Shown here: one piece after another, positions 1 to 64,000 of the stretch | Layout: the number at the start of each line of letters is the position of its first letter | Numbering within the stretch: the first letter of the stretch is position 1 | Assembly: GCA_963971535.1 (NCBI GenBank) | Contig: OZ020589.1 | Location: forward strand, 68,301,239-68,365,238 | Direction of reading: 5' to 3' | DNA: 64,000 nt | Origin: Notolepis coatsorum | Taxonomy: Eukaryota; Chordata; Actinopteri; Aulopiformes; Paralepididae | Made by a program: the position numbers and the translations under genes | Notes under the pieces: generated by a model | The model's database searches: none | What the model saw: the letters and a program-made list of their open reading frames with translations, nothing else | What the model was told of the DNA's origin: nothing

Positions 1-238
1 GTCTCTTTTCATGTTCTATGTGTCCTCGTGGCGTTTTTCTTTTGTCTGTCCTCGCGTGCGTGCAGGAAGAACACACAATACACAATTTTCAAGGACGCCT
101 TTTCTCGTACCGTGTTCTATAGCGTAAACTTCATCAGCTAGTGGAAAATGCTCCATTGAATACCTTTAAATCATACATTTAATGAAATGACTAATTGGAT
201 TAGCATAAATCTGATTAATTGAAAGCATCTATACAAAC

Positions 239-320
239 CAGGTCCAGGTTGCCAGTGTCAGAGAGCAGTTTCATATATGCACCGCCGCAGTCGATACCGT
301 CCTGGAAATTCACCTCGTAT
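239..320 (-). CDS. clgn: Calmegin/calnexin, internal coding exon (fifth seen)
   Basis: This 82-nt exon follows a tag acceptor (AG at 321-322) and ends before a GT donor at 237-238. It reads on from the previous exon (CA|A) and encodes [19 protein letters not shown] followed by SDTGNLDL. YEVNFQxGIxCGGAY is a hallmark of the luminal lectin domain of calnexin and calmegin; its Cys belongs to the lectin-domain disulphide known in the family. The exon ends on a codon boundary. The remaining exons (rest of the lectin domain, P-domain, transmembrane segment, tail) must lie left of position 1; nothing coding is seen in 1-238. Confidence 0.88.
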
Positions 321-569
321 CTAGGGTACAAACAGAAATCCAAATTTTTGCTACTTGCTTTTGTGGTGATAGAAGCATTCTCCTGTGGTTAAGTTGAGCA
401 TTTGCTGAACACTTAAAAATGTAAAAGGTAAATGTCAAATGTAGTGGTGCACGATATATCGGCCGATATCGTAATTTTTTTACACATCGGTATCAGTCAG
501 ATATCAAAATAGGGCAGATTTTTTTTTTTTTTTTTAGTGTATATATATTTTTTTTAACATGTTTTGGTC

Positions 570-1529
570 TTAACACTTTAACTGCCGGAAGACGTTTAGG
601 CGTCCTTCCCCGCCATGCTCAAGTTGCCGAAGACGCCGTAACTCGTCTTTGATATCAATATTTCAAAAATCTGTGATCGGATTCATATTTCCCATCCGCT
701 GGCCTGAGACCCACCAAAAAGCCCCACTGAACCCTCTAGCGGTTCAAGAGCGCCATCTGGTGGCCGATCGGCGCAATCGCCTAACAGGAAGTTACTTGGA
801 CGATGTGCTGTTCTCCCATATTACTTCCGGGCACTCTGTAAAGGTCCCGGCACTCTAGCTCGTCACAATACATAGCGATCCGTTGCCAATAACTCGATAA
901 ACAACATGATTTGGACGTATATACCATTATACAACCTGGAAATGGACCGGGTATTCCAACATCCCATAATAGGAAAATGTATACTCCACGCTCATCGCCC
1001 AACGGCGCGAGGAAGATACGGTAAAATTCAGCGTTATTTTTCAATGTCTTCTATACTAACTGATCTGATGAACATTTGACCCACATTAGATGAATGGTAT
1101 AACGCTGCCCACGGAATTATAAACGCCCCCTCGCCCATCCGGTCAACATCAGATGACGTGTAGTAACTTCCAGAAGTCCGTCCAGTTGGATTTTTTTATA
1201 TCGCGCCGATTGCTATCAAACTGTATTTGATCATCAAATTATAATGCATTTGGGGCTATAAATCACGTTCTGGAGAAAGCTGCAGAAAGAGATGAAAACA
1301 TACTTATACTTTAGATCATATTTTAGTATGAATATGTGAATGAAAAAGTTTAACGTTCATACACCCTGAACAATACATATAGGACATTGAATGGGCCCTA
1401 ATAATGGCAATTTAGCAATAGAATTTAAAAAGTTATAGCCCTGCAAAGAAGGGGAATTTCTCCATAGACAAATAGAGCTGGCAACCTATGGTATATCATG
1501 AATTTAGCCTTAGGCAATCAAAGTGTTAA
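570..1529. mobile_element. piggyBac-like non-autonomous element, family 1
   Basis: Bounded by TTAA on both sides: left TTAACACTTTAACTGCCGG, right CAATCAAAGTGTTAA. TTAA target duplication plus short CCCTTTG/ACACTTTG-like inverted ends is the piggyBac signature. Just inside the left end are two imperfect hairpins of the GACGTTTAGGCGTC kind. The 960-bp interior has no transposase and is shared at length with copies at 10520 and 51996 (for example the stretch around 640-790, with the phrase CGCCATCTGGTGGCCGATCGG). Confidence 0.8.
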
Positions 1530-1639
1530 ATAGTTTCAAAATAGTCATTTCTGAAAATAAATTACAAAAGTTAAAAGAAAAAAAAGCGTTTTGGAAAATA
1601 GCTGGGGCTGGGGCTTCTCCACTAGGATCTCATGATTAT

Positions 1640-3016
1640 TAGGGCTGACCTTCGAATTTTCTTTTGACATTCGAAGCTTCGGGGGCGAGATTCGATTTTA
1701 ATTCGAAGCTTCGAGATAAAAAAATAATAATAAGAAAAAATGTATATATATATATATTTTTCTAAAGACATTTTTATGTTGTGGGACTTGTACAGCACTT
1801 TCTTCAACTTTGTTAGTGCTGTAAAGTTTAAACCTTTTTAAATCTTAGACAAACAAAACACTTTGCTTTCATAAAATATTGTAAGCCGTCATTTGAGGCT
1901 TTATAAAAGCAGCACAATGGAACACAAATCTGTCAGTGCAGAGTCCGACCTCATCTTAAATAACAAACAGCATTGCTTGTTGTAACCCTTTGGAGGCCAA
2001 ACCCGAGATAGTCCGGGTTAACTCGCCATGCTCTGGGCGCCAAACCCGAGAAATCTCGGATTTTAATCGATATTTCTTTTATTCGCTATATCCATTCATT
2101 TTTCATCCATCCAGCCTGACGTTATCATTGGGAATGGGTCTGAGCTCGCAACGGGCAAATACCGCCGCCTAACGTCTCCCGGATGGTATTGCACATCATG
2201 GAATTCCTCTGGCTGGGGCTGTGCATCAATTTAAGAAGTCCGGTCCAGGTTTTCCTTCTCGGGCATGCAGTATCGTTATAACACATTGACTGGGGACACT
2301 CGGAGCAGTGTGGATTATGTGTTTTGGATATATAACGTTGGATCAATAAACGCGATCAATATTTGGAATGGCGATCAGGAATTGGATTAATCTTTTTGCA
2401 GGACATCAGATGTGAGGTAAGGACTTTATGTTACGAATCTTGGGTTAATCAGATGTTCTTTTCACCGCCATCGGAGCGGGTGTGTGTGTGTGTGAGGTTC
2501 GCGCCGACCAAAGTACGGAGAAGCGATTTTTCAGACCCCGCTTCTGTTCTGAAAACGATTCATAAATCAAGCAACAAATGGCACGATTTCTAACGAAATA
2601 CATTGAAGTTTGATTTGCTGGAGTTTATTGAGATGAGACAGAACGCTCTAGAAATATATTGATATTCATCACGGTATAAAACGGAAATGTATGTATGAAA
2701 AAAAGTATCTGTTTCGTGCATGTTGACTGGAAGCAACTCATTGACGATCACGATCTATTGCTATTATATTTTATCTATTTTAAGCACTCGCAAATAAGTC
2801 CTATCCTACATTGGATAAAGCACTGGCGCTGAAGGGCCACAGCGCCCTCTGCTGTTGGCCCCAAAAGTGTTAACAAAGAGAGGCAGAGTTGATTTTGCAA
2901 CCAAAAAATAAGAAAAAAAAGGAAAAAAAATAGATGTTTCAAATTTTATTTTCCCATTCGAATCCCATGCCCATCGAACGAAGCTTCGAAGCTTCGATGT
3001 ATTTAAGACAGCCCTA
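1640..3016. mobile_element. Second hAT-like element (TTCGAAGCTTCGA ends)
   Basis: Starts TAGGGCTGACCTTCGAA and ends TTAAGACAGCCCTA, with repeated TTCGAAGCTTCG palindromes near both ends. Flanks are ATGATTAT on the left and GTGATTAT on the right, an 8-bp duplication with one mismatch. It contains the piggyBac-like element 1982-2873 and itself sits inside the hAT at 442-3144, so it is third in age order. No coding capacity is seen. Confidence 0.72.
1982..2873. mobile_element. piggyBac-like non-autonomous element, family 2
   Basis: The left end TGTAACCCTTTGGAGGCC has a decayed TTAA; the right end is CCCCAAAAGTGTTAA. The subterminal region carries two CCAAACCCGAGA repeats with palindromes of the CGAGAAATCTCG kind. 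The interior (from about 2190) matches the copies at 6473-7446 and, inverted, 61199-62113, for example GGAATGGCGATCAGGAATTG. No transposase frame. Confidence 0.7.
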
Positions 3017-3172
3017 GTGATTATCATAAAAAAGTGTTTTCTATACAGAGATATCGACATCTGTAAATATCGGTATCGGCCAGAACAGCAATATTAATAT
3101 CGGTTATCGGTATTGGCCACAATTTTCACATCGGTGCATAACTAGTAAAATGTAGCGTGTGTGTGAACTCAC

Positions 3173-3314
3173 TGTAGAACCAGAGGCTCATCCTGGAAGA
3201 CAAAAGGTTTATCCAGTAGCGCGGCGATGGCATGGTGTTTAGCCCTGGACTTAAGCACCAGGCCCAGATCTCCTGGAACCTTGTTCTCCTTCACCTGCTC
3301 CACCGCCCATTTAC
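3173..3314 (-). CDS. clgn: Calmegin/calnexin, internal coding exon (fourth seen)
   Basis: This 142-nt exon is bounded by a cag acceptor (tctccag at 3315-3321) and a gtgagt donor directly below 3173. Joined in phase to the preceding exon it encodes [16 protein letters not shown], then [32 protein letters not shown]. The blocks [18 protein letters not shown] and KPFxF are diagnostic of calnexin/calmegin. Several residues (VPGD rather than LPGD, LKSRAK) look more calmegin- than calnexin-like from memory, which is why clgn is preferred; an alignment would settle it. A minisatellite lies immediately upstream of the acceptor. Confidence 0.92.
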
Positions 3315-3329
3315 CTGGAGACACAGAGA

Positions 3330-3665
3330 GCAGAGGGAGACAGTTACCACTCAAACAACAGAGAGCAGAGACAGTTACCACTCAAACAACACAGAGAGCA
3401 GAGACAGTTACCACTCAAACAACACATAGAGCAGAGACAGTTACCACTCAAACAACACAAAGAGCAGAGACAGTTACCGCTCAAACAACACAAAAAGCAG
3501 AGACAGTTACCACTCAAACAACACAAAGAGCAGAGAGAGTTACCACTTAAACAACACAGAGAGAGCAGACAGTTACCACTCAAACACATAGAGCAGAGAC
3601 AGTTACCACTCAAACAACACATAATAAGCAGAAACAGTTAACACTCGAACAACACATAAGGGAGC
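3330..3665. repeat. Minisatellite, about 31-34 bp unit
   Basis: About ten imperfect units of AGAGCAGAGACAGTTACCAC plus TCAAACAACACA follow one another, ending near an (AT)n stretch at 3675-3705. It lies in the clgn intron, starting within about 15 bp of the exon 3173-3314 acceptor. On the gene strand every unit contains GTGGTAACTG, a donor-like word. The peptide repeats that translate out of it are artefacts of the array. Confidence 0.9.
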
Positions 3666-3939
3666 AGAGACAATATATATATATACAGTATGTATATATA
3701 TGTTGAGAATCAAGATTCTATTTTCAAAGATTAAAAAGCGATTAGCAAATGTTTCTTTTCGGTCTCATGATTCAACTTTTCATTAAACTGACCATAGATT
3801 GAACTATAAATCATTAGGTTGCTAAACTAAATCCAACAGATTGCCACCATTAGCAAAGAAGAAAGATTCACATTTACAATTGAATATAACATGCCTATAA
3901 ATAATTATACTATGGAGCCCAAGCTAGACACATTACATG

Positions 3940-4890
3940 GCCCCTAACGGCCTCCAAACAGCATCTCCAACTTCAACGGACCCGGCCTGCCCCTGTTGTG
4001 CAGGCTCCAGGTCTGCCAATGCCTCATATACCCTAACACATGGCCCCAACGGGCCACCACAACCCAACGTGTAGATAGATAGATAGGCAGTGACTGTGAG
4101 AGCCAGCATATCACCAGGGTTATCAAGTGGGCACCCCCCTTCACCAGTGTTTTGTCAAGTTATGGCCACTGCACCCCAGGAAGGCTCAGTTAGACAGTTA
4201 ATTTCAGCGTCCCAGAACCCCCCCCCCCCCCCCTCCGTACTAGGATTCATTGGTCATGATACCCACATGTACCACTTCCTCGTATTATCCTATCCTTATG
4301 TCGAAAATATTAATATTCCTGATAACATCACACACGAAACAGAAACAACAGAGAAGAAAAGGAATACTCTTACCATTTTTCTTTTTTACATGGGCCTCCA
4401 TCCAGCTTGGACATTATTTCTCCTCAATCAAATCCACTGACTTCCTTTCAATGCTTCTTCAAACATCTGATTTAGCACCACAAATCCCCAACTCTCCCAA
4501 TAATGATGAAGTCGATCGTTTTATAAACCCTCTGCATCCTACTTCTACTGGACAAACCCTAGCATTCCATCCTCTCTGTTCAGTTTCTGCTGCCAAATCT
4601 GCATATCTAAGCTTTTTCCTTTTGTACGCCTCCTCCACTGAATTCTCCCAGGGCACTGTCAATTCTATAAAATGAACTACCCACTGACTAGCAGACACTA
4701 GGTCATGGTCACTAGCTGTCTCTCTCTCATGGAACGAGTTTTCCCTCTCAAATCTACCTGCATCAGCCAATCATTAGCTCCCTTTAGGTGGCCTGACTCA
4801 TGCCTGCCTAAAAACCTACCTCCTCTACATGTCTCTCCCTTACGGACAAATTTAATGGCTGCAGCCGATTCACACCATAGACACAGTCAA
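3940..4890 (-). mobile_element. Decayed retroelement ORF, C-terminal part
   Basis: The minus frame 4459-4770 encodes FIELTVPWENSVEEAYKRKK followed by a YADLAAETEQRGW...VEVGCRGF pattern. I recognise this ELTVPWE...VEVGCRGF arrangement as the end of a reverse-transcriptase-type ORF common in fish retroelements, but cannot name the clade. Downstream on the same strand (to about 3940) the sequence reads like its decayed 3' part and contains a C14 run at 4209. Not a host gene; it fills most of the clgn intron between the exons at 3173 and 5043. Confidence 0.5.
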
Positions 4891-5042
4891 GCTTTGTAAC
4901 ACAATGGTTTGTTTATATCTAATCTAAAGATTAAAACCCCTAATGCATGCACAGACACACACACAATGATTTAGGAAAATAGACATGGGTGCACACGCAC
5001 ACACACACACTAGATTAGCAGAAAAAAAGGAAAAGAACAAAC

Positions 5043-5101
5043 CGTCATATTTGGCAACGTTATCATCTGCATCTTCCTTCACAGTCTTTGACTGCTGCCA
5101 T
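5043..5101 (-). CDS. clgn: Calmegin/calnexin, internal coding exon (third seen)
   Basis: A 59-nt exon between a tag acceptor (AG at 5102-5103) and a GT donor at 5041-5042. With AG| from the previous exon it reads RWQQSKTVKEDADDNVAKYD and then G split onto the next exon. The family pattern here is GWxLSKAKKDDxDxxIAKYDGKW, so position, spacing and the AKYDGKW join agree. The WQQSKT segment is somewhat divergent from mammalian sequence. The intron above it (5102-5271) is only 170 bp, giving an idea of the gene's original compact structure. Confidence 0.88.
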
Positions 5102-5271
5102 CTAGGATATCAAAATAGATCAATAGTGCACATTTAGTTTCTATGAAGAAATGAGTGACAGTACAATTCAGCAAGTTCAACCATGGAACTAAATTACCAT
5201 TCAACATGAAGTGATGCACATATGAATTTTTTTCCTCGGTATTTCTCGATGATTCATTGAGGTTAGAGTAC

Positions 5272-5345
5272 CTGTCCAATGATCCATCGTCAAAGGTCTC
5301 CGCAAAGTAGACCTCTCCGGTCGGAACAGGAGTCTTATACGTTAC
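5272..5345 (-). CDS. clgn: Calmegin/calnexin, internal coding exon (second seen)
   Basis: A 74-nt exon starting after cag (5346-5348) and ending AG|GTACTC. It encodes VTYKTPVPTGEVYFAETFDD and GSLD plus a split Arg. YKxPxPxGEVYFAExFD opens the conserved luminal lectin domain of calnexin and calmegin. The phase joins exactly to both neighbours: the exon 15829-16089 ends on a codon boundary and this exon starts with a full GTA codon. It is separated from the signal-peptide exon by a 10.5-kb intron made almost entirely of transposons. Confidence 0.92.
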
Positions 5346-5478
5346 CTGGACGGATAGATTCATGGGAGATGCAAGGTTAATTTATTTTGCTGAATTGAAT
5401 TAGAAGGGTCTGATAGTGAGGCCTATTATGGAGCCAATCTAGAGGCACTGTGTCATATGTGACACATACACTTGAGGA

Positions 5479-5830
5479 TAGGGATGCTCGATATTGGCTT
5501 TTTTACCGATACACCGATATTGTCCAACTCTTAATTTCCGATACCGATATCAACCGATAACCGATACCGATATATGCAGGGTTTCCCCCCCCAAAAAACG
5601 GAATAATTTCAGGTAATTAAGATTACATATCTCTTGTTGTGGAATTAACACAACATTATGCATACTTTTGACAATAAATAAAATCAGAATTTGTTCTTAC
5701 TTGCTTGCCTGGGTAAATAAAGGTTATAGAAATGTAAAAAAAATAAATAAAAAATAAATTGAAACCCGATAGATATTTTCCGATATCACATTTTAATGCC
5801 GATATCGGCCGATAATATCGGACATCCCTA
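5479..5830. mobile_element. hAT MITE, 352 bp, perfect TSD
   Basis: Starts TAGGGATGCTCGATATTGGC and ends ATATCGGACATCCCTA; both ends are packed with CCGATA words. Flanked on both sides by CTTGAGGA, a perfect 8-bp duplication. No coding. It sits about 130 bp upstream (gene sense) of the clgn exon 5272-5345. Confidence 0.9.
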
Positions 5831-5838
5831 CTTGAGGA

Positions 5839-6367
5839 CAAAGATAATACTACATTTTAACAGCTATTGACTGAGGAGGGACACAGTGGTTTTGTGACTA
5901 ACTGGATATCCAGATTTTATAAGGGAACATGGTAAGGAAGACTCAATTCAAGGTCATTGGTCCATGCAACATCCTGTTATGAGGACAATGCAGACTGGCC
6001 CATGATTCCGGAGACAGGTAGTACCGACTCATCTGGAACACAGACTGCACAGCGGCTGCAAGGCCAGACTGGTGACTAGAGCTGTCCCCGAAGCCTGATT
6101 CAAACTTTGGCAGGATTAGTTTTTAAACATGCAAAAAATTTGCTCCTAAATAATTTTTCTGGTTCAGTACTGTCGAGTCTTGACTTTAGGCACATTTACG
6201 CATATAACGTAGAACATATGCGCATATTGCTGCGGTCAAAATGGTTATTAAAAGTAGTAGTACCTACTTACTGGTCACAGGAGTCTTCAATAACGTTTGG
6301 ATGGTAATCCATTTCGTGAATACATTTGTTGAAACAACATCTTTGTTGGCCGACGGCTCCTGCTATC
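5839..6367. other. Unassigned clgn intron sequence
   Basis: I see no gene, known repeat end or strong motif here. It is ordinary AT-rich intronic sequence between two transposons. Confidence 0.5.
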
Positions 6368-6447
6368 TTAACTCATTCATCGCCATACGCGATCAAGCGT
6401 TGGCGGCCAATAATGAGTATACTCGTGATTGGCGGCCAATGAGTTAA
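6368..6447. mobile_element. Minimal 80-bp TTAA-flanked element
   Basis: Runs from TTAACTCATTCATCGCC to GGCGGCCAATGAGTTAA. The two ends are inverted (TTAACTCATT both ways), and GGCGGCCAAT occurs twice inside. It looks like an extreme internal-deletion derivative of a piggyBac-like element, lying 25 bp from the full-size copy at 6473. Confidence 0.55.
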
Positions 6448-6472
6448 CGTTAGCAAGCTAAACGTGCATAGC

Positions 6473-7446
6473 TTAACACATTGAGTGCCAACGACGAGAT
6501 TAGTTGTCTAAACTCGCCATGCGTTGAGTGCCAATGACGAGTTTTCGTTATTTTAAAAACTGGTCCTGTTTTTGTTATTTTATCGTTATTTCTTTTATTA
6601 GCAATATCCATTCATTCTTCATCTCGCGCCTGACGTTATCATTGGGAATGGCTCTGAGCTCGAAAAGGGCAAATACCGCCGCCTATCGTCTCCCGGATGG
6701 TAATGCACATCATTGGATTGGATTAATGGCCATGTGCATCAGAAAAAAAGTCCGGTCCAGGGTTTTCCCATCTCTGGCAAGCAGTGTCGTGTTACCAGAT
6801 TGACTGAGGACCCTCAGAGCAGCGTCGATTATGTCTTTCGGACTATAACGTTGGATCAATAAACGCGATCAATATTTGGAATGGCGATCAGGAATTGGAT
6901 TAATCTTTTTGCAGAACATCTGATGTGAGGTAAGGACTCTATTTTACCAGTATTGGGTTAATCAGATGTTTTTTTCATAGCGATCACAACGTGTCTGTGT
7001 GTGTGTGTGTATGACGTTAGCGCTGACCAGGTCATGGATAATAGATTTTTCAGCCCGCTTCTCTAGCGTGCATAAGTACACATATACTCTCGATAATCTA
7101 GCGTTTATTTGAAAACGATTCATAAATCAGCCGAAAAATGACAACGTGTTTTGTGTATTCCACTAAAGGGCTATTATCGCGGAATTTCTCTGAAATTACT
7201 AGAACTCTCCGAAACTATACTCATATTCAAAACGGTATAAAACGGAAATGTACCAATGAAAAAACTATCCGTTTCGTACATGTTGACTGCAAGCAAGTCA
7301 TTGATAAGCGAGGGGTGTTTTTAGACCCATAGCCATAATTTAAGATATAGTTTAAGCGTTCGCAAATATCCCTGACCTCCCATTGACTAAAGCGCTGGCA
7401 CTCAAGGGATTATCTGGTCAAAGGGGCGTGGCACCCAATGTGTTAA
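6473..7446. mobile_element. piggyBac-like non-autonomous element, family 2
   Basis: Clear inverted ends TTAACACATTGAGTGCC and GGCACCCAATGTGTTAA (one mismatch) with TTAA on both sides; 974 bp. The left subterminal sequence repeats GAGTGCCAACGACGAG / GAGTGCCAATGACGAG. The interior matches 1982-2873 and the inverted copy 61199-62113. No transposase. Confidence 0.88.
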
Positions 7447-7546
7447 CGTGCATAACATACCTGTGTAACTTTAAAGGTGACATGTACTATAAATGTCATT
7501 TTTCAGTCTCTAGCATTGTATTATAGTAATAGGAGTTCGTATCAAT

Positions 7547-8385
7547 TAGGGGTGGGACAATACATCGATCCAGATCGATATATCGATCTATTATCAATAA
7601 TCAAATAGGATCGATGCCACGTAAAAAGATCGATTCATATTGCGATACTCTTATTTTGAAAATCCGGCGACGTCATCGCCCCGCGCCCAGTGTTGTGAAA
7701 CTCAAACTCCGTTAACATCAACAGCAGTAGCGTCTAGAGCGTCACTAGTGTGCCTATTCTGTGACCCAAAACATGTCCCTGCTGTTTTATTCCACAACGG
7801 GTCCAATGCATCTAACCTGCTTTGCAATCCTCGTCACTCCATTATGCCCACGTCGCGTTAAAGATCGAAGATAACGTTACTTTAGCGTGAGCTAACAAGC
7901 TAACCCAGCGCCATAGGCAGAGAGAAGTGGGGACTGGGAGGGTGCATTCTCGGGGATAGCCCCACTAACAGGATCTGGCCGGTACTGCACCTTGGGACTC
8001 CCAATATGCTTTTCCAGCCAAAATACAGCTCTGTGACAGTGAATAGGATATTAATATCGAGAGAAAAAAAAGAAAAATGAACCAAAAACAGTGAACAGGA
8101 GGTCTATTTGTATTAAAAACAATAGATTGTTTTTCATTTAAATGTCTGGAAGAGCTCAAAAATAAAAATGTCATGATATTTCCATTGCCTTTTTTTTGTT
8201 GATTTAAATGTTACTGATTGTATTAAATGGGCACATAATATCGTCTCATATCGATCGCAGGCACCTGAATCGAATCGTATCATATCGTATCGTGGCAGAC
8301 TGTGTGATATCGGATAATATCGTATCGTTGTCCAAAGAATCGATATCTTATCGTATCGTGATTAAACTGGTGATTCCCACCCCTA
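7547..8385. mobile_element. hAT non-autonomous element, 839 bp, perfect TSD
   Basis: Starts TAGGGGTGGGACAATACATC and ends TGATTCCCACCCCTA, rich in ATCGTATCG words. Both flanks are GTATCAAT. The interior (for example CCCTGCTGTTTTATTC at 7781) recurs in the relic 20960-21821, so this is a family with at least two copies here. No transposase frame. Confidence 0.92.
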
Positions 8386-9050
8386 GTATCAATGTGTTTT
8401 AGTGTCTAAATACCATATTGGCGGATTGCTGTGATTCAGCTCAGCCCCTTTCCTCCTCCAGTAAATCAGGCCATTTTGATTTGAACGGCCGATATACGTC
8501 ATACGGCCGCTGGGTAGCAGACAGTGATGTGATTGGCTCTGTGGTTGTAGCTAATGCCCGCCCACATTCTACCTAGACTGACTGTACACAGCGAAACCAT
8601 TTCCTCATACTCTGCATGGGGAGAGAGAGAGATAGAGAGCACTTGGGGGGGGGGGGGGGGGTACCTGCTGGCCGCGCGCCACACACCCGCAAACGGGAGA
8701 TTGAAAGAAAGAAAAAAAAAAAACCACAAGCTGCTGCGGACTCTCATCACCGAGAGCCGAGAAAGGAAGAGAGGGAGGGAGGGAGAGAGGGGGCCTTGTC
8801 AATAATTACAAGAATTACTAGAATGTGTTGTGTTTTGTCTGTTAAAATGAGCAAAAACAAGGAAAGGGTATTCCCAGTAACTTAACAAACAAGTGCAAAA
8901 AATACAGTTCTAGAACAAGTATTTGAATTTTTTCTATATTCAAGAAAGTGGAAAGGAACCCAACATACTCAATTGTCTGCACACAATCGTTGTTTTGTTA
9001 TTCCAAGATGGCATTTGAACTGAATTTTGGAAAAAACAGGTATTCCTGGT

Positions 9051-9616
9051 CACCATGCCCCTAGTCAGTCTACACCACCATGCCCCTAGTCAGTCTACAC
9101 CATCACCATGCCCCTAGTCAGTCTACTACACCAACCTGCGCCTAGTCAGTCTACACCACCACCATGCCCCTAGTCAGTCTACACCACCACCATGCCCCTA
9201 GTCAGTATACACCACCATGCCCCTAGTCAGTCTACACCACCATGCCCCTAGTCAGTCTACACCACCATGCCCCTAGTCAGTCTACACCACCATGCCCCTA
9301 GTCAGTCTACACCACGTGCCCCTAGTCAGTCTACACCACCATGCCCCTAGTCAGTCTACACCACCACCATGCCCCTAGTCAGTCTACACCAACCTGCCCC
9401 TAGTCCGTCTACACCACCATGCCCCTAGTCAGTCTACACCACCACCATGCCCCTAGTCAGTCTACACCACCACCATGCCCCTAGTCAGTCTACACCAACA
9501 TGGCCCTAGTCAGTCTACACCACCACCATGCCCCTAGTCAGTCTACACCACCACCATGCTCCTAGTCAGTCTACACCACCACCATGCCCCTAGTCAGTCT
9601 ACACCACCATGCCACC
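9051..9616. repeat. Minisatellite, 22-28 bp unit
   Basis: Roughly two dozen units of CACCATGCCCCTAGTCAGTC plus TACAC follow one another, varying by extra CAC triplets. Spacers between the shared core are too short and too repetitive for a CRISPR, and the host is a vertebrate. It lies in the long clgn intron. Confidence 0.95.
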
Positions 9617-9727
9617 ATTCTATTATATATGCTAGCCTACCCCTGATAATATTAATACATTTAATTAATGTGTTAGCTTGTAGCTAACGGCCTGGGCCTC
9701 CATGTTGTATTGTTAGCTTGTAGCTTG

Positions 9728-9965
9728 TAGTGTTGTCACGATACTGGAATTTCGACTTCGATACGATACCTTGAAAAGTATCGATACTTTCGATACTTTC
9801 AATACCAAAAAAAAAATTATTATAATATATTTTTTTTTGTTATAATTTTTTTTTTTTTTTTTAACAAATTTTGCTTTTGTTGCTGGTTGATTCTCCTCAG
9901 CTTCTCTCTGGTACTATACGAGAAGATAAATACACTTTTAAAACCCTTTGTTTATCTTTAGATCA
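9728..9965. mobile_element. Single end of a TAGTGTTGTCACGATAC hAT element
   Basis: TAGTGTTGTCACGATACTGG and the following about 230 bp are an inverted copy of the right end of the hAT at 10431-14109 (13855-14109), including GATTCTCCTCAGCTTCTCTC. Flanking duplication is not seen (left flank GTAGCTTG), so this is a one-ended relic running into (GA)n at 9965. Confidence 0.7.
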
Positions 9966-10034
9966 GAGAGAGAGAGAGAAAGAGAGAGTGGCTGCTGGAG
10001 ATTTTAGGTCTACTGAGCGCACCTTCCTAGTTAT

Positions 10035-10037
<3 letters not shown>

Positions 10038-10098
<61 letters not shown>
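10038..10098. repeat. (GA)n microsatellite
   Basis: About 30 uninterrupted GA dinucleotides after ATGAC; a shorter interrupted GA tract precedes it at 9965-9990. Confidence 0.97.
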
Positions 10099-10101
<3 letters not shown>

Positions 10102-10519
10102 AGACTGTGTGGCACTGTCACTCAAAGTGCTTATGGGCGGAGCCAAGCCATAACAGCCTGATTTCTTGAGGCTGAAAAATGATGGTTTTGAGTACTTGAT
10201 TAGAAATATAAAACAATGCATTTTTTTGAAAAATAACTTACAAATGTCTTCAATAGATCCAACAGGAATTGTGTAAAGTTGCCCAAATAGTGCTAGGAAT
10301 AGCAGTACATAGCCCCTTTAAGTAACTTGTGATCCACTGGGAAAGTTCAGCATCACTGTATACACTTGGTTTAATCCAAACGTCCATTCGGAAACGTTGT
10401 ATTATGAAATGAGGGTGAGTGTGAGTGAGTTAGTGTTGTCAAAAATATCGAAATATCGATACATATCGATTCTGAATATTTAAAATGGTTTCAACACTCA
10501 TTTCCCGAAATATCGATAT

Positions 10520-13500
10520 TTAACCCTTTAATCGCCAAGGACGACTTAACACGTCATTCTCCGCCATGCGTAATCTGTTTTACAGCGTCTTTGAGATCAA
10601 TATTTCAAAAATCTGTCATGGCAATCATATTTCACCCACGGAGGCTTGAGACTTGCTGTTGATCTCCTCTCAACTCTCCAACGGTTCAAAACCGCCATCT
10701 GGTGGCCGATCGGCGAATCACCAAAACCGGAAGTGACGCGCCGGAAGTGGTGCTCACCCATATTTCGTCCGGCCACTCGCTATCGCTAGCGGGACTCCAG
10801 CTCGACACACTGGATAGCGATCCGTTGCCAATAACTCGATAAACAACATGATTTGGACGTATATAGCATTATACAACCTGGAAATGGATCGCATATAACA
10901 TCCCATAATAGCGATCTTCCTGCTCCACGCTGATCACCCAACGGTCAGAGGAAGCTGCGGTGAGTTTCAGCGTGTTTGATTATTAGTAAACATACACACT
11001 GCTCCGATCAACATATCACCCATACTAAATAAATTATTTAACGTCGGCCACGGACTTATAACCCCCCCCCCCCCCCTCCAGTCACCAGCAGATGATGAGG
11101 CATGACGTGTAGGACCTTGTACAATTGAAATTTTTTATCTGACGTCAATCGGTATCAAACTACATTTGATGATCTAATATATGTATTTAGGGCTATAACT
11201 CATGTTCTGCAGAATGCTGCAGAAATCGATAAAAACATATTTATACTTTAGACCGTATTTTAGTATGAATATGTGAATGAAAAAGTAGAACGTTGCTACA
11301 TCCTAAACGATAGATACTTGACGTTGAATGAGTTATAGCCCTGCAAAGAAGGGGAACATCTCCATAGACAAATAGAGCTGGCAGAGGACGGTATAAGGAT
11401 GGATATAAGTTTAAAACTAAACGCATAAAACCCCTCCCCACACCCTGGCTAAATGAATCCACGCGTACTCTCAGATGTGCATGTAGACGTGCCGAGAGGA
11501 AGTAGAGGAAGGACAGGTTGCATGTATCCCTCCAAATCCTACACAGCGCTCTGTCCATCTACCAAACGGCTGTCAAAACTGCAAAAACAGCTTACATTTC
11601 CAACTTAGTCATAGCAAATTCAAACAAACCCCAGGCCCTGTTCAAAGTCCTAAACTCCCTCACCAACCCCTGTGCCACCCCCTCTATTGTACCTTCATTA
11701 GCCCTATGCGAAGGCTTCCAACACTTCTTCATCAGCAAAGTCTCTGCCCTTAGATCTCTCTCCCCCTTGCCCCCCCTACCCCCCCTCCTCCCCCCCCACC
11801 CACTGCCTGCTGTTTTTGACCAGTTTGCCCGGTCTCCCTCTCCTCCCTCTCTGATGCCATTAAACACCTGCAACCAACTAATTGCCCCTCAGACGCACTC
11901 CCCTCACGCATTCTAAAGGAATTACCTGACCCTGTCCTCCTCACATTACTACCACTACTAAACGCTTGCCTCAGCACTGGATGCGTCCCGGCTGCCTTTA
12001 AGCACGCTGTGGTCCAGCCCCGGATAAAGAAGCCCAACCTCGATCCCTCTGTCTTCGCCAATTTTAGACCCATCTCACAACTACCATTTTTATCAAAAAT
12101 CCTGGAGCGCATAGTCTACATACAGTTACAATCCTTGAACACAACAACATCCATGACAAATTCCAATCTGGCTTTAAACCACGACACAGCACTGAAACTG
12201 CTCTCCTCCGTGTCTTAAATGACCTGATTACAGCTGCTGATGCAGGAAACTCATCCCTACTATTACTCCTTGACCTCTCAGCCGCCTTTGACACGGTAGA
12301 CCACCACATCCTTATAGCTCGCCTCGAGCATTACATAGGCCTTAGGGGCCCCGTCTTAGACTGGTTCCGGTCCTACCTGAGTAATAGGACCTTCTCTGTC
12401 CAACTCGGTGATCTCACTTCCTCTGTGGCCCCCCTCACCTGCGGGGTGCCCCAAGGCTCGATATTGGGTCCCACTCTCTTCCTCCTATAGATACTCCCCC
12501 TAGGCCAGATCTTGGCAAAACACAAGATCTCATTCCACTGCTTCGCCGATGACGTGCAGGTTTACCTCCCCTTAAAGCCCACCCAAGGGAAGACATCAAT
12601 AGAACCACTGCTTGACTGCCTGGCAGAAATCAAGTGCTGGATGTCCGAAAACTCCCTGACATTGAACGAAGGGAAAACCGAGGTCATTGTTTTTAATAGT
12701 GCCCCCCCGCCCCCCCTCATTGACGCACTTGGTCCCCTGGGCCCAAACCTCTCCACCTCTGTCAGGAACCTCGGGGTCATCTTCGACAGTAATTTTAAAT
12801 TCGATAGACAGGTCAGCGCCGTAGTGAAAAATAGCTTTTATCACCTTAGACTCCGGGCGAAGACAAAGGCATACCTCTCCCAAAGTAACCTAGAGACGGT
12901 GATACATGCCTTTGTCACCACCCGCCTCGACTACTGCAATGCTCTGTACACTGGCATTGACAAGTCCTCACCAAAACAAGAAAATACGAACACATCAGCC
13001 CAGTTTTGGCCTCGCTCCACTGGCTGCCTATTAGCTTCAGGATCGATTTTAAATTAGCACTAAATGTTTTTAAATCATTAAATGGCACGGCTCCCTCCTA
13101 TCTGTCCGAGCTCCTGCACCGCCACACCCCCCACCGATCCCTCAGATCAGCTGACCAGATGCTATTGGTGGTACCCAGAACCAGGCTCAAAACTAGGGGA
13201 GACAGAGCTTTCTCCACCGCAGCGCCTAGACTGTGGAACAGCCTCCCCCTCAGCGTACGGACTGCCCAGACCGTACAGGCTTTTAAATCACTCTTGAAAA
13301 CCTACCTGTTCTCCTTGGCCTTCCCCCCTACTTAACTACCACTAGACCCCTGACCCTTCTATCCTCTTTGTTTTACTGTGTCCTACCAGTTTTTATTACT
13401 TTCATTGCTTTATTATGTTTTTAATCTTATATCTTGCACCATATTGTTTGTTTTGTTGCTTTCATTGCTTTGCCATGTTTTTTTATTTCTCTCTTTTAAT

Positions 13501-13632
13501 CTTATACCTTGCCTCACACTAATTTGTTTTTATCAACCTGCTTGTGAAGCACTTTGGTGTCAGCTGCCGCTGCCTGGAAATGTGCTATACAAATAAAACT
13601 GACTTGACTTGACTTGGCAGAGAAAGGGTTAA
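10520..13632. mobile_element. piggyBac-like family 1 element split by an L2
   Basis: Left TTAACCCTTTAATCGCC, right GAAAGGGTTAA with TTAA on both sides. From 10560 to about 11394 it follows the copies at 570 and 51996 closely (CATAGACAAATAGAGCTGGCA at 11365 and the CGCCATCTGGTGGCCGATCGG region). Only about 15 bp of its right end remain after the L2, so the L2 entered near that end or removed some sequence. Confidence 0.8.
11400..13617 (+). mobile_element. L2-clade LINE, 5'-truncated and frame-broken
   Basis: Conceptual frames carry the linker and reverse transcriptase of an L2 LINE: PWLNESTRTLRC, FRPISQLPFLSKILERIV, DLSAAFDTVDHHILIARL, GVPQGSILGPTLF, CFADDVQVYLP, LDYCNALYTGID. The FADD box is intact, but an in-frame stop follows GPTLFLL (about 12487) and frames shift at about 11880, 12180 and 13000. 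The 3' end CTTGACTTGACTTGG is the short tandem tail typical of this clade. The endonuclease domain is missing. Confidence 0.88.
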
Positions 13633-14115
13633 TTATTCATAAACATTATTATTTGTTTTTGTTTATAAGGAAGTTGCATTGTTCATTTCAATACCTGTAA
13701 TAGTACAGTAGTCCACACACACATGTGCATTCAGTTAAGTCGGAATATGACTGTAATACAAACAGTTCAGTTTGTCAGGTACATGCAACACAGATTACAG
13801 TGTTTACATCTGTCTGCTTCAGAAAATACCATGTTCTGCAATAAAAATGATTGAAGTGAAAATGACAGTTATTTTTAAATGTGTGATCTAAAGATAAACA
13901 AAGGGTTTTAAAAGTGTTATATTTATCTTCTCTTATAGTACCAGAGAGAAGCTGAGGAGAATCAACCAGCAACAAAGGAATTTTATTTATTTATTTTTTA
14001 CATTTTAAGATTGAACCTTTTTCCCTGTGGTATCGAAAATGGTATTGAATATCGATACTTTTCAAGGTATCGTATCGAAGTTCGACATTCCAGTATTGTG
14101 ACAACACTAGAGTGA

Positions 14116-14756
14116 GGCCATGTTTAGACGGAGAGAGTCTGAACAGAAACCGCAAAAGTCGTCTTGCGGTCTCACTTTTAATTTTGCGTTTAGACTAGTG
14201 TTTTGGGATGGAATTCTGCGTGCAGACAAGGCTGAAAGACTCAAGACGACGGAGCCCCGCTGTCACACGATTGGCGCATGTCACATGACGTGCTGTGAAG
14301 ACCCGCCCTACTCTGCCTCTGATTCGCAGACTGTGGGTGGGGAATGTGATTGGACCAAAGCAGAGTCACTCACAGACAGTGGGTCCAGTCACTAATAGTT
14401 GTGATAGCCACGGGACAGATTCTTGTGTATTTAAAAGTACTGCCAATGTAGCCTTCAGGTGATCGCCATGGATAGAATCAGACATGCTTTGTTTACGCTT
14501 CTAGGCTACTGGCGCATGCCTGTGATGTAAGCAGTACGCGCGACGAGAGCCTTGACAACCCTTTCGTCATCGTTTTATGCGGTTTGACAGTTTAGATGAG
14601 CGCAAAGGTTTATCGTTTCTAGGAATTCCACCCAGGAAGGTGGTCTCACTTTTTTGCGGTTTCTCCCCGTAAAAACGCTGTTTCCGTATAAACGAAAGGC
14701 ACATCCGAAAAGAAAGTTGCGGATTCACCTGCTAGCGTTTCCGTCTAAACAGGGCC
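14116..14756. mobile_element. MITE, 641 bp, 3-bp TGA duplication (Harbinger-like?)
   Basis: Inverted ends GGCCATGTTTAGACGGA and, read inward from the right, GGCCCTGTTTAGACGGA. TGA flanks both sides. Three-base duplication with GGCC-type ends would fit a PIF/Harbinger-like element, but no transposase is present, so the superfamily is inferred. It split the right target duplication of the older hAT at 10431-14109. Confidence 0.72.
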
Positions 14757-15075
14757 TGAGTCTCTCTCTTTTTTGCATGATTGATTCATTTCCTGATAAT
14801 GTATGACGGTGACCGCTCCTCATCTCGACTAGACTGTTTTGTGTCTGTGTTCGTGCGTGACTTTCGTGACTTTCAAATTATAGTAAACACAACATAGTAC
14901 TGTGATATTCTGATATATATCACATTCTGATATATATTTTTAGATTAATATATTAATTAAGATTCAAGCGCCAACGAATGAACAAATGAATGAATGAAGG
15001 TCTGAACCTTCAAACGTTTGGGCTCAGCCCTACTGGTGACATTTCTCATTTGTGATATTTGATTAATATTTCAGC
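14757..15075. other. Unassigned clgn intron sequence
   Basis: No gene or recognisable element ends are seen; AT-rich with a TGATATAT repeat patch near 14910. Confidence 0.4.
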
Positions 15076-15744
15076 AGAGGGCTGGGTGATATAACAATAA
15101 CGATAAATATCGTGATATATTTTAATAATCTATATAAAAAAATTTATTTTGTTTCTTTTTTGGACCTGCAACAGGGCAGTTTTAAAACCAGAGACAGTGG
15201 ACAGACTTGTCTTTCTTGCCTGCAACTTAAAGTAATGGCTTTGTTTGTCCAAATGACAATACTGACCAAATTGAGATTTCTTTTTCTCTTGTCCATTTAT
15301 TTTGTTTGCTTTCTAATTTAAAATACAGTTTGAAACAGTCTGTACACAGTAGGCTATGTGTGCTAGCAGAGCTAGACTCCAGTCACGAGTCACGGTGCAC
15401 ATGTGCGGTGGTTTGTCCACCAAAAAAGCGCCAAAAGATAGAAAAGAAACTAGCAGAGCCAGAACTGTTCAACTCCCCTGGAGCCACAGCCAGCAGAGAA
15501 GCCGGTTTACTTTCGCTTTCAAACCAGCTGCAGCCTGAGAACTGGAGTGTGAGGGGATGTAACACTAAAGATGGTGGCAACGACAAAGAATTGCTGCAAA
15601 ATAAACATACATCTGTTGTTTAAAAAAAATAAATAAAAAATGTAACTTATAACAATTTAGATAATTATCGATATTGAGTGATATGATATGAACATTATCA
15701 TATCGTTATCGCGATATGATTTTTTTGCCATATCTCCCAGCCCT
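15076..15744. mobile_element. hAT non-autonomous element, 669 bp, perfect TSD
   Basis: Starts AGAGGGCTGGGTGATATAAC and ends GCCATATCTCCCAGCCCT, rich in TATCGTTATCG words near both ends. ATTTCAGC flanks both sides exactly. It ends 85 bp from the clgn signal-peptide exon's donor. Confidence 0.88.
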
Positions 15745-15828
15745 ATTTCAGCTGGCACACATCATTGTCCAGCCCTCACTTTACGGTCCTAGTTTCGGCC
15801 ACTCCTTGACCTTTGACCCATTGCTCAC

Positions 15829-16089
15829 CTGGAAGGAGACATTAGCGTCAGCTCCGGCCTGGCCCGCCTCTCCTCTTCCTCCGTCCTCTCCATCCTTGTC
15901 CTCCACCTCAGCAGAGTCCTCCTCTTCCTCCACCATGGCTTCTGCATTCTCATCCATCATGGCCTGCAGCTTCTCCTCGTCCAGGCCCACCTCGTAGTCC
16001 TCCAGGTCTGAGCCATCCGCCTCCTGGGCTGCTACTGCTGCCACAGCCGCCAGGGAGACGAGCAGCAGCAAGGCCCAATGCGGCTTCAT
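15829..16089 (-). CDS. clgn: Calmegin/calnexin N-terminal exon with signal peptide
   Basis: ATG at 16089 opens an 87-codon exon ending at CAG|GTGAGC. Residues 1-21 (MKPHWALLLLVSLAAVAAVAA) form a classical signal peptide; residues 22-80 are very acidic (EEEEDSAEVEDKDGEDGG), as in calnexin/calmegin N-termini. The exon joins in phase to VTYKTP. Calnexin-family proteins are ER membrane lectin chaperones that bind monoglucosylated N-glycans with Ca2+; calmegin is the testis-enriched paralogue in mammals. A polypyrimidine tract and cag lie directly before the ATG, so the 5'UTR is probably on a separate upstream exon, which I could not locate. The main alternative is canx. Confidence 0.85.
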
Positions 16090-16235
16090 CTGAAGGGAGT
16101 GGGACAGGGGAGGATGTAGGACGGGAGAAACGAGGGAGATACAGGTTTTTTATAGAAAGAACGGAGGAGACAAGAGACAATATATGAATAGAAAAAGAAC
16201 ATGTGTATTAAAGAGAATAATACAAGTACCGGTAA

Positions 16236-16785
16236 ATATGGGTGGGGGGGGGGGGGGGGGGAATCCATACAGCAATAGCAATATATCACGTTATTTTGTA
16301 TGCCGATATTATATTGATACAGCAACGCCAAGTATCGACAATCCCATTTTATTGCAATAAAAATTATTGGAGTGAGGTGAACAGACTGAGAACATTATCT
16401 TATTAGATAAAACAGATGATACAGTATATTTATTTTATTGCAGATGGTAACAAGGTTTTCCGTTGGGGACATAATTAATAGTTAATAATCAAGTTCAGTC
16501 TGTATTAAAGAGGCACTATGCAATTTGTTGTACATCGTTTCATGTACAATTGGCCAGTTTGTGATGCACAGTACACTAAAGAATCTCATAAGCTGCCAAG
16601 TAAATTCGGTATAAATACATAATTCCTGATTTTTATGGATATTTCTTTCCTTCTTCAGTTACACAAATATTGTGATAGTTGATAATTACATTGATGTATC
16701 GATCTCGATAGATGTATCGTCCCACCCCTAATCGTGATATCGTTATCGAGGGCCAAATATCATCACCTTATCGTCCCACCCCCTC
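16236..16785. mobile_element. Degenerate hAT-like element
   Basis: The right side ends TCGTCCCACCCCCTCA after ATCGTGATATCGTTATCGAGG, the pattern of the TAGGGGTGGGAC hAT ends seen elsewhere; the left side begins at a GGGTGGGG poly-G run (16239). No target duplication could be identified, so limits are approximate. Confidence 0.4.
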
Positions 16786-17161
16786 AATTAAACAGAATGA
16801 CGGGTGGAGGTCAGGCAGCCATTAGGTTTGCACTCAGCCCATGTCTGTTCTGCATCAGGGCTGATGTCTTTTAAAGCATCATCCTCATCTTACATGACTC
16901 AAGAGATTTACTTCAAATTAACTTCAACCACTTCCTGTAATAATGGATTCCCCACTGCATCGGATAGGAATGTTTAGTCCTCTTGACCTCCATTTTTTGT
17001 TACAGCATCTCCTTAAAATAGCATGTAACTGACTTCCTGTGACCTTTGAGACGGTGTGGGCCAACGGAGAACTGTGGGACCAGGACAGCTTCACTGACCT
17101 TCTATTGATCAGGACGCATCTGGCTACGCACTCTTATTTAGAGTGGCCACTGGCCAGTAAT
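16786..17161. other. Unassigned sequence upstream of clgn
   Basis: No coding exon or repeat end seen. It is a candidate place for clgn 5' intron sequence; no convincing first exon or promoter element was recognised. Confidence 0.4.
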
Positions 17162-17497
17162 TAGACTTTAACGTTAGTTAACGCTAGCTTTCGGTTAGCT
17201 GTTCACCAACACCACCAAGCGAACCCATCAGAGCTCCCCGTCAACAGCGCTCTGTCGGGACGATGGCATGGAAAGTATCTGCTGTTAAAATGACAAATGG
17301 CATTGACACTTTAATTCACGGTCAGTTAAAAACACGTTTTATAATGCTCACTCAGCAGACCGCAGTGTTGTTGATAAATTACGTCATATGGTATCGGAGC
17401 GCAGAATTAGAGGGTACTACTCGCCGATACCGATACCAGCATTTTAGGCAGTATCGGCGGCATTTCCGATACTGGTATCGGTATCGGAACAACTCTA
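17162..17497. mobile_element. hAT copy lacking its left inverted end
   Basis: The right end GGTATCGGAACAACTCTA and upstream sequence match the hAT inside the BEL LTR (53469-54493), including CCGATACCGATACCAGCATT. Both flanks are CCAGTAAT, an exact 8-bp duplication, but the left side begins TAGACTTTAACG with no inverted end. An internal deletion that kept only the first bases of the left end would explain this. Confidence 0.65.
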
Positions 17498-17632
17498 CCA
17501 GTAATGACATTGACAACCCAGGGTGTGTCTCAAGATGTAGGTTAGTGCTTTAACAGCATGCAAGCTGTACCTATTCAACATAGAGGGCCATCATCAACTT
17601 GCACAAAGCGAGATTGCAGCAATACTGAACGC

Positions 17633-18630
17633 TAGAGCTGCCGCGATTACCGCATTACCGCGGTTACATCACGCCCACCGCAAGAGTAGGCTGAATACCG
17701 CATCACCGTTTTTTTTTATAATAATAATAAAGTACCCTCCTCTTGTTGGGCTTGCGGCTCTGCAGATATACCCTACTCCTCTATCGAGGTTCCAAGCGAC
17801 CCTATTGGGTACCAGAAAGTCACGTGAAACATTGCAGACCACTGATTGGTCAGAAGAGAGATGCGTCACACGTTGGGGCGTCCTGCAGTGTGTTACCACC
17901 AATCGGCAAGCGCGTATTCGTTTTTTACGTCCTGAATGTCACCAATTGATCAGAGCTCATCACAACACGGCTAATAACGTTAGCTTTAGCTCCCCGCCGG
18001 AGTGGACTACCATCGCTCCTCAGGAGTACTAAACGAGACAGAATGATTTTACTGTCTGCAACGAATGTTATAATAAAAGCCCTTCGTTCTATACACTTGT
18101 CTGATTGAAAACTTTATTAACAGACCGCAGAATGGGACAACTCAGCACGCTCTGAGCAAAGAAAGGAACTGAGATATGAATTGAGTAGGCTATTGCTTGC
18201 CTTGCTATGGTCCGGTAAATACGCTGATGTTATTGAACGTGTAACTATATAACGTTAATGTCACACAACGAATGCCTTTATTAAGTAGTAACTTTATAAT
18301 AATAAGAAGAAGAAAGGGTCGGGGGGGTAACCACCCCTGCCCGCGACACCGAGTGAACGGCGCACGACCAGAGGGGAAACTTCGAATCCGTGTTTCACTT
18401 TCAATAACGAATGCGTGCTTGCCGAATCCCAAACAATATTCATGCTGCAAAGTCATCCTCTAAAGATAGACATTTAGACTAGAGACAGGCTATATGCTAT
18501 AAAGAGTAGACTACTAAAAAAAATGCATTCAAACTTTTTTTTTAATTTTTTTTGTACTAATAACCGCGGCGGTAGGAAATATTTCGCAAATTTGTGCGGT
18601 AAGGAAAACATCAATACCGCGGCAGCTCTA
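17633..18630. mobile_element. hAT non-autonomous element, 998 bp, perfect TSD
   Basis: Starts TAGAGCTGCCGCGATTACCG and ends ATACCGCGGCAGCTCTA; ACCGCGG words cluster at both ends. CTGAACGC flanks both sides exactly. No transposase frame is seen. Confidence 0.92.
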
Positions 18631-18639
18631 CTGAACGCT

Positions 18640-18963
18640 CCTGATCTCAAAGCCGGAGATACCAAAGCATTCCAGCGCTTCGCCCTTAGCATCGACTTGC
18701 TAGTGGGAATGCCGACTTCGCTGGAATGACCTAATGGGATGGAAGTCATGTGGATCAGCTCCTTTAAGCTCCCTAAGCAATTAAGGGGCGGCTTTGTGGA
18801 GCATCTACTGGCTCGAGGTCGCCTCAACACGACTAGCCTAAACGACCCGTACAACCTTCGAGACCTCCTCGCTGACTGGCTCAGGGTAAAGAAAGACAGA
18901 AGCTCAAAGACTGTCCGAGAGAATGGCACAGTGCCATCGGATGGAAGGGACACAGTTCCATAA
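18640..18963 (+). pseudogene. BEL/Pao-type gag fragment
   Basis: The plus frames read DLKAGDTKAFQRFALSIDLL and, after a stop/frame break near 18730, SFKLPKQLRGGFVEHLLARG and NLRDLLADWLRVK. A sequence of FxRFALSxDLLVG, LPKxxRxGFVEHLLxRG and DLADWLxxK resembles the DUF1759-containing gag of BEL/Pao elements. It is a relic with no LTR or pol nearby, directly abutting the hAT at 17633-18630. Confidence 0.5.
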
Positions 18964-19006
18964 GAGAGACAAGAAAGTTCCCCCACCCAGACCTCGCAAC
19001 CAGTCA

Positions 19007-19233
19007 CTACTACAAGGTAAGAAAACTGTATTTTCCCAGTCTCCAAAATCACCGCCGACTCGACACATGAAAATTCCTCCACACTGAAAAGCTGTAAATC
19101 AACTTGCCGGTTCTTTCCACAGCAAAACGATAGGCAAGGCACCCTGGTCTAGAACTGCAGGCTTCAATCTATGTTGTTTAGTCTATCTGTTCAGTACTGC
19201 TCAGCACTGTTTCAAGATGCAAACTGACTGTTC
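19007..19233. repeat. 227-bp direct repeat, copy 1
   Basis: From CACTACTACAAGGTAAGAAA to AAACTGACTGTTCT this segment is nearly identical to 22383-22612, with only scattered single-base differences visible. What the unit is (relic LTR, duplicated host DNA or part of an unknown element) cannot be told; a 5'-TG...CA-3' LTR frame is not evident. Confidence 0.85.
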
Positions 19234-19440
19234 TTCTTCTTCTTCTTCTTCTTTAGAATTTCCGGCAGTGTAGACGCATCGTGGCGTATTACTGCCCTCC
19301 GCAGTTCTTTTGATTGAGCTCTTCTTCTTCTTCTTCCTCTTCTTTCTTCTTTTGAATTTCCCGCAGTGTAGATGCAACATGGCGTATTACTGCCCTCCTC
19401 AGTTCTTATACTACGCTAGTAGTATGGTTTCCATATTATG
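19229..19440. repeat. Two (TTC)n-headed repeat units
   Basis: Two tandem units each begin with (TTC)n and continue GAATTTC...CGCAGTGTAGA...GGCGTATTACTGCCCTCC. On the minus strand each looks like the 3' end of an element with a (GAA)n tail, so two copies of the same small retroelement end are the likely explanation. Confidence 0.6.
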
Positions 19441-19584
19441 GTCTCTGGTAAATCAACTTTTGATTGTTTACACTCTTCTTCTTCTTCTCATCTTCAAAAC
19501 ACATTACTATCGTCTCTGTCTCCTTCTTCTCTGCTCCTCTTGTCTGTCTCCTTCTTCTCTGCTCTTGTCATACAATATTGTCAA

Positions 19585-20050
19585 CACCCAAAAAAAATCA
19601 CCCCCTCAGGCTCCGAAGCAGACCCAAACACGGAACAAAAAACACCCGACAGCCCACAAGTGCGGCCTCCACCCACAGCCGACCGCTCCAAAACAGCACC
19701 CAACCAGAACAAAGCAAAAACCAATGAACAAGAAAACATCTACAAAATGCAAACAAATGCACATCAAACGCCGAACAAAAACCACTCAGAGCACACAACC
19801 GCCACCAGGCATGAGAAACAACAAGAAGCGACAGAGAGCCCCGGTGGGGAGATCAGGGGCCCCCCCGCCACCTAGCACCGCCCCCCATGTTCGGCCACAT
19901 GCCCTCCGGCGACAAATGTGCCGTGAACAGCCTCCACCCAACATCCACCACACGCCCATTCACATTCCTCAAACACCGCGACACCCATCCATCTCCACCC
20001 CATTCCAGCTGAACACCACTCCAAAGCAATCAACTGCAAGCAAAAGAATG
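19585..20050 (+). other. A/C-rich sequence with basic, Pro-rich open frame
   Basis: A plus frame stays open from 19310 to 20269, but the translation of this stretch is low-complexity (Lys, Arg, Pro, Gln, Thr) and it begins in the TTC repeat and ends in a satellite-like array. It has no domain I recognise. I treat it as a compositional ORF, possibly from the 5' part of a retroelement. Confidence 0.35.
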
Positions 20051-20070
20051 GTTGAATATATACACAACTG

Positions 20071-20335
20071 TTCTAGAATGTTTGGTTATGACATCATCAC
20101 AAATGTTCTAGAATGTTTGATTATGACATCATACGGTGACCACAAACGTTCTAGAATGTTTGGTTATGACATCATCACAAATGTTCTAGAATGTTTGATT
20201 ATGACATCATACGGTGACATCACAAACGTTCTAGAATGTTTGGTTATGACATCATCACAAATGTTCTAGAATGTTTGATTATGACATCATACTGTGACAT
20301 CACAAATGTTCTAGAATGTTCTATTATGACAAATA
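20071..20335. repeat. Tandem array of TTCTAGAA / ATGACATCAT units
   Basis: Seven TTCTAGAA octamers occur at 20071, 20106, 20149, 20184, 20229, 20264 and 20309, with alternating spacing of 35 and 43-45 bp. Six ATGACATCAT words lie between them. The higher-order unit is about 80 bp. TTCnnGAA is the core of a heat-shock factor site and TGACATCA is one base from a CRE; whether either is bound is unknown. Confidence 0.9.
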
Positions 20336-20530
20336 AAACGGTTCAATGACTTTATCTAAATCCAATCAATATTCCTAATGCTGTTTCAATGTAAGGTTAT
20401 AAAAATAAACATAAACATTCATATAATACAATAACCTAAATATATAGCTTTGGCTCCTCTACATAATATGAGGGCTGACGTTCCACTCTACTGGTTAAAG
20501 TTGCTTACTCCTGAGTAGTATGTTCGTTAA

Positions 20531-20767
20531 TGAATGAATGAATGAATGAATGAATGAATGAATGAATGAAAACTTTATTTAACAGATTGCAGAATGGGTA
20601 CAATACAGTACGGCTCAATACACACAATTGTTAAGGGGATGCAGACCTGATAAAGACGTTTGTCTTGTTTCCATCAGAGTCCCCCATTTTCAATTCATAT
20701 AGACATTTATGACATACACAACATACATGACATATAGGTATTTAGCACCGATACATTTGTGACACAG
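20531..20767 (-). mobile_element. LINE-A 3' end, part 1
   Basis: A (GAAT)n tail at 20531-20570 is followed by the minus-strand LINE-A 3' untranslated region (AACAGATTGCAGAATGGGTA, CCCCCATTTTCAATTCAT). The same copy resumes at 22088 after the inserted element 20768-22087. Confidence 0.8.
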
Positions 20768-22087
20768 GGGTGTACAGTGCGATATATATGTAGCACGTGC
20801 GACACTGACGTCAGTCTGTGCGATGAAAGGATTGACTTCAATAGCACTGGTGCGATGGCCCGCGATGGCCCGCTATCCACTTGGTACTTGTAGTCTTGTG
20901 CGATTAAATACAATGTCCCTTCTGCGTAAGACTCCATATATCAAACACCAAATCCCATAATCCCTAGCGAACAATATCCCGCGAGTTGCGAGCAGTGACT
21001 CATATCCGCTCGGCTCAGATCACAACACAGCAGGACTCGTCTCAGCAGCAGCAGCTCGTCTCAGCAGCGTTTGGAACGCGGACATTGAAACAGAGCTAGT
21101 GGATATTGTTGTCGTGACCCAAAACAAATCCCTGCTGTTTTATTCGGCAACGGGTCAAATGCATATAACATGCTTTGCAATCCTCGCGTCATAAAGTCCT
21201 AAATGAACGTTACGTTAGCATGAGCTTACAACAAGCTGTTTGTTCATAGCCATATAGAGAGAACAGCAGACGGGCAGAGTGAGGAGGCGGGGGCAGACAT
21301 TCTCCCTTCTCTGTGTGTGTGTGTGTGTGCGTTTGGAAAGATCACATGAAGTCAGACGAGTATATTATATTGATAGTAAATGTACTGAGGGTGGACAGAT
21401 AATGTTGATATTTAAACATAAAAAATACAATACAAAATAAATATTCATGATCATGCAACATAAAACGGTTGCGTGTTGTGAGTTCCAAAACATTTAACTT
21501 AAAGTTTAAAGCTCAATATATCAAAACGTGGCACTTTACAGTGAACAGGAGGTCTACTATGTGTATTAAAAACAATAGATTGTTTTTCCTTTAAAAGTCT
21601 GGAAGAGGTCAAAAATAAAAATGTCAAATGATATTTCCGTTGCCTTTTTTGAGTTGATCTAATGTTACTGATTGTGTTAAATGGGCTTATGTTATGATAT
21701 CGTCTCATATGGATTGCAGGCACCTGCATCGTATCATATCGTGGCATATATCAGCAAATATCGTATTGTTGTCCAAAGAATCTATATCGTATCGTGATGA
21801 AACTGGTGATTCCCACCCCTAGTAGAGTCCATACACCCAACACCAAATCCCATAATTCCTTACACGTAACGTGTCTGGCTGTGTGATGTCAACTTGTCAG
21901 CATAAAATGACAGCCAAACATGGCACTGCAACTAAATAACACAAATACAATACAATAGGCACATTTGTGACTGTTACAAATATAACACATTTTATACTTG
22001 TGCTACAAGATTTTGGCCTGTGCTACAAAACGATCAACCTCTGTAGCACCAGTGCTATGTGCAAAAAAAGTTAACGTACAGCCCTGT
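20768..22087. mobile_element. hAT-like element with CAGGGGTGTAC ends
   Basis: Left CAGGGGTGTACAGTGCGATA, right inverted AACGTACAGCCCTG; TGTGACA occurs at both junctions. Removing it restores a continuous LINE-A copy, which supports the limits to within a few bases. It holds a relic of the 7547-8385 hAT family. Confidence 0.6.
20960..21821. mobile_element. Relic of the 7547-8385 hAT family
   Basis: Contains CCCTGCTGTTTTATTC, ATAGATTGTTTTTCC and ends AACTGGTGATTCCCACCCCTA, as in 7547-8385. The left inverted end is missing. The flanks on both sides share ACACCAAATCCCATAAT (20945 and 21840), so a local duplication accompanied the insertion or deletion. Confidence 0.55.
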
Positions 22088-22196
22088 GACATAAACGGTA
22101 TTCAAATATACAATACTGTTACCCCTAGATCCTGACAGAGTATATACATATGATGGGGATGGGACTGTACATTAGGAGGGGGTGGGTGGGTGGGAG
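22088..22196 (-). mobile_element. LINE-A 3' end, part 2
   Basis: Continues the copy begun at 20531: minus-strand LINE-A sequence with AATACTGTTACCC and the GTACATTAGGAGGGGGTGGG tract seen in other copies (25530, 26290, 49590). Confidence 0.65.
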
Positions 22197-22207
22197 GAAA
22201 GTTAATC

Positions 22208-22289
22208 CGTTGTCGGCAGGATTCGAACCTGCACGGGGAGACCCCAATAGATTTCTAGTCTATCGCCTTAACCACTCGGCCGCTCCAGT
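22208..22289 (-). pseudogene. tRNA-Ser(AGA)-like pseudogene
   Basis: The minus strand reads GGCCGAGTGGTTAAGGCGAT, then an anticodon arm with ACTAGAAAT, the Ser variable arm GGGGTCTCCCC and T-arm GCAGGTTCGAATCCTGC. Length (82 nt), box A, box B and anticodon AGA fit tRNA-Ser. The 5' acceptor strand (ACTGGAG) does not pair with the 3' strand (CGACAAC), and no T-run terminator follows, so it is probably non-functional. Confidence 0.8.
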
Positions 22290-22382
22290 GTAAAACAAAG
22301 ATATCCAAATGGTTTATTTCTCTTCCACCACGAAGTCTTTCTTTACAGAAGTGGTCCTAAAGCTATTTTCCTAAATATTCAC

Positions 22383-22612
22383 ATCACTACTACAAGGTAA
22401 GAAAACTGTATTTTCCCAGTCTCCAAAATCACCGCGACTCGACACATGAAAATTCCTCCACACTGGAAAGCCGTAAATCAACTTGCCGGTTCTTTCCACA
22501 GCAAAACGATAGGCAAGGCACCCTGGTCTAGAAATGCAGGCTTCAATCTATGTTGTTTAGTCTATCTGTTCAGTACTGCTCAGCACTGTTTCAAGATGCA
22601 AACTGACTGTTC
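22383..22612. repeat. 227-bp direct repeat, copy 2
   Basis: Near-identical to 19007-19233. Here it is followed by a LINE-A 3' end, while copy 1 is followed by a (TTC)n repeat, so both copies end at or near the same base. Confidence 0.85.
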
Positions 22613-22641
22613 TGAGAGAATTGTTGAATATATAGATTATC

Positions 22642-22790
22642 CTGATGAATTGAAAATGGGGGACCTTGATGTAAACAAGACGAAAGTCTTTCTCTGGTCT
22701 GCATCCCCTTAACAATTGTGTGTATTGAGCTGTACTGTATTGTACCCATTCTGCAATCTGTTAATAAAGTTTTCAATCAATCAAGCCTGC
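22642..22790 (+). mobile_element. LINE-A 3' UTR fragment
   Basis: GAATTGAAAATGGGGGACC through CCATTCTGCAATCTGTTAAT to an (AATC)n tail: only the last 150 bp of LINE-A. Confidence 0.85.
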
Positions 22791-23149
22791 ACCGGAGGAC
22801 CTCGATCAAGACTGGTTTGGTGGATTTGTCTTGATATTATGAAATGGGATTTAGGAGTGAACATCAACTAGGCCTATGTTTACTTTAGGAATTTGCTGTG
22901 TTGTGTGATGGTGGTATGACTGGAAGGAACACAAACTAATCAATAGAAATAAACTGGTCAATAGAAACAATGGGACGGAATTAGCTGTTTTAAATATTAT
23001 ATCGTTCTTTATCATTATTTGGTGGGGAGGATACCTTTTTTTTTCTTTCTTTAAATCACTCAAGGGTCAAGGAAAATGTATTTCTGCCAGTGCCAGAGGA
23101 AGGGTCACACGTTTTTATTTCAGAGCACTCTAATAGCACAGTGTCCCCT

Positions 23150-24272
23150 CATTCTGGCATCCAATGTAATTAAAAAAAAAGTCAACCAACGAACTAGATT
23201 CTTGTACCGGATCTCCTCTCTGGTAAACAAGAATACCCTGAAGACTCTGGCAGGAGCACTCATTCAAGGGTACTACGACTATGCTTGCACCTCATGGTAC
23301 CAAAGCACCTCAAAGGTGCTAAAAACAAGATTACAAACATCACAAAACAAACTGGTCAGACTACTACTTGACCTTACTCCTAGAACCCATCTCACCCCTG
23401 CCCACTTTTACTACCTAGGATGGCTTAGAGTAGACGACAGAGTACAGCAACTTGCAATGGGCCTGGTCTACAAGATACACTACACCACACAGGTACCCAT
23501 GTACATGTCAAAATACTTCCCAACGGTAAGTGAATACCACGACCACAACACCAGAGGGAGCTCAACAAATCATGTTAAACCCAGATTCGGCTCAAACAAG
23601 GGACTAAACATGTTTCGCAATTATGCCACATCAATGTGGAACGCCCTATCCAAAGCTGTAAAGGAATGTGAATCCCTACCCACATTCAAAACCGCTCTTA
23701 AAGAGCACAATACGAGAGGCTGCTATTCGAAACTGGCCACCATAAATGTCCAAACCCTCCCACGCCCTCCTAATACAGTCTCCTCCCCACCGTATGTATA
23801 TATTCTCTCCCCACCATATGTATATCTGTATATTTCTCACCCACCCACCCGCCCCCTCCTAATGTACAGTCTCCTCCCCACCATATGTATATATTCTCTC
23901 CCCACCGTATGTATATTTCTCTCCCACCCACCCCCTCCTAATGTACAGTCTCCTCCCCATCATATGTATATATTCTCTGTTAGGATCTATGGCTATGGGT
24001 AACAGTACTGTATATTTGCATATCGTATATGTCACAAATGTAACAGTACTATATACCTGTATGTCATGCATGTCCCTATGCCATAAATGTCATGATGTCA
24101 TGTATGTTGTGTATGTCATAAATGTCACTGAATTGAAAATGGGGGACCCTGATGTAAACAAGACAAACGTCTTTCTCTGGTCTGCATCCCCTTACCAATT
24201 GTGTGTATTGAGCCGTACTGTATTGTACCCATTCTGCAATCTGTTAAATAACGTTCTCATTCATTCATTCTA
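23150..24272 (+). mobile_element. LINE-A copy with RT C-terminal region
   Basis: An open frame from about 23157 to 23730 encodes the C-terminal end of the LINE-A RT polyprotein: NTLKTLAGALIQGYYDYAC, LVRLLLDLTPRTHLTPAHF, GSNKGLNMFRNYATSMWNAL. A tandem stretch (23775-23975) of ACCGTATGTATATATTCTCTCC-type units and the standard 3' UTR with an (ATTC)n tail follow. The family belongs to the CR1/L2/Rex1-type non-LTR elements; the exact clade is not assigned. 5'-truncated within the region after the YADD-type box. Confidence 0.85.
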
Positions 24273-25429
24273 AATAACATGGTGGAAGTATCCATTTAGT
24301 GGGGTTTTAGTATAGCTAAGTTAGATAAACTAGATGATTCTGGCAGTGGCTATTCAACTAGGACATTTCTCATATGAAAGGCAACGCAAATTATTAATCC
24401 GAAGGTGGCAACTATGAAGCCAAAGAAGGTGGCTTGTGTAAAACGGTTATATTTACTTCGTCTAACGTTAGCATGAATGTGACAGGGCCACTAAGTTACT
24501 ATGGGCTGGTCTATAACCGTAACGTTAAGCTAACGTTAGGTGTTGGGAAGAAATACTACAATAGCTAACGTAAGCTAGGTTTTAAAGGTCTACAATTGAA
24601 TCTATCTAAACCCCACCTGACATTGAATCATCAGTTGTTTAGTAACGGCCATGGCACGGAGCAGGACTGCGTGGATCTAACATGACCGGCACTAACAGCT
24701 GCAATGTCCAAACTCTTTTGATAAAGTAACGTTAAGTGCCAGTAGCTACAGCACCTGCTACGACTGGATGGCGCGCTAATAGCACACAGCTAACGTTAGC
24801 CTGCTAACTTAGCAAGCACGGTTGGCAAAAAAAAGATAATAACACAATAAGAAAATATCCAAGTAGCGTAATATTAAATGGGTACAAATGACATTAAATA
24901 GCTCGTGATATGAAGAACCCGAATGAATTAAATTGACCTAATAGCATGTAAAAGGTAACAATTTACCCAGCTAACGTTAGCTAGCTAAAAAAAATGAATG
25001 AACTGGTCACTGTCATTAGCTTGCTGGCTAACGTTAAACTATCAACATGTCGTGTCAAGAAGATGGAGAATGATTGAGTGCATGCAACAAACCTTGGGTG
25101 CTCGGTTATTACCGAAAGAATATACAATTGTGCTGGCCACGCTCAGGCAATATTCTAGAAAGACCCTTTTCTGCGTTTGACCCACTTCGATTATAGTAGC
25201 GGGGTATCGAGGCCTGATAAAGAAGACATACAGATCGTCGATGACAGCCGGTGTTGTGCCGGAAAAGGACTGCACCCCACGTGAACGCGCAAAACTATTT
25301 TTTTAGGTCCGCTAGGGGGAAATGTTGGTCTGTCAGTCACTAAGTAGTTATAAAGTGCACCAATATTACGTATTATTGTGATTGTACCCGTTTCATATTT
25401 ATGTAGTTTCATATTAATGTACTTATATA
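24273..25429. other. Mostly unique sequence without a recognisable gene
   Basis: Contains several GCTAACGTTAGC-like words and a GGTGTTGTGCCGGAAAAGGA segment (25245) that recurs at 28820. No exon with good splice sites and known family was found. It could hold regulatory DNA or an untranslated first exon of clgn, but nothing shows this. Confidence 0.4.
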
Positions 25430-25718
25430 CAAAACCGCTCTCAAAAAGAGCACCTACGGGAGGTTGCAATTCGAAACTGGCCCCTGTAAATATCTGAACC
25501 CCCCTCCTAATGTACAGCCCCCCCCCCCCTCGTATGTATATATTTACTGTTAGAATCTGTAACAGTACTGTATATTTACATATCTTGTATGTCACAAATG
25601 TAACAGTACTGTATGTCATGACTCATCATGATTAGATTATTATATCTGTATGTCATTATGAATTGAAAATGGGGGACCCTGATGTAAACAAGACGAAAGT
25701 CTTTCTCTGGTCTGCATA
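25430..25718 (+). mobile_element. LINE-A fragment, 3' truncated
   Basis: Starts in the last coding residues (a decayed NRSQKEHLREVAIRNWPL-like end) and runs into the 3' UTR, stopping abruptly after TCTTTCTCTGGTCTGCAT without the final 90 bp. A deletion or a later event removed the end. Confidence 0.75.
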
Positions 25719-25991
25719 ACAACAAGTAGATGAGTTCAGATAGCTATAAAGGGAGATATTGGCACAATGCGAGGTCGAAACAAATTTATTACACAATACA
25801 CCACATATTATAAGTCTCTTGCACATTGTATACAGTTTATATCTTTAGGCATAGTGTTAGCAGCCTTAGGGTCTCAGATGCAAGAATATCGAATTGGGTC
25901 AATGTCAGACTTTGCTATCCGGTATTAGGGAGGGCAGCGTGATTTCGAAACCTTGCCGCATTTCTGGCAGACGCTCTCTGATTGGCACTGA

Positions 25992-26514
25992 CTGACTGAT
26001 TGATTGAATTGATTGAAAAGTTTATTAACAGATTGCAGAATGGGTACAGTAGGCTACAGTACAGCTCAATACATACAATTGTTAAGGTGCAGACCAGAGA
26101 AAGACTTTCGTCTTGTTTACATCAGGGTCCCCCATTTTCAATTCATCATAACATATATGACATACATGACATACAGATAGACAGTACTGCTACATCTATA
26201 CATTTATGACATATCAGATTTGCAAATACAGTACTGTTTGTGATACAAAAAGTGTCCAGAAAAAGAGTGTATATACATTTGACGTAGAAACTGTACATTG
26301 GAGGAGGTTGGGTGCAGGGGTGGGGTTGGTGGGTGGGGGCTGTACATTGGAGGGGGGGGGGGGGCACTGTACTCTGTACATTGGAATACTGACAAAGCCA
26401 TACTTGGTAATTTACTGTACAACTGGCTTAAGACATTTGTAGGGGCCAGTTTCGAATTGCAGTCTCCCGTAGGTGTTCTTTGAGAGTGTTTTTGAAAGTG
26501 GGTAGTGATTCACA
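25992..26514 (-). mobile_element. LINE-A copy, minus orientation
   Basis: Runs from a TGATTGAATTGATTGAAAAG tail to the coding end (ESLPTFKNTLKEH in the minus frame). The flanks carry GCTCTCTGATTGGC(C)ACTGAC on both sides, a target duplication of about 20 bp. The same target sequence flanks the copy at 47271-48141. Confidence 0.82.
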
Positions 26515-26589
26515 TTGACGCTCTCTGATTGGCCACTGACGCGTTTGCCCAATCGCGTGACGAGCTGTGTCTTTGCCCATTTCCACGTC

Positions 26590-27060
26590 AAACAGCCTGC
26601 AAACTACCTGGCGTTCTATCGCCATGCTCTAAGTCTTAAGACAAACTCTAACCTTAACCAACTTCGAAAGAGTGCCTAAGCTTAATAATAATAATAATGC
26701 ATTTTATTTATAAGGCGCCTTTCAAGGCACTCAAGGTCGCCGTACAACAATTTAAAAACAGTTAAATTCACAATCACAATCCATTAAAATATAAAATCAG
26801 ACAAAAAAATTTAATCGAAATAACCGTCGAAAGAACTTGCCGTCACGCTCTAAGACAAACTCTAACCTTAACCAACTTCGAAAGAGTGCCTAAGCTTAAC
26901 CAGTGTAGAAACAGGCGTCGGCCAATCAGAGAGCGTCTTGCCAGAAATGCGGCTAGGTTTCGAAATCACGCGGGAGGGCAGTCTTATTTCGGCAAGGCCC
27001 TGCTAAAAGAGGACTGCCCCACTAACTCAGGATTGCAAAGGGTGATGATGACAAACTTTT
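26590..27060. repeat. Dispersed repeat with TTCGAAAGAGTGCCTAAGC segments
   Basis: AACTCTAACCTTAACCAAC plus TTCGAAAGAGTGCCTAAGCTTAA occurs twice here (26643 and 26858) and, inverted or diverged, at 45840, 46180 and 48230. Adjacent CCAATCAGAG and TTTCGGCAAGGCCCTGCT blocks also recur. It seems to be a foldback or MITE family, best preserved at 45735-46371. Confidence 0.6.
26690..26822 (-). mobile_element. LINE 3' end with (ATT)n tail
   Basis: Read on the minus strand: GTACGGCGACCTTGAGTGCC, TTGAAAGGCGCCTTATAAAT, then (ATT)n. This AAAGGCGCC...AATAAAATGCATTATTATT arrangement is a common fish LINE 3' terminus; its family was not determined. It interrupts the dispersed repeat listed for 26590-27060. 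Confidence 0.6.
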
Positions 27061-27198
27061 CAGGACCTAGAGTAGAGGTCATCAGATGCAAGAATATCAA
27101 ATTGGGTCAATGTCAGACTTTGCTATCCTGCGTTAGGGGGGGGGGGGGGGGGGGGTCTTATTTCGGCAAGGCCCTGCTGAAATATGACTTCCCCCCCC

Positions 27199-27390
27199 CT
27201 AGCAAGATAAGATAAGATATTCCTTTATTGATCCCCTTGGGGGAAATTCAGGCATCATAGCAGCATGGGGGAGGGGGAGGTACAGGTAGTAAAAACAAGC
27301 AGTGTAAACAATATAACAAATCAATATAATTAACTAACTAACTAACTGAAATATACAGTATTCACATAAGGTGCAGTATGCATGAGGTAG
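27199..27390 (-). mobile_element. Rex1-like LINE 3' end (tentative)
   Basis: AAGATAAGATAAGATATTCC followed by TTTATTGATCCCCTTGGGGG is, on the minus strand, GGGATCAATAAAGGAATATCTTATC..., a 3' terminus familiar from Rex1-type fish LINEs. Only the end is present; the family name is from memory. Confidence 0.5.
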
Positions 27391-27761
27391 TATTATTGTC
27401 CTTTTAGGTTCCTAGTTAGGAGATAGGAGATGCAGTCAGATTTCAGTTAGCACCTGCAAAAATCAAGAGATGTAATGATATCTGCATTGCGTGGAAAAAT
27501 GCACTCACAAAGGTATGGAACATACTGAACCGAACACACTATTGTTTATTTACACAGAAATAAGAGAGAATCTATGAGAAATTATCCAGCCGTGTGTGTG
27601 TGTTTAGGGGACTTTCAGCCGAACAGGATAATGAAAAAATGATCCCACTAAATGGCCAGACGCGTCTTATGGCGACATCTACAATTACCTCATTGAGTCT
27701 CCAGGTAGACTAATGTTTATATTTAAGTGCAGTGGTCTGTAGCCACTCACACTACCACGAC

Positions 27762-28062
27762 AAGCTCCCCCCCTCTGATGGAACAGTCCAGGGCGGGTGT
27801 GCGTGGCGTCACAATCCGTGGGCAATCTGCACATGTGCATGGGGAATAGGTGCTTAAAAATGGGCTTTTTCTCTGCCGATTTAGTTCTGATCGATTAGGA
27901 ATGGGTCGCGCCGTGTTCAGGAAACTCAGGCGCATAAAAGTCTATTCGATCATGTCTCTAGCACCCCCACAGCCGTATCTGCAACCACTTACATCACGGC
28001 TCTCATCCACATTCATTCATATGCTCCCCCCGCTCTCTCCTCCCCGATTTCAGAATCCCGGA
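27762..28062. repeat. 300-bp dispersed repeat, copy 1
   Basis: From AAGCTCCCCCCCTCTGATGG to CATTCATTCATATGCTCC this stretch is nearly identical to 45456-45757 in the same orientation. No inverted ends or coding were recognised. Confidence 0.85.
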
Positions 28063-28088
28063 AGTGTTGCGGTGGTCTGTAGTCTTTT

Positions 28089-28328
28089 TTTTTTTTTTTT
28101 TTAAACTTTGGCCATTCCTCTGGCTCTTCTTGCGTTTATCGCTTTTTCTCTGGTCAAGAATGACCGACAGAAACAGGTTGAATGGGGGTACAGATGGGGG
28201 GAAGACACTCTGAGAAAGTTACGGCTTTGTCCGGGAATCGAACTTGCTACCCCAGATCCGTGACGAGCACGGTTGTCCCCGGCGCCAAAATAGCGCTCGA
28301 GGTACGCGGTGAGCTACTGGAGCTCCCC
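28089..28328 (-). mobile_element. tRNA-derived SINE with poly-A tail and TSD
   Basis: The minus strand begins with a tRNA-like head: box A-like TAGCTCACCGCGTACC and box B GTTCGATTCCC, and ends in an A-run (plus-strand T-run at 28085-28102). GGTCTGTAGTCTTTT occurs on both sides (28074-28088 and 28329-28343), a 15-bp target duplication. The body resembles no fish SINE I can name. Confidence 0.85.
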
Positions 28329-28334
28329 GGTCTG

Positions 28335-28812
28335 TAGTCTTTTACCAACACACTTGCAGTTCCGTGTTCGGGTTCCGCGATCTGATTGGCCGCGCGTTTA
28401 GTTCAGTTAGCTGGATAAACTGCATGGCCACACCCTCGCAAAGAAATCCCAGCTCGCTTTCTGAAATAATTCTCACAGTCTAGATCCCATTATACCATTC
28501 TGAATTATGTTTTTGTGCTTCGTTTTTCTAGAGGGGGCTTTTGAAATGTAAAATAATAGACCTAAAATGCTGATACTAAATTGACTTTGTCCTAAATAAT
28601 GCACGTTATATATACGGCGCTCGCGAGGTGCGATATACACATTATAGTTAAACTCGTTCAGAATAAGTAGATCAAAGGCTTGCAATTGCTCATTAATTTT
28701 CTCAAGTCACGTCCACGTCATCAAATCAAACAGCGCATCTCCTCAAACATTTTAATCCCAGTTACAATATCACAATAACACGGAACTGCAAGTGTGTTGG
28801 TAAAAGACTACA
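28335..28812. mobile_element. MITE with 34-bp perfect inverted ends
   Basis: TAGTCTTTTACCAACACACT continuing to CCGTGTT is exactly inverted at 28779-28812. The SINE at 28089-28328 inserted into the left inverted end, so the true left limit lies near 28081. No coding. Confidence 0.78.
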
Positions 28813-29070
28813 CGCTCCCCGGTGTTGTGCCGAAAAAGGACTGCACCCCACATATTTTGTTCAGTTTTTACAGAGTTTCAACAATCATTTGTAGCTGGTG
28901 TAATTACAAAATAGCCTTTAATTCAGTTTCTTGAAAATGTCCTGATATCCAACAATAATTACTATAGTGTTTAATAATAGCTGTTCCAATCATATGTCCC
29001 AATATTATTGAGACACACGTGCACGAACGACATCCACCATGGATCCAGACATTTATAATGCTGTGTGTCG

Positions 29071-29290
29071 CTATAAATCAAGTGGGAGTTGATGAGCAAG
29101 GTAGGCTATAAAAACAGTTACATTCATTTTTTTAAAGTCCGTAATTAAGAGTTTGAACTTGTCTAATGTTAAAAGGTTTTGGAGCCCTAGCAAACATTGA
29201 AGCTCGTTCCATTTGTGGGTTGCGTTAAAACTAAATGTTTTTACCAGTTCTTTACTCGAGGGACCTCCAGTGCCAATCACTCATGTGAGC
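29071..29290 (-). mobile_element. LINE RT C-terminal remnant
   Basis: The minus frame encodes KTFSFNATHKWNELQCLLGL and QNLLTLDKFKLLI. A TFSFxAxxxWNELQ...LxTLxxFK motif is the usual C-terminal end of CR1/Rex-like LINE polyproteins. Nothing upstream of it is preserved; the adjacent L2 starts at about 29388 on the other strand. Confidence 0.5.
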
Positions 29291-29387
29291 CTGTGTTATA
29301 ATTGCAGATTTTATATTTGAGCCTAATAAAGCTATACTGTACATAAGCTGGGATGTGGTTATATAGGCTACTGAGGGGGATGAGGGG

Positions 29388-32283
29388 TTGGGCGGTTGTC
29401 AACTGCCCCCTGGACCCCTGCCACCCCAAATGACGCCTGCTGTGGTCTCTTCATTACTAGATGCACTGGCCTCATGACATCTCCTTCATGGGCTACAAAC
29501 CTAACACAACTCCCAGAACTGTCACTCTCCTCCCTCGAATATCATGCAATATCTGTCTCTAATCCTTTCAATCTCACCATTGTTACACTCTATCGCCCTC
29601 CAGGTCCCCTCGATCACTTCATAGATGAGCTGGACATGCTTCTAAGCTCCTTACCGGAAGATGGTACCCCGCTCCTTCTATTGGGCGACTTCAACCTGCC
29701 TGACTCATCTCAGTCGGTCCCAGTGGTCTCCCTCCTACAACAATTTGACCTGACTCCCACTGCCATGCCTCCCACCCACAAAGCAGGCAACTCCTTGGAT
29801 CTCATATTTTCCCGTAACTCCAGCATCATTAACACCACGGTAACTCCCCTACATGTATCTGACCATTCCTTCATATCCTTCTCACTAACTCTCATGCTTA
29901 ACCGAAAGGTCTTCACCCCAACTCAAACCGTCTCACTCAGACGTAACCTGGCCTCCCTATCCCCCTCCACCCTCTCCTCTGACATAATATCCGCTCTACC
30001 TTTGAGTGACACCTTCTCTGCTCTCCCCACAGAGATGGCAACCTCCACCCTCCTCAGCCCTTGCAACCTCCTTTGACAAGCTCTGTCCCCTCGTTGAGAA
30101 ACCTGCCCGCCGTTCCCCACCCAGTCCATGGCTGACGGATGCAGTGAGAGAACAAAGACAGGTCCTGAGAGCGGCTGAGAGGAAGTATAGAAAGTCACGC
30201 CTCACTGCTGACATCGACACATATCACAACCTCTTGTTAACATTCTCCAAAACCATTACTAATGCCAAAGCTTCTTTCTTTCACCATAGGATCGAGGCCT
30301 CTGCCAAGAATCTACGCAAACTGCATGCTACCATGTCCTCCCTCCTCACTCCCCCCCCCACCCCCTCCTCCCTCATCTTTTTCTGCCGAAGACTTTGCGA
30401 TCTTCTTTGAGGAAAAAGTGGAGAACATCCGCAGCGCCTTCTCCCAACCCCCACCCATTCCAAACGCTGAATCGAGAACCTCATCCTTCACTCTGTCATC
30501 TTTCTCCCCCATTACAGAAGCCAAGACCCTGACACTGGTAACGTCGAACCGTCCGACTACATGCCAGCTGGACCAGCTACCCTCCCCACTCCTCCAGACC
30601 ATAGCACCGGACATCCTCCCATTCCTAACTGCAACCATCAACTCCTCACTCAACTCGGGGGTGGTCCCCACCTCCCTAAAACAAGCCAGAGTCACGCCCC
30701 TCATAAAAAAACCAACCCTGAACCCCACCGTCATAGCCAACTATCGTCCTGTCTCTCTTCTCTCCTTTCTTTCTAAAACACTTGAACGTGCTGTATCCAA
30801 CCAACTTACTGCTTATCTCTTACAGAATGACCTCCTAGACCCCAATCAGTCTGGCTTCCGGACTGGCCACTCCACAGAAACGGCCCTCATTGCGGTCACA
30901 GAGGCACTTCACTTAGCAAAAGCGAAAGGCCTCTCCTCTGTCCTGATTCTCCTAGATCTATCTGCAGCCTTCGACACAGTCAACCATCAGATCCTCCTCG
31001 CGGCCCTCGCAGGAATGGGAGTGGCTGGATCTGCGCTGACATGGCTGACATCATACCTCAACGACCGCTCCTACCAAGTGTCATGGAGAGGGACTCTGTC
31101 GGCCACCCGCCCCCTCCGGACGGGTGTCCCCCAGGGCTCGGTCCTAGGACCCCTTCTCTTCTCCCTCTACACTAAATCACTGGGTAACATTATCACGTCT
31201 CATGGCTTCTCATATCATTGTTATGCCGATGATACTCAACTCTTCCTCTCCTTCCCTCCCTCAGATATCCACGTCTCTGAGCGGATCTCGGCCTGTCTGT
31301 CCGACATCTCCGCCTGGATGACGACCAACCACCTCAAACTGAACCTAAGCAAAACAGAATTGCTCCACCTGCCGGCCAAATCCTCCCCCCTGACCGACCT
31401 CTCCATCACAGTCGAGAATGCAGCTGTGACCGCGTCCCCGACCGCCAAGAACCTTGGTGTTGTCCTCGACGACCAGTTGAACTTCTCTGCTCACATCGCA
31501 GCGACAACCAGAACCTGCAGATTCCTCCTGAGCAACGTCAGAAGGATACGCCCCTTCCTGACAAAAGAAGCCACCCAACTCCTCGTCCAATCAACAGTCA
31601 TCTCCCGCCTCGACTACTGCAACGCACTGCTAGCTGGCCTCCCGGCCACTGCCACCAAGCCTCTTCAACTCATTCAAAACGCAGCGGCCCGCCTGATCTC
31701 AAACCTACCGAAGTCGGCCCATGTCACCCCACTTCTTAGGGACCTGCACTGGCTCCCCATTGCTGCACGTATCCGCTTCAAGGCCCTCGACCTAGCATAC
31801 CGTGCGGCAAAGGGAACCGCTCCCGCCTACCTCCGGTCAATGGTCTCTAACTACACACCCTCAAGACCCCTACGCTCTGCATCTTCTGGCCGCCTCAGAC
31901 CTACTCCTATCCAAGCTCCCGGAGGGTCATCAAAGAGAAGCCGCCTATTCTCAGTCCTTGCCCCACAATGGTGGAATGAACTACCCATCCCAGTTAGGAC
32001 AGCCGAATCCCGTCCAATCTTTCGCCGTCGACTAAAGACTCACTTCTTCAACCATTATCTGAAATGATTCATAAAAAAATAAAAAAGAAGATCTAACCCT
32101 GACTAACCTTACTGTCATGCACTTGTCCTAATAAACTAACCTACACTGTAACACGCAACACGTTGATGAACATTGTTACTCAGCTGATAGAGTTGTACCC
32201 TTCTTGCTGTCTTGTCGTACAGAACTTGTAAGTCGCTTTGGATAAAAGCATCAGCTAAATGACTAAATGTAAATGTAAATGTA
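29388..32283 (+). mobile_element. L2-clade LINE, near full length, RT frame open
   Basis: The first frame (29396-30076) is the C-terminal part of an apurinic endonuclease (YRPPGPLDHFIDELDMLL, LLLGDFNLPDS, SDHSFISFSL). Frames then shift near 30060 and again in the C-rich tract at 30350. From there an uninterrupted frame to 32067 carries the reverse transcriptase: IANYRPVSLLSFLSKTLERA, LDLSAAFDTVNHQILL, GVPQGSVLGPLLF, YADDTQLFL, LDYCNALLAGLP, LHWLPI. The 3' UTR ends GTCGCTTTGGATAAAAGCAT and (ATGTAA)n, a well-known fish L2 terminus. The 5' end of the endonuclease is missing, so the copy is dead but young-looking. Confidence 0.93.
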
Positions 32284-33190
32284 GATGCTTTTATTTTAGA
32301 ATCCAAACTAATATAGCCTACTTTTTTTTCCCAAATATGGAAAACTCTTCTACAAGAATAAATCACATAGAATTGAGGTGGTGTGTGGACCTGAGGAGGC
32401 TGCCACAATATTCTAAGATTTCCACGACAGCAGCACAGGGGCACACTGTGGCCAAAAGAAAACCAGGGATGCCATCAGTAAAAGATTTTACTGGCCTGGA
32501 ATGTCAAATGACATTGACACATGGGTAAATATCTTTACTTCAATTCCATCAGTGTTTGAAATATCAAGTAACAAAAAAATACATCACTGCTCAATTGATG
32601 CCAATCTGCATTTGATGACATTGTAGTCCCACTTGGTAGAATATGTTAACGAGTCAGGTGCAGAGCTATTATGTGACTTATTTAGTGAGTTTACAGTTAA
32701 GACAAACTAAAGATAAAAAAAAAAAGTTCTCAAATTTAATCTTCAGAGTATGCTCCGGGTCTTCTAGTAATTCACACACTTTTCTTCCTTCTTGTCATTC
32801 AGGTGGCCCAGTGTGTGGACTGCCAGGCCAGTAGAATCCCAATCAAGGACGAACAAAGTTACACCATCAGCGTATTTAGACCACTATCACTGGGGCACGT
32901 GCCCCAGTGTTGATCAGCTGTGCCCCAGTGATCCAATGTCCCCAGAAAAATAATAATTATTATTATTATTATTATTATTATTTTTACTTCGCTTTGAAAT
33001 ATTATAGTGAAATATTTCGCATTTATCTTGTTGAAATCCTCCAACAGGCACTTTTTTGTAAGTTGACTGGTTTGCACACCCCTATGATAGCTAATACATG
33101 ATACATCCCATGGTGCTCAGCTGTCAGCAGGCAGCTGGCCTCGCGCAGTTCACAGGTAAAATCACACAGTGCTGCGTTGCATTCTGTCAT
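32284..33190. other. Unassigned stretch with palindrome and (ATT)n
   Basis: No gene is recognised. An A-run occurs at 32716, a perfect palindrome at 32888-32909 and an (ATT)n microsatellite at about 32951-32983. A cag-GTGGCCCAGTGTGTGGAC sequence at 32803 looks like an acceptor but leads into no known protein. Confidence 0.4.
32888..32909. promoter_or_regulatory. 22-bp perfect palindrome centred on an E-box
   Basis: CACTGGGGCAC is followed immediately by its exact complement, so CACGTG lies at the centre. A further TGCCCCAGTG half follows at 32920-32929. Binding by bHLH proteins is possible from the core alone; nothing else supports a function. Confidence 0.5.
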
Positions 33191-33199
33191 GATGCACAG

Positions 33200-33475
33200 C
33201 TAAGAAAGTTAAAGCAAAGGAAATTCGGGCATTCCAGCCCTCGTGGACAGACTACTACGGGTTTGTGTGTCAGAAGGACCGTGCTGTGTGTACTTATGTT
33301 GAAGGCTTGCCAAACAAAGAGACAATCAAATCAAGGATAAAAGATATCCCCATGTCAGCTCGAAGTGTCGAGCGACGCATCAACGAAATGTCCGAAAATA
33401 TCAGAGAACAGCAAACAGCTGGATTAAAAGATGCTCCGGTGTGCAGCTTAAAGGGACCAACCAACACAGCCCCCA
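33200..33475 (+). pseudogene. hAT transposase-like fragment (ZBED/GTF2IRD2 type)
   Basis: A plus frame encodes AFQPSWTDYYGFVCQKDRAV and then KSRIKDIPMSARSVERRINE plus MSENIREQQ. FQxxWTxxYxF with a following Cys resembles the BED-like start, and IPxSxxxVxRRIxEMSxxIxEQ the downstream helix of hAT-derived proteins. The central region is deleted and the frame runs into unrelated sequence, so it is a relic. Whether it was a transposon or a domesticated copy is not visible. Confidence 0.55.
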
Positions 33476-33577
33476 GACAACGGAGCTCAGTAATGCAAAA
33501 CAGTGCCAGGGATCTCAGGTAGGCAGCGGTTTATTTTCCTACACATGCTGCAGCATGTTAACTTGAACGTCTTTCTC

Positions 33578-33684
33578 GCTCTCTCCCTCTCTCTCTCTCT
33601 CCTCTCTCTCTCTCTCCTCTCCTCTCCTCTCCCTCTCTCCTCTCTCTCTCCTCTCTCTCTCTCTCTCCCTCTCCTCTCCTCTCT

Positions 33685-33741
<57 letters not shown>
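33578..33741. repeat. (CT)n / CTCTCC microsatellite
   Basis: An interrupted polypyrimidine tract of about 160 bp; frames through it are artefacts. Confidence 0.97.
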
Positions 33742-33742
<1 letters not shown>

Positions 33743-34022
33743 GACCTTGCTCCGGTGGAGGGATTGGAGGAGGGTGTGCCTCAGTTAAACCTTGCAATGA
33801 CTGAGCTGTGTTCTGGTCATGTGACACTACACATATTTAATTGAGACCCTTTATTATTTCAATTTAGCTGGAAATACATTGATACATCATTCAGTAACAT
33901 TTTCAGAGCCTTATAACAAAAATATTATTACGGTCACCATTGTGACCAGTGGGATTCTTTTTACTCAAAATGTGAGTATTACCAAGTCACCTTGTGTTCT
34001 TAAAACAATGACAATAAACATA

Positions 34023-34210
34023 GTTATAGTATCGTGTAGCTCCGCTCTGCGTCATACTGTAATACTCTTCCATATCAGTATTAGCACTGAATACATTTTC
34101 ACATGCACCTTTACACACCTCATCTGCCTGGCCACACCCCCATCCGCTCCTCTACATAAGCAGGGGTGTGGCCATACTAACAGCTCCTTCCTTGTTTTCA
34201 CCACGGCAAG
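34023..34210 (+). repeat. Left inverted terminal repeat of the DIRS element
   Basis: Begins GTTATAGTATCGTGTAGC. From CTCTGCGTCATACTG onward it is inverted at the right end (41365-41515), including GTGTAAAGGTGCATGTG and CTTATGTAGAGGAGCGGATG, with a few differences. Confidence 0.88.
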
Positions 34211-35660
34211 TGTCTGTATACACCACTTTGAGACTAGTGAACTGTTGAAGAGGAGCTACGATGAAGGAGCTGCGTTGACATTATATCTTTATTTTCTCTC
34301 TCACTATTTTCGAGGAAATACAGCGATAATGTCTTCGCCACCGGGGTGTCTAGAAGATGATGATCATTCTGACCTCCACCGGCATTTTCGTATTAGGGGC
34401 TCGCGTCGCTGGCCTAATCCCCACCGGCATTCCTCCAGCTCTGCAGTTGGACAGGTATTACCTCCGCTCTGCAGTTGGACTTTGCTTGAGAGGCGCTCGG
34501 CTGTGTGAGGGCTAGCTGCCTCTCCGGGTGGGTGATGGTTTTGATATGCGAGCGCCAGTTGTGTTGCTATGGGGGGAATGGCTACACGACTTACGAAAGC
34601 CGGCTCCAGGCTGGTACCCTTTTTTGCTGCCTCTTAGCGGCGTGGAGAGGGTTCTGGTTTGACGCCCACATTACATGAGCTCCTCATCGGGAGCTCTATT
34701 GCCTGGGACCGTTTCCGAATCTGCGGTTCAATCCCCCGGATTTCTGTACAAACGGATACTCTCTGTCACCGTGCGGGCCCCACCTTTCAAGATGAAAGTT
34801 ACCCGGCGCGAGGGAAGTGGGTTTGGTGTTTCATTATAAGAATACCTCCACGCTCAAGTCAGCTGCAGCCCATGAGGGAATTGTGCCGGCACCGCTGTGT
34901 CTGATAATCACCGTTCTGAAAGACTGTGTTGACTTCTTTTCCTCTTCTCTCTTCGGATGAGGAGAGGGACAGACGGCGGCTGTCTGAAGTGTTGGCCTAT
35001 CTCTCTACCTAGAAAACGGCGTTGTTTTTTACGTGAGTAAAAATTTACTGGTTTTGTTGTATGATGAGAGGTTGTGTGTTCATGTAACGTTAGGCAACGT
35101 AGCTGAGCTCACAACTGGCTGGGTTAAAAACCCTGCAAAGCTATGCATAGTGGCATGTGATCGAGGGGTGAGTCCCTCTCTCAGCTTGTGATGACAATAA
35201 ACAGGTGGCGAGTTTCACATATAAACAGGGCTGTACCTGTTCAAACGAGTCGTATCAGGGGTAAGGTGGTGAGGGGTGGTTTTTCCCCCCGGTTTTCCCC
35301 TGGGCCCCCCCCCCCTCCCCTCAAACATGATTTTGTTTACAATATATTGTTTCACTATGTTTGTGGGGATACAGTGTAACCCCTCAGCTTCTTCTGGGGT
35401 TGTGCTCCTGCTTAGAGAGGCATTTTTTTTCTGAAGATTGTTTGGTTGCTGTCATGTGGCTTTAGCAAGGCCTGTGACCAGTACTTAATCGAGGACTTGT
35501 GTCTTCTCTCGTTATGAAAAACGGCGTTCCTCTTACGGTAGTGAGAGTGTACTTTTGCCTTTTTTGTTGTGATGGAGGGTTGTGTGTGTCGTCAAGATCC
35601 ACAACTGGGTTAGGTGTTGGCCTACAGAAGTTACATGTGTAAGCTCTTGTACCAGGGCCC

Positions 35661-36602
35661 TTAACACTTTCGCGGCCACTGGGATGAGTCTAATTAATCT
35701 CAAGAGGACCGTGAAATGTAAACAGACGTGGGGCTGTTTGTAGAGCTAAATCTATACTTTATAGTATTGCTATCTGTCCATTCTCATTGTGAATTGAGAC
35801 CATAAACCGTCCCTTCAAAATGGCTTAAAGAAGAAGAAAAAAATCATCAATACGTTCTCATTTTATAGCGCAGTGAATATAAGCATTATACCGGATTTGG
35901 TCTAGTATATTTCCTGTAAGCCGAGATAATGGGCTAATAGCTAATAACGTTAAATCCAATGGCATTTCCGTTTTACAGATGCTACAGAAATAACTCAAAC
36001 TGCATATGATCGGCACGATCCCAAAGCATGTATGCATGAAAGGGGGGGGGGGGGGGCGGGGGACGTCGTTTCTGATTATTGATTAGCAATAACCGCGTTA
36101 GCCTCATTAGCCTCATAGGCCGAACGCCTGGTTGAGTATCATAATAATGCCCAATTGGGCTGTACTTTACGTGAAAAAGATCTTACCGTGTTCCGGGCTG
36201 ATCCCCCCCGAGCATTTCCCCGTTATCGATCTCCATCTGGTAGATCGATATGTCCATTGGCTGATGATAAATCCCCTTATTGCATGGTGAAATCTGCGAT
36301 ACAAAACGTAATCCAAGCTACATGCTGCACATCTAGAATCCTGCTAACTGAAATCTCCATTGAAAGTAAAAAAAAATACTGATCCGTTCAGCCACAGGGC
36401 ACACTGCATTATCGCGATAGCGCCCCTAAGAGGATCTGGCCGGTATTGCACCTTCTCGAATTCATAGAGTAGGGTAAATCTGCAGTGCCGCTCGGCGCCC
36501 TTGAATAGGTTATTAATATGGAATAAAAGCAATAACAACTTGCCACAGATTTGGGTGGAATCGAAACACGGAGATCTCCGTTGTTCGTCCCCATTGTGTT
36601 AA
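35661..36602. mobile_element. piggyBac-like non-autonomous element, family 3
   Basis: TTAACACTTTCGCGGCC at the left and CCCCATTGTGTTAA at the right, TTAA on both sides; 942 bp. The interior differs from families 1 and 2 and includes a poly-G run at 36041. It inserted in the DIRS element. Confidence 0.7.
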
Positions 36603-37059
36603 AGGGGCCCTCTCTTGGTCTGTGTTTTTCTTCCTTTAGGAAAAGGTGTAAAAATTCAGGTGGCAGGTTCGCACATGAGCCTATGTGAAGCTGTTACCTT
36701 GACAGGTGTACATGCGCTTCATGTAGCACGCTATGACTGGTGTCATGGCTCTGCTTTGTCATTGCATCGTATCAGGGGTGAGGGGTCATGAGGGGGTGAA
36801 CTGATAAAACCTCCCTCCCCTTTTTCTGATTGGTCAGGGGGTTGGGCCTCCTGTCCTTCGGGCTTCCTGTCACGTTGCTGGGTCAGCGTGTCACAGGGTA
36901 GGGAGGGGGGGGGCGGGGAGGGAGTTTCCTGGTCCCACGCCATATTGGGCGGTGGGCCACGGAATTCCCCCCACCATAGAGTACGTCACTGGGCGCGTTT
37001 CTATTGGTTGTGAGACTTTCGTGAGTTATTTTCAGGCTCCATGTTGTGGACCTCTGTTA

Positions 37060-37430
37060 CAGGGAGTTTCAGAGCCTCCTCCTCAGGGAGTTTCAGAGCC
37101 TCCTCTGTGAGTTTCAGAACCTCTCTCTCAGTGAGGGAGCCTCCTCAGAGTTTCAGAGCCTCCTCCTCAGATTGTCAAGATGAGTAGAACTTAAAAAGAA
37201 GTTCTGCTCTGTTGTATGTGTATTGAGCTTGGTAGGTGATGCAATGCAGTAGAGACGATTTGTTCTTCTGCTCTGCTCCCTACTAGTAGTGTGTATATTG
37301 GGTCAGAGCCTCCTCCTCAGGGAGTTTCAGAGTTTCCTCCTCAGGGAGTTTCAGAGCCTCCTCTGTGAGTTCAGAGCCTCCCTCTCAGTGAGGGAGCCTC
37401 CTCAGAGTTTCAGAGCCTCCTCCTCAGAGA
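37060..37430. repeat. GGAGTTTCAGAGCCTCCTCC repeat clusters
   Basis: Two clusters (37065-37170 and 37303-37430) of about 25-bp units centred on GTTTCAGAGCCTCCTC are near copies of each other, separated by about 130 bp of other sequence. They are inside the DIRS element. Confidence 0.85.
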
Positions 37431-38017
37431 GTCCTAGTCCAATTGTTACATAGCTCAATGTTGCATATGTCTTTTCAATTTATTGCTCACGTGGGAAGTC
37501 TCTCTGGGGGTTCCCCGTCCCCTCTTTTGTGAGCAGGTTGACGGGGTGTTGTTTAGGGAGTTCCCTGACTCCTCGCCTGTAATGGTCGGTTGAGTCATGG
37601 GATTCCCCCCGCCATAGGGTACGTCACTCCCCGTCCCCTCTTTTATGGATCAGGTTGACAGGGTGTTGTTTTCCCTCTGCCGCGTCGTATGGGACCCATG
37701 TCCGTATTTTTTTCTGTGAAAAAATCTGCTTCTTGTCGTTCTCCCAGGCGGCCTGGAGGAACGGTATCTGGGTTCTTGTTAGAATGTCCATTGATATGTT
37801 TTGGGTCTCGACCAGTGATGCGTTGCTCATGGGACAAGATTGCACTCCGTGCAGCCAAAGATTTGAGCAGAAGCGCGTGCACGCACACAGGAATGTGCTG
37901 CACTCACCAACTCGCTATAAGTACCCACCTGGGCTACTTTGCATATCAATAGCGCCGGTCGTCGGGTGTGTTAAATGCATTCTCAGATACATTCACACCT
38001 AACTTGTGAATGATATG

Positions 38018-39341
38018 TGTAACTGAGGGGTACAATTCCCTGACTGTATTGATAAGTATGGTATCATTAAACCACTACCGTCTTATGTACATTACTACTG
38101 GCCATACAGTACACAGGTATCTTATGATGAACACTTCCCACAATGACTCGGTTCCACACAAAACTGGATTTAAGTATTTATTAGCAGCAATGATAGTACA
38201 TAATATACTTTACTTTGGATGCGCTTATAAGGCAAAGGAATGTGCGTAGGCAAATCAATAACGTATGTCCATTCTCATATTACGCAGGAGATAATAATAC
38301 AACCTGAATCTTAGGAATTATATCTATGGTACTCTGGTAATATAGCGGGAGATACTGGTAGGGTCCCTCCGGTCGTAAGCCAGCAAGGGGAGAGGATTTG
38401 TCGGTAGTAGAGTCTGGGTCAACGATGATAAAGAGACTCCAAGTACAGGAGACGGTGCAATAATCTCTTGATCCGCAGACGAATACAGCTGTTCTCCGTA
38501 GCATGCAGCTCCGCATGGAAGAAAGCCAGCCAGCCTCAGGATTCTGAGAGGCGGGCTCGACGTGGCTCCTCACAGGGTAAATCCCACACAATTGTGGGTG
38601 TCGGCGATTCTCCGCTCCATCAATTACAGGACCAAAAGCAAATATAATCCAGCCGAAAAGGGCTATGCAGTCGTCGGTAGGTTATCCAGGGTACATGATC
38701 CACACGGTCCTCGTCTAGGGCCTCTCGGGTGAAAGCGCCAGGGTAAGCAGCCCAGCCTGGATAAGCACTCTAGCTGGTACGAGGAAACGTTGGTGATGCT
38801 GGTCACTGTAGAACTGTAGCCGCACGATACACTATACACAAATAGACTATTACTGACTTAATAGAATAGGTCGAACTCGACGGTACAGCGTTAAACTCTG
38901 ATACTTCAGTTATTAATTCGCACGCGGTCTCAATGCTCTATTTGGGGCCAAACAGGCCATACTTCACCGCACGTTGTATCGTGGGTGAGGCTTCAACTTA
39001 TTGGGTAACTCTACTTCTGTATTCACCTGCGCCGTATTTATACGTTGGGTGAACAAACTAGTACCAGCTTTATTCCTGTCTCATATCCTTGCGCAGAACC
39101 GTTCATGTCCAGGCAAGTCCCCGGCGGTGACTTTGAACCAGACCTTGGAGGTATGGCAATGGCGCCTGGTGGACCGCTGTCCAATAGGAGAATGAAATAT
39201 TATGGTCTGTACTAGGCTAAAGGGATATTCCGTGTATATGTACAAGGAATACACAAGGGATATCAAACGATATACAAATATTATGCAATATATATCAATC
39301 AATAAATATATATATTCGGTTTAATCTGATCCTTCGTAACA
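38018..39341. mobile_element. Solo BEL/Pao LTR, 1324 bp, perfect TSD
   Basis: Starts TGTAACTGAGGGGTACAATT and ends CCTTCGTAACA (TG...CA), homologous along its length to the LTRs of the BEL element at 53099-59931. ATATG flanks both sides (38013-38017, 39342-39346), the 5-bp duplication of this group. Recombination between two LTRs of a full element would leave exactly this. Confidence 0.93.
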
Positions 39342-41226
39342 ATATGTGTTACATTCCATTCGTAGAGGCAATTAGGCACTGTCTTTAGTCTGTGCTCAAG
39401 CAAGGGGACATTTATGCGCATGCGCGGGAGCGTGCGTGCACGTGGCATCATTAGCGTGCGTGCAATCAGAGTTGATATCAGGAACGCACCGCTGGTCTCG
39501 ACGTGTACATAGTGCTGGCCCTGGGTGCTTCTGATAGGAACCATGCATGGGCTTGCGTGCCTTGGTTGCTCATCATTGAAACAGCGTTTTTATGGGGCAA
39601 CTGGGATGGAGTTTGTCTCTTCCGAGCGCCAGTGTACTAGGCTTGTCTTGACGAATTCTCGTTCATCTCTGGGGGATGTTAACAGAATAGATCAAAGCAT
39701 TGGTAAAGGGGTCTCACGCCCTTGGGGTGGGCCACCGGGCACGGTGCTTTGTGTTCTGACCGTCTGGGTGGCACCCTCTATAATGTTTTGGATCGACACG
39801 CGTACCTACCCCCCTCCTGGGACTGGGGATGGCGGTGTGATTAGGGCACGGGACTGGTTCTGGTCGCGCCGGACCAGGTCAGTTAACCCGTTGTCCGCCG
39901 GGGCGCAGATCTGCTGTTCTGTTACCCTGAGGGACTTGTGCTTTTTCGGGGGGAAAATGCCGGGTCGGTCCGGGCGTTGCAGGGTTTGACTTTATGGAGA
40001 TGTTCGTGGTTATGTTACTACGTGTTATCCCTCACTGTTGCTTGGTCCTTCTCCATTCTTTTTCGCCCCTCTCTTCTCCTGCTTGGCGGGGCTGGGAGGG
40101 GGCTGTTGAGGTGGTTCTTGTAGAACTCCTCTCGCATCCCTTTGTACGTCCCGGTCCGCCGGGCCCGGGTTTCGAAATTGTTTTCGTCGACCTGTTGGCC
40201 TGGGTTAACCCCTTCTTGAAAACTGAATACGTGTACTGCTGTATAGCCAGTGTATACCCGCAGTTGTGTTTTGGAGTTTTTTCTTGGGGGGTTATAGGAA
40301 CAACCGCCTCATGTTAGAACCAAGGGGGTGGTTGGTTCCCTGGTGTGTTGGTAGCGGAGTCAACTCTCGGGGTAGGCCGGGTTTGGCCCCGTCTACCTGT
40401 GAGTGTGCCCCCGCACCTTTCATGACGTCTGCCAATCATGTCAGCCTTCTCTGCCTCTGCCCCTCTAGAGAGTCAAGGTTTTTTTTGTGGAGGCTGCGAC
40501 AATGCGACATGGTGCACAGCATGCCAGCATACGCCCCTTCCGCCGGGGTGCTGTTTCAGCAGACCCCTTTGGCACCTGTCTAGTCCGCAGTGCTCCAGGC
40601 TCAGGTCGAGTGGCCTGTTGCCTGGATTGAGGGATCGACCTCTTTTGGGGGTTGTCTCCCCGGTGCGCTGCTTGGTCCCGCTGTGGGTGTAGCCTCTTGA
40701 GTGCTTCGGGGCGGCGTGCTGTAGGGGGGAAGGGCCTGCTCTTGGATGGGCCCTGTCCGAATACGCTGGCGATGTGGGGGGTGGTGTCACTAGTGACCGC
40801 CTGGTGGGGTCTCGATGCTGCGGCGTCGTTGGCCTCACCAGGCCCCCTTTTCCGGGGGGTCCAGTCCCTTCCTGGGGCTGGGTCCTCCTTCGCGCTCCGC
40901 TGCTACGGCCTTGCCACGGGGTTGGGTTTTTGCCCTTGACCCCGTGATATTAGGGGTTGTAACAGGGGTTTTGTTTCTTCCCGTTCGTTCCCTAGTGGCA
41001 TGTGGGTTGCGCGTTTGTGTAGTCGTGGGTTCTTCTGTGGAAGGTAAGTCCCACGGTCTGCTCACCCTGTGCGTTTGAGTTGCTAAACTCCTCTTCGCAC
41101 AGTCGGATCCGATACCCTCCCGTCCTCCATTAGGGGGGTCCGGGGGCTCGGGTCCTCCCCGGGTCTGATGGTTGTGGGGGACCTCAGCGGGTACATTTGT
41201 CGAGCTCCCGCTCTGCTTAGCTCCTG

Positions 41227-41316
41227 TATTACAGTATGACGCAGAGCGGCGCTACACGATACTATAACGTACGGTTATGTCTATAACCATAGTTATATGA
41301 GTGTAGTGACGCTCGG
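41227..41316. repeat. Internal complementary region of the DIRS element
   Basis: The left half (41227-41268) is complementary to the first 42 bases of the element with one mismatch. The right half (41266-41316) is an exact complement of the last 49 bases. The shared AAC at 41266-41268 corresponds to the GTT at both element ends. In DIRS replication this region is thought to template circle closure of the cDNA. Confidence 0.85.
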
Positions 41317-41364
41317 CGTCGGACTCACTGAGGACCCCGTGGTCTTGCCTTTGTGGTGAAATAC

Positions 41365-41557
41365 TTGGGAAGGAGCTGTTATGGCCACACCCCTGCTTAT
41401 GTAGAGGAGCGGATGGGGGTGTGGCCAGGCAGATGAGGTGTGTAAAGGTGCATGTGAACATTTATTCAGTGCTAATACTGATATGGAAGAGTATTACAGT
41501 ATGACGCAGAGCGTCACTACACTCATATAACTATGGTTATAGACATAACCGTACGTT
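41365..41557 (-). repeat. Right inverted terminal repeat of the DIRS element
   Basis: Inverted copy of the left repeat, extended outward by about 45 bp (TCACTACACTCATATAACTA onward) to GTACGTT. The extension is the part matched by the right half of the internal complementary region. Confidence 0.88.
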
Positions 41558-41828
41558 TTATTAGGTTGAAATAATGTGGTTGTGTACTTATTTTTTCTGT
41601 TAACTTATTATGGATTGAAAACTGAAAACCAAACAAAATGTGCTATATAGGCCTATAGCCTACCGTCTGCGTCGAATATGAAATAAAGGCATCTAAATGA
41701 TAAATTTTTTCTTTAAAAAAAACAAGCTCAATCAAAAGATTCTACATTATTCCAAAATAGTGAAGAAAATGACTTTAGGAAGAAGAAAGGCAGAGGCTCT
41801 GGTCCTTGCTCCAAAGGCAGTGGGTGAT

Positions 41829-42205
<377 letters not shown>

Positions 42206-42569
42206 AATTATTAGAATCCCCTGAGTTAATTAGCAACATAAAATACGCTGCACTGTGAATGTGTGTGCGTTCGTACGTGTGCCATATCTAATTTCTAATT
42301 TCCATAGTGTTTCTATACAGGGCATGTGCATGTGTATGTAGGATCTTATATGTGTGCATGTAACCATGTAGTAAACCTTTAATAGTTACTAAAGGTTATA
42401 AGTTATGTCTATGAGAGAGGTATGTCTGACATGTCAAGTGTAGCACTGCAGACTGGAAACACTTAGCTGCCAGCATGACTACGATAAATTTAGCTTCTGT
42501 CCTCTCTGTGTGTGTGTGCTTCAGATACAATTATTAGAATCCCCTGAGTTAATTAGCAACATAAAATAC
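42206..42569. repeat. 40-bp direct repeat pair
   Basis: ATTATTAGAATCCCCTGAGT and the next 20 bases (TAATTAGCAACATAAAATAC) occur at about 42207 and again at 42530. Between them is CA/GT-rich sequence without a gene. 42570-42950 is unassigned. Confidence 0.8.
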
Positions 42570-42984
42570 ACTGCATCTTCACTATCAACAAACCTTTTAA
42601 CAGCCAATGTACTTACACACATATTCACGAATTCAACGGTATGGAATGTGGGTAATCTAGAGGTGTTCATAGTTGAGCAATGTGGCTCATCGCCTAATGA
42701 CCTGAGTGTCCTTAATGTTCTTGAATGGATTTATATGAATGGACAGCATCTCCTTTTATAGATGTGTGAATATTTTATGTGTACATTCGTTTGTAGGTCG
42801 ATAATACTCAATAAATACATACATACACAGACAGCCTCATTACAACAGTTTTTCAAATATTTCTCAGCTCAACTAAAAGTACCCTTTCTTTTCCTATCAC
42901 ATTTCAGATCACTGAAAAAACTTGTTAGGTAGAAGCCCGATACATGGGACCAGCATCTAGATAGCATCTAGATAGCATCTAGAT

Positions 42985-43547
42985 GCGGTGATGTTTGGTC
43001 TACGGACCAAGAAACAGATGCCCACTAAATTCTCTCCATTCTACATGATGTTTGGCAGGGAAGCCAGATACCCATCCCAGGTCCATGAGGAGTACATGAT
43101 ATCTTCTGTTTGAACTGATTGCTTTAACTTGTTGGTGTTTTAGAATTTGTATCGATATGTTATTTATATTTATAAAACTTCTTTCAAAAGGTTGACAGCA
43201 GCGTGGAGAGTGTTGTGGAGAATGACAGCCCTACAGAGGACATCACTCATCTTAGTGAGGCCCTGCAAGCTGCTCGAGATGCCATTGCCACAAGTCACCA
43301 CAAAAACAGAAAGAGCACACAATCTAATTTCAAGTTCGAAAACAGTGGTAATGGTATGTTATGGATATTTGTGACATGCTGAAGTATTATATCTATAGGA
43401 TATTTTTGTTCAAGTCATTATAATATAAGTCCTATAACATTAACATAATACCGAGCTGGGATGGTTCTTTCATTTTGTCAGATGACCACAGTGAACTCTG
43501 TCGTATCTGTGGGGAAATGGAGGATGACCAGGCTGGGAGTTTCCTGG
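42985..43547 (+). pseudogene. Spliced-looking integrase C-terminal exons (Ginger/GIN-like)
   Basis: Segment 1 (42985-43098) reads AVMFGLRTKKQMPTKFSPFY then MMFGREARYPSQVHEEYM; FSPFxxMFGRxxRxP is the end of a Gypsy/Ginger-type integrase core. Segment 2 (43191-43347) starts after an AG acceptor, ends G|GTAATG and encodes VDSSVESVVENDSPTEDI plus ALQAARDAIATSHHKNRKS. Segment 3 (43482-43547) follows TTTTGTCAG and encodes DDHSELCRICGEMEDDQAGS, in phase with segment 2 (G|AT). Such exon-intron structure fits a Ginger-like DNA transposon or a domesticated integrase gene rather than an LTR element. The catalytic DDE part is absent. Confidence 0.6.
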
Positions 43548-43715
43548 GTAAATACAGTTTTATTGTCAGTATAGAATTTCAAAAGAGAAATTAAAGAGCC
43601 TATGCTGGACACTTTAATTAGGACATGATTAATGTCATAAGGAAGTGGTCACACCAATCTACAGAGACAAAGAATATCAAAGAATACCCTAAAACTACCT
43701 TGTATTATGGTGAAT

Positions 43716-44575
43716 GTAAAAAAGAATTGTTGGTTAATAAATTTAAAAAAAAAAGCGAATGGAAGATAATCCATTAATATTATATGTCTAACTAACTCTC
43801 TTCTGGACATTTTTCAGATTTGCTGTAACTCGTGTCATTGGTGGTAGCACCAGAGGTGTGCCGGATTGCCCTCTCCTGAAGGACACTATAAAAGCTTCAC
43901 ATGCTGTTGTGTTGTGTTCTCTTTGTCCTTTTCTCTCTCTCTCTCTCTGTCTCTTGTGATCTGTGTTGCAGCTTGGCGGGTTGCCTGTAGCTGTTCCGCA
44001 ACCGTTCCTACTTCCGGGGTAGGCCTGATTGGCCCCGACAGGCACGTGACCCGCCGCGGCCACGCCCCGCGGCAGCCCCAGGAGCAAGCGCGCTACTGCT
44101 GGAGTTCGCTTCGCCTTTCACATCGCTGCCGTTGGCGAAAGCAGGATGAGAGCAGGATGAGAGGCGAGAGCGTAGATTTCGCTGTGTATCATTTAATCAT
44201 TTAACATTTGAAAGGCATACATTGTTGTCATACAGAAGTACAGAATACTGGTTGCGGAACAGCTACAGGCAGCGCGCCGCACAGCAAACCCTGCAAGCTG
44301 CAACACAGATCACAAGAGACAGAGAGAGAGAGAGAGAAAAGGACAAAGAGAACACAACACAACAGCATGTGAAGCTTGTATAGTGTCCTTCAGGAGAGGG
44401 CAATCCGGCACACCTCTGGTGCTACCACCAATGACACGAGTTACAGCAAATCTGAAAAATGTCCAGAAGAGAGTTAGTTAGACATATAATATTAATGGAT
44501 TATCTTCCATTCGCTTTTTTTTTTAAATTTATTAACCAACTAATTTTTTTACATTCACCATAATACTGCCGCGGG
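43716..44575. repeat. Large foldback, arms of about 290-320 bp
   Basis: The stretch 43716-44006 (AAAGCGAATGGAAGATAATC, CAGAGGTGTGCCGGATTGCC, GTAGCTGTTCCGCAACC) is inverted at 44250-44575 with few changes, including the (CT)n tract against (GA)n. The 243-bp spacer is CpG-rich. Transcripts would form a long hairpin. Confidence 0.88.
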
Positions 44576-45268
44576 GCGACTGCTGGAGCAAGCGTGCTAC
44601 TGCTGGAGTTCGCTTCGCCTTTCACATCGCTGCCGTTGGCGAAAGCAGACAAATGAATGACTAATTCGGTCAGAAATAACGTAACTAATAACGTTAGTAA
44701 GCACTGCTTATATGCTTATTATGTCTGCGGGGTACAGTAAACGTTTCCCCCGGTACATTCTGAAGAGCACACCGCTGTATGTTGGAGAACCAGCGGGCTG
44801 TATGTGCCAGAACCAGCGGTCTTATTATGTCTGCGGGGTACAGTAAACGTTTCTCCCGGTACATTCTGAAGAGCACACCGCTGTATGTTGGAGAACCAGC
44901 GGGCTGTATGTTGGAGAACCAGCGGTCTTCCTCACTCGAGTGAGACTAAAGCCGTGCACTGCACAGTCTCTAACAGTGTAACAGTAAGAAGCATTTTGGA
45001 TAAAAGTATTCTGTACTTCTGTATGACAACAATGTATGCCTTTAAAATGTTAAATGATTAAATGATACACAGCGAAATCTACGCTCTCGCCTCTCATCCT
45101 GCTCTCATCCTGCTTTCGCCAACGGCAGCGATGTGAAAGGCGAAGCGAACTCCAGCAGTAGCGCGCCTGCTCCTGGGGCTGCCGCGGGGCGTGGCCGCGG
45201 CGGGTCACGTGCCTGTCGGGGCCAGTCAGGCCTACCCCGGAAGTAGGAACGGTTGCGGAACAGCTACA
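43995..45268. repeat. CpG-rich segment present three times
   Basis: 43995-44255 (CGCAACCGTTCCTACTTCCG, CACGTGACCCGCCGCGGCC, GCGAGAGCGTAGATTTCGC) is inverted at 45007-45268 and partially repeated in direct orientation at 44576-44650. Both long copies encode the same 70-residue peptide because the DNA is duplicated, not because of selection. The pieces interlock with the foldback at 43716-44575. Confidence 0.85.
44715..44971. repeat. 106-bp tandem pair; source of a 234-bp duplication
   Basis: 44715-44820 is repeated at 44821-44926 (CTTATTATGTCTGCGGGGTA...). The larger segment 44738-44971 recurs at 45944-46177 in the same orientation, equal in length, with one base difference that I can see (GCACAG/GCATAG). 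Confidence 0.92.
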
Positions 45269-45304
45269 GGCGTCCGGCCTCGCCAAGTCCCGGCCTAGTC
45301 ACCC

Positions 45305-45372
45305 GGTGATTCAAGAATCAAGAAGTTTATTTGTCAGATACATACCACCAGGGCATACAGTGAAATGCGGGT
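45305..45372 (-). mobile_element. LINE-like 3' terminus (tentative)
   Basis: AATCAAGAAGTTTATTTGTC and ATACAGTGAAATGCGGG are, on the minus strand, a GCATTTCACTGTAT...AATAAACTTCTTGATTCTTG end with a short (AATCAAG) tail, a pattern common at fish LINE 3' ends. Confidence 0.5.
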
Positions 45373-45455
45373 GATTGGATGATTGGCGCCACCTGCAGAC
45401 TCGCCTTTAAAAGAGCGGCCCTCCCAAGGGACAGACGTTGCTTCGGCCACCGAAG

Positions 45456-45757
45456 CTCCCCCCTCTGATGGAACAGTCCAGGGCGGGTGTGCGTGGCGTC
45501 ACAATCCGTGGGCAATCTGCGCATGTGCATGGGGAATAGGTGCTTAAAAATTGGCTTTTTCTCTGCCGATTTAGTTCTGATAGATTAGGAATTAGGTTGC
45601 GCCGTGTTCAGGAGATTCAGGCGCATACAAGTCTATTCAATCATGTCTCCAGCACCCCCACAGCCGTATCTGCAACCACTTACATCACGGCTCTCATCCA
45701 CATTCATTCATTTGCTCCGCCCGCGGCGCTGCCTCTATACTTTCGACAACAAATTTG
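45456..45757. repeat. 300-bp dispersed repeat, copy 2
   Basis: Near-identical to 27762-28062 (CAGTCCAGGGCGGGTGTGCG, CAGCCGTATCTGCAACCACT). Confidence 0.85.
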
Positions 45758-46371
45758 TGTTTCCGCGTCTCTGATTGGCCACGCGCGTTTCTGGTCATGT
45801 GACATGTACGCCAATCGTGGGACCGCAAGTTTCTACACTGGTTAAGCTTAGGCGCTCTTTCGAAGTTGGTTAGGGTTAGAGTTTGTCTTAGAGCATGACG
45901 ATAGAAAGCCTGCCCTGAGGCGCCGAATTTGCCGTCCCACGATTAAACGTTTCCCCCGGTACATTCTGAAGAGCACACCGCTGTATGTTGGAGAACCAGC
46001 GGGCTGTATGTGCCAGAACCAGCGGTCTTATTATGTCTGCGGGGTACAGTAAACGTTTCTCCCGGTACATTCTGAAGAGCACACCGCTGTATGTTGGAGA
46101 ACCAGCGGGCTGTATGTTGGAGAACCAGCGGTCTTCCTCACTCGAGTGAGACTAAAGCCGTGCACTGCATAGTCTCTTAAGCTTAGGCGCTCTTTCGAAG
46201 TTGGTTAGGGTTAGAGTTTGTCTTAGAGCATGACGATAGAAAGCCTGCCCTGAGGCGCCGAATTTGCCGTCCCACGATTGGCGCACATGTCACATGACCA
46301 GAAACGTGCGTGGCCAATCAGAGCGCAAAACTCAAACGCGGAAACACAAATTTGTTGTTGAAAGTATAGAC
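45735..46371. mobile_element. Foldback MITE with TATACTTTC ends
   Basis: TATACTTTCGACAACAAATT through ACGCCAATCGTGGGAC (45735-45825) is inverted at 46267-46371. Inside, a 100-bp segment (TTAAGCTTAGGCGCTCTTTC to GCCGTCCCACGATT) stands on each side of the 234-bp duplicated block 45944-46177. Fragments of this family occur at 26590-27060 and 48213-48330. Confidence 0.75.
45944..46177. repeat. 234-bp duplication, copy 2
   Basis: Same length and near-identical sequence as 44738-44971. It lies in the middle of the foldback MITE, so it moved or was copied there after the MITE inserted. Confidence 0.92.
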
Positions 46372-46656
46372 GCCCCCCCCCCCTATCTCCTCCCCGATTG
46401 CCTGTTCCTTAATGATAAGCAAGCAGTGCAAGAATGCGGAAGCATTCTACCGTAGTGGCGTGCGGTAATGCGCCTTTCATTTTCCGCCGCCCAGCGCCCA
46501 GGTGCGTGCACCGGCGGCGGCGTGCTCGCTCAGGTGCGTGCGTGCGCCGGCGTGCTCGCGCGAGGTGCCCGCGCATGCGCATGAGATCCCGCCTTGGTTC
46601 GACACGAGCGGAGCTCAATATATATAAGTCACCGCCCCTTATTCAGTATCAAGAAA

Positions 46657-46740
46657 TAGCTCAATTGGCAACACTGCATGGCTGTGGATCCTACAGCTCG
46701 TTTGCTGGTGAGTTCGAATCCCATAAAATATATTTTTTTT
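46657..46740 (+). other. tRNA-like Pol III promoter unit
   Basis: TAGCTCAATTGG (46657-46668) matches box A and GAGTTCGAATCCC (46710-46722) matches box B, 42 bp apart; a T8 run follows at 46733. A complete tRNA cloverleaf is not formed (the anticodon arm is not convincing), so this is a tRNA-derived internal promoter rather than a tRNA gene. Confidence 0.55.
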
Positions 46741-46775
46741 AACGTGATTTTTTTTTTAACGTGTATTCTTTCGCC

Positions 46776-47060
46776 GGTTAAGGTTAGGCATGGTTATGGT
46801 TAAGGTTAAGGTTAGGCATTGTTTCGGAGTTGGTTAAGGTTAGAACGGTTAAGTTTAGGCGCTGTTAAGGAGCTGGTTAAGGTTAGAGTTTGTCAAAGAG
46901 AATGGCAATATTCTTTCTATGGTTAAGGTTAGGCATGGTTAAGGTTAAGGTTAAGGTTAGGCATTGTTTCGGAGTTGGTTAAGGTTAGAACGGTTAAGTT
47001 TAGGCGCTGTTAAGGAGCTGGTTAAGGTTAGAGTTTGTCAAAGAGAATGGCAATAGACAG
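46776..47060. repeat. 145-bp tandem pair rich in GGTTAAGGTTAGG
   Basis: GGTTAAGGTTAGGCATGGTT starts at 46776 and again at 46921; both units continue through GGAGCTGGTTAAGGTTAGAG and AAAGAGAATGGCAATA. The hexamer-like GGTTAA/GGTTAG words resemble degenerate telomere repeat but are too irregular to be an interstitial telomere. Confidence 0.85.
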
Positions 47061-47270
47061 CCTATTTCCGCGCGACAGCTCCCAAAGCGGGCCTGAAAAG
47101 AAAGGCGCTTTACCGTAGTGGCGTGCGGTGACGAATGCTTCCGCATTTTTGCACTGCTTGCTTATCATTAAGGTAGTTCAATGTAACGCGGAAGTGTAGT
47201 GGTCGCGCATGCTGCGTGATTTTTTTTCGTAGCCGCATTTTGCGGAGATGCTCTCTGATTGGCCACTGAC

Positions 47271-48141
47271 TGACGCTCTCAAAGGCACTAAAAAACGAAT
47301 TACAAACATCTCAAAACAAGCTAGTCAGACTACTGCTTGACCTGACTCCTAGAACCCACCTCACCCCTGCCCACTTTGACAACCTAGGATGGCTTAGAGT
47401 AGACGACAGAGTACAGCAACTTGCAATGGGCCTGGTCTACAAGATACACACTACGCGACCAAGGTACCCATGTACATGTCAAAATACTTCACAAAGGTCA
47501 GTGAATACCACGATCACAACACCAGAGGGAGCTCCACAAATCATGTTAAACCCAGATTCGGCTCAAACAAGGGACTAAACACGTTTCGCAATTATGCCAC
47601 ATCAATGTGGAACGCCCTACCCAAAGCTGTAAAGGAATGTGAATCACTACCCACTTTCAAAAACACTCTGAAAGAACACCTACGGGAGACTGCAATTCAA
47701 AACTGGCCCCTACAAATGTCCTAACCCAGTTGTACAGTAAATGACCAAGTATGGCTTTGTCAGTATTCCAATGTACAGTGTCCCCTACCCAACCCCCCCC
47801 CCCCCCACCTCCAATGTACAGCCCCCACCCACCCAACCTCCTCCAATGTACAGTTTCTACGTCAAATGTATATACACACTTTTTCTGGACACTTTTTGTA
47901 TCACAAACAGTACTGTATTTGCAAATCTGATATGTCATAAATGTATAGATGTAGCAGTACTGTCTATCTGTATGTCATGTATGTCATATATGTTATGATT
48001 AATTGAAAATGGGGGACCCTGATGTAAACAAGACGAAAGTCTTTCTCTGGTCTGCATCCCCTTAACAATGTATGTATTGAGCTGTACTGTACTCTACCCA
48101 TTCTGCAATCTGTTAATACACTTTTCAATCAATCAATCAAA
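47271..48141 (+). mobile_element. LINE-A copy with about 20-bp TSD
   Basis: Coding part (LVRLLLDLTPRTHLTPAHF, GSSTNHVKPRFGSNKGL, ESLPTFKNTLKEHLRE), 3' UTR and (AATC)n tail. A short frameshift lies near 47455. CTCTCTGATTGGCCACTGAC occurs at 47251-47270 and at 48142-48161. It lies 560 bp upstream of the exosc9 start codon. Confidence 0.9.
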
Positions 48142-48699
48142 CTCTCTGATTGGCCACTGACATGTGCGCCCAATCGCGTGACGAGCTGTGTCTTTGCCCA
48201 TTTCCATTTCTATCGCCCTGCTCACAAACTCTCCAACTTCGAAGAGCCTAAGCTTAACCGGTGTAGAAACAGGCGTCACACGATTAGGCGCACATGTCAC
48301 ATGAAGTGGCCAATCAGAGCGCGTCTCCGCACAATACGGCTACGAAAAAAATTACGCGTCTATGCGAAGCGAATCATGAAACTGGGCATGCGCGAGTGAC
48401 CGCGCGAACATCTCCCTGTACCCACATTTCAAAATAAGAGTTCTGTTTTGTTAGTTGTTATCGTTTGATTCACAGTTACTATACGAGCACACAAATACCT
48501 CTTGTTTGTAATAACACAAATACGCTACCGACAACATCCGTTTTATATCACCATCTGTAACTCTAGCCAGTGGTGGCATATTATATTTATGGAGTATTTT
48601 AATTGGGTACGAGTGATGCTCTTCCGGGGCACAGTTCATAGAATATTGACGGTGGACACATGGAGTAGAGTCAAATAACGTTAGATTATAGGGTAAAGA
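48142..48699 (+). promoter_or_regulatory. exosc9 5' flank, probable promoter region
   Basis: CCAAT boxes occur at 48151 (ATTGGCC), 48171 (CCCAATCGCGTGAC) and 48309 (GGCCAATCAGAGCG), and a GGGCATGCGCGAG word resembling an NRF-1 half site is at 48384. There is no TATA box near the ATG, as expected for a housekeeping gene. Much of 48142-48330 belongs to dispersed repeat families seen elsewhere in the window. The transcription start cannot be placed. Confidence 0.5.
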
Positions 48700-48765
48700 A
48701 TGAAAGATACACCTCTGTCTAACTGTGAGCGTGAGTTCTTGCTAAAAGCTATCGAAGAGAAAAAG
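48700..48765 (+). CDS. exosc9: Exosome complex component RRP45, exon 1
   Basis: ATG at 48700 opens 22 codons, MKDTPLSNCEREFLLKAIEE plus KK, ending at AAG|GTAGGC. MKxTPLSNCExxFLLxAIEEKK is the invariant N-terminus of EXOSC9/RRP45, a catalytically inactive RNase PH-like subunit of the nine-subunit RNA exosome core acting in nucleus and cytoplasm in 3'-5' RNA decay and rRNA maturation. An upstream in-frame start is not apparent, and the family match begins exactly at this Met. The next exon continues with an unsplit codon. Confidence 0.96.
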
Positions 48766-49120
48766 GTAGGCTGGCGAATGAACATACATTTGTTTGTTGC
48801 ATTTTCTTCTTCTTCTTATCGTTCATTTGAGGATCCTGTGAGGCCAGGCCAGAACTGTATCTCACCAACACAATACTTGATTGATAGTATATTGATATAT
48901 CAATATATTGGTCAATTATATAGCCACTCAACTCCAACCCACACATCAGACTCCAACACACCACACATTTAATACGTTACTAAACTCCAACCCACACATC
49001 AGACCAAAAAACGAAATAATTTTGTAAACAAGGTGCAATCACAAGCTGGACTCTTTTGCCTAGAGGTTGCTGTCTGACGGCATTACAGATTCTTTAAAGT
49101 CACTCATACTTGTTTTCCAG

Positions 49121-49215
49121 CGTCTAGATGGACGGCAGACCTATGACTATAGAAGCATAAAGATCTCGTTTGGGACTGACTATGGATGCTGCTTTGTTGA
49201 TCTGGGAAAGACGAG
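49121..49215 (+). CDS. exosc9: Exosome complex component RRP45, exon 2
   Basis: A 95-nt exon between TTTTCCAG and GTGAGTG encodes RLDGRQTYDYRSIKISFGTD and YGCCFVDLGKTR (last Arg split AG|). RLDGRxxYDYRxIxISFGTDYGCCxVxLGKTR starts the RNase PH fold of RRP45. In the family the next residues are VLGQVSCEL; I found no exon encoding them up to 64000, so intron 2 is at least 14.8 kb in this assembly and full of transposons. The frame is clean, with no sign of pseudogenisation in the two exons. Confidence 0.96.
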
Positions 49216-49297
49216 GTGAGTGTCTGCCTGAGTAGGGTATATCTGCAGTGCCGCAACCCCATACGTCTGGGCGGGGCGTCGGGGCTTGTACTGTGTG

Positions 49298-51119
49298 TGA
49301 GGGCTTGATTGATTGATAGAAAAGTTTATTAACAGATTGCAGAATGGGTACAGTACAGCTCAATACATACAATTGTTAAGGGGATGCAGACCAGAGAAAG
49401 ACTTTCGTCTTGTTTACATCAGGGTCCCCCATTTTCAATTCATCATAACATATATGACATACACAACATACAGATAGACAGTACTGCTACATCTATACAT
49501 TTTTGACATACCAGATTTGCAAATACAGTACTGTTTGTGATACAAAAAGTGTCCAGAAAAAGAGTGTATATACATTTGACGTAGAAACTGTACATTGGAG
49601 GAGGTTGGGTGGGTGGGGGGCTGTACATTGGAGGGGGGCGGGGGGGTGGGGGACACTGTACATTGGAATACTGACAAAGCCATACTTGGTCATTTACTGT
49701 ACAACTGGGTTAGGACATTCGTAGGGGCCAGTTTCGAATTGCAGTCTCCCGTAGGTGTTTTTTGAGAGTGTTTTTGAAGGTGGGTAGTGATTCACATTCC
49801 TTTACAGCTTTGGGTAGGGCGTTCCACATTGATGTGGCATAATTGCGAAACGTGTTTAGTCCCTTGTTTGAGCCGAATCTGGGTTTAATATGATTTGTGG
49901 AGCTCCCTCTGGTGTTGTGATCGTGGTATTCACTGACCTTTGGGAAGTATTCTGACATGTACATGGGTACCTTGGTTGTGTAGTGTATCTTGTAGACCAG
50001 GCCCATTGCAAGTTGCTGTACTCTGTCGTCTACTCTAAGCCATCCTAGGTAGTCAAAGTGGGCAGGGGTGAGGTGGGTTCTAGGAGTCAGGTCAAGCAGT
50101 AGTCTGACTAGTTTGTTTTGAGATGTTTGTAATTTGTTTTTTAGTGCCTTTGAGGTGCTTTGGTACCATGAGGTGCAAGCATAGTCGTAGTACCCTTGAA
50201 TGAGTGCTCCTGCCAGAGTCTTCAGGGTATTCTTGTTTACCAGAGAGGAGATCCGGTACAAGAATCGAGTTCGTTGGTTGACCTTTTTTTTTTATTACAT
50301 TGGATGCCATTTTGTCACAGGAAAGATTAGCCTCTAGGATGGAACCCAGGTAGGTAATTTCATCTTTCCTTGTGACAATATTGTCACCCACTGTAACTGA
50401 GAAGCCGTCGGTCTTGCTGAGTTTGTTATTTGAACCGAAGAGAATGGACTCTGTTTTGCCCATGTGTAATGATAGTTTGTTGTCGGCGAGCCATATGCAG
50501 ATTTTGCCTAGTTCCGAGCTGAGGGCTTTTTCAACCTGTTCTTGTCAGAGACCAGCAGGGCTGAGTCGTCCGCAAACAGGAACAAGTTGCAGTCACAAGC
50601 TGACGACATGTCATTTGCATAAATTAGGAATAGTAGCGGTCCTAGTATGCTTCCTTGTGGAACACCACAGCTCACTGTGAGGGGCGGGATAGGGTACCGT
50701 TTACCTCCACCATCTGTTCTCTCCCCTCCAGGTAGGATTGTATCCAGCTCACTGATAGACTATCAAAACCAATTGCTTTTAGCTTGTCAATCAGAATGGT
50801 GTGATTGACAGTGTCGAAGGCCTTTTGTAGGTCCAGCATGACCATGCCGCAGTATTTGCCCGCGTCCACCTCTTGTTTGATGTGGTCGTTCAAATAGAGA
50901 AGGCATGTGTCAGTGGAGTGGGATGTTCTGAAACCAGATTGGAATTCGTAGATTAGATTTTTTTTCCACGAGGTACTTTTTGACCTGTTCGTATACTATT
51001 TTTTCCATGACTTTCGTGATGGATGTAAGGATAGAAACAGGGCGGTAGTTGCCTGGGTCTAATTTGCTGCCCTTTTTGTGCAGGGGTGTTACTCTGTGAG
51101 GGGTGTACTGTGTGACTGT
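49298..51119 (-). mobile_element. LINE-A, longest copy, in exosc9 intron 2
   Basis: Read on the minus strand it begins in the RT domain (PGNYRPVSILTSITKVMEK, then FQSGFRTSHSTD), continues MLDLQKAFDTVNHTILIDKL, CGVPQGSILGPLLFLIY, FLFADDSALLVS and ends with the C-terminal region and a (GATT)n tail. Frames are broken at about 50270-50300, 50530 and 50680. The target duplication is 22 bp starting GCGTCGGGGCTTGTACTG (49276 and 51120). Orientation is antisense to exosc9. Confidence 0.92.
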
Positions 51120-51129
51120 GCGTCGGGGC

Positions 51130-51329
51130 TTGTACTGTGTGTTGTTGGGCGGGGCTTCCCGTAAAACCCGGAAGTAGTCAGTTTGTGCTGTTTATTTTTA
51201 ACCCTAACCCACAACACGGAACACAGAAATGCAAACGCTGTCGAGTCCTCACTGCTTGTAAAAATAAACAGCACAAACTGACTACTACCGGGTTTTACGG
51301 GAAGCCCCGCCCAACAACACACAGTACAA
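51130..51329. repeat. 71-bp inverted repeat, 58-bp spacer
   Basis: 51130-51200 (TTGTACTGTGTGTTGTTGGG, CTTCCCGTAAAACCCGGAAG, TAGTCAGTTTGTGCTG) is inverted at 51259-51329 with one mismatch. The spacer starts ACCCTAACCCACAACACGG. The adjacent LINE-A inserted at the start of the left arm. Confidence 0.95.
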
Positions 51330-51995
51330 AATGGCGCTGCTACCGGCTGCCTCTCTGTGTTCTCCGTCGAGACTGTGCTTAATTTAGTTAATTTTTATAT
51401 TTATTTTTTATTTTTTATTATTGATCTTTTTCCCCCTCCTTTTTCCTCCGATTTTCTCCCGTCCCAATGTTTAGTCGTTATGCCAATTCCCAATCCCCTC
51501 CCTGGTCGCTGCGCACTTACCCCCCACAGTCGGTCTGGGAGAGTGGAGGCCATCACGCGCTTCCTCCGACACACGTCTAGCCAATCAACCGCTTCTTTTC
51601 ACCTGGCAGCACGGACTCTCACTGAGAGGGTGTAACGTGTGGAAGGATCACACTACCCCCCTTAGATCCTATCCGCGCTGAGCAGGCGCCCCGACCGAAC
51701 TGTAGGAGTCGCTGTTTACAACGACCCGGACTAGGGATGCACAGAAATTTCGGCCACCGAAAGTTTTCGGCCGAAAATGACCAAAAATGGCCTTTCGGCT
51801 TTCGGCCGAGAAGAGTTTTTTCACCGAAAATATATCACCGAAACAGAAACAACCTGTAACCTAACGCGTGTTGTTGTGATGATGTCATCAAAACGTGGCT
51901 TCAGTCATTGCATGCGCGCTGTTTCTATGTGTCGCGCTGTTTCTATGTAAACTTACGCATAAAAAAAAATATTGTTTGTTTCCTGTTGGTTGTCA

Positions 51996-52951
51996 TTAAC
52001 ACTTTGACTGCCGGAAAACGCTTAAAAGCGTCATTCCCGGCCATGCTCAAGTTGCCGAGGACGCTTTACAGCGTCTTTAATATCAATATTTCAAAAATAT
52101 GGGATCGGATTCATATTTCCCCTCCGCTGGCCTGAGATCCACCAGGAGGACCCACTGAGCTCTCTGGCGGTTCAGGAGCGCCATCTGGTGGCCGATCGGC
52201 GCAATCGCTTAACAGGAAGTGCCGTAGAGATTGTGCTGGTCTGCCATATTACTTCCGGGCACTCGCTATAGGTCCCGGGACTCGATCTCGACACACTACA
52301 TAGCGATCGATTGCCAATAACTCGATAAACAACATGATTTGGACGTATATACCATTATACAAGCTGGAGATGGACCGGGTAAATCGACATCCCATAATGG
52401 TAAAATTTCTACTCTACGATGATCGCCCAACGGCGCGCGGAGACTGGGGTGAGTTTTAGCGTGTAAAATTACCGTCTTCGATACTAACTGCTATTATCAA
52501 CATTTGACCCACATTAGATGATTGGTATAACGCTGCCCACGGAATTATAAACGCCCCCTAGCCCATCCGGTCAACATCAGATGTCGTGTAGTAACTTCTA
52601 GAAGTCTAGTTGGAATTTTTTATATCGCACTGATTGCCATAAAACTGTATTGCATCATCAATATAATGTATTTGGGGCTATAGATCACGTTCTGGAGAAA
52701 GCTGCAGAAAGAGATGAAAACATACTTATACATTAGACCATACTTTACTATGAATATGTGAATGAAAAAGTTTAACGTTGCTACACAATGAACAATACAT
52801 ATAGGACTTTGAATGGGCCCTAATAATGGCAATGTAGCAATAGAATTTAAAAAGTTATAGCCCTGCAAAGAAGGGGACTTTCTCTATAGACAAATAGAGC
52901 CGGCAACCTACGGTTGATAATGAATTTAACCCATGGCACCCAAAGTGTTAA
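51996..52951. mobile_element. piggyBac-like family 1 element, 956 bp
   Basis: TTAACACTTTGACTGCCGG to GGCACCCAAAGTGTTAA, TTAA on both sides. Co-linear with 570-1529 over its whole length (CCATACTTTACTATGAATAT, AGCTGCAGAAAGAGATGAAAA). Confidence 0.9.
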
Positions 52952-53098
52952 GGCATGGGTAGGTAGGGAATTTATTTTATTTAATTTTTTTATTTTATTC
53001 TTTCCCACGGCGACTATGGATAGGGAATTTCTTTATTTAATTCACAACAACATGGATGCATGTACTCTGCCAGCATGTTTAATATCCATAATACTAAA

Positions 53099-55391
53099 TG
53101 TAACTGAGGGGTACAATTCCCTGACTGTATTAATCAAGTATGGTATCATTAAACCACTACCGTCTTATGTACATTATACTGGCCATACCGTACACGAGTA
53201 TATGATGAGAACACTTCCCCACAATGAATCGGTTCTACACAAAGTGGTAATTAAGTATTTATTGCAGCAAAAGGTACATAACATACTTTAATTGAATGCA
53301 CTTGTAAGGCAAAGGAATGTGCGTAGGCAAATCAATAATGAATGTCCATTCTCATATTACGCATGAGATAATAATACAACTTGAATATTAGGAATTATAT
53401 CTAGGGGATACTGGTAGGGGGTTCCACCGGTTGTAAGCCAGCAGGGGGAGCAATGCTCTAATGCAAAGTAGAGATGTTCCGATACCATTTTTCCCTTTCC
53501 GATCCGATTCCGATACCTAAGCTTTGGGTATCGGCCGATACCGATATTTATCCGATACCAGTGCATACAAAAAAAATAAAAAATTATATAAATACTTTTT
53601 TTTTTTTTACCGATACTGTTATACTGTTTTTAGTAATAACTGGAAAGTAATGGTATTTATTCAACAACAGGTGATTGTATAGATTTGTATTAGTATCATT
53701 AATCAATGAGTATGGGCTGCAGCACTGCAGATATACCCTACTCCAATGATCCACACGGACATTAAACGGTGTTGCACTCGCTACTCCGTGGCTCTGCAGA
53801 TATACCCTATTCAGTCTGTAAGCTAGTGGCAGATAGAACGTTCATGTTGTGATTTTTGATGCAAAATAAATATTCAACATTCTCTTTTGAAACTCCGCCT
53901 CAGACTCTTATCCTTTGGCACTTGCTGTACTTTGCTTGCAGGTCTGCAGCCATTATTGCTGGATTATAAATAGCACCAACTTTAGACACGGTAACGTTAT
54001 CAAGCTAAGCTAACTGACCTAGCTCGTCTTCCCGCATTGACATTTGATAACGTTAGTAATAGTCAGCTAACGCTAGTCAGTAGCTACTTAACTTAAATAC
54101 AATTCACCGTGGGTGCATTATTGTTGATAGACGGTCACGGACAGTGTTAGGTCCTGGAGAAAGGACAGGCGATCATCTGATTTGATGTAACGTTAAAGCG
54201 GATGTTGTTCCAACTAGCTATCTTTCCAGCTAATGCTATCATAACACCAGCAAAACACATCCCGTCCGAGCTCCCAGTCACACCGCACTGTCGGGGACAA
54301 TGGAATTTAAGAAAGTGTATCTGCTGTTAAAATGACACAGCATCACACTTTAAAACATGTTCATTTTATAATCCTCACTCTCCGCAGGACTCGGCAGGAG
54401 ATAAATTACATCATGGGATCGGAGGCTAGAATTTACGTGTACTCGCCGATACCGATACCAGCATTTTAGGCAGTATCGGCGGCATTTCCGATACAGCGGG
54501 GACTCAATAGGCTCCTGGAGGCGGTATATTACTCCCTGCTCGGCAGACGAAAGGCAGCGACTGTAATCCCAGTATGCGTGCAGCACAGGTGGAAGCCGGT
54601 CAGCCTCTCCAATAGAGACGGGCTCGAATGATGCTCCTCACAGGCAGGTCCCACAGCAGTGGGTGTAGACGATTCTTCTCCGCTCTAACAGCCTGGTCCA
54701 AAGCAATAATAATAATCCAGTCGGAAAGGGGGTCTGCATTCACCGGTGTAGATCCTCCGGTGCGCGGTGGTTCACATCAACTAAGTCGAACTTGACGTTA
54801 TCCAACCAAGCCCTGATACTTTACTATCCTATTCGCACGCGGCTATAAGTGCTCTATTTAGACACACTGTTGCTCACTTCACTTGGTCTTTGACTCGTGA
54901 TGAAGGCTTACTAGTAAGGAGCGAACGATACGTTGAACAAACGTATTAGGATAAAACAAGACTCTATCTTGGGGCAATACGAGCCCTACTTCACCGCACG
55001 TTGCATAGTGGGTGAGGCTTCACTTGTTACTAAGACTGAACTGAACGGACTGCGGACTGAACTACTTCTGTATTCACCTGCGCCATATTTATATGTACGG
55101 GGAACAAACATAGTGCCAGCCTTATTCCTGTCTCGTAGTCCTGGGCAAAGCCGGGCATGTACAGACAAGCCTTGACGGTAGCTTTGAACTCGACTCTGGG
55201 GGTAAGACACTGGCGCTGGTGGCACGCCATCCAATAAGAGAACGAAATATTATGGTCTGTAGTAGGTTAAAGGGATATTCCGTGTATATGTACAAAGAAT
55301 ACACAAGGGATATCAAACGATATACAAATATTATGCAATATATATCAATCAATAAATACATATATTCGGTTTAATCTGACCCTTTGTAACA
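53099..55391 (-). repeat. BEL 3' LTR with a hAT inside
   Basis: TGTAACTGAGGGG ... CTTTGTAACA. Interrupted after ATGCAAAG by a hAT (53469-54493). Without it the LTR is about 1.27 kb, agreeing with the 1324-bp solo LTR at 38018. Confidence 0.93.
53469..54493. mobile_element. hAT copy inside the BEL LTR, right end lost
   Basis: Begins TAGAGATGTTCCGATACC; ends abruptly at GCATTTCCGATAC, joined to LTR sequence AGCGGGGACTC. Comparison with the other LTR shows about seven LTR bases (TCTGGGT) were lost with the hAT end. It matches 17162-17497 in its second half. CCGATA words cluster near 53480-53560. Confidence 0.85.
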
Positions 55392-55491
55392 GCCGCCTCC
55401 TAATTAGTCCCACCTAATTAGCTAAGCAGAGACAGATTAACCGCACTGTCCACTACTCAATGTCCGTTGTGAGGGTAGGCAGTTCACAAAG

Positions 55492-55750
55492 TCAGGTGTC
55501 ATGGTCGTCATTAAGCGAGTCGGGGAGCCTTGGCGACTCTATCAGCCTCGCCACGGGTCGGTTGTATGTCCGCCCTTGGCCGAGCACTTCTGCCACTCTG
55601 ACCTTTCCGTCGGCACCAGTGGTCACTTTGCTTACGCGGCCGGCCGGCCACGCAGCTCGGGGTAGTGACTGGTCTATGGTCATGACGACTGGACGGGATG
55701 AAGGGGGGCTTAGGAGGAAGCGGGCCTGAGACTGCTTTGATCTGTGCTTG
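55492..55750 (-). pseudogene. BEL integrase C-terminal domain stub (DUF5641-like)
   Basis: The minus frame reads FLLSPPSSRPVVMTIDQSLP, AAWPAGRVSKVTTGADGKVR, TYNRPVARLIE. LPRxxWxxGRVxxxxxGxDGxVRV...YxRPVxxL is the conserved tail of BEL/Pao integrases. It follows the protease region directly; the intervening catalytic domains are gone. Confidence 0.8.
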
Positions 55751-56535
55751 GCTGTGCTTCCTCCTCCTCCGTCTGTTTCTCTTGTTTGCTCTGTACCCCG
55801 TCTGAGGAGGGGCCGGTCCCGGCCGCCCCGTCAAGGAGTCGCTTGGGGTGCTGGGTTCGAGGTCAGCTACGTCTGAAGCGCAGCTGAGGGGGGTGGAGTT
55901 CCGAACTCCCTCTGGTGCCCACGGTTCTCTCACAGGCCTCTCGCTTAATGTCAATAGCCTCTGCTGTACGAGGGAGTGGCCGGTGTCGCTCGCCTTTGTG
56001 TGTAGGCAGCGTGTAGACGTGGGTTGACTGTCAAGTCCGTAGAGGGGGCCCTGGAGCGTCCATCCCAGTCGGGTCTGAACCGCGACTGGGCATCCTTTGG
56101 GTCCGACGTGGGCCGCCTCAATTGGGAGAATGAGGTCCGCGTGGTCGGAGCCGATGAGCAGGGTCGGTGTGGCGCCGTCGATAAGCGGTATAGGTAGTTG
56201 ACGTAGGTGCACATACTTGGCCATCAGCTGTGGGATGGGGTAGGTGTACTGAGACAAGCCTATATCGTGGCTGGTGAAGACGTTGGTTATACTATACTGC
56301 TTCTCGGGCTGGTCCACCGCTGCTATCTTGAAGGAGACCTTTTCACCTTTTATGGTCTTCTGGTCCCTTCTGATGGTGCGTATGGTCATGGTATCTTTGA
56401 CACCCCGCAGGCCCAACTGGGCTGCTGCGGAAGCGAGGAGGAGAGTCTTTTCAGACCCATCGTCCAGGACGGCGTAAGTGTCCAGGACCTTGTCCTCGTA
56501 GCTCAGGAGCACTCTGACCACTTTGAGGAGCACTC
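55751..56535 (-). CDS. BEL/Pao aspartic protease region (DUF1758-like)
   Basis: The minus frame starts LLKVVRVLLSYEDKVLDTYA, then VLDDGSEKTLLL with the active-site DDG in place of the more usual D(S/T)G, followed by IGLSQYTYPIPQL, PTLLIGSDHADLILP and TRLGWTLQGPLYG. IGxDH...LGWxLxGP is typical of BEL proteases. The frame is open into the region of the deletion joint (before 55750). It is reached from gag only by a frameshift at the G8/C8 run 56536-56543. Confidence 0.88.
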
Positions 56536-59072
56536 GGGGGGGGTCCCGCTATGCTGGTCAATGTGGAGCACTCCTGTTGGTGGTGACATAGAATCTATAT
56601 GGTGCGAGTCGCACCGTGACTCCCAGTGTCTGCTGTAGCAGTCGGGACACCAGGGAGCGGTCTGGTGGAACTTTGGTGCTGGTGCCACCGCCTCGGCATG
56701 GTACATTACCGCGACGGGCCCACTCTGTTGTCCTGGCTGACGCCTGTTGATGTCATGCAGGACCTCCAAGTGGGTGCCACCGCACCTGCTGCACTTCTTC
56801 TTCAAGCGGCACTCAGCTGCTAGGTGGCTGCGCGCGCAGCGGAAGCAGCAGCGGTGGTCCTTGATCCACTGACTCACCTCGTCCGTGGTCAGCTTCCCGA
56901 AGGTGTCTCATTGGTACAGCCGATGTTCTCCCTCACAGTACTGGCACTCAATCTTCCACTGGTCCTCTTTCGTCGAGGGGGTGTGGTGGTTCTTGTGCTG
57001 CGGTACTGATTCGGCTTGGTGCATAACGGTCACCAACCGGCGGTTATCCGTTGATCCCCGAGGTCCGAGTCTTGGGCTTGGTCCACTCCATACGAACGTG
57101 TCGAGTCGTAGGCTACTGACCTCCCTGGCGAGGAACTCAGATAGGTCTAGGAGGGATGCCTCTGGACCGTTGGGGTCGCGGTAGTCTCTCTGCCGCCGAA
57201 AACGCTCTTGTCGGGCGGGAGGGAGCTTCTCTAGTATCCTCTCTACATTAGAGTTAGCGTACAGTTCATAGATCCCCTTTTCCTTTTGGGACCCCAGCAT
57301 CCCTACCAGGGACTGTACCTTGATAGAGAGGTCATCTAATGCTCTGTTGTCTCTGGCTGGGGGGAGACGGTCAATGTCTCTTATCTCCTGTATCACATAG
57401 TCCCATATGCGTCCATAACGTTGGTCGAGGGCTACTAGAGCCGCGGTGTATGGGGTAGTAGAGCTGGAATATGCCAGCGCTATATTGTGCGCTCTGGGCA
57501 CCTTCAGGTGCTTGAGTAGGATAGCATACTTGTACGGTTCATCTGGTACGTCGGACAGCATAGTCTCTAAGCACATTCGTAGCTCTGTGTACTGTGCTCT
57601 GTTCTCGTGTGTGAAGTCCGGGAACGTCGGTGTGCCAAGGTACGATGCCATGGATGACTGGCACATCGGTGAGCGTTGGGGGAGAGGCCTCCTAGGCGAG
57701 TCTCCTCTTGCGTGTCGTCTTGGGCTGGTGCTTGGTGGGTACCGAAGGTCGGGTACCCAGGTGCTGTTCCTCGGGGCTGGCGGTGCGTCAAACTCACCCG
57801 TGAGTTGAGTCGGGGGTTTGTAGCGCAGGGCCTCGGGGCTGACTTCTGGGCTGTACTGGACCTCCTGGTCCAGAGTACGTTGCTGCTGGTCGGGGCTGTA
57901 CTGGGCCTCCTGGTCCAGAGTACGTTGCTGCTGGTCGGCTTGACATTCCTCCTCCTCCTCCTCCTCTTCCTCTGCTAGGTCCTGGAGTCTTCGGTTCAGT
58001 CTCTCGGCGTGGTCCGGTTCTTCCCGGTTGCTGGGTCTCGTATGGACCGGCCGGGGAGGGGGTTCGGAGACGTGGACAGGATCCTCCTGTTGGCGGGGTC
58101 CCGGGTCGCTTGGTCGGGTAGGGGAATGCGTCCTAGACCCTTGTCGTGACGATCTCCGGGAGCTCCGTGCGGAGAGAGGGGGTGTCGCCATGGCAACCAG
58201 TTTGTCCATCAGCTCCGCCTGCAGCCGGTCGCGCTCTGCCTCGCGCTGGGCATGGGCTGCGTCGCGCGCTGCTTCGCGCTGGGCATTGGCGGCGTCGCGC
58301 TGCGCATTGGCGCTGGCCTGGGCAGCGTCGCGCTGGGCATTGGCGCTGGCATGGGCGGCGTGGAGCTGTGCATTTGCGACGTCGCGCTGTGCATTGGCGG
58401 CGGCGTGCTGTGCATCGGCGCGGCTTCTTTCAATGTTCTCTTCCGTCTGAAGGCGTCTGGTCTCCAGTCTTATGCGGTCGTCTTCACTCCTTTGTTGCGC
58501 CTGGAAGCGCTCTCGCTCGGTTGCAGAATGTTCGCGTTCACGGAGGGCTTGCGCTTGGAGTTGCGCGTGAAGGCGCTCTCGTTCGCCTGTGCCAGCATCT
58601 TGTCCGCCTCGCTGGGGGAAGACGCCGGTCGAGGCGATCGGCTCCCGGCAGTACTCGTTGGAGATCCGTTCTCCTGTCGCGTACCGAGGAGATCCATCTC
58701 CTGGGTGCGCGTCTCTTCTTGTGGTGGGTCGGGTTCCGTCCCGGGAGGGCTTTCTTTATCCTGGAGCTCTCCGGGGACTGTCCCGTTGGCATTGTCTGGG
58801 GGTAAAGTCATGTCATGTCCCTCCTGGTCCCCCCCGTGAGCTTGGTCAGTTACGTTAGAACCCACTAGGGTCTCTACTGGCGGGGTAGCCTGGTCGGTAG
58901 GGTTGGACATAATTTTACTATCCGCTTTAGTTACTTTATCCGTATTTAACTTCCTTTTAAAGCTAGGTATTGGACTGACAACGTAGTCCTCTAGGTGAAG
59001 AGGTGGCTGCCGTCGGCGCTCTGGGCGATCTAGCTTAGGAGAACCGTTTGTGGAGTGTTCATCATCGGCCAT
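56536..59072 (-). pseudogene. BEL/Pao gag, one stop and one frameshift
   Basis: ATG at 59072 starts an acidic, polar N-terminal part (MADDEHSTNGSPKLDRPERR). A frameshift near 58580 is needed to continue into a long Ala/Arg/Glu coiled coil with repeated ANAQRDA units (about 58560-58215). A DUF1759-type region follows (TFPDFTHENRAQYTELRMCL, YAILLKHLKVPRAHNIAL). A TGA at 56908-56910 interrupts the reading just before two zinc knuckles, CFRCARSHLAAEC and CSRCGGTHLEVLH. Antisense open frames here, up to 219 codons, are shadows. Confidence 0.88.
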
Positions 59073-59110
59073 GTCAATATTAATATTATATTAATATTAC
59101 GCTAATTCTC

Positions 59111-59127
59111 TCCGGCTCGAAGGACCA
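59111..59127 (-). other. Primer binding site matching tRNA-Tyr
   Basis: Two bases inside the 5' LTR the minus strand reads TGGTCCTTCGAGCCGGA, exactly complementary to the 3' end of eukaryotic tRNA-Tyr (TCCGGCTCGAAGGA plus CCA). Seventeen continuous matches support tRNA-Tyr priming. Confidence 0.85.
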
Positions 59128-59129
59128 AT

Positions 59130-59931
59130 TGTAACTGAGGGGTACAATTCCCTGACTGTATTAATCAAGTATGGTATCATTAAACCACTACCGTCTTATG
59201 TACATTATACTGGCCATACCGTACACGAGTATATGATGAGAACACTTCCCCACAATGAATCGGTTCTACACAAAGTGGTAATTAAGTATTTATTGCAGCA
59301 AAAGGTACATAACATACTTTAATTGAATGCACTTGTAAGGCAAAGGAATGTGCGTAGGCAAATCAATAATGAATGTCCATTCACATATTACGCATGAGAT
59401 AATAATACAACTTGAATATTAGGAATTATATCTAGGGGATACTGGTAGGGGGTTCCACCGGTTGTAAGCCAGCAGGGGGAGGCAATGCTCTAATGCAAAG
59501 TCTGGGTCAGCGGGGACTCAATAGGCTCCTGGAGGCGGTATATTACTCCCTGCTCGGCAGACGAAAGGCAGCGACTGTAATCCCAGTATGCGTGCAGCAC
59601 AGGTGGAAGCCGGTCAGCCTCTCCAATAGAGACGGGCTCGAATGATGCTCCTCACGGGCAGGTCCCACAGCAGTGGGTGTAGACGATTCTTCTCCGCTCT
59701 AACAGCCTGGTCCAAAGCAATAATAATAATCCAGTCGGAAAGGGGGTCTGCATTCACCGGTGTAGATCCTCCGGTGCGCGGTGGTTCACATCAACTAAGT
59801 CGAACTTGACGTTATCCAACCAAGCCCTGATACAAAGAATACACAAGGGATATCAAACGATATACAAATATTATGCAATATATATCAATCAATAAATACA
59901 TATATTCGGTTTAATCTGACCCTTTGTAACA
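59130..59931 (-). repeat. BEL 5' LTR with a 0.45-kb deletion
   Basis: Same ends as the other LTR. Sequence corresponding to 54840-55292 of the other LTR is missing; the joint GCCCTGATAC/AAAGAATACAC shares TAC with both breakpoints, a microhomology deletion. Outside it I see only a few single-base differences (for example TTCACATA against TTCTCATA). Confidence 0.92.
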
Positions 59932-60145
59932 CTAAAGGTTTGACTAAGATTTCTATGAAACTTTATTCAAAAAACAAAACAAAATTTTTTTTTTTTTTTT
60001 TTTATATTTTTTTTTAAAAAGTCACAAAATATATTGGGTCGCATCTAAATCGGCAGGGTCGGTCGGCAATCGGAAACAAACTATATTTTTGTTATGCCTC
60101 AGCGCGTAACGCGTCCAATAAATGCGCCTTTAACATGCTTTATAT

Positions 60146-61159
60146 TAGGGGTGGACGGTATGGTCTAAAATTTATATCACGGTATAATTTGAAGCATAGA
60201 CGGTAACGGTATATATCACGGTATCATCGTTTTTGATCAATTATTTTTTAATTTTATATAATTTTATTTTTTTATAAAATATATATATTATATAATTAGA
60301 CTTGTACTTGTATTATCTGCGAGACATCTCCACCACGCAACAAGCTCCACTGTCTGTGTGTACTCTAGTAGCCTCCAGCTACGGCCAGGATTCTCCGGAG
60401 CTGCACCTGGACCTATACTCGAGTAGCCTCGAGCAGAGCTACGGCCAGGATTCTCCGGCGCTGCACCTGGACCCTATTGTATTGGTATAACGTTAGCAAG
60501 CCCTCAGCTCGAATACGCATCGAATCAGTGTTATAAGACATTGATATCAGGAGCTATCTGTAGCTACTGCATATATAACGTTAATACAACGCCTCAGTGA
60601 ATTATTTAGTTCAATGGGACATTTTGTTTTGAACGGTGAACTAACTTGCGTTAACGTGAGCTAACGGGTAGCATACACGTCTCTAGTACTAGACTTTGTG
60701 GAGCGTTTGTTGATGTCAGGAGCTATCGGTAGCTGGCCGACTAGATACCGTTCGGTTAGACAATGCCCCATCATGTATTAAACTAAAAGTGAATAGTTGA
60801 CTGGGTCATTTTGTAACGGTAGCTAAGCTAACGTTAGCTCAGGGAGACGCCGTCCCGACAGCTCCCGTGTCCCGTCCCACTAGACTACTAGACCCGTGTT
60901 TACATGCGTGCGGTAGGGGCTGGCACGCCCACTGCGCGAAGCCTCCTAAATAACTTTTTCCAGTTCGCACATATCTATTATCTATGACTAATTCTATCTA
61001 TTTTTAGGGGCAAATGCGAGTGAAATAGTCGCGCTGTGGTTACATGACGTCATTGCTATTTTAGAGCTGCACTACCGGTTACACGGTATAGTCAAAATCC
61101 ATACCGTAGAGCAAATTCATACCGTTTATACCGTATACCGTTTATACCGTCCACCCCTA
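60146..61159. mobile_element. hAT non-autonomous element, 1014 bp, perfect TSD
   Basis: Starts TAGGGGTGGACGGTATGGTC and ends ACCGTTTATACCGTCCACCCCTA, with ACGGTATA words at both ends. CTTTATAT flanks both sides exactly. An internal tandem pair AGCTACGGCCAGGATTCTCC (60377 and 60438) is present; no transposase. Confidence 0.93.
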
Positions 61160-61198
61160 CTTTATATCCTTATTTACTATATGCCCGTCGCGGTTAAC

Positions 61199-62113
61199 TT
61201 AACACTTTGAGTGCCACGAGGTGGCGCCAGAGGTAGCGCTTCAATGCCACCATCGGCGCCAATGTTACGCTTAATATCACCTAATCTATGTTTTAAATTA
61301 TGGCTATGTGTCTAATCTGCCCGTCGCTTATCAAAGAATCCTTTTCCAGTCAGTGCTGTCAAGGCAGATTGGTTTTTTATTGCTTCATTTCCGTTTGAGA
61401 GCATTTTGAAAAGCACCCGTTTTGAGGTAAAAAACAGTTCATTCTTCTATGATAATAGTCTTTTACTGGAATATTCCAGAACGTTGATATTTGTCTGCCT
61501 ATTTATGAATCGTTTTCAAATAAATGCTAGATGATCAATATTATACGTGCACGCAAGCACATTCGAGCCGCGCGCGGATAATCGCTGTGTTCATTTCCGA
61601 AAGAGCCCATTTCACAAAACAGCCTATATCTTCATCAAAATTAGTCTGATTATCCTAACACTGATAACATAGATTCCTTACCTGACATCAGATGGTATCC
61701 AACTGGTATATTCCAATTCCTGATCACCATTCGAAAAAATCGATATGTGTATGGATCCAACGTGTGTACAGTGCAGTACATGATTCCGCGGGTCTCAGAG
61801 GCTCCAGAATGAACTGTGATAACCCCGGCTGCATCAGTGGACTGGAAAATGTGGAGTACAGGATTTTTTCCCCCATCCATTTTCATTGAGTCCATTCCAA
61901 AATCCCTTATGTCATCTGGGAGACGATAGGGGGCGCTTTTTTCCACATCTGATCGCCGGCGGCGCTCGGGTATACTAGGGTAGGCTTGCGTGATGCAATA
62001 TGATTTCAGATCGCTAAAAAAAAAGAAAAAAAATTCAGAGAAATCTCGTGAGTGGCTTTCAACATAACTATCGGAAACCCGAGATATCTCGTGAGTGGCA
62101 GTGAAAGTGTTAA
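61199..62113. mobile_element. piggyBac-like family 2 element, inverted copy
   Basis: TTAACACTTTGAGTGCC to GGCAGTGAAAGTGTTAA, TTAA on both sides. The interior is the reverse complement of 1982-2873 and 6473-7446 (CCAATTCCTGATCACCATTC). Near the right end GAGATATCTCGTGAGTGGC and a related AAATCTCGTGAGTGGC form the subterminal repeat. Confidence 0.88.
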
Positions 62114-62825
62114 AAGGGGAGGGATTGTGTTTCTCACATTGTCGCTGTCTGTCGTTGATAATATAATCTGAAGAGCATTATTATTATTATCATTCTCGAG
62201 AATACACGTTGCGCGTCTACTGTGCCAAAGTCAAGAGAGCACATTCATCTGCGGACTAGAAAGGTGCGCTCAGTAGAGCACAGATGTCCGCCACTTGACT
62301 TGGAATTAATGTACTGTATGCATTCAGAAGTGCTGAATAAATGTTTTATGGACCCATAATAGTGATTATTTATTATTTAAGTTAAGTTTAGCCATAATCA
62401 TATATTTTTCTATAATCAGGTAGCTGAACAACATTGGTAAAAAAAAATCTATTCTATGAATCATTTTCGGCCTTTCGGCATTCGGTTTTCGGCCAACTGT
62501 TTCCTATTTTCGGTATCGGTTTCGGCCAAGAATTTCCCATTCGGTGCATCTCTAACCCGGACCCACCCCGCCAGCTTTCCCACCCTCTAATACTGCCAAT
62601 TGTATTAGTGTGAACGGCCAGCCAAGCTGGTGACACGCCGGGAGCTGGATTCGAACAGGCGAATCCAGCATCTCCGGTGTTGGTGACGAACGCAATCTCC
62701 GCTACGCCACCTGACCGCCAACATTTTTATAGTTTTAAGAGTTTTGTTTGTACCAACTGTTGGTGCATTTAACGTGTATGACCGTCAGTCACTGATGAAT
62801 GGACTGCCATTCTCACCTCTGTGCA

Positions 62826-63830
62826 TGCAGTACATTTTGAACGACCACATCAAACAAGAGGTGGACGCGGGCAAATACTGCGGCATGATCATGCTGGACC
62901 TACAAAAGGCCTTCGACACTGTCAATCACTCCATTCTGATTGACAAGCTAAAAGCAATTGGTTTTGATAGTATTATCAGTGAGCTGGATGCAATCCTACC
63001 TGGAGGGGAGTGAACAGATGGTGGAGGTAAACGGTACTCTATCCCCCCCCCCCCCTCACAGTGAGCTATGGTGTTCCACAAGGAAGCATACTAGGACCGC
63101 TACTGTTCCTAATTTATGCAAATGACATGTCGTCAGCTTGTGACTGCAACTTGTTCCTGTTCGCGGACGACTCAGCCCTGCTGGTCTCAAGAACAAGTTA
63201 CAGGTTGAAAAAACCCTCAGCTAGGGCGGCTAAGTGGCACAGTGGGCAAGGCGCTCTCCACTAACGCAGGAGATGCTGGGTTCGAGCCCAGCTCTCTGCG
63301 TTGCTTCCGGCTTGGCTGGTCGTTCATACTAATACAATTGGCAGTATTAGGGGGTGGGAAAGCCGGTGGGTGGGGATCGGACGTTCTGGACAGCAACTCC
63401 TATAGGTCGGTTAGTGCGCCTGTACAGCAGAATCGGAAAGCAACGGGGGTAGCGTGAGCCTCCCACGTGTTACTCCTCGCCGCTGAGAGATTGCGCTGTT
63501 CAGGTGAAAAGATGAGTCAGCTGCCTCCTCGTGTACTGGAGGGGACACGTGATGCAAGGCTTGGTCCACATTGCAGCCGACCAGTGGGAGGACAGGGGAG
63601 GGTAGAATTGGATAATACGAAATTGGGATGCGAGAAAAATAGAAAATGGGGAGAAAAAGTAGATAAAAAAAAAAAAAAAAAAACCTCAGCTCTGAACTAG
63701 GCAGGATCTGCACCTGGCTCGCTGATAACAAACTATCATTACACCTGGGTAAAACAGAGTCCATTCTCTTCGGTTTAAATAAAAAACTTGGCAAGACCGA
63801 CGGATCAGCGTTTCCGTTAGCCGGTAATTA
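62826..63830 (+). mobile_element. LINE-A RT fragment split by a SINE
   Basis: Plus frames encode ILNDHIKQEVDAGKYCGMIM, LDLQKAFDTVNHSILIDKL, GVPQGSILGPLLFLIYANDM, FLFADDSALLVS; the FADD box is intact, with frameshifts near 62975 and at the C-run 63045. The SINE 63223-63683 interrupts it; LINE sequence resumes CAGCTCTGAACTAGGCAGG and ends in the region encoding ESILFG. 62732-62825 is unassigned. Confidence 0.88.
63223..63683 (+). mobile_element. tRNA-derived SINE with poly-A and TSD
   Basis: Box A-like GTGGCACAGTGGGCAAGG (63235), box B GGTTCGAGCCC (63279-63289), a long tRNA-unrelated body shared with the SINE at 51400-62722, and an A19 tail. CCTCAGCT flanks both sides (63215-63222, 63684-63691). 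The youngest insertion at this spot, as it splits LINE-A. Confidence 0.9.
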
Positions 63831-64000
63831 CCGGTATTTGACCGGCAAAATCTGTTGAAGTCCGACATATTTAATCTCTCCGGTCTTAATGTCCGGTGAA
63901 AATAATTCCCTGAGTCTAAGCACAATTTGATTATTTGAATTGTATTAAAATAGGCTAAAATTAAATAGCCTATGCGATGAACGAAACAATCATTACATTT
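63805..64000. mobile_element. Possible hAT-like element end, cut by window edge
   Basis: GCGTTTCCGTTAGCCGGTAA followed by TTACCGGTATTTGACCGG; the CCGGTAATTACCGG palindrome and clustered CCGG words resemble a family of fish hAT ends. The other end lies outside the window. Confidence 0.4.

Follow-up and report, generated by a model that had tools for sequence, protein, structure and literature searches.

Positions 34023-41557 of the window, a 64,000 nt stretch of the Notolepis coatsorum genome, are very probably one member of a young, non-autonomous retrotransposon family of DIRS1-like type that is present in multiple copies. We base this assignment on the anatomy of the element, the interior shared among its copies, their differing insertion sites and the occurrence of an autonomous DIRS in the same genome. 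Counted against it were that no autonomous element with the same inverted terminal repeats (ITRs) was found, that individual copies carry large private deletions and inserts, and that two otherwise complete copies (L020 and L027) lack the internal complementary region (ICR). The earlier note had already read this locus as a possible non-autonomous DIRS, and the shared gene-less interior, the DIRS ends and the lack of pol support this reading. Because complete DIRS ends without genes occur here together with close gene-less copies elsewhere, the family probably spreads with the enzymes of another element, and we infer mobilization in trans by enzymes of an autonomous DIRS, as the note had also suggested.

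Borders, terminal repeats and later inserts

The borders given previously, 34023 and 41557, are correct. The left end starts with GTT at 34023-34025 and the right end closes with GTT at 41555-41557. The flanks, AATAAACATA before the first GTT and TTATTAGG behind the last, have GTT as their sole common part, hence there is no target-site duplication (TSD). Flanks of 15 bases were listed for 8 complete copies, and the absence of a TSD was read from those of the element at 34023-41557.

The left end and left ITR extend over 34023-34176 on the plus strand. The ITR arms (34034-34176 and, as its inverted repeat on the minus strand, 41380-41522) are 97% complementary across 143 nt, with 2 mismatches in the 132 nt core. 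The longest exact inverted word measures 79 nt versus a maximum of 18 nt in 50 dinucleotide shuffles, which excludes a chance origin of the ITRs. The ICR follows at 41226-41325 (plus strand). Its left half, 41226-41268, is complementary to 34023-34065 with the one mismatch noted before, over a length of 43 nt rather than 42 nt. Its right half is the exact complement of the last 49 nt of the element, in agreement with the earlier description and read by eye, and both halves overlap on AAC at 41266-41268. The right extension beyond the right ITR (41523-41557, plus strand), including the final GTT, has its counterpart in the ICR alone. The element thus combines the features that define DIRS1-like ends, namely ITRs, an ICR with overlapping halves, a right extension and no TSD. 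The ITRs, the GTT borders and the missing TSD had all been described correctly. A DNA transposon with long inverted repeats was rejected as an explanation because it leaves the ICR and the missing TSD unexplained. No Rfam family reached its gathering score within 33000-43000, and a 22-base ITR pattern yielded 0 matches in viral contigs.

Between the ends, the non-coding interior consists of a 5′ portion (34177-35664), a middle (36603-37804) and a right portion (39503-40813), all on the plus strand and common to other copies. A 3′ tail akin to that of an autonomous DIRS (40814-41225, plus strand) follows, in which a recombinase-like scrap precedes a 3′ untranslated-like stretch. The middle contains internal direct repeats at 37060-37171 and 37318-37428, and approximately 0.5 kb present at position 35000 in most other copies is absent from this element.

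The interior is interrupted by a piggyBac-like insert at 35665-36598, bordered by TTAA at 35661-35664 and 36599-36602, and by a hAT-like insert (CAG...CTG) at 37813-39494, with the 8-bp TSD GTCTCGAC at 37805-37812 and 39495-39502. Within the latter lies a solo LTR at 38018-39341 (5-bp TSD ATATG at 38013-38017 and 39342-39346) that is related to the LTRs at 53093-55391 and 59124-59934. In an exact 12-mer test, the piggyBac-like and the hAT-like insertion sites were each uninterrupted in 11 of the 20 other copies compared, and both insertions are younger than the element they interrupt. Subtracting 35665-36598 and 37813-39494, each with one TSD copy, yields an own length of 4,907 bp instead of the 5.3 kb previously estimated.

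Copies elsewhere in the genome

Using the first 378 bases of the element as query, we scored at least 40 places with its 5′ end at 96-100% identity, the element's own locus included; the 40 scored places were drawn from 4157 unverified first-look candidates. For 20 of the 39 other places, those ranked 1 to 19 and 21, we retrieved stretches of 9.8 kb. As these copies were chosen among the best 5′ matches, the sample favours close relatives; L010 and L018 contain long N runs.

The search for copies with the same non-coding interior, proposed in the earlier note, was successful. The interior beyond 35000 is common to 18 of the 20 other copies, which rules out an interior unique to this locus, the outcome named there as speaking against a non-autonomous family. 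Parts of 36599-37812 are present in 17 and parts of 39494-41225 in 12 of the 20, and L011 and L017 share the 5′ part alone within the fetched stretch. Both ends were seen in eight copies, spaced 4.1-8.4 kb apart, inserts included; the final trinucleotide is GTT in six of these, GGT in L012 and GAT in L020.

The copies are closely related throughout. Pairwise mismatch has a median of 2.5% over 14 rows of the 5′ kilobase, 2.7% over 6 rows of the middle and 3.5% over 9 rows of the right part; individual pairs range from 0.72 to 5.36% across the aligned segments. The ITR cores show one or two differences in five other complete copies (in L025 plus one gap) and five in L023. For L024 the alignment is shorter and contains one mismatch and two gaps; in L027 most of the right ITR is gone. 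Ends and interior thus diverge to a similar degree from copy to copy; they spread together, recently and without genes.

Coding content and a related autonomous DIRS

Searching all six frames of 34208-38014 and 39340-41382, we found no Pfam match to RT, RNase H or recombinase, nor to a methyltransferase domain, the latter being without positive control. Two matches below E 1 in the interior, DUF3964 (0.21) and TDP-43_N (0.11), lie far under the cut-off and are chance-like. As positive controls, the BEL-type interior in the same window gave DUF5641 at 1.2e-7, and the intact RT frame of L047, an autonomous DIRS from the same genome described below, was recognised as RVT_1 at 1.3e-25. No Pfam family matched L047's recombinase frame or its long frame. 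Pfam is therefore uninformative for the tyrosine recombinase, for which the test rests on comparisons with L047 proteins and profiles. The L047 proteins had no match at 1e-3 in the window and none at E ≤ 1e-4 in the 20 other copies. When L047 itself was randomly substituted, this search detected it in 5/5 trials at each of five levels up to 40%, and in 0/5 at 50%.

The absence of RT and RNase H motifs, claimed in the earlier note, is thus borne out by Pfam in six frames and by the L047 proteins. Its claim of a missing recombinase holds in that no protein was matched at E ≤ 1e-4, and is qualified by a C-terminal recombinase-like scrap at 40817-40855 (AAASLASPGPLFR compared with AAASWSSPGPFVR), whose own scores are weak (E 4.3 by tblastn, 0.1 and 0.0044 by profile). 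A decayed pol spread across the interior, which the note had regarded as contradicting its reading, was detected neither by Pfam in the element and in copy L015 (six frames, no family up to E 1) nor by the L047 proteins in the window and the 20 other copies.

In ORF length and 3-base periodicity, too, the interior parts stay within the range of shuffled sequences. The lowest shuffle counts were 5 of 60 for the longest plus-strand ORF, 39347-40300, and 13 of 100 for the periodicity of the same part. In contrast, the BEL-type interior at 55392-59122 lies above nearly all shuffles in ORF length and periodicity. For a short ORF of 59 codons at 34329-34505 (plus strand), we counted 15, 34 and 17 variants at codon positions 1, 2 and 3 across 21 rows, a spread without sign of coding constraint. 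The shared gene-less interior and ends, together with the lack of protein matches in the copies, suggest that a gene-less master was amplified.

In the search for an autonomous partner, an 80-residue DIRS RT motif gave at least 150 matches in the genome at 70-75% identity, none of them with an internal stop. The 150 scored matches came from 25,669 first-look candidates in a list that favours the commonest type, and one, L047, was fetched. This DIRS is complete and combines ITRs and an ICR with an RT frame and with long frames that overlap. Its ends and ICR are similar to those of the gene-less family, not identical: the ICR junctions are alike and the ITR bodies differ. By eye, its first 17 bases show one difference from copies L020 and L023, and two changes plus one gap relative to the element at 34023-41557. 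An autonomous DIRS with the same ITRs, which the earlier note had recommended looking for, was not found with this one RT locus compared, its ends being similar only. Phage_integrase (PF00589), tried as another route to a partner, gave 18 matches that were mutually alike and without the element's ends. Apart from a copy of the piggyBac-like insert, present in L041, these loci showed no match to the element.

In nhmmer, the 3′ end of L047 could be aligned to 40814-41550 at E 9.9e-24, and to four of the five further elements supplied at E 7.6e-22 to 4.8e-17. The match was thus present in five of the six elements tested and absent in L027, at a low alignment accuracy of 0.54-0.59, and its score stems mostly from the 3′ untranslated-like stretch, the ICR and the right end. 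A short-word blastn against L047 gave 72% identity over 136 columns at 41178-41306, and default blastn of L047 against the copies at 1e-8 gave nothing. Neither the left nor the middle interior matched L047 when searched as a profile. The right interior profile reached a best E of 0.0076 with high bias, which is not significant, and a longer collinear alignment of this part with L047 was rejected, at 194 without the last 55 bases versus 202 for the best of 30 shuffles. The alignment of 40814-41550 to the L047 3′ end shows that the interior is not wholly foreign, and judging from this homology the ancestor of the gene-less family appears to have been a DIRS from the broad group to which L047 belongs.

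Chances are about even that the helper belongs to another DIRS type than L047, one not encountered here or already lost, which concerns the choice of partner alone. The family differs from L047 in its ITR bodies and over most of its interior, the copies are 0.7-5.4% apart rather than identical, and a single one of at least 150 scored RT places, from a list favouring the commonest type, was compared. The one-base difference between the starts of L020 or L023 and L047 and the alike ICR junctions speak for the L047 type instead.

That the copies are dead autonomous DIRS elements, which lost their genes individually after insertion by deletion and decay, is improbable. Large private deletions and inserts do occur in individual copies, and a DIRS-derived 3′ tail persists. 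However, independent gene losses would not yield the same non-coding interior that 18 of the 20 copies share at a divergence of a few percent. Moreover, hiding pol from the L047 protein search would need more than 40% substitution, while the ITR cores differ by 2 of 132 positions. We consider it still less probable that the element is autonomous and encodes proteins of an unknown kind. Long frames do occur in the right part of some copies, for example one of 313 aa on the minus strand of L015, but they vary in position and length across the nine complete elements listed, and neither the ORF lengths and periodicity of the element at 34023-41557 nor the unconstrained short ORF at 34329 stand out as coding. 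Ordinary duplication of chromosome segments is hardly credible and refuted as a general account by the 5′ flanks, 19 of which are different among 20 copies that have the same exact left end, L013 and L022 being the pair with one flank in common.

ICR variants, proposed mechanism and known systems

In all eight copies with an ICR (the element at 34023-41557, L010, L012, L015, L019, L023, L024 and L025), the variant seen at the left end of the copy, GTTATAGTATCG or GTTATATATCG, recurs in its ICR, barring single private changes. The first 18 bases are identical between left end and ICR in four of ten rows (the element at 34023-41557, L015, L023 and L024). Within these 18, L019 and L025 each show a single private change but have the same variant, and the variants of L010 and L012 were read by eye. 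The two other complete copies, L020 and L027, have no ICR. The agreement between ICR and left end fits a process in which the ICR serves to renew the ends, or else two subfamilies in which both were inherited together.

For the non-autonomous family favoured here, we propose that the gene-less master kept the DIRS cis signals: left ITR and leader, 3′ tail, ICR, right ITR and extension. Transcription would start from the left ITR, and an autonomous DIRS would supply the RT that copies the resulting RNA. Next, the ICR would align both ends, allowing the circle to be closed, and the tyrosine recombinase of the same autonomous DIRS would insert it at a GTT-like trinucleotide without target duplication. 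Anatomy and distribution were read directly from the copies, and every one of these enzymatic steps is one that we infer.

With a likelihood slightly short of even, the family may constitute a parasitic DIRS lineage, gene-less, several kb long and with its own ITRs and interior, that is maintained at high copy number by proteins of autonomous DIRS elements with different ITRs. If true, every step of the DIRS cycle from reverse transcription through circle closure to recombination would work in trans, and the need in cis would comprise little beyond the terminal bases and the ICR.

DIRS replication is largely a model derived from element ends. A natural gene-less family with cis signals kept indicates which sequences may suffice, and the tie between ends and ICR within a copy provides a test for the circular-junction model. 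Annotation by RT or recombinase domains would overlook such elements, here at least 40 scored places in one genome. We found no non-autonomous DIRS of the ITR/ICR group in the open-access literature, Repbase not being covered.

Compared with L047, the family has the same ITR-ICR-ITR layout and GTT ends and a related 3′ tail and ICR, whereas L047 differs in its RT frame (RVT_1 at 1.3e-25), its long overlapping frames and its other ITR bodies. TOC1 of Chlamydomonas is several kb long, lacks recognised RT or recombinase genes and belongs to the PAT-like group with split direct repeats; it shares the gene-less, several-kb build with the family described here and differs by its split direct repeats.

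SIRE of Trypanosoma cruzi is, in the account given in PMC6681497, a truncated non-autonomous form of VIPER, for which helper-driven mobility was proposed and left open by the authors. Like the present family, it is a gene-less relative of a recombinase-bearing retrotransposon. SIRE is, however, a simple remnant of VIPER ends of about 0.4 kb from the VIPER-like group with split direct repeats, whereas the family described here extends over several kb and has its own interior and ITR/ICR ends.

Closest in their ends are the DIRS1-like retrotransposons of ray-finned fish in Table 3 of PMC3266345, GaDIRS1, GaDIRS2 and TnDIRS1a. According to this source, GaDIRS1 and GaDIRS2 of stickleback start and end with GTT and have the junction AAC, TnDIRS1a ends with GAT, and the elements listed are 5.3-5.9 kb long, most with a long ORF overlap. 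As far as described there, they resemble the gene-less family in their ITRs, the ICR with overlapping halves, the right extension, the GTT start, the AAC junction and the GTT or GAT ends; in contrast to them, the family in Notolepis coatsorum has no recognisable genes.

Variation among copies of the DIRS1-like element

Two left-end types, GTTATAGTATCG and GTTATATATCG, occur among the gene-less DIRS1-like element at 34023-41557 and the 20 of its other genome copies that we compared. Two of these copies (L020 and L027) lack the internal complementary region, although both outer ends are present. A long TCTG/CCTG repeat (42022-42197) lies near the right end of the element in the window.

A putative Crypton-like family and the piggyBac-like insert

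The 18 genome matches to Phage_integrase (PF00589) belong to a single family of ~2.3 kb, whose layout suggests a Crypton-like element. Several copies, located at different places, are 99.8-100% alike and contain a frame of 419 amino acids; the family is possibly recently active. At one of these loci, L041, two segments (L041:83-356 and L041:2563-3083) are 73-79% similar to the piggyBac-like insert of the DIRS1-like element (35737-36546). Because this insert-like sequence lies next to a Crypton-like locus, the piggyBac-like insert is a repeat in its own right.

A BEL-type retroelement

An LTR retroelement lies at 53093-59934, classified as BEL-type by its match to DUF5641, a domain linked to this type. 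Its flanks are direct and LTR-like, 98.9-100% alike when compared in pieces. The solo LTR at 38018-39341, inside the hAT-like insert of the DIRS1-like element, is a relative of these flanks.
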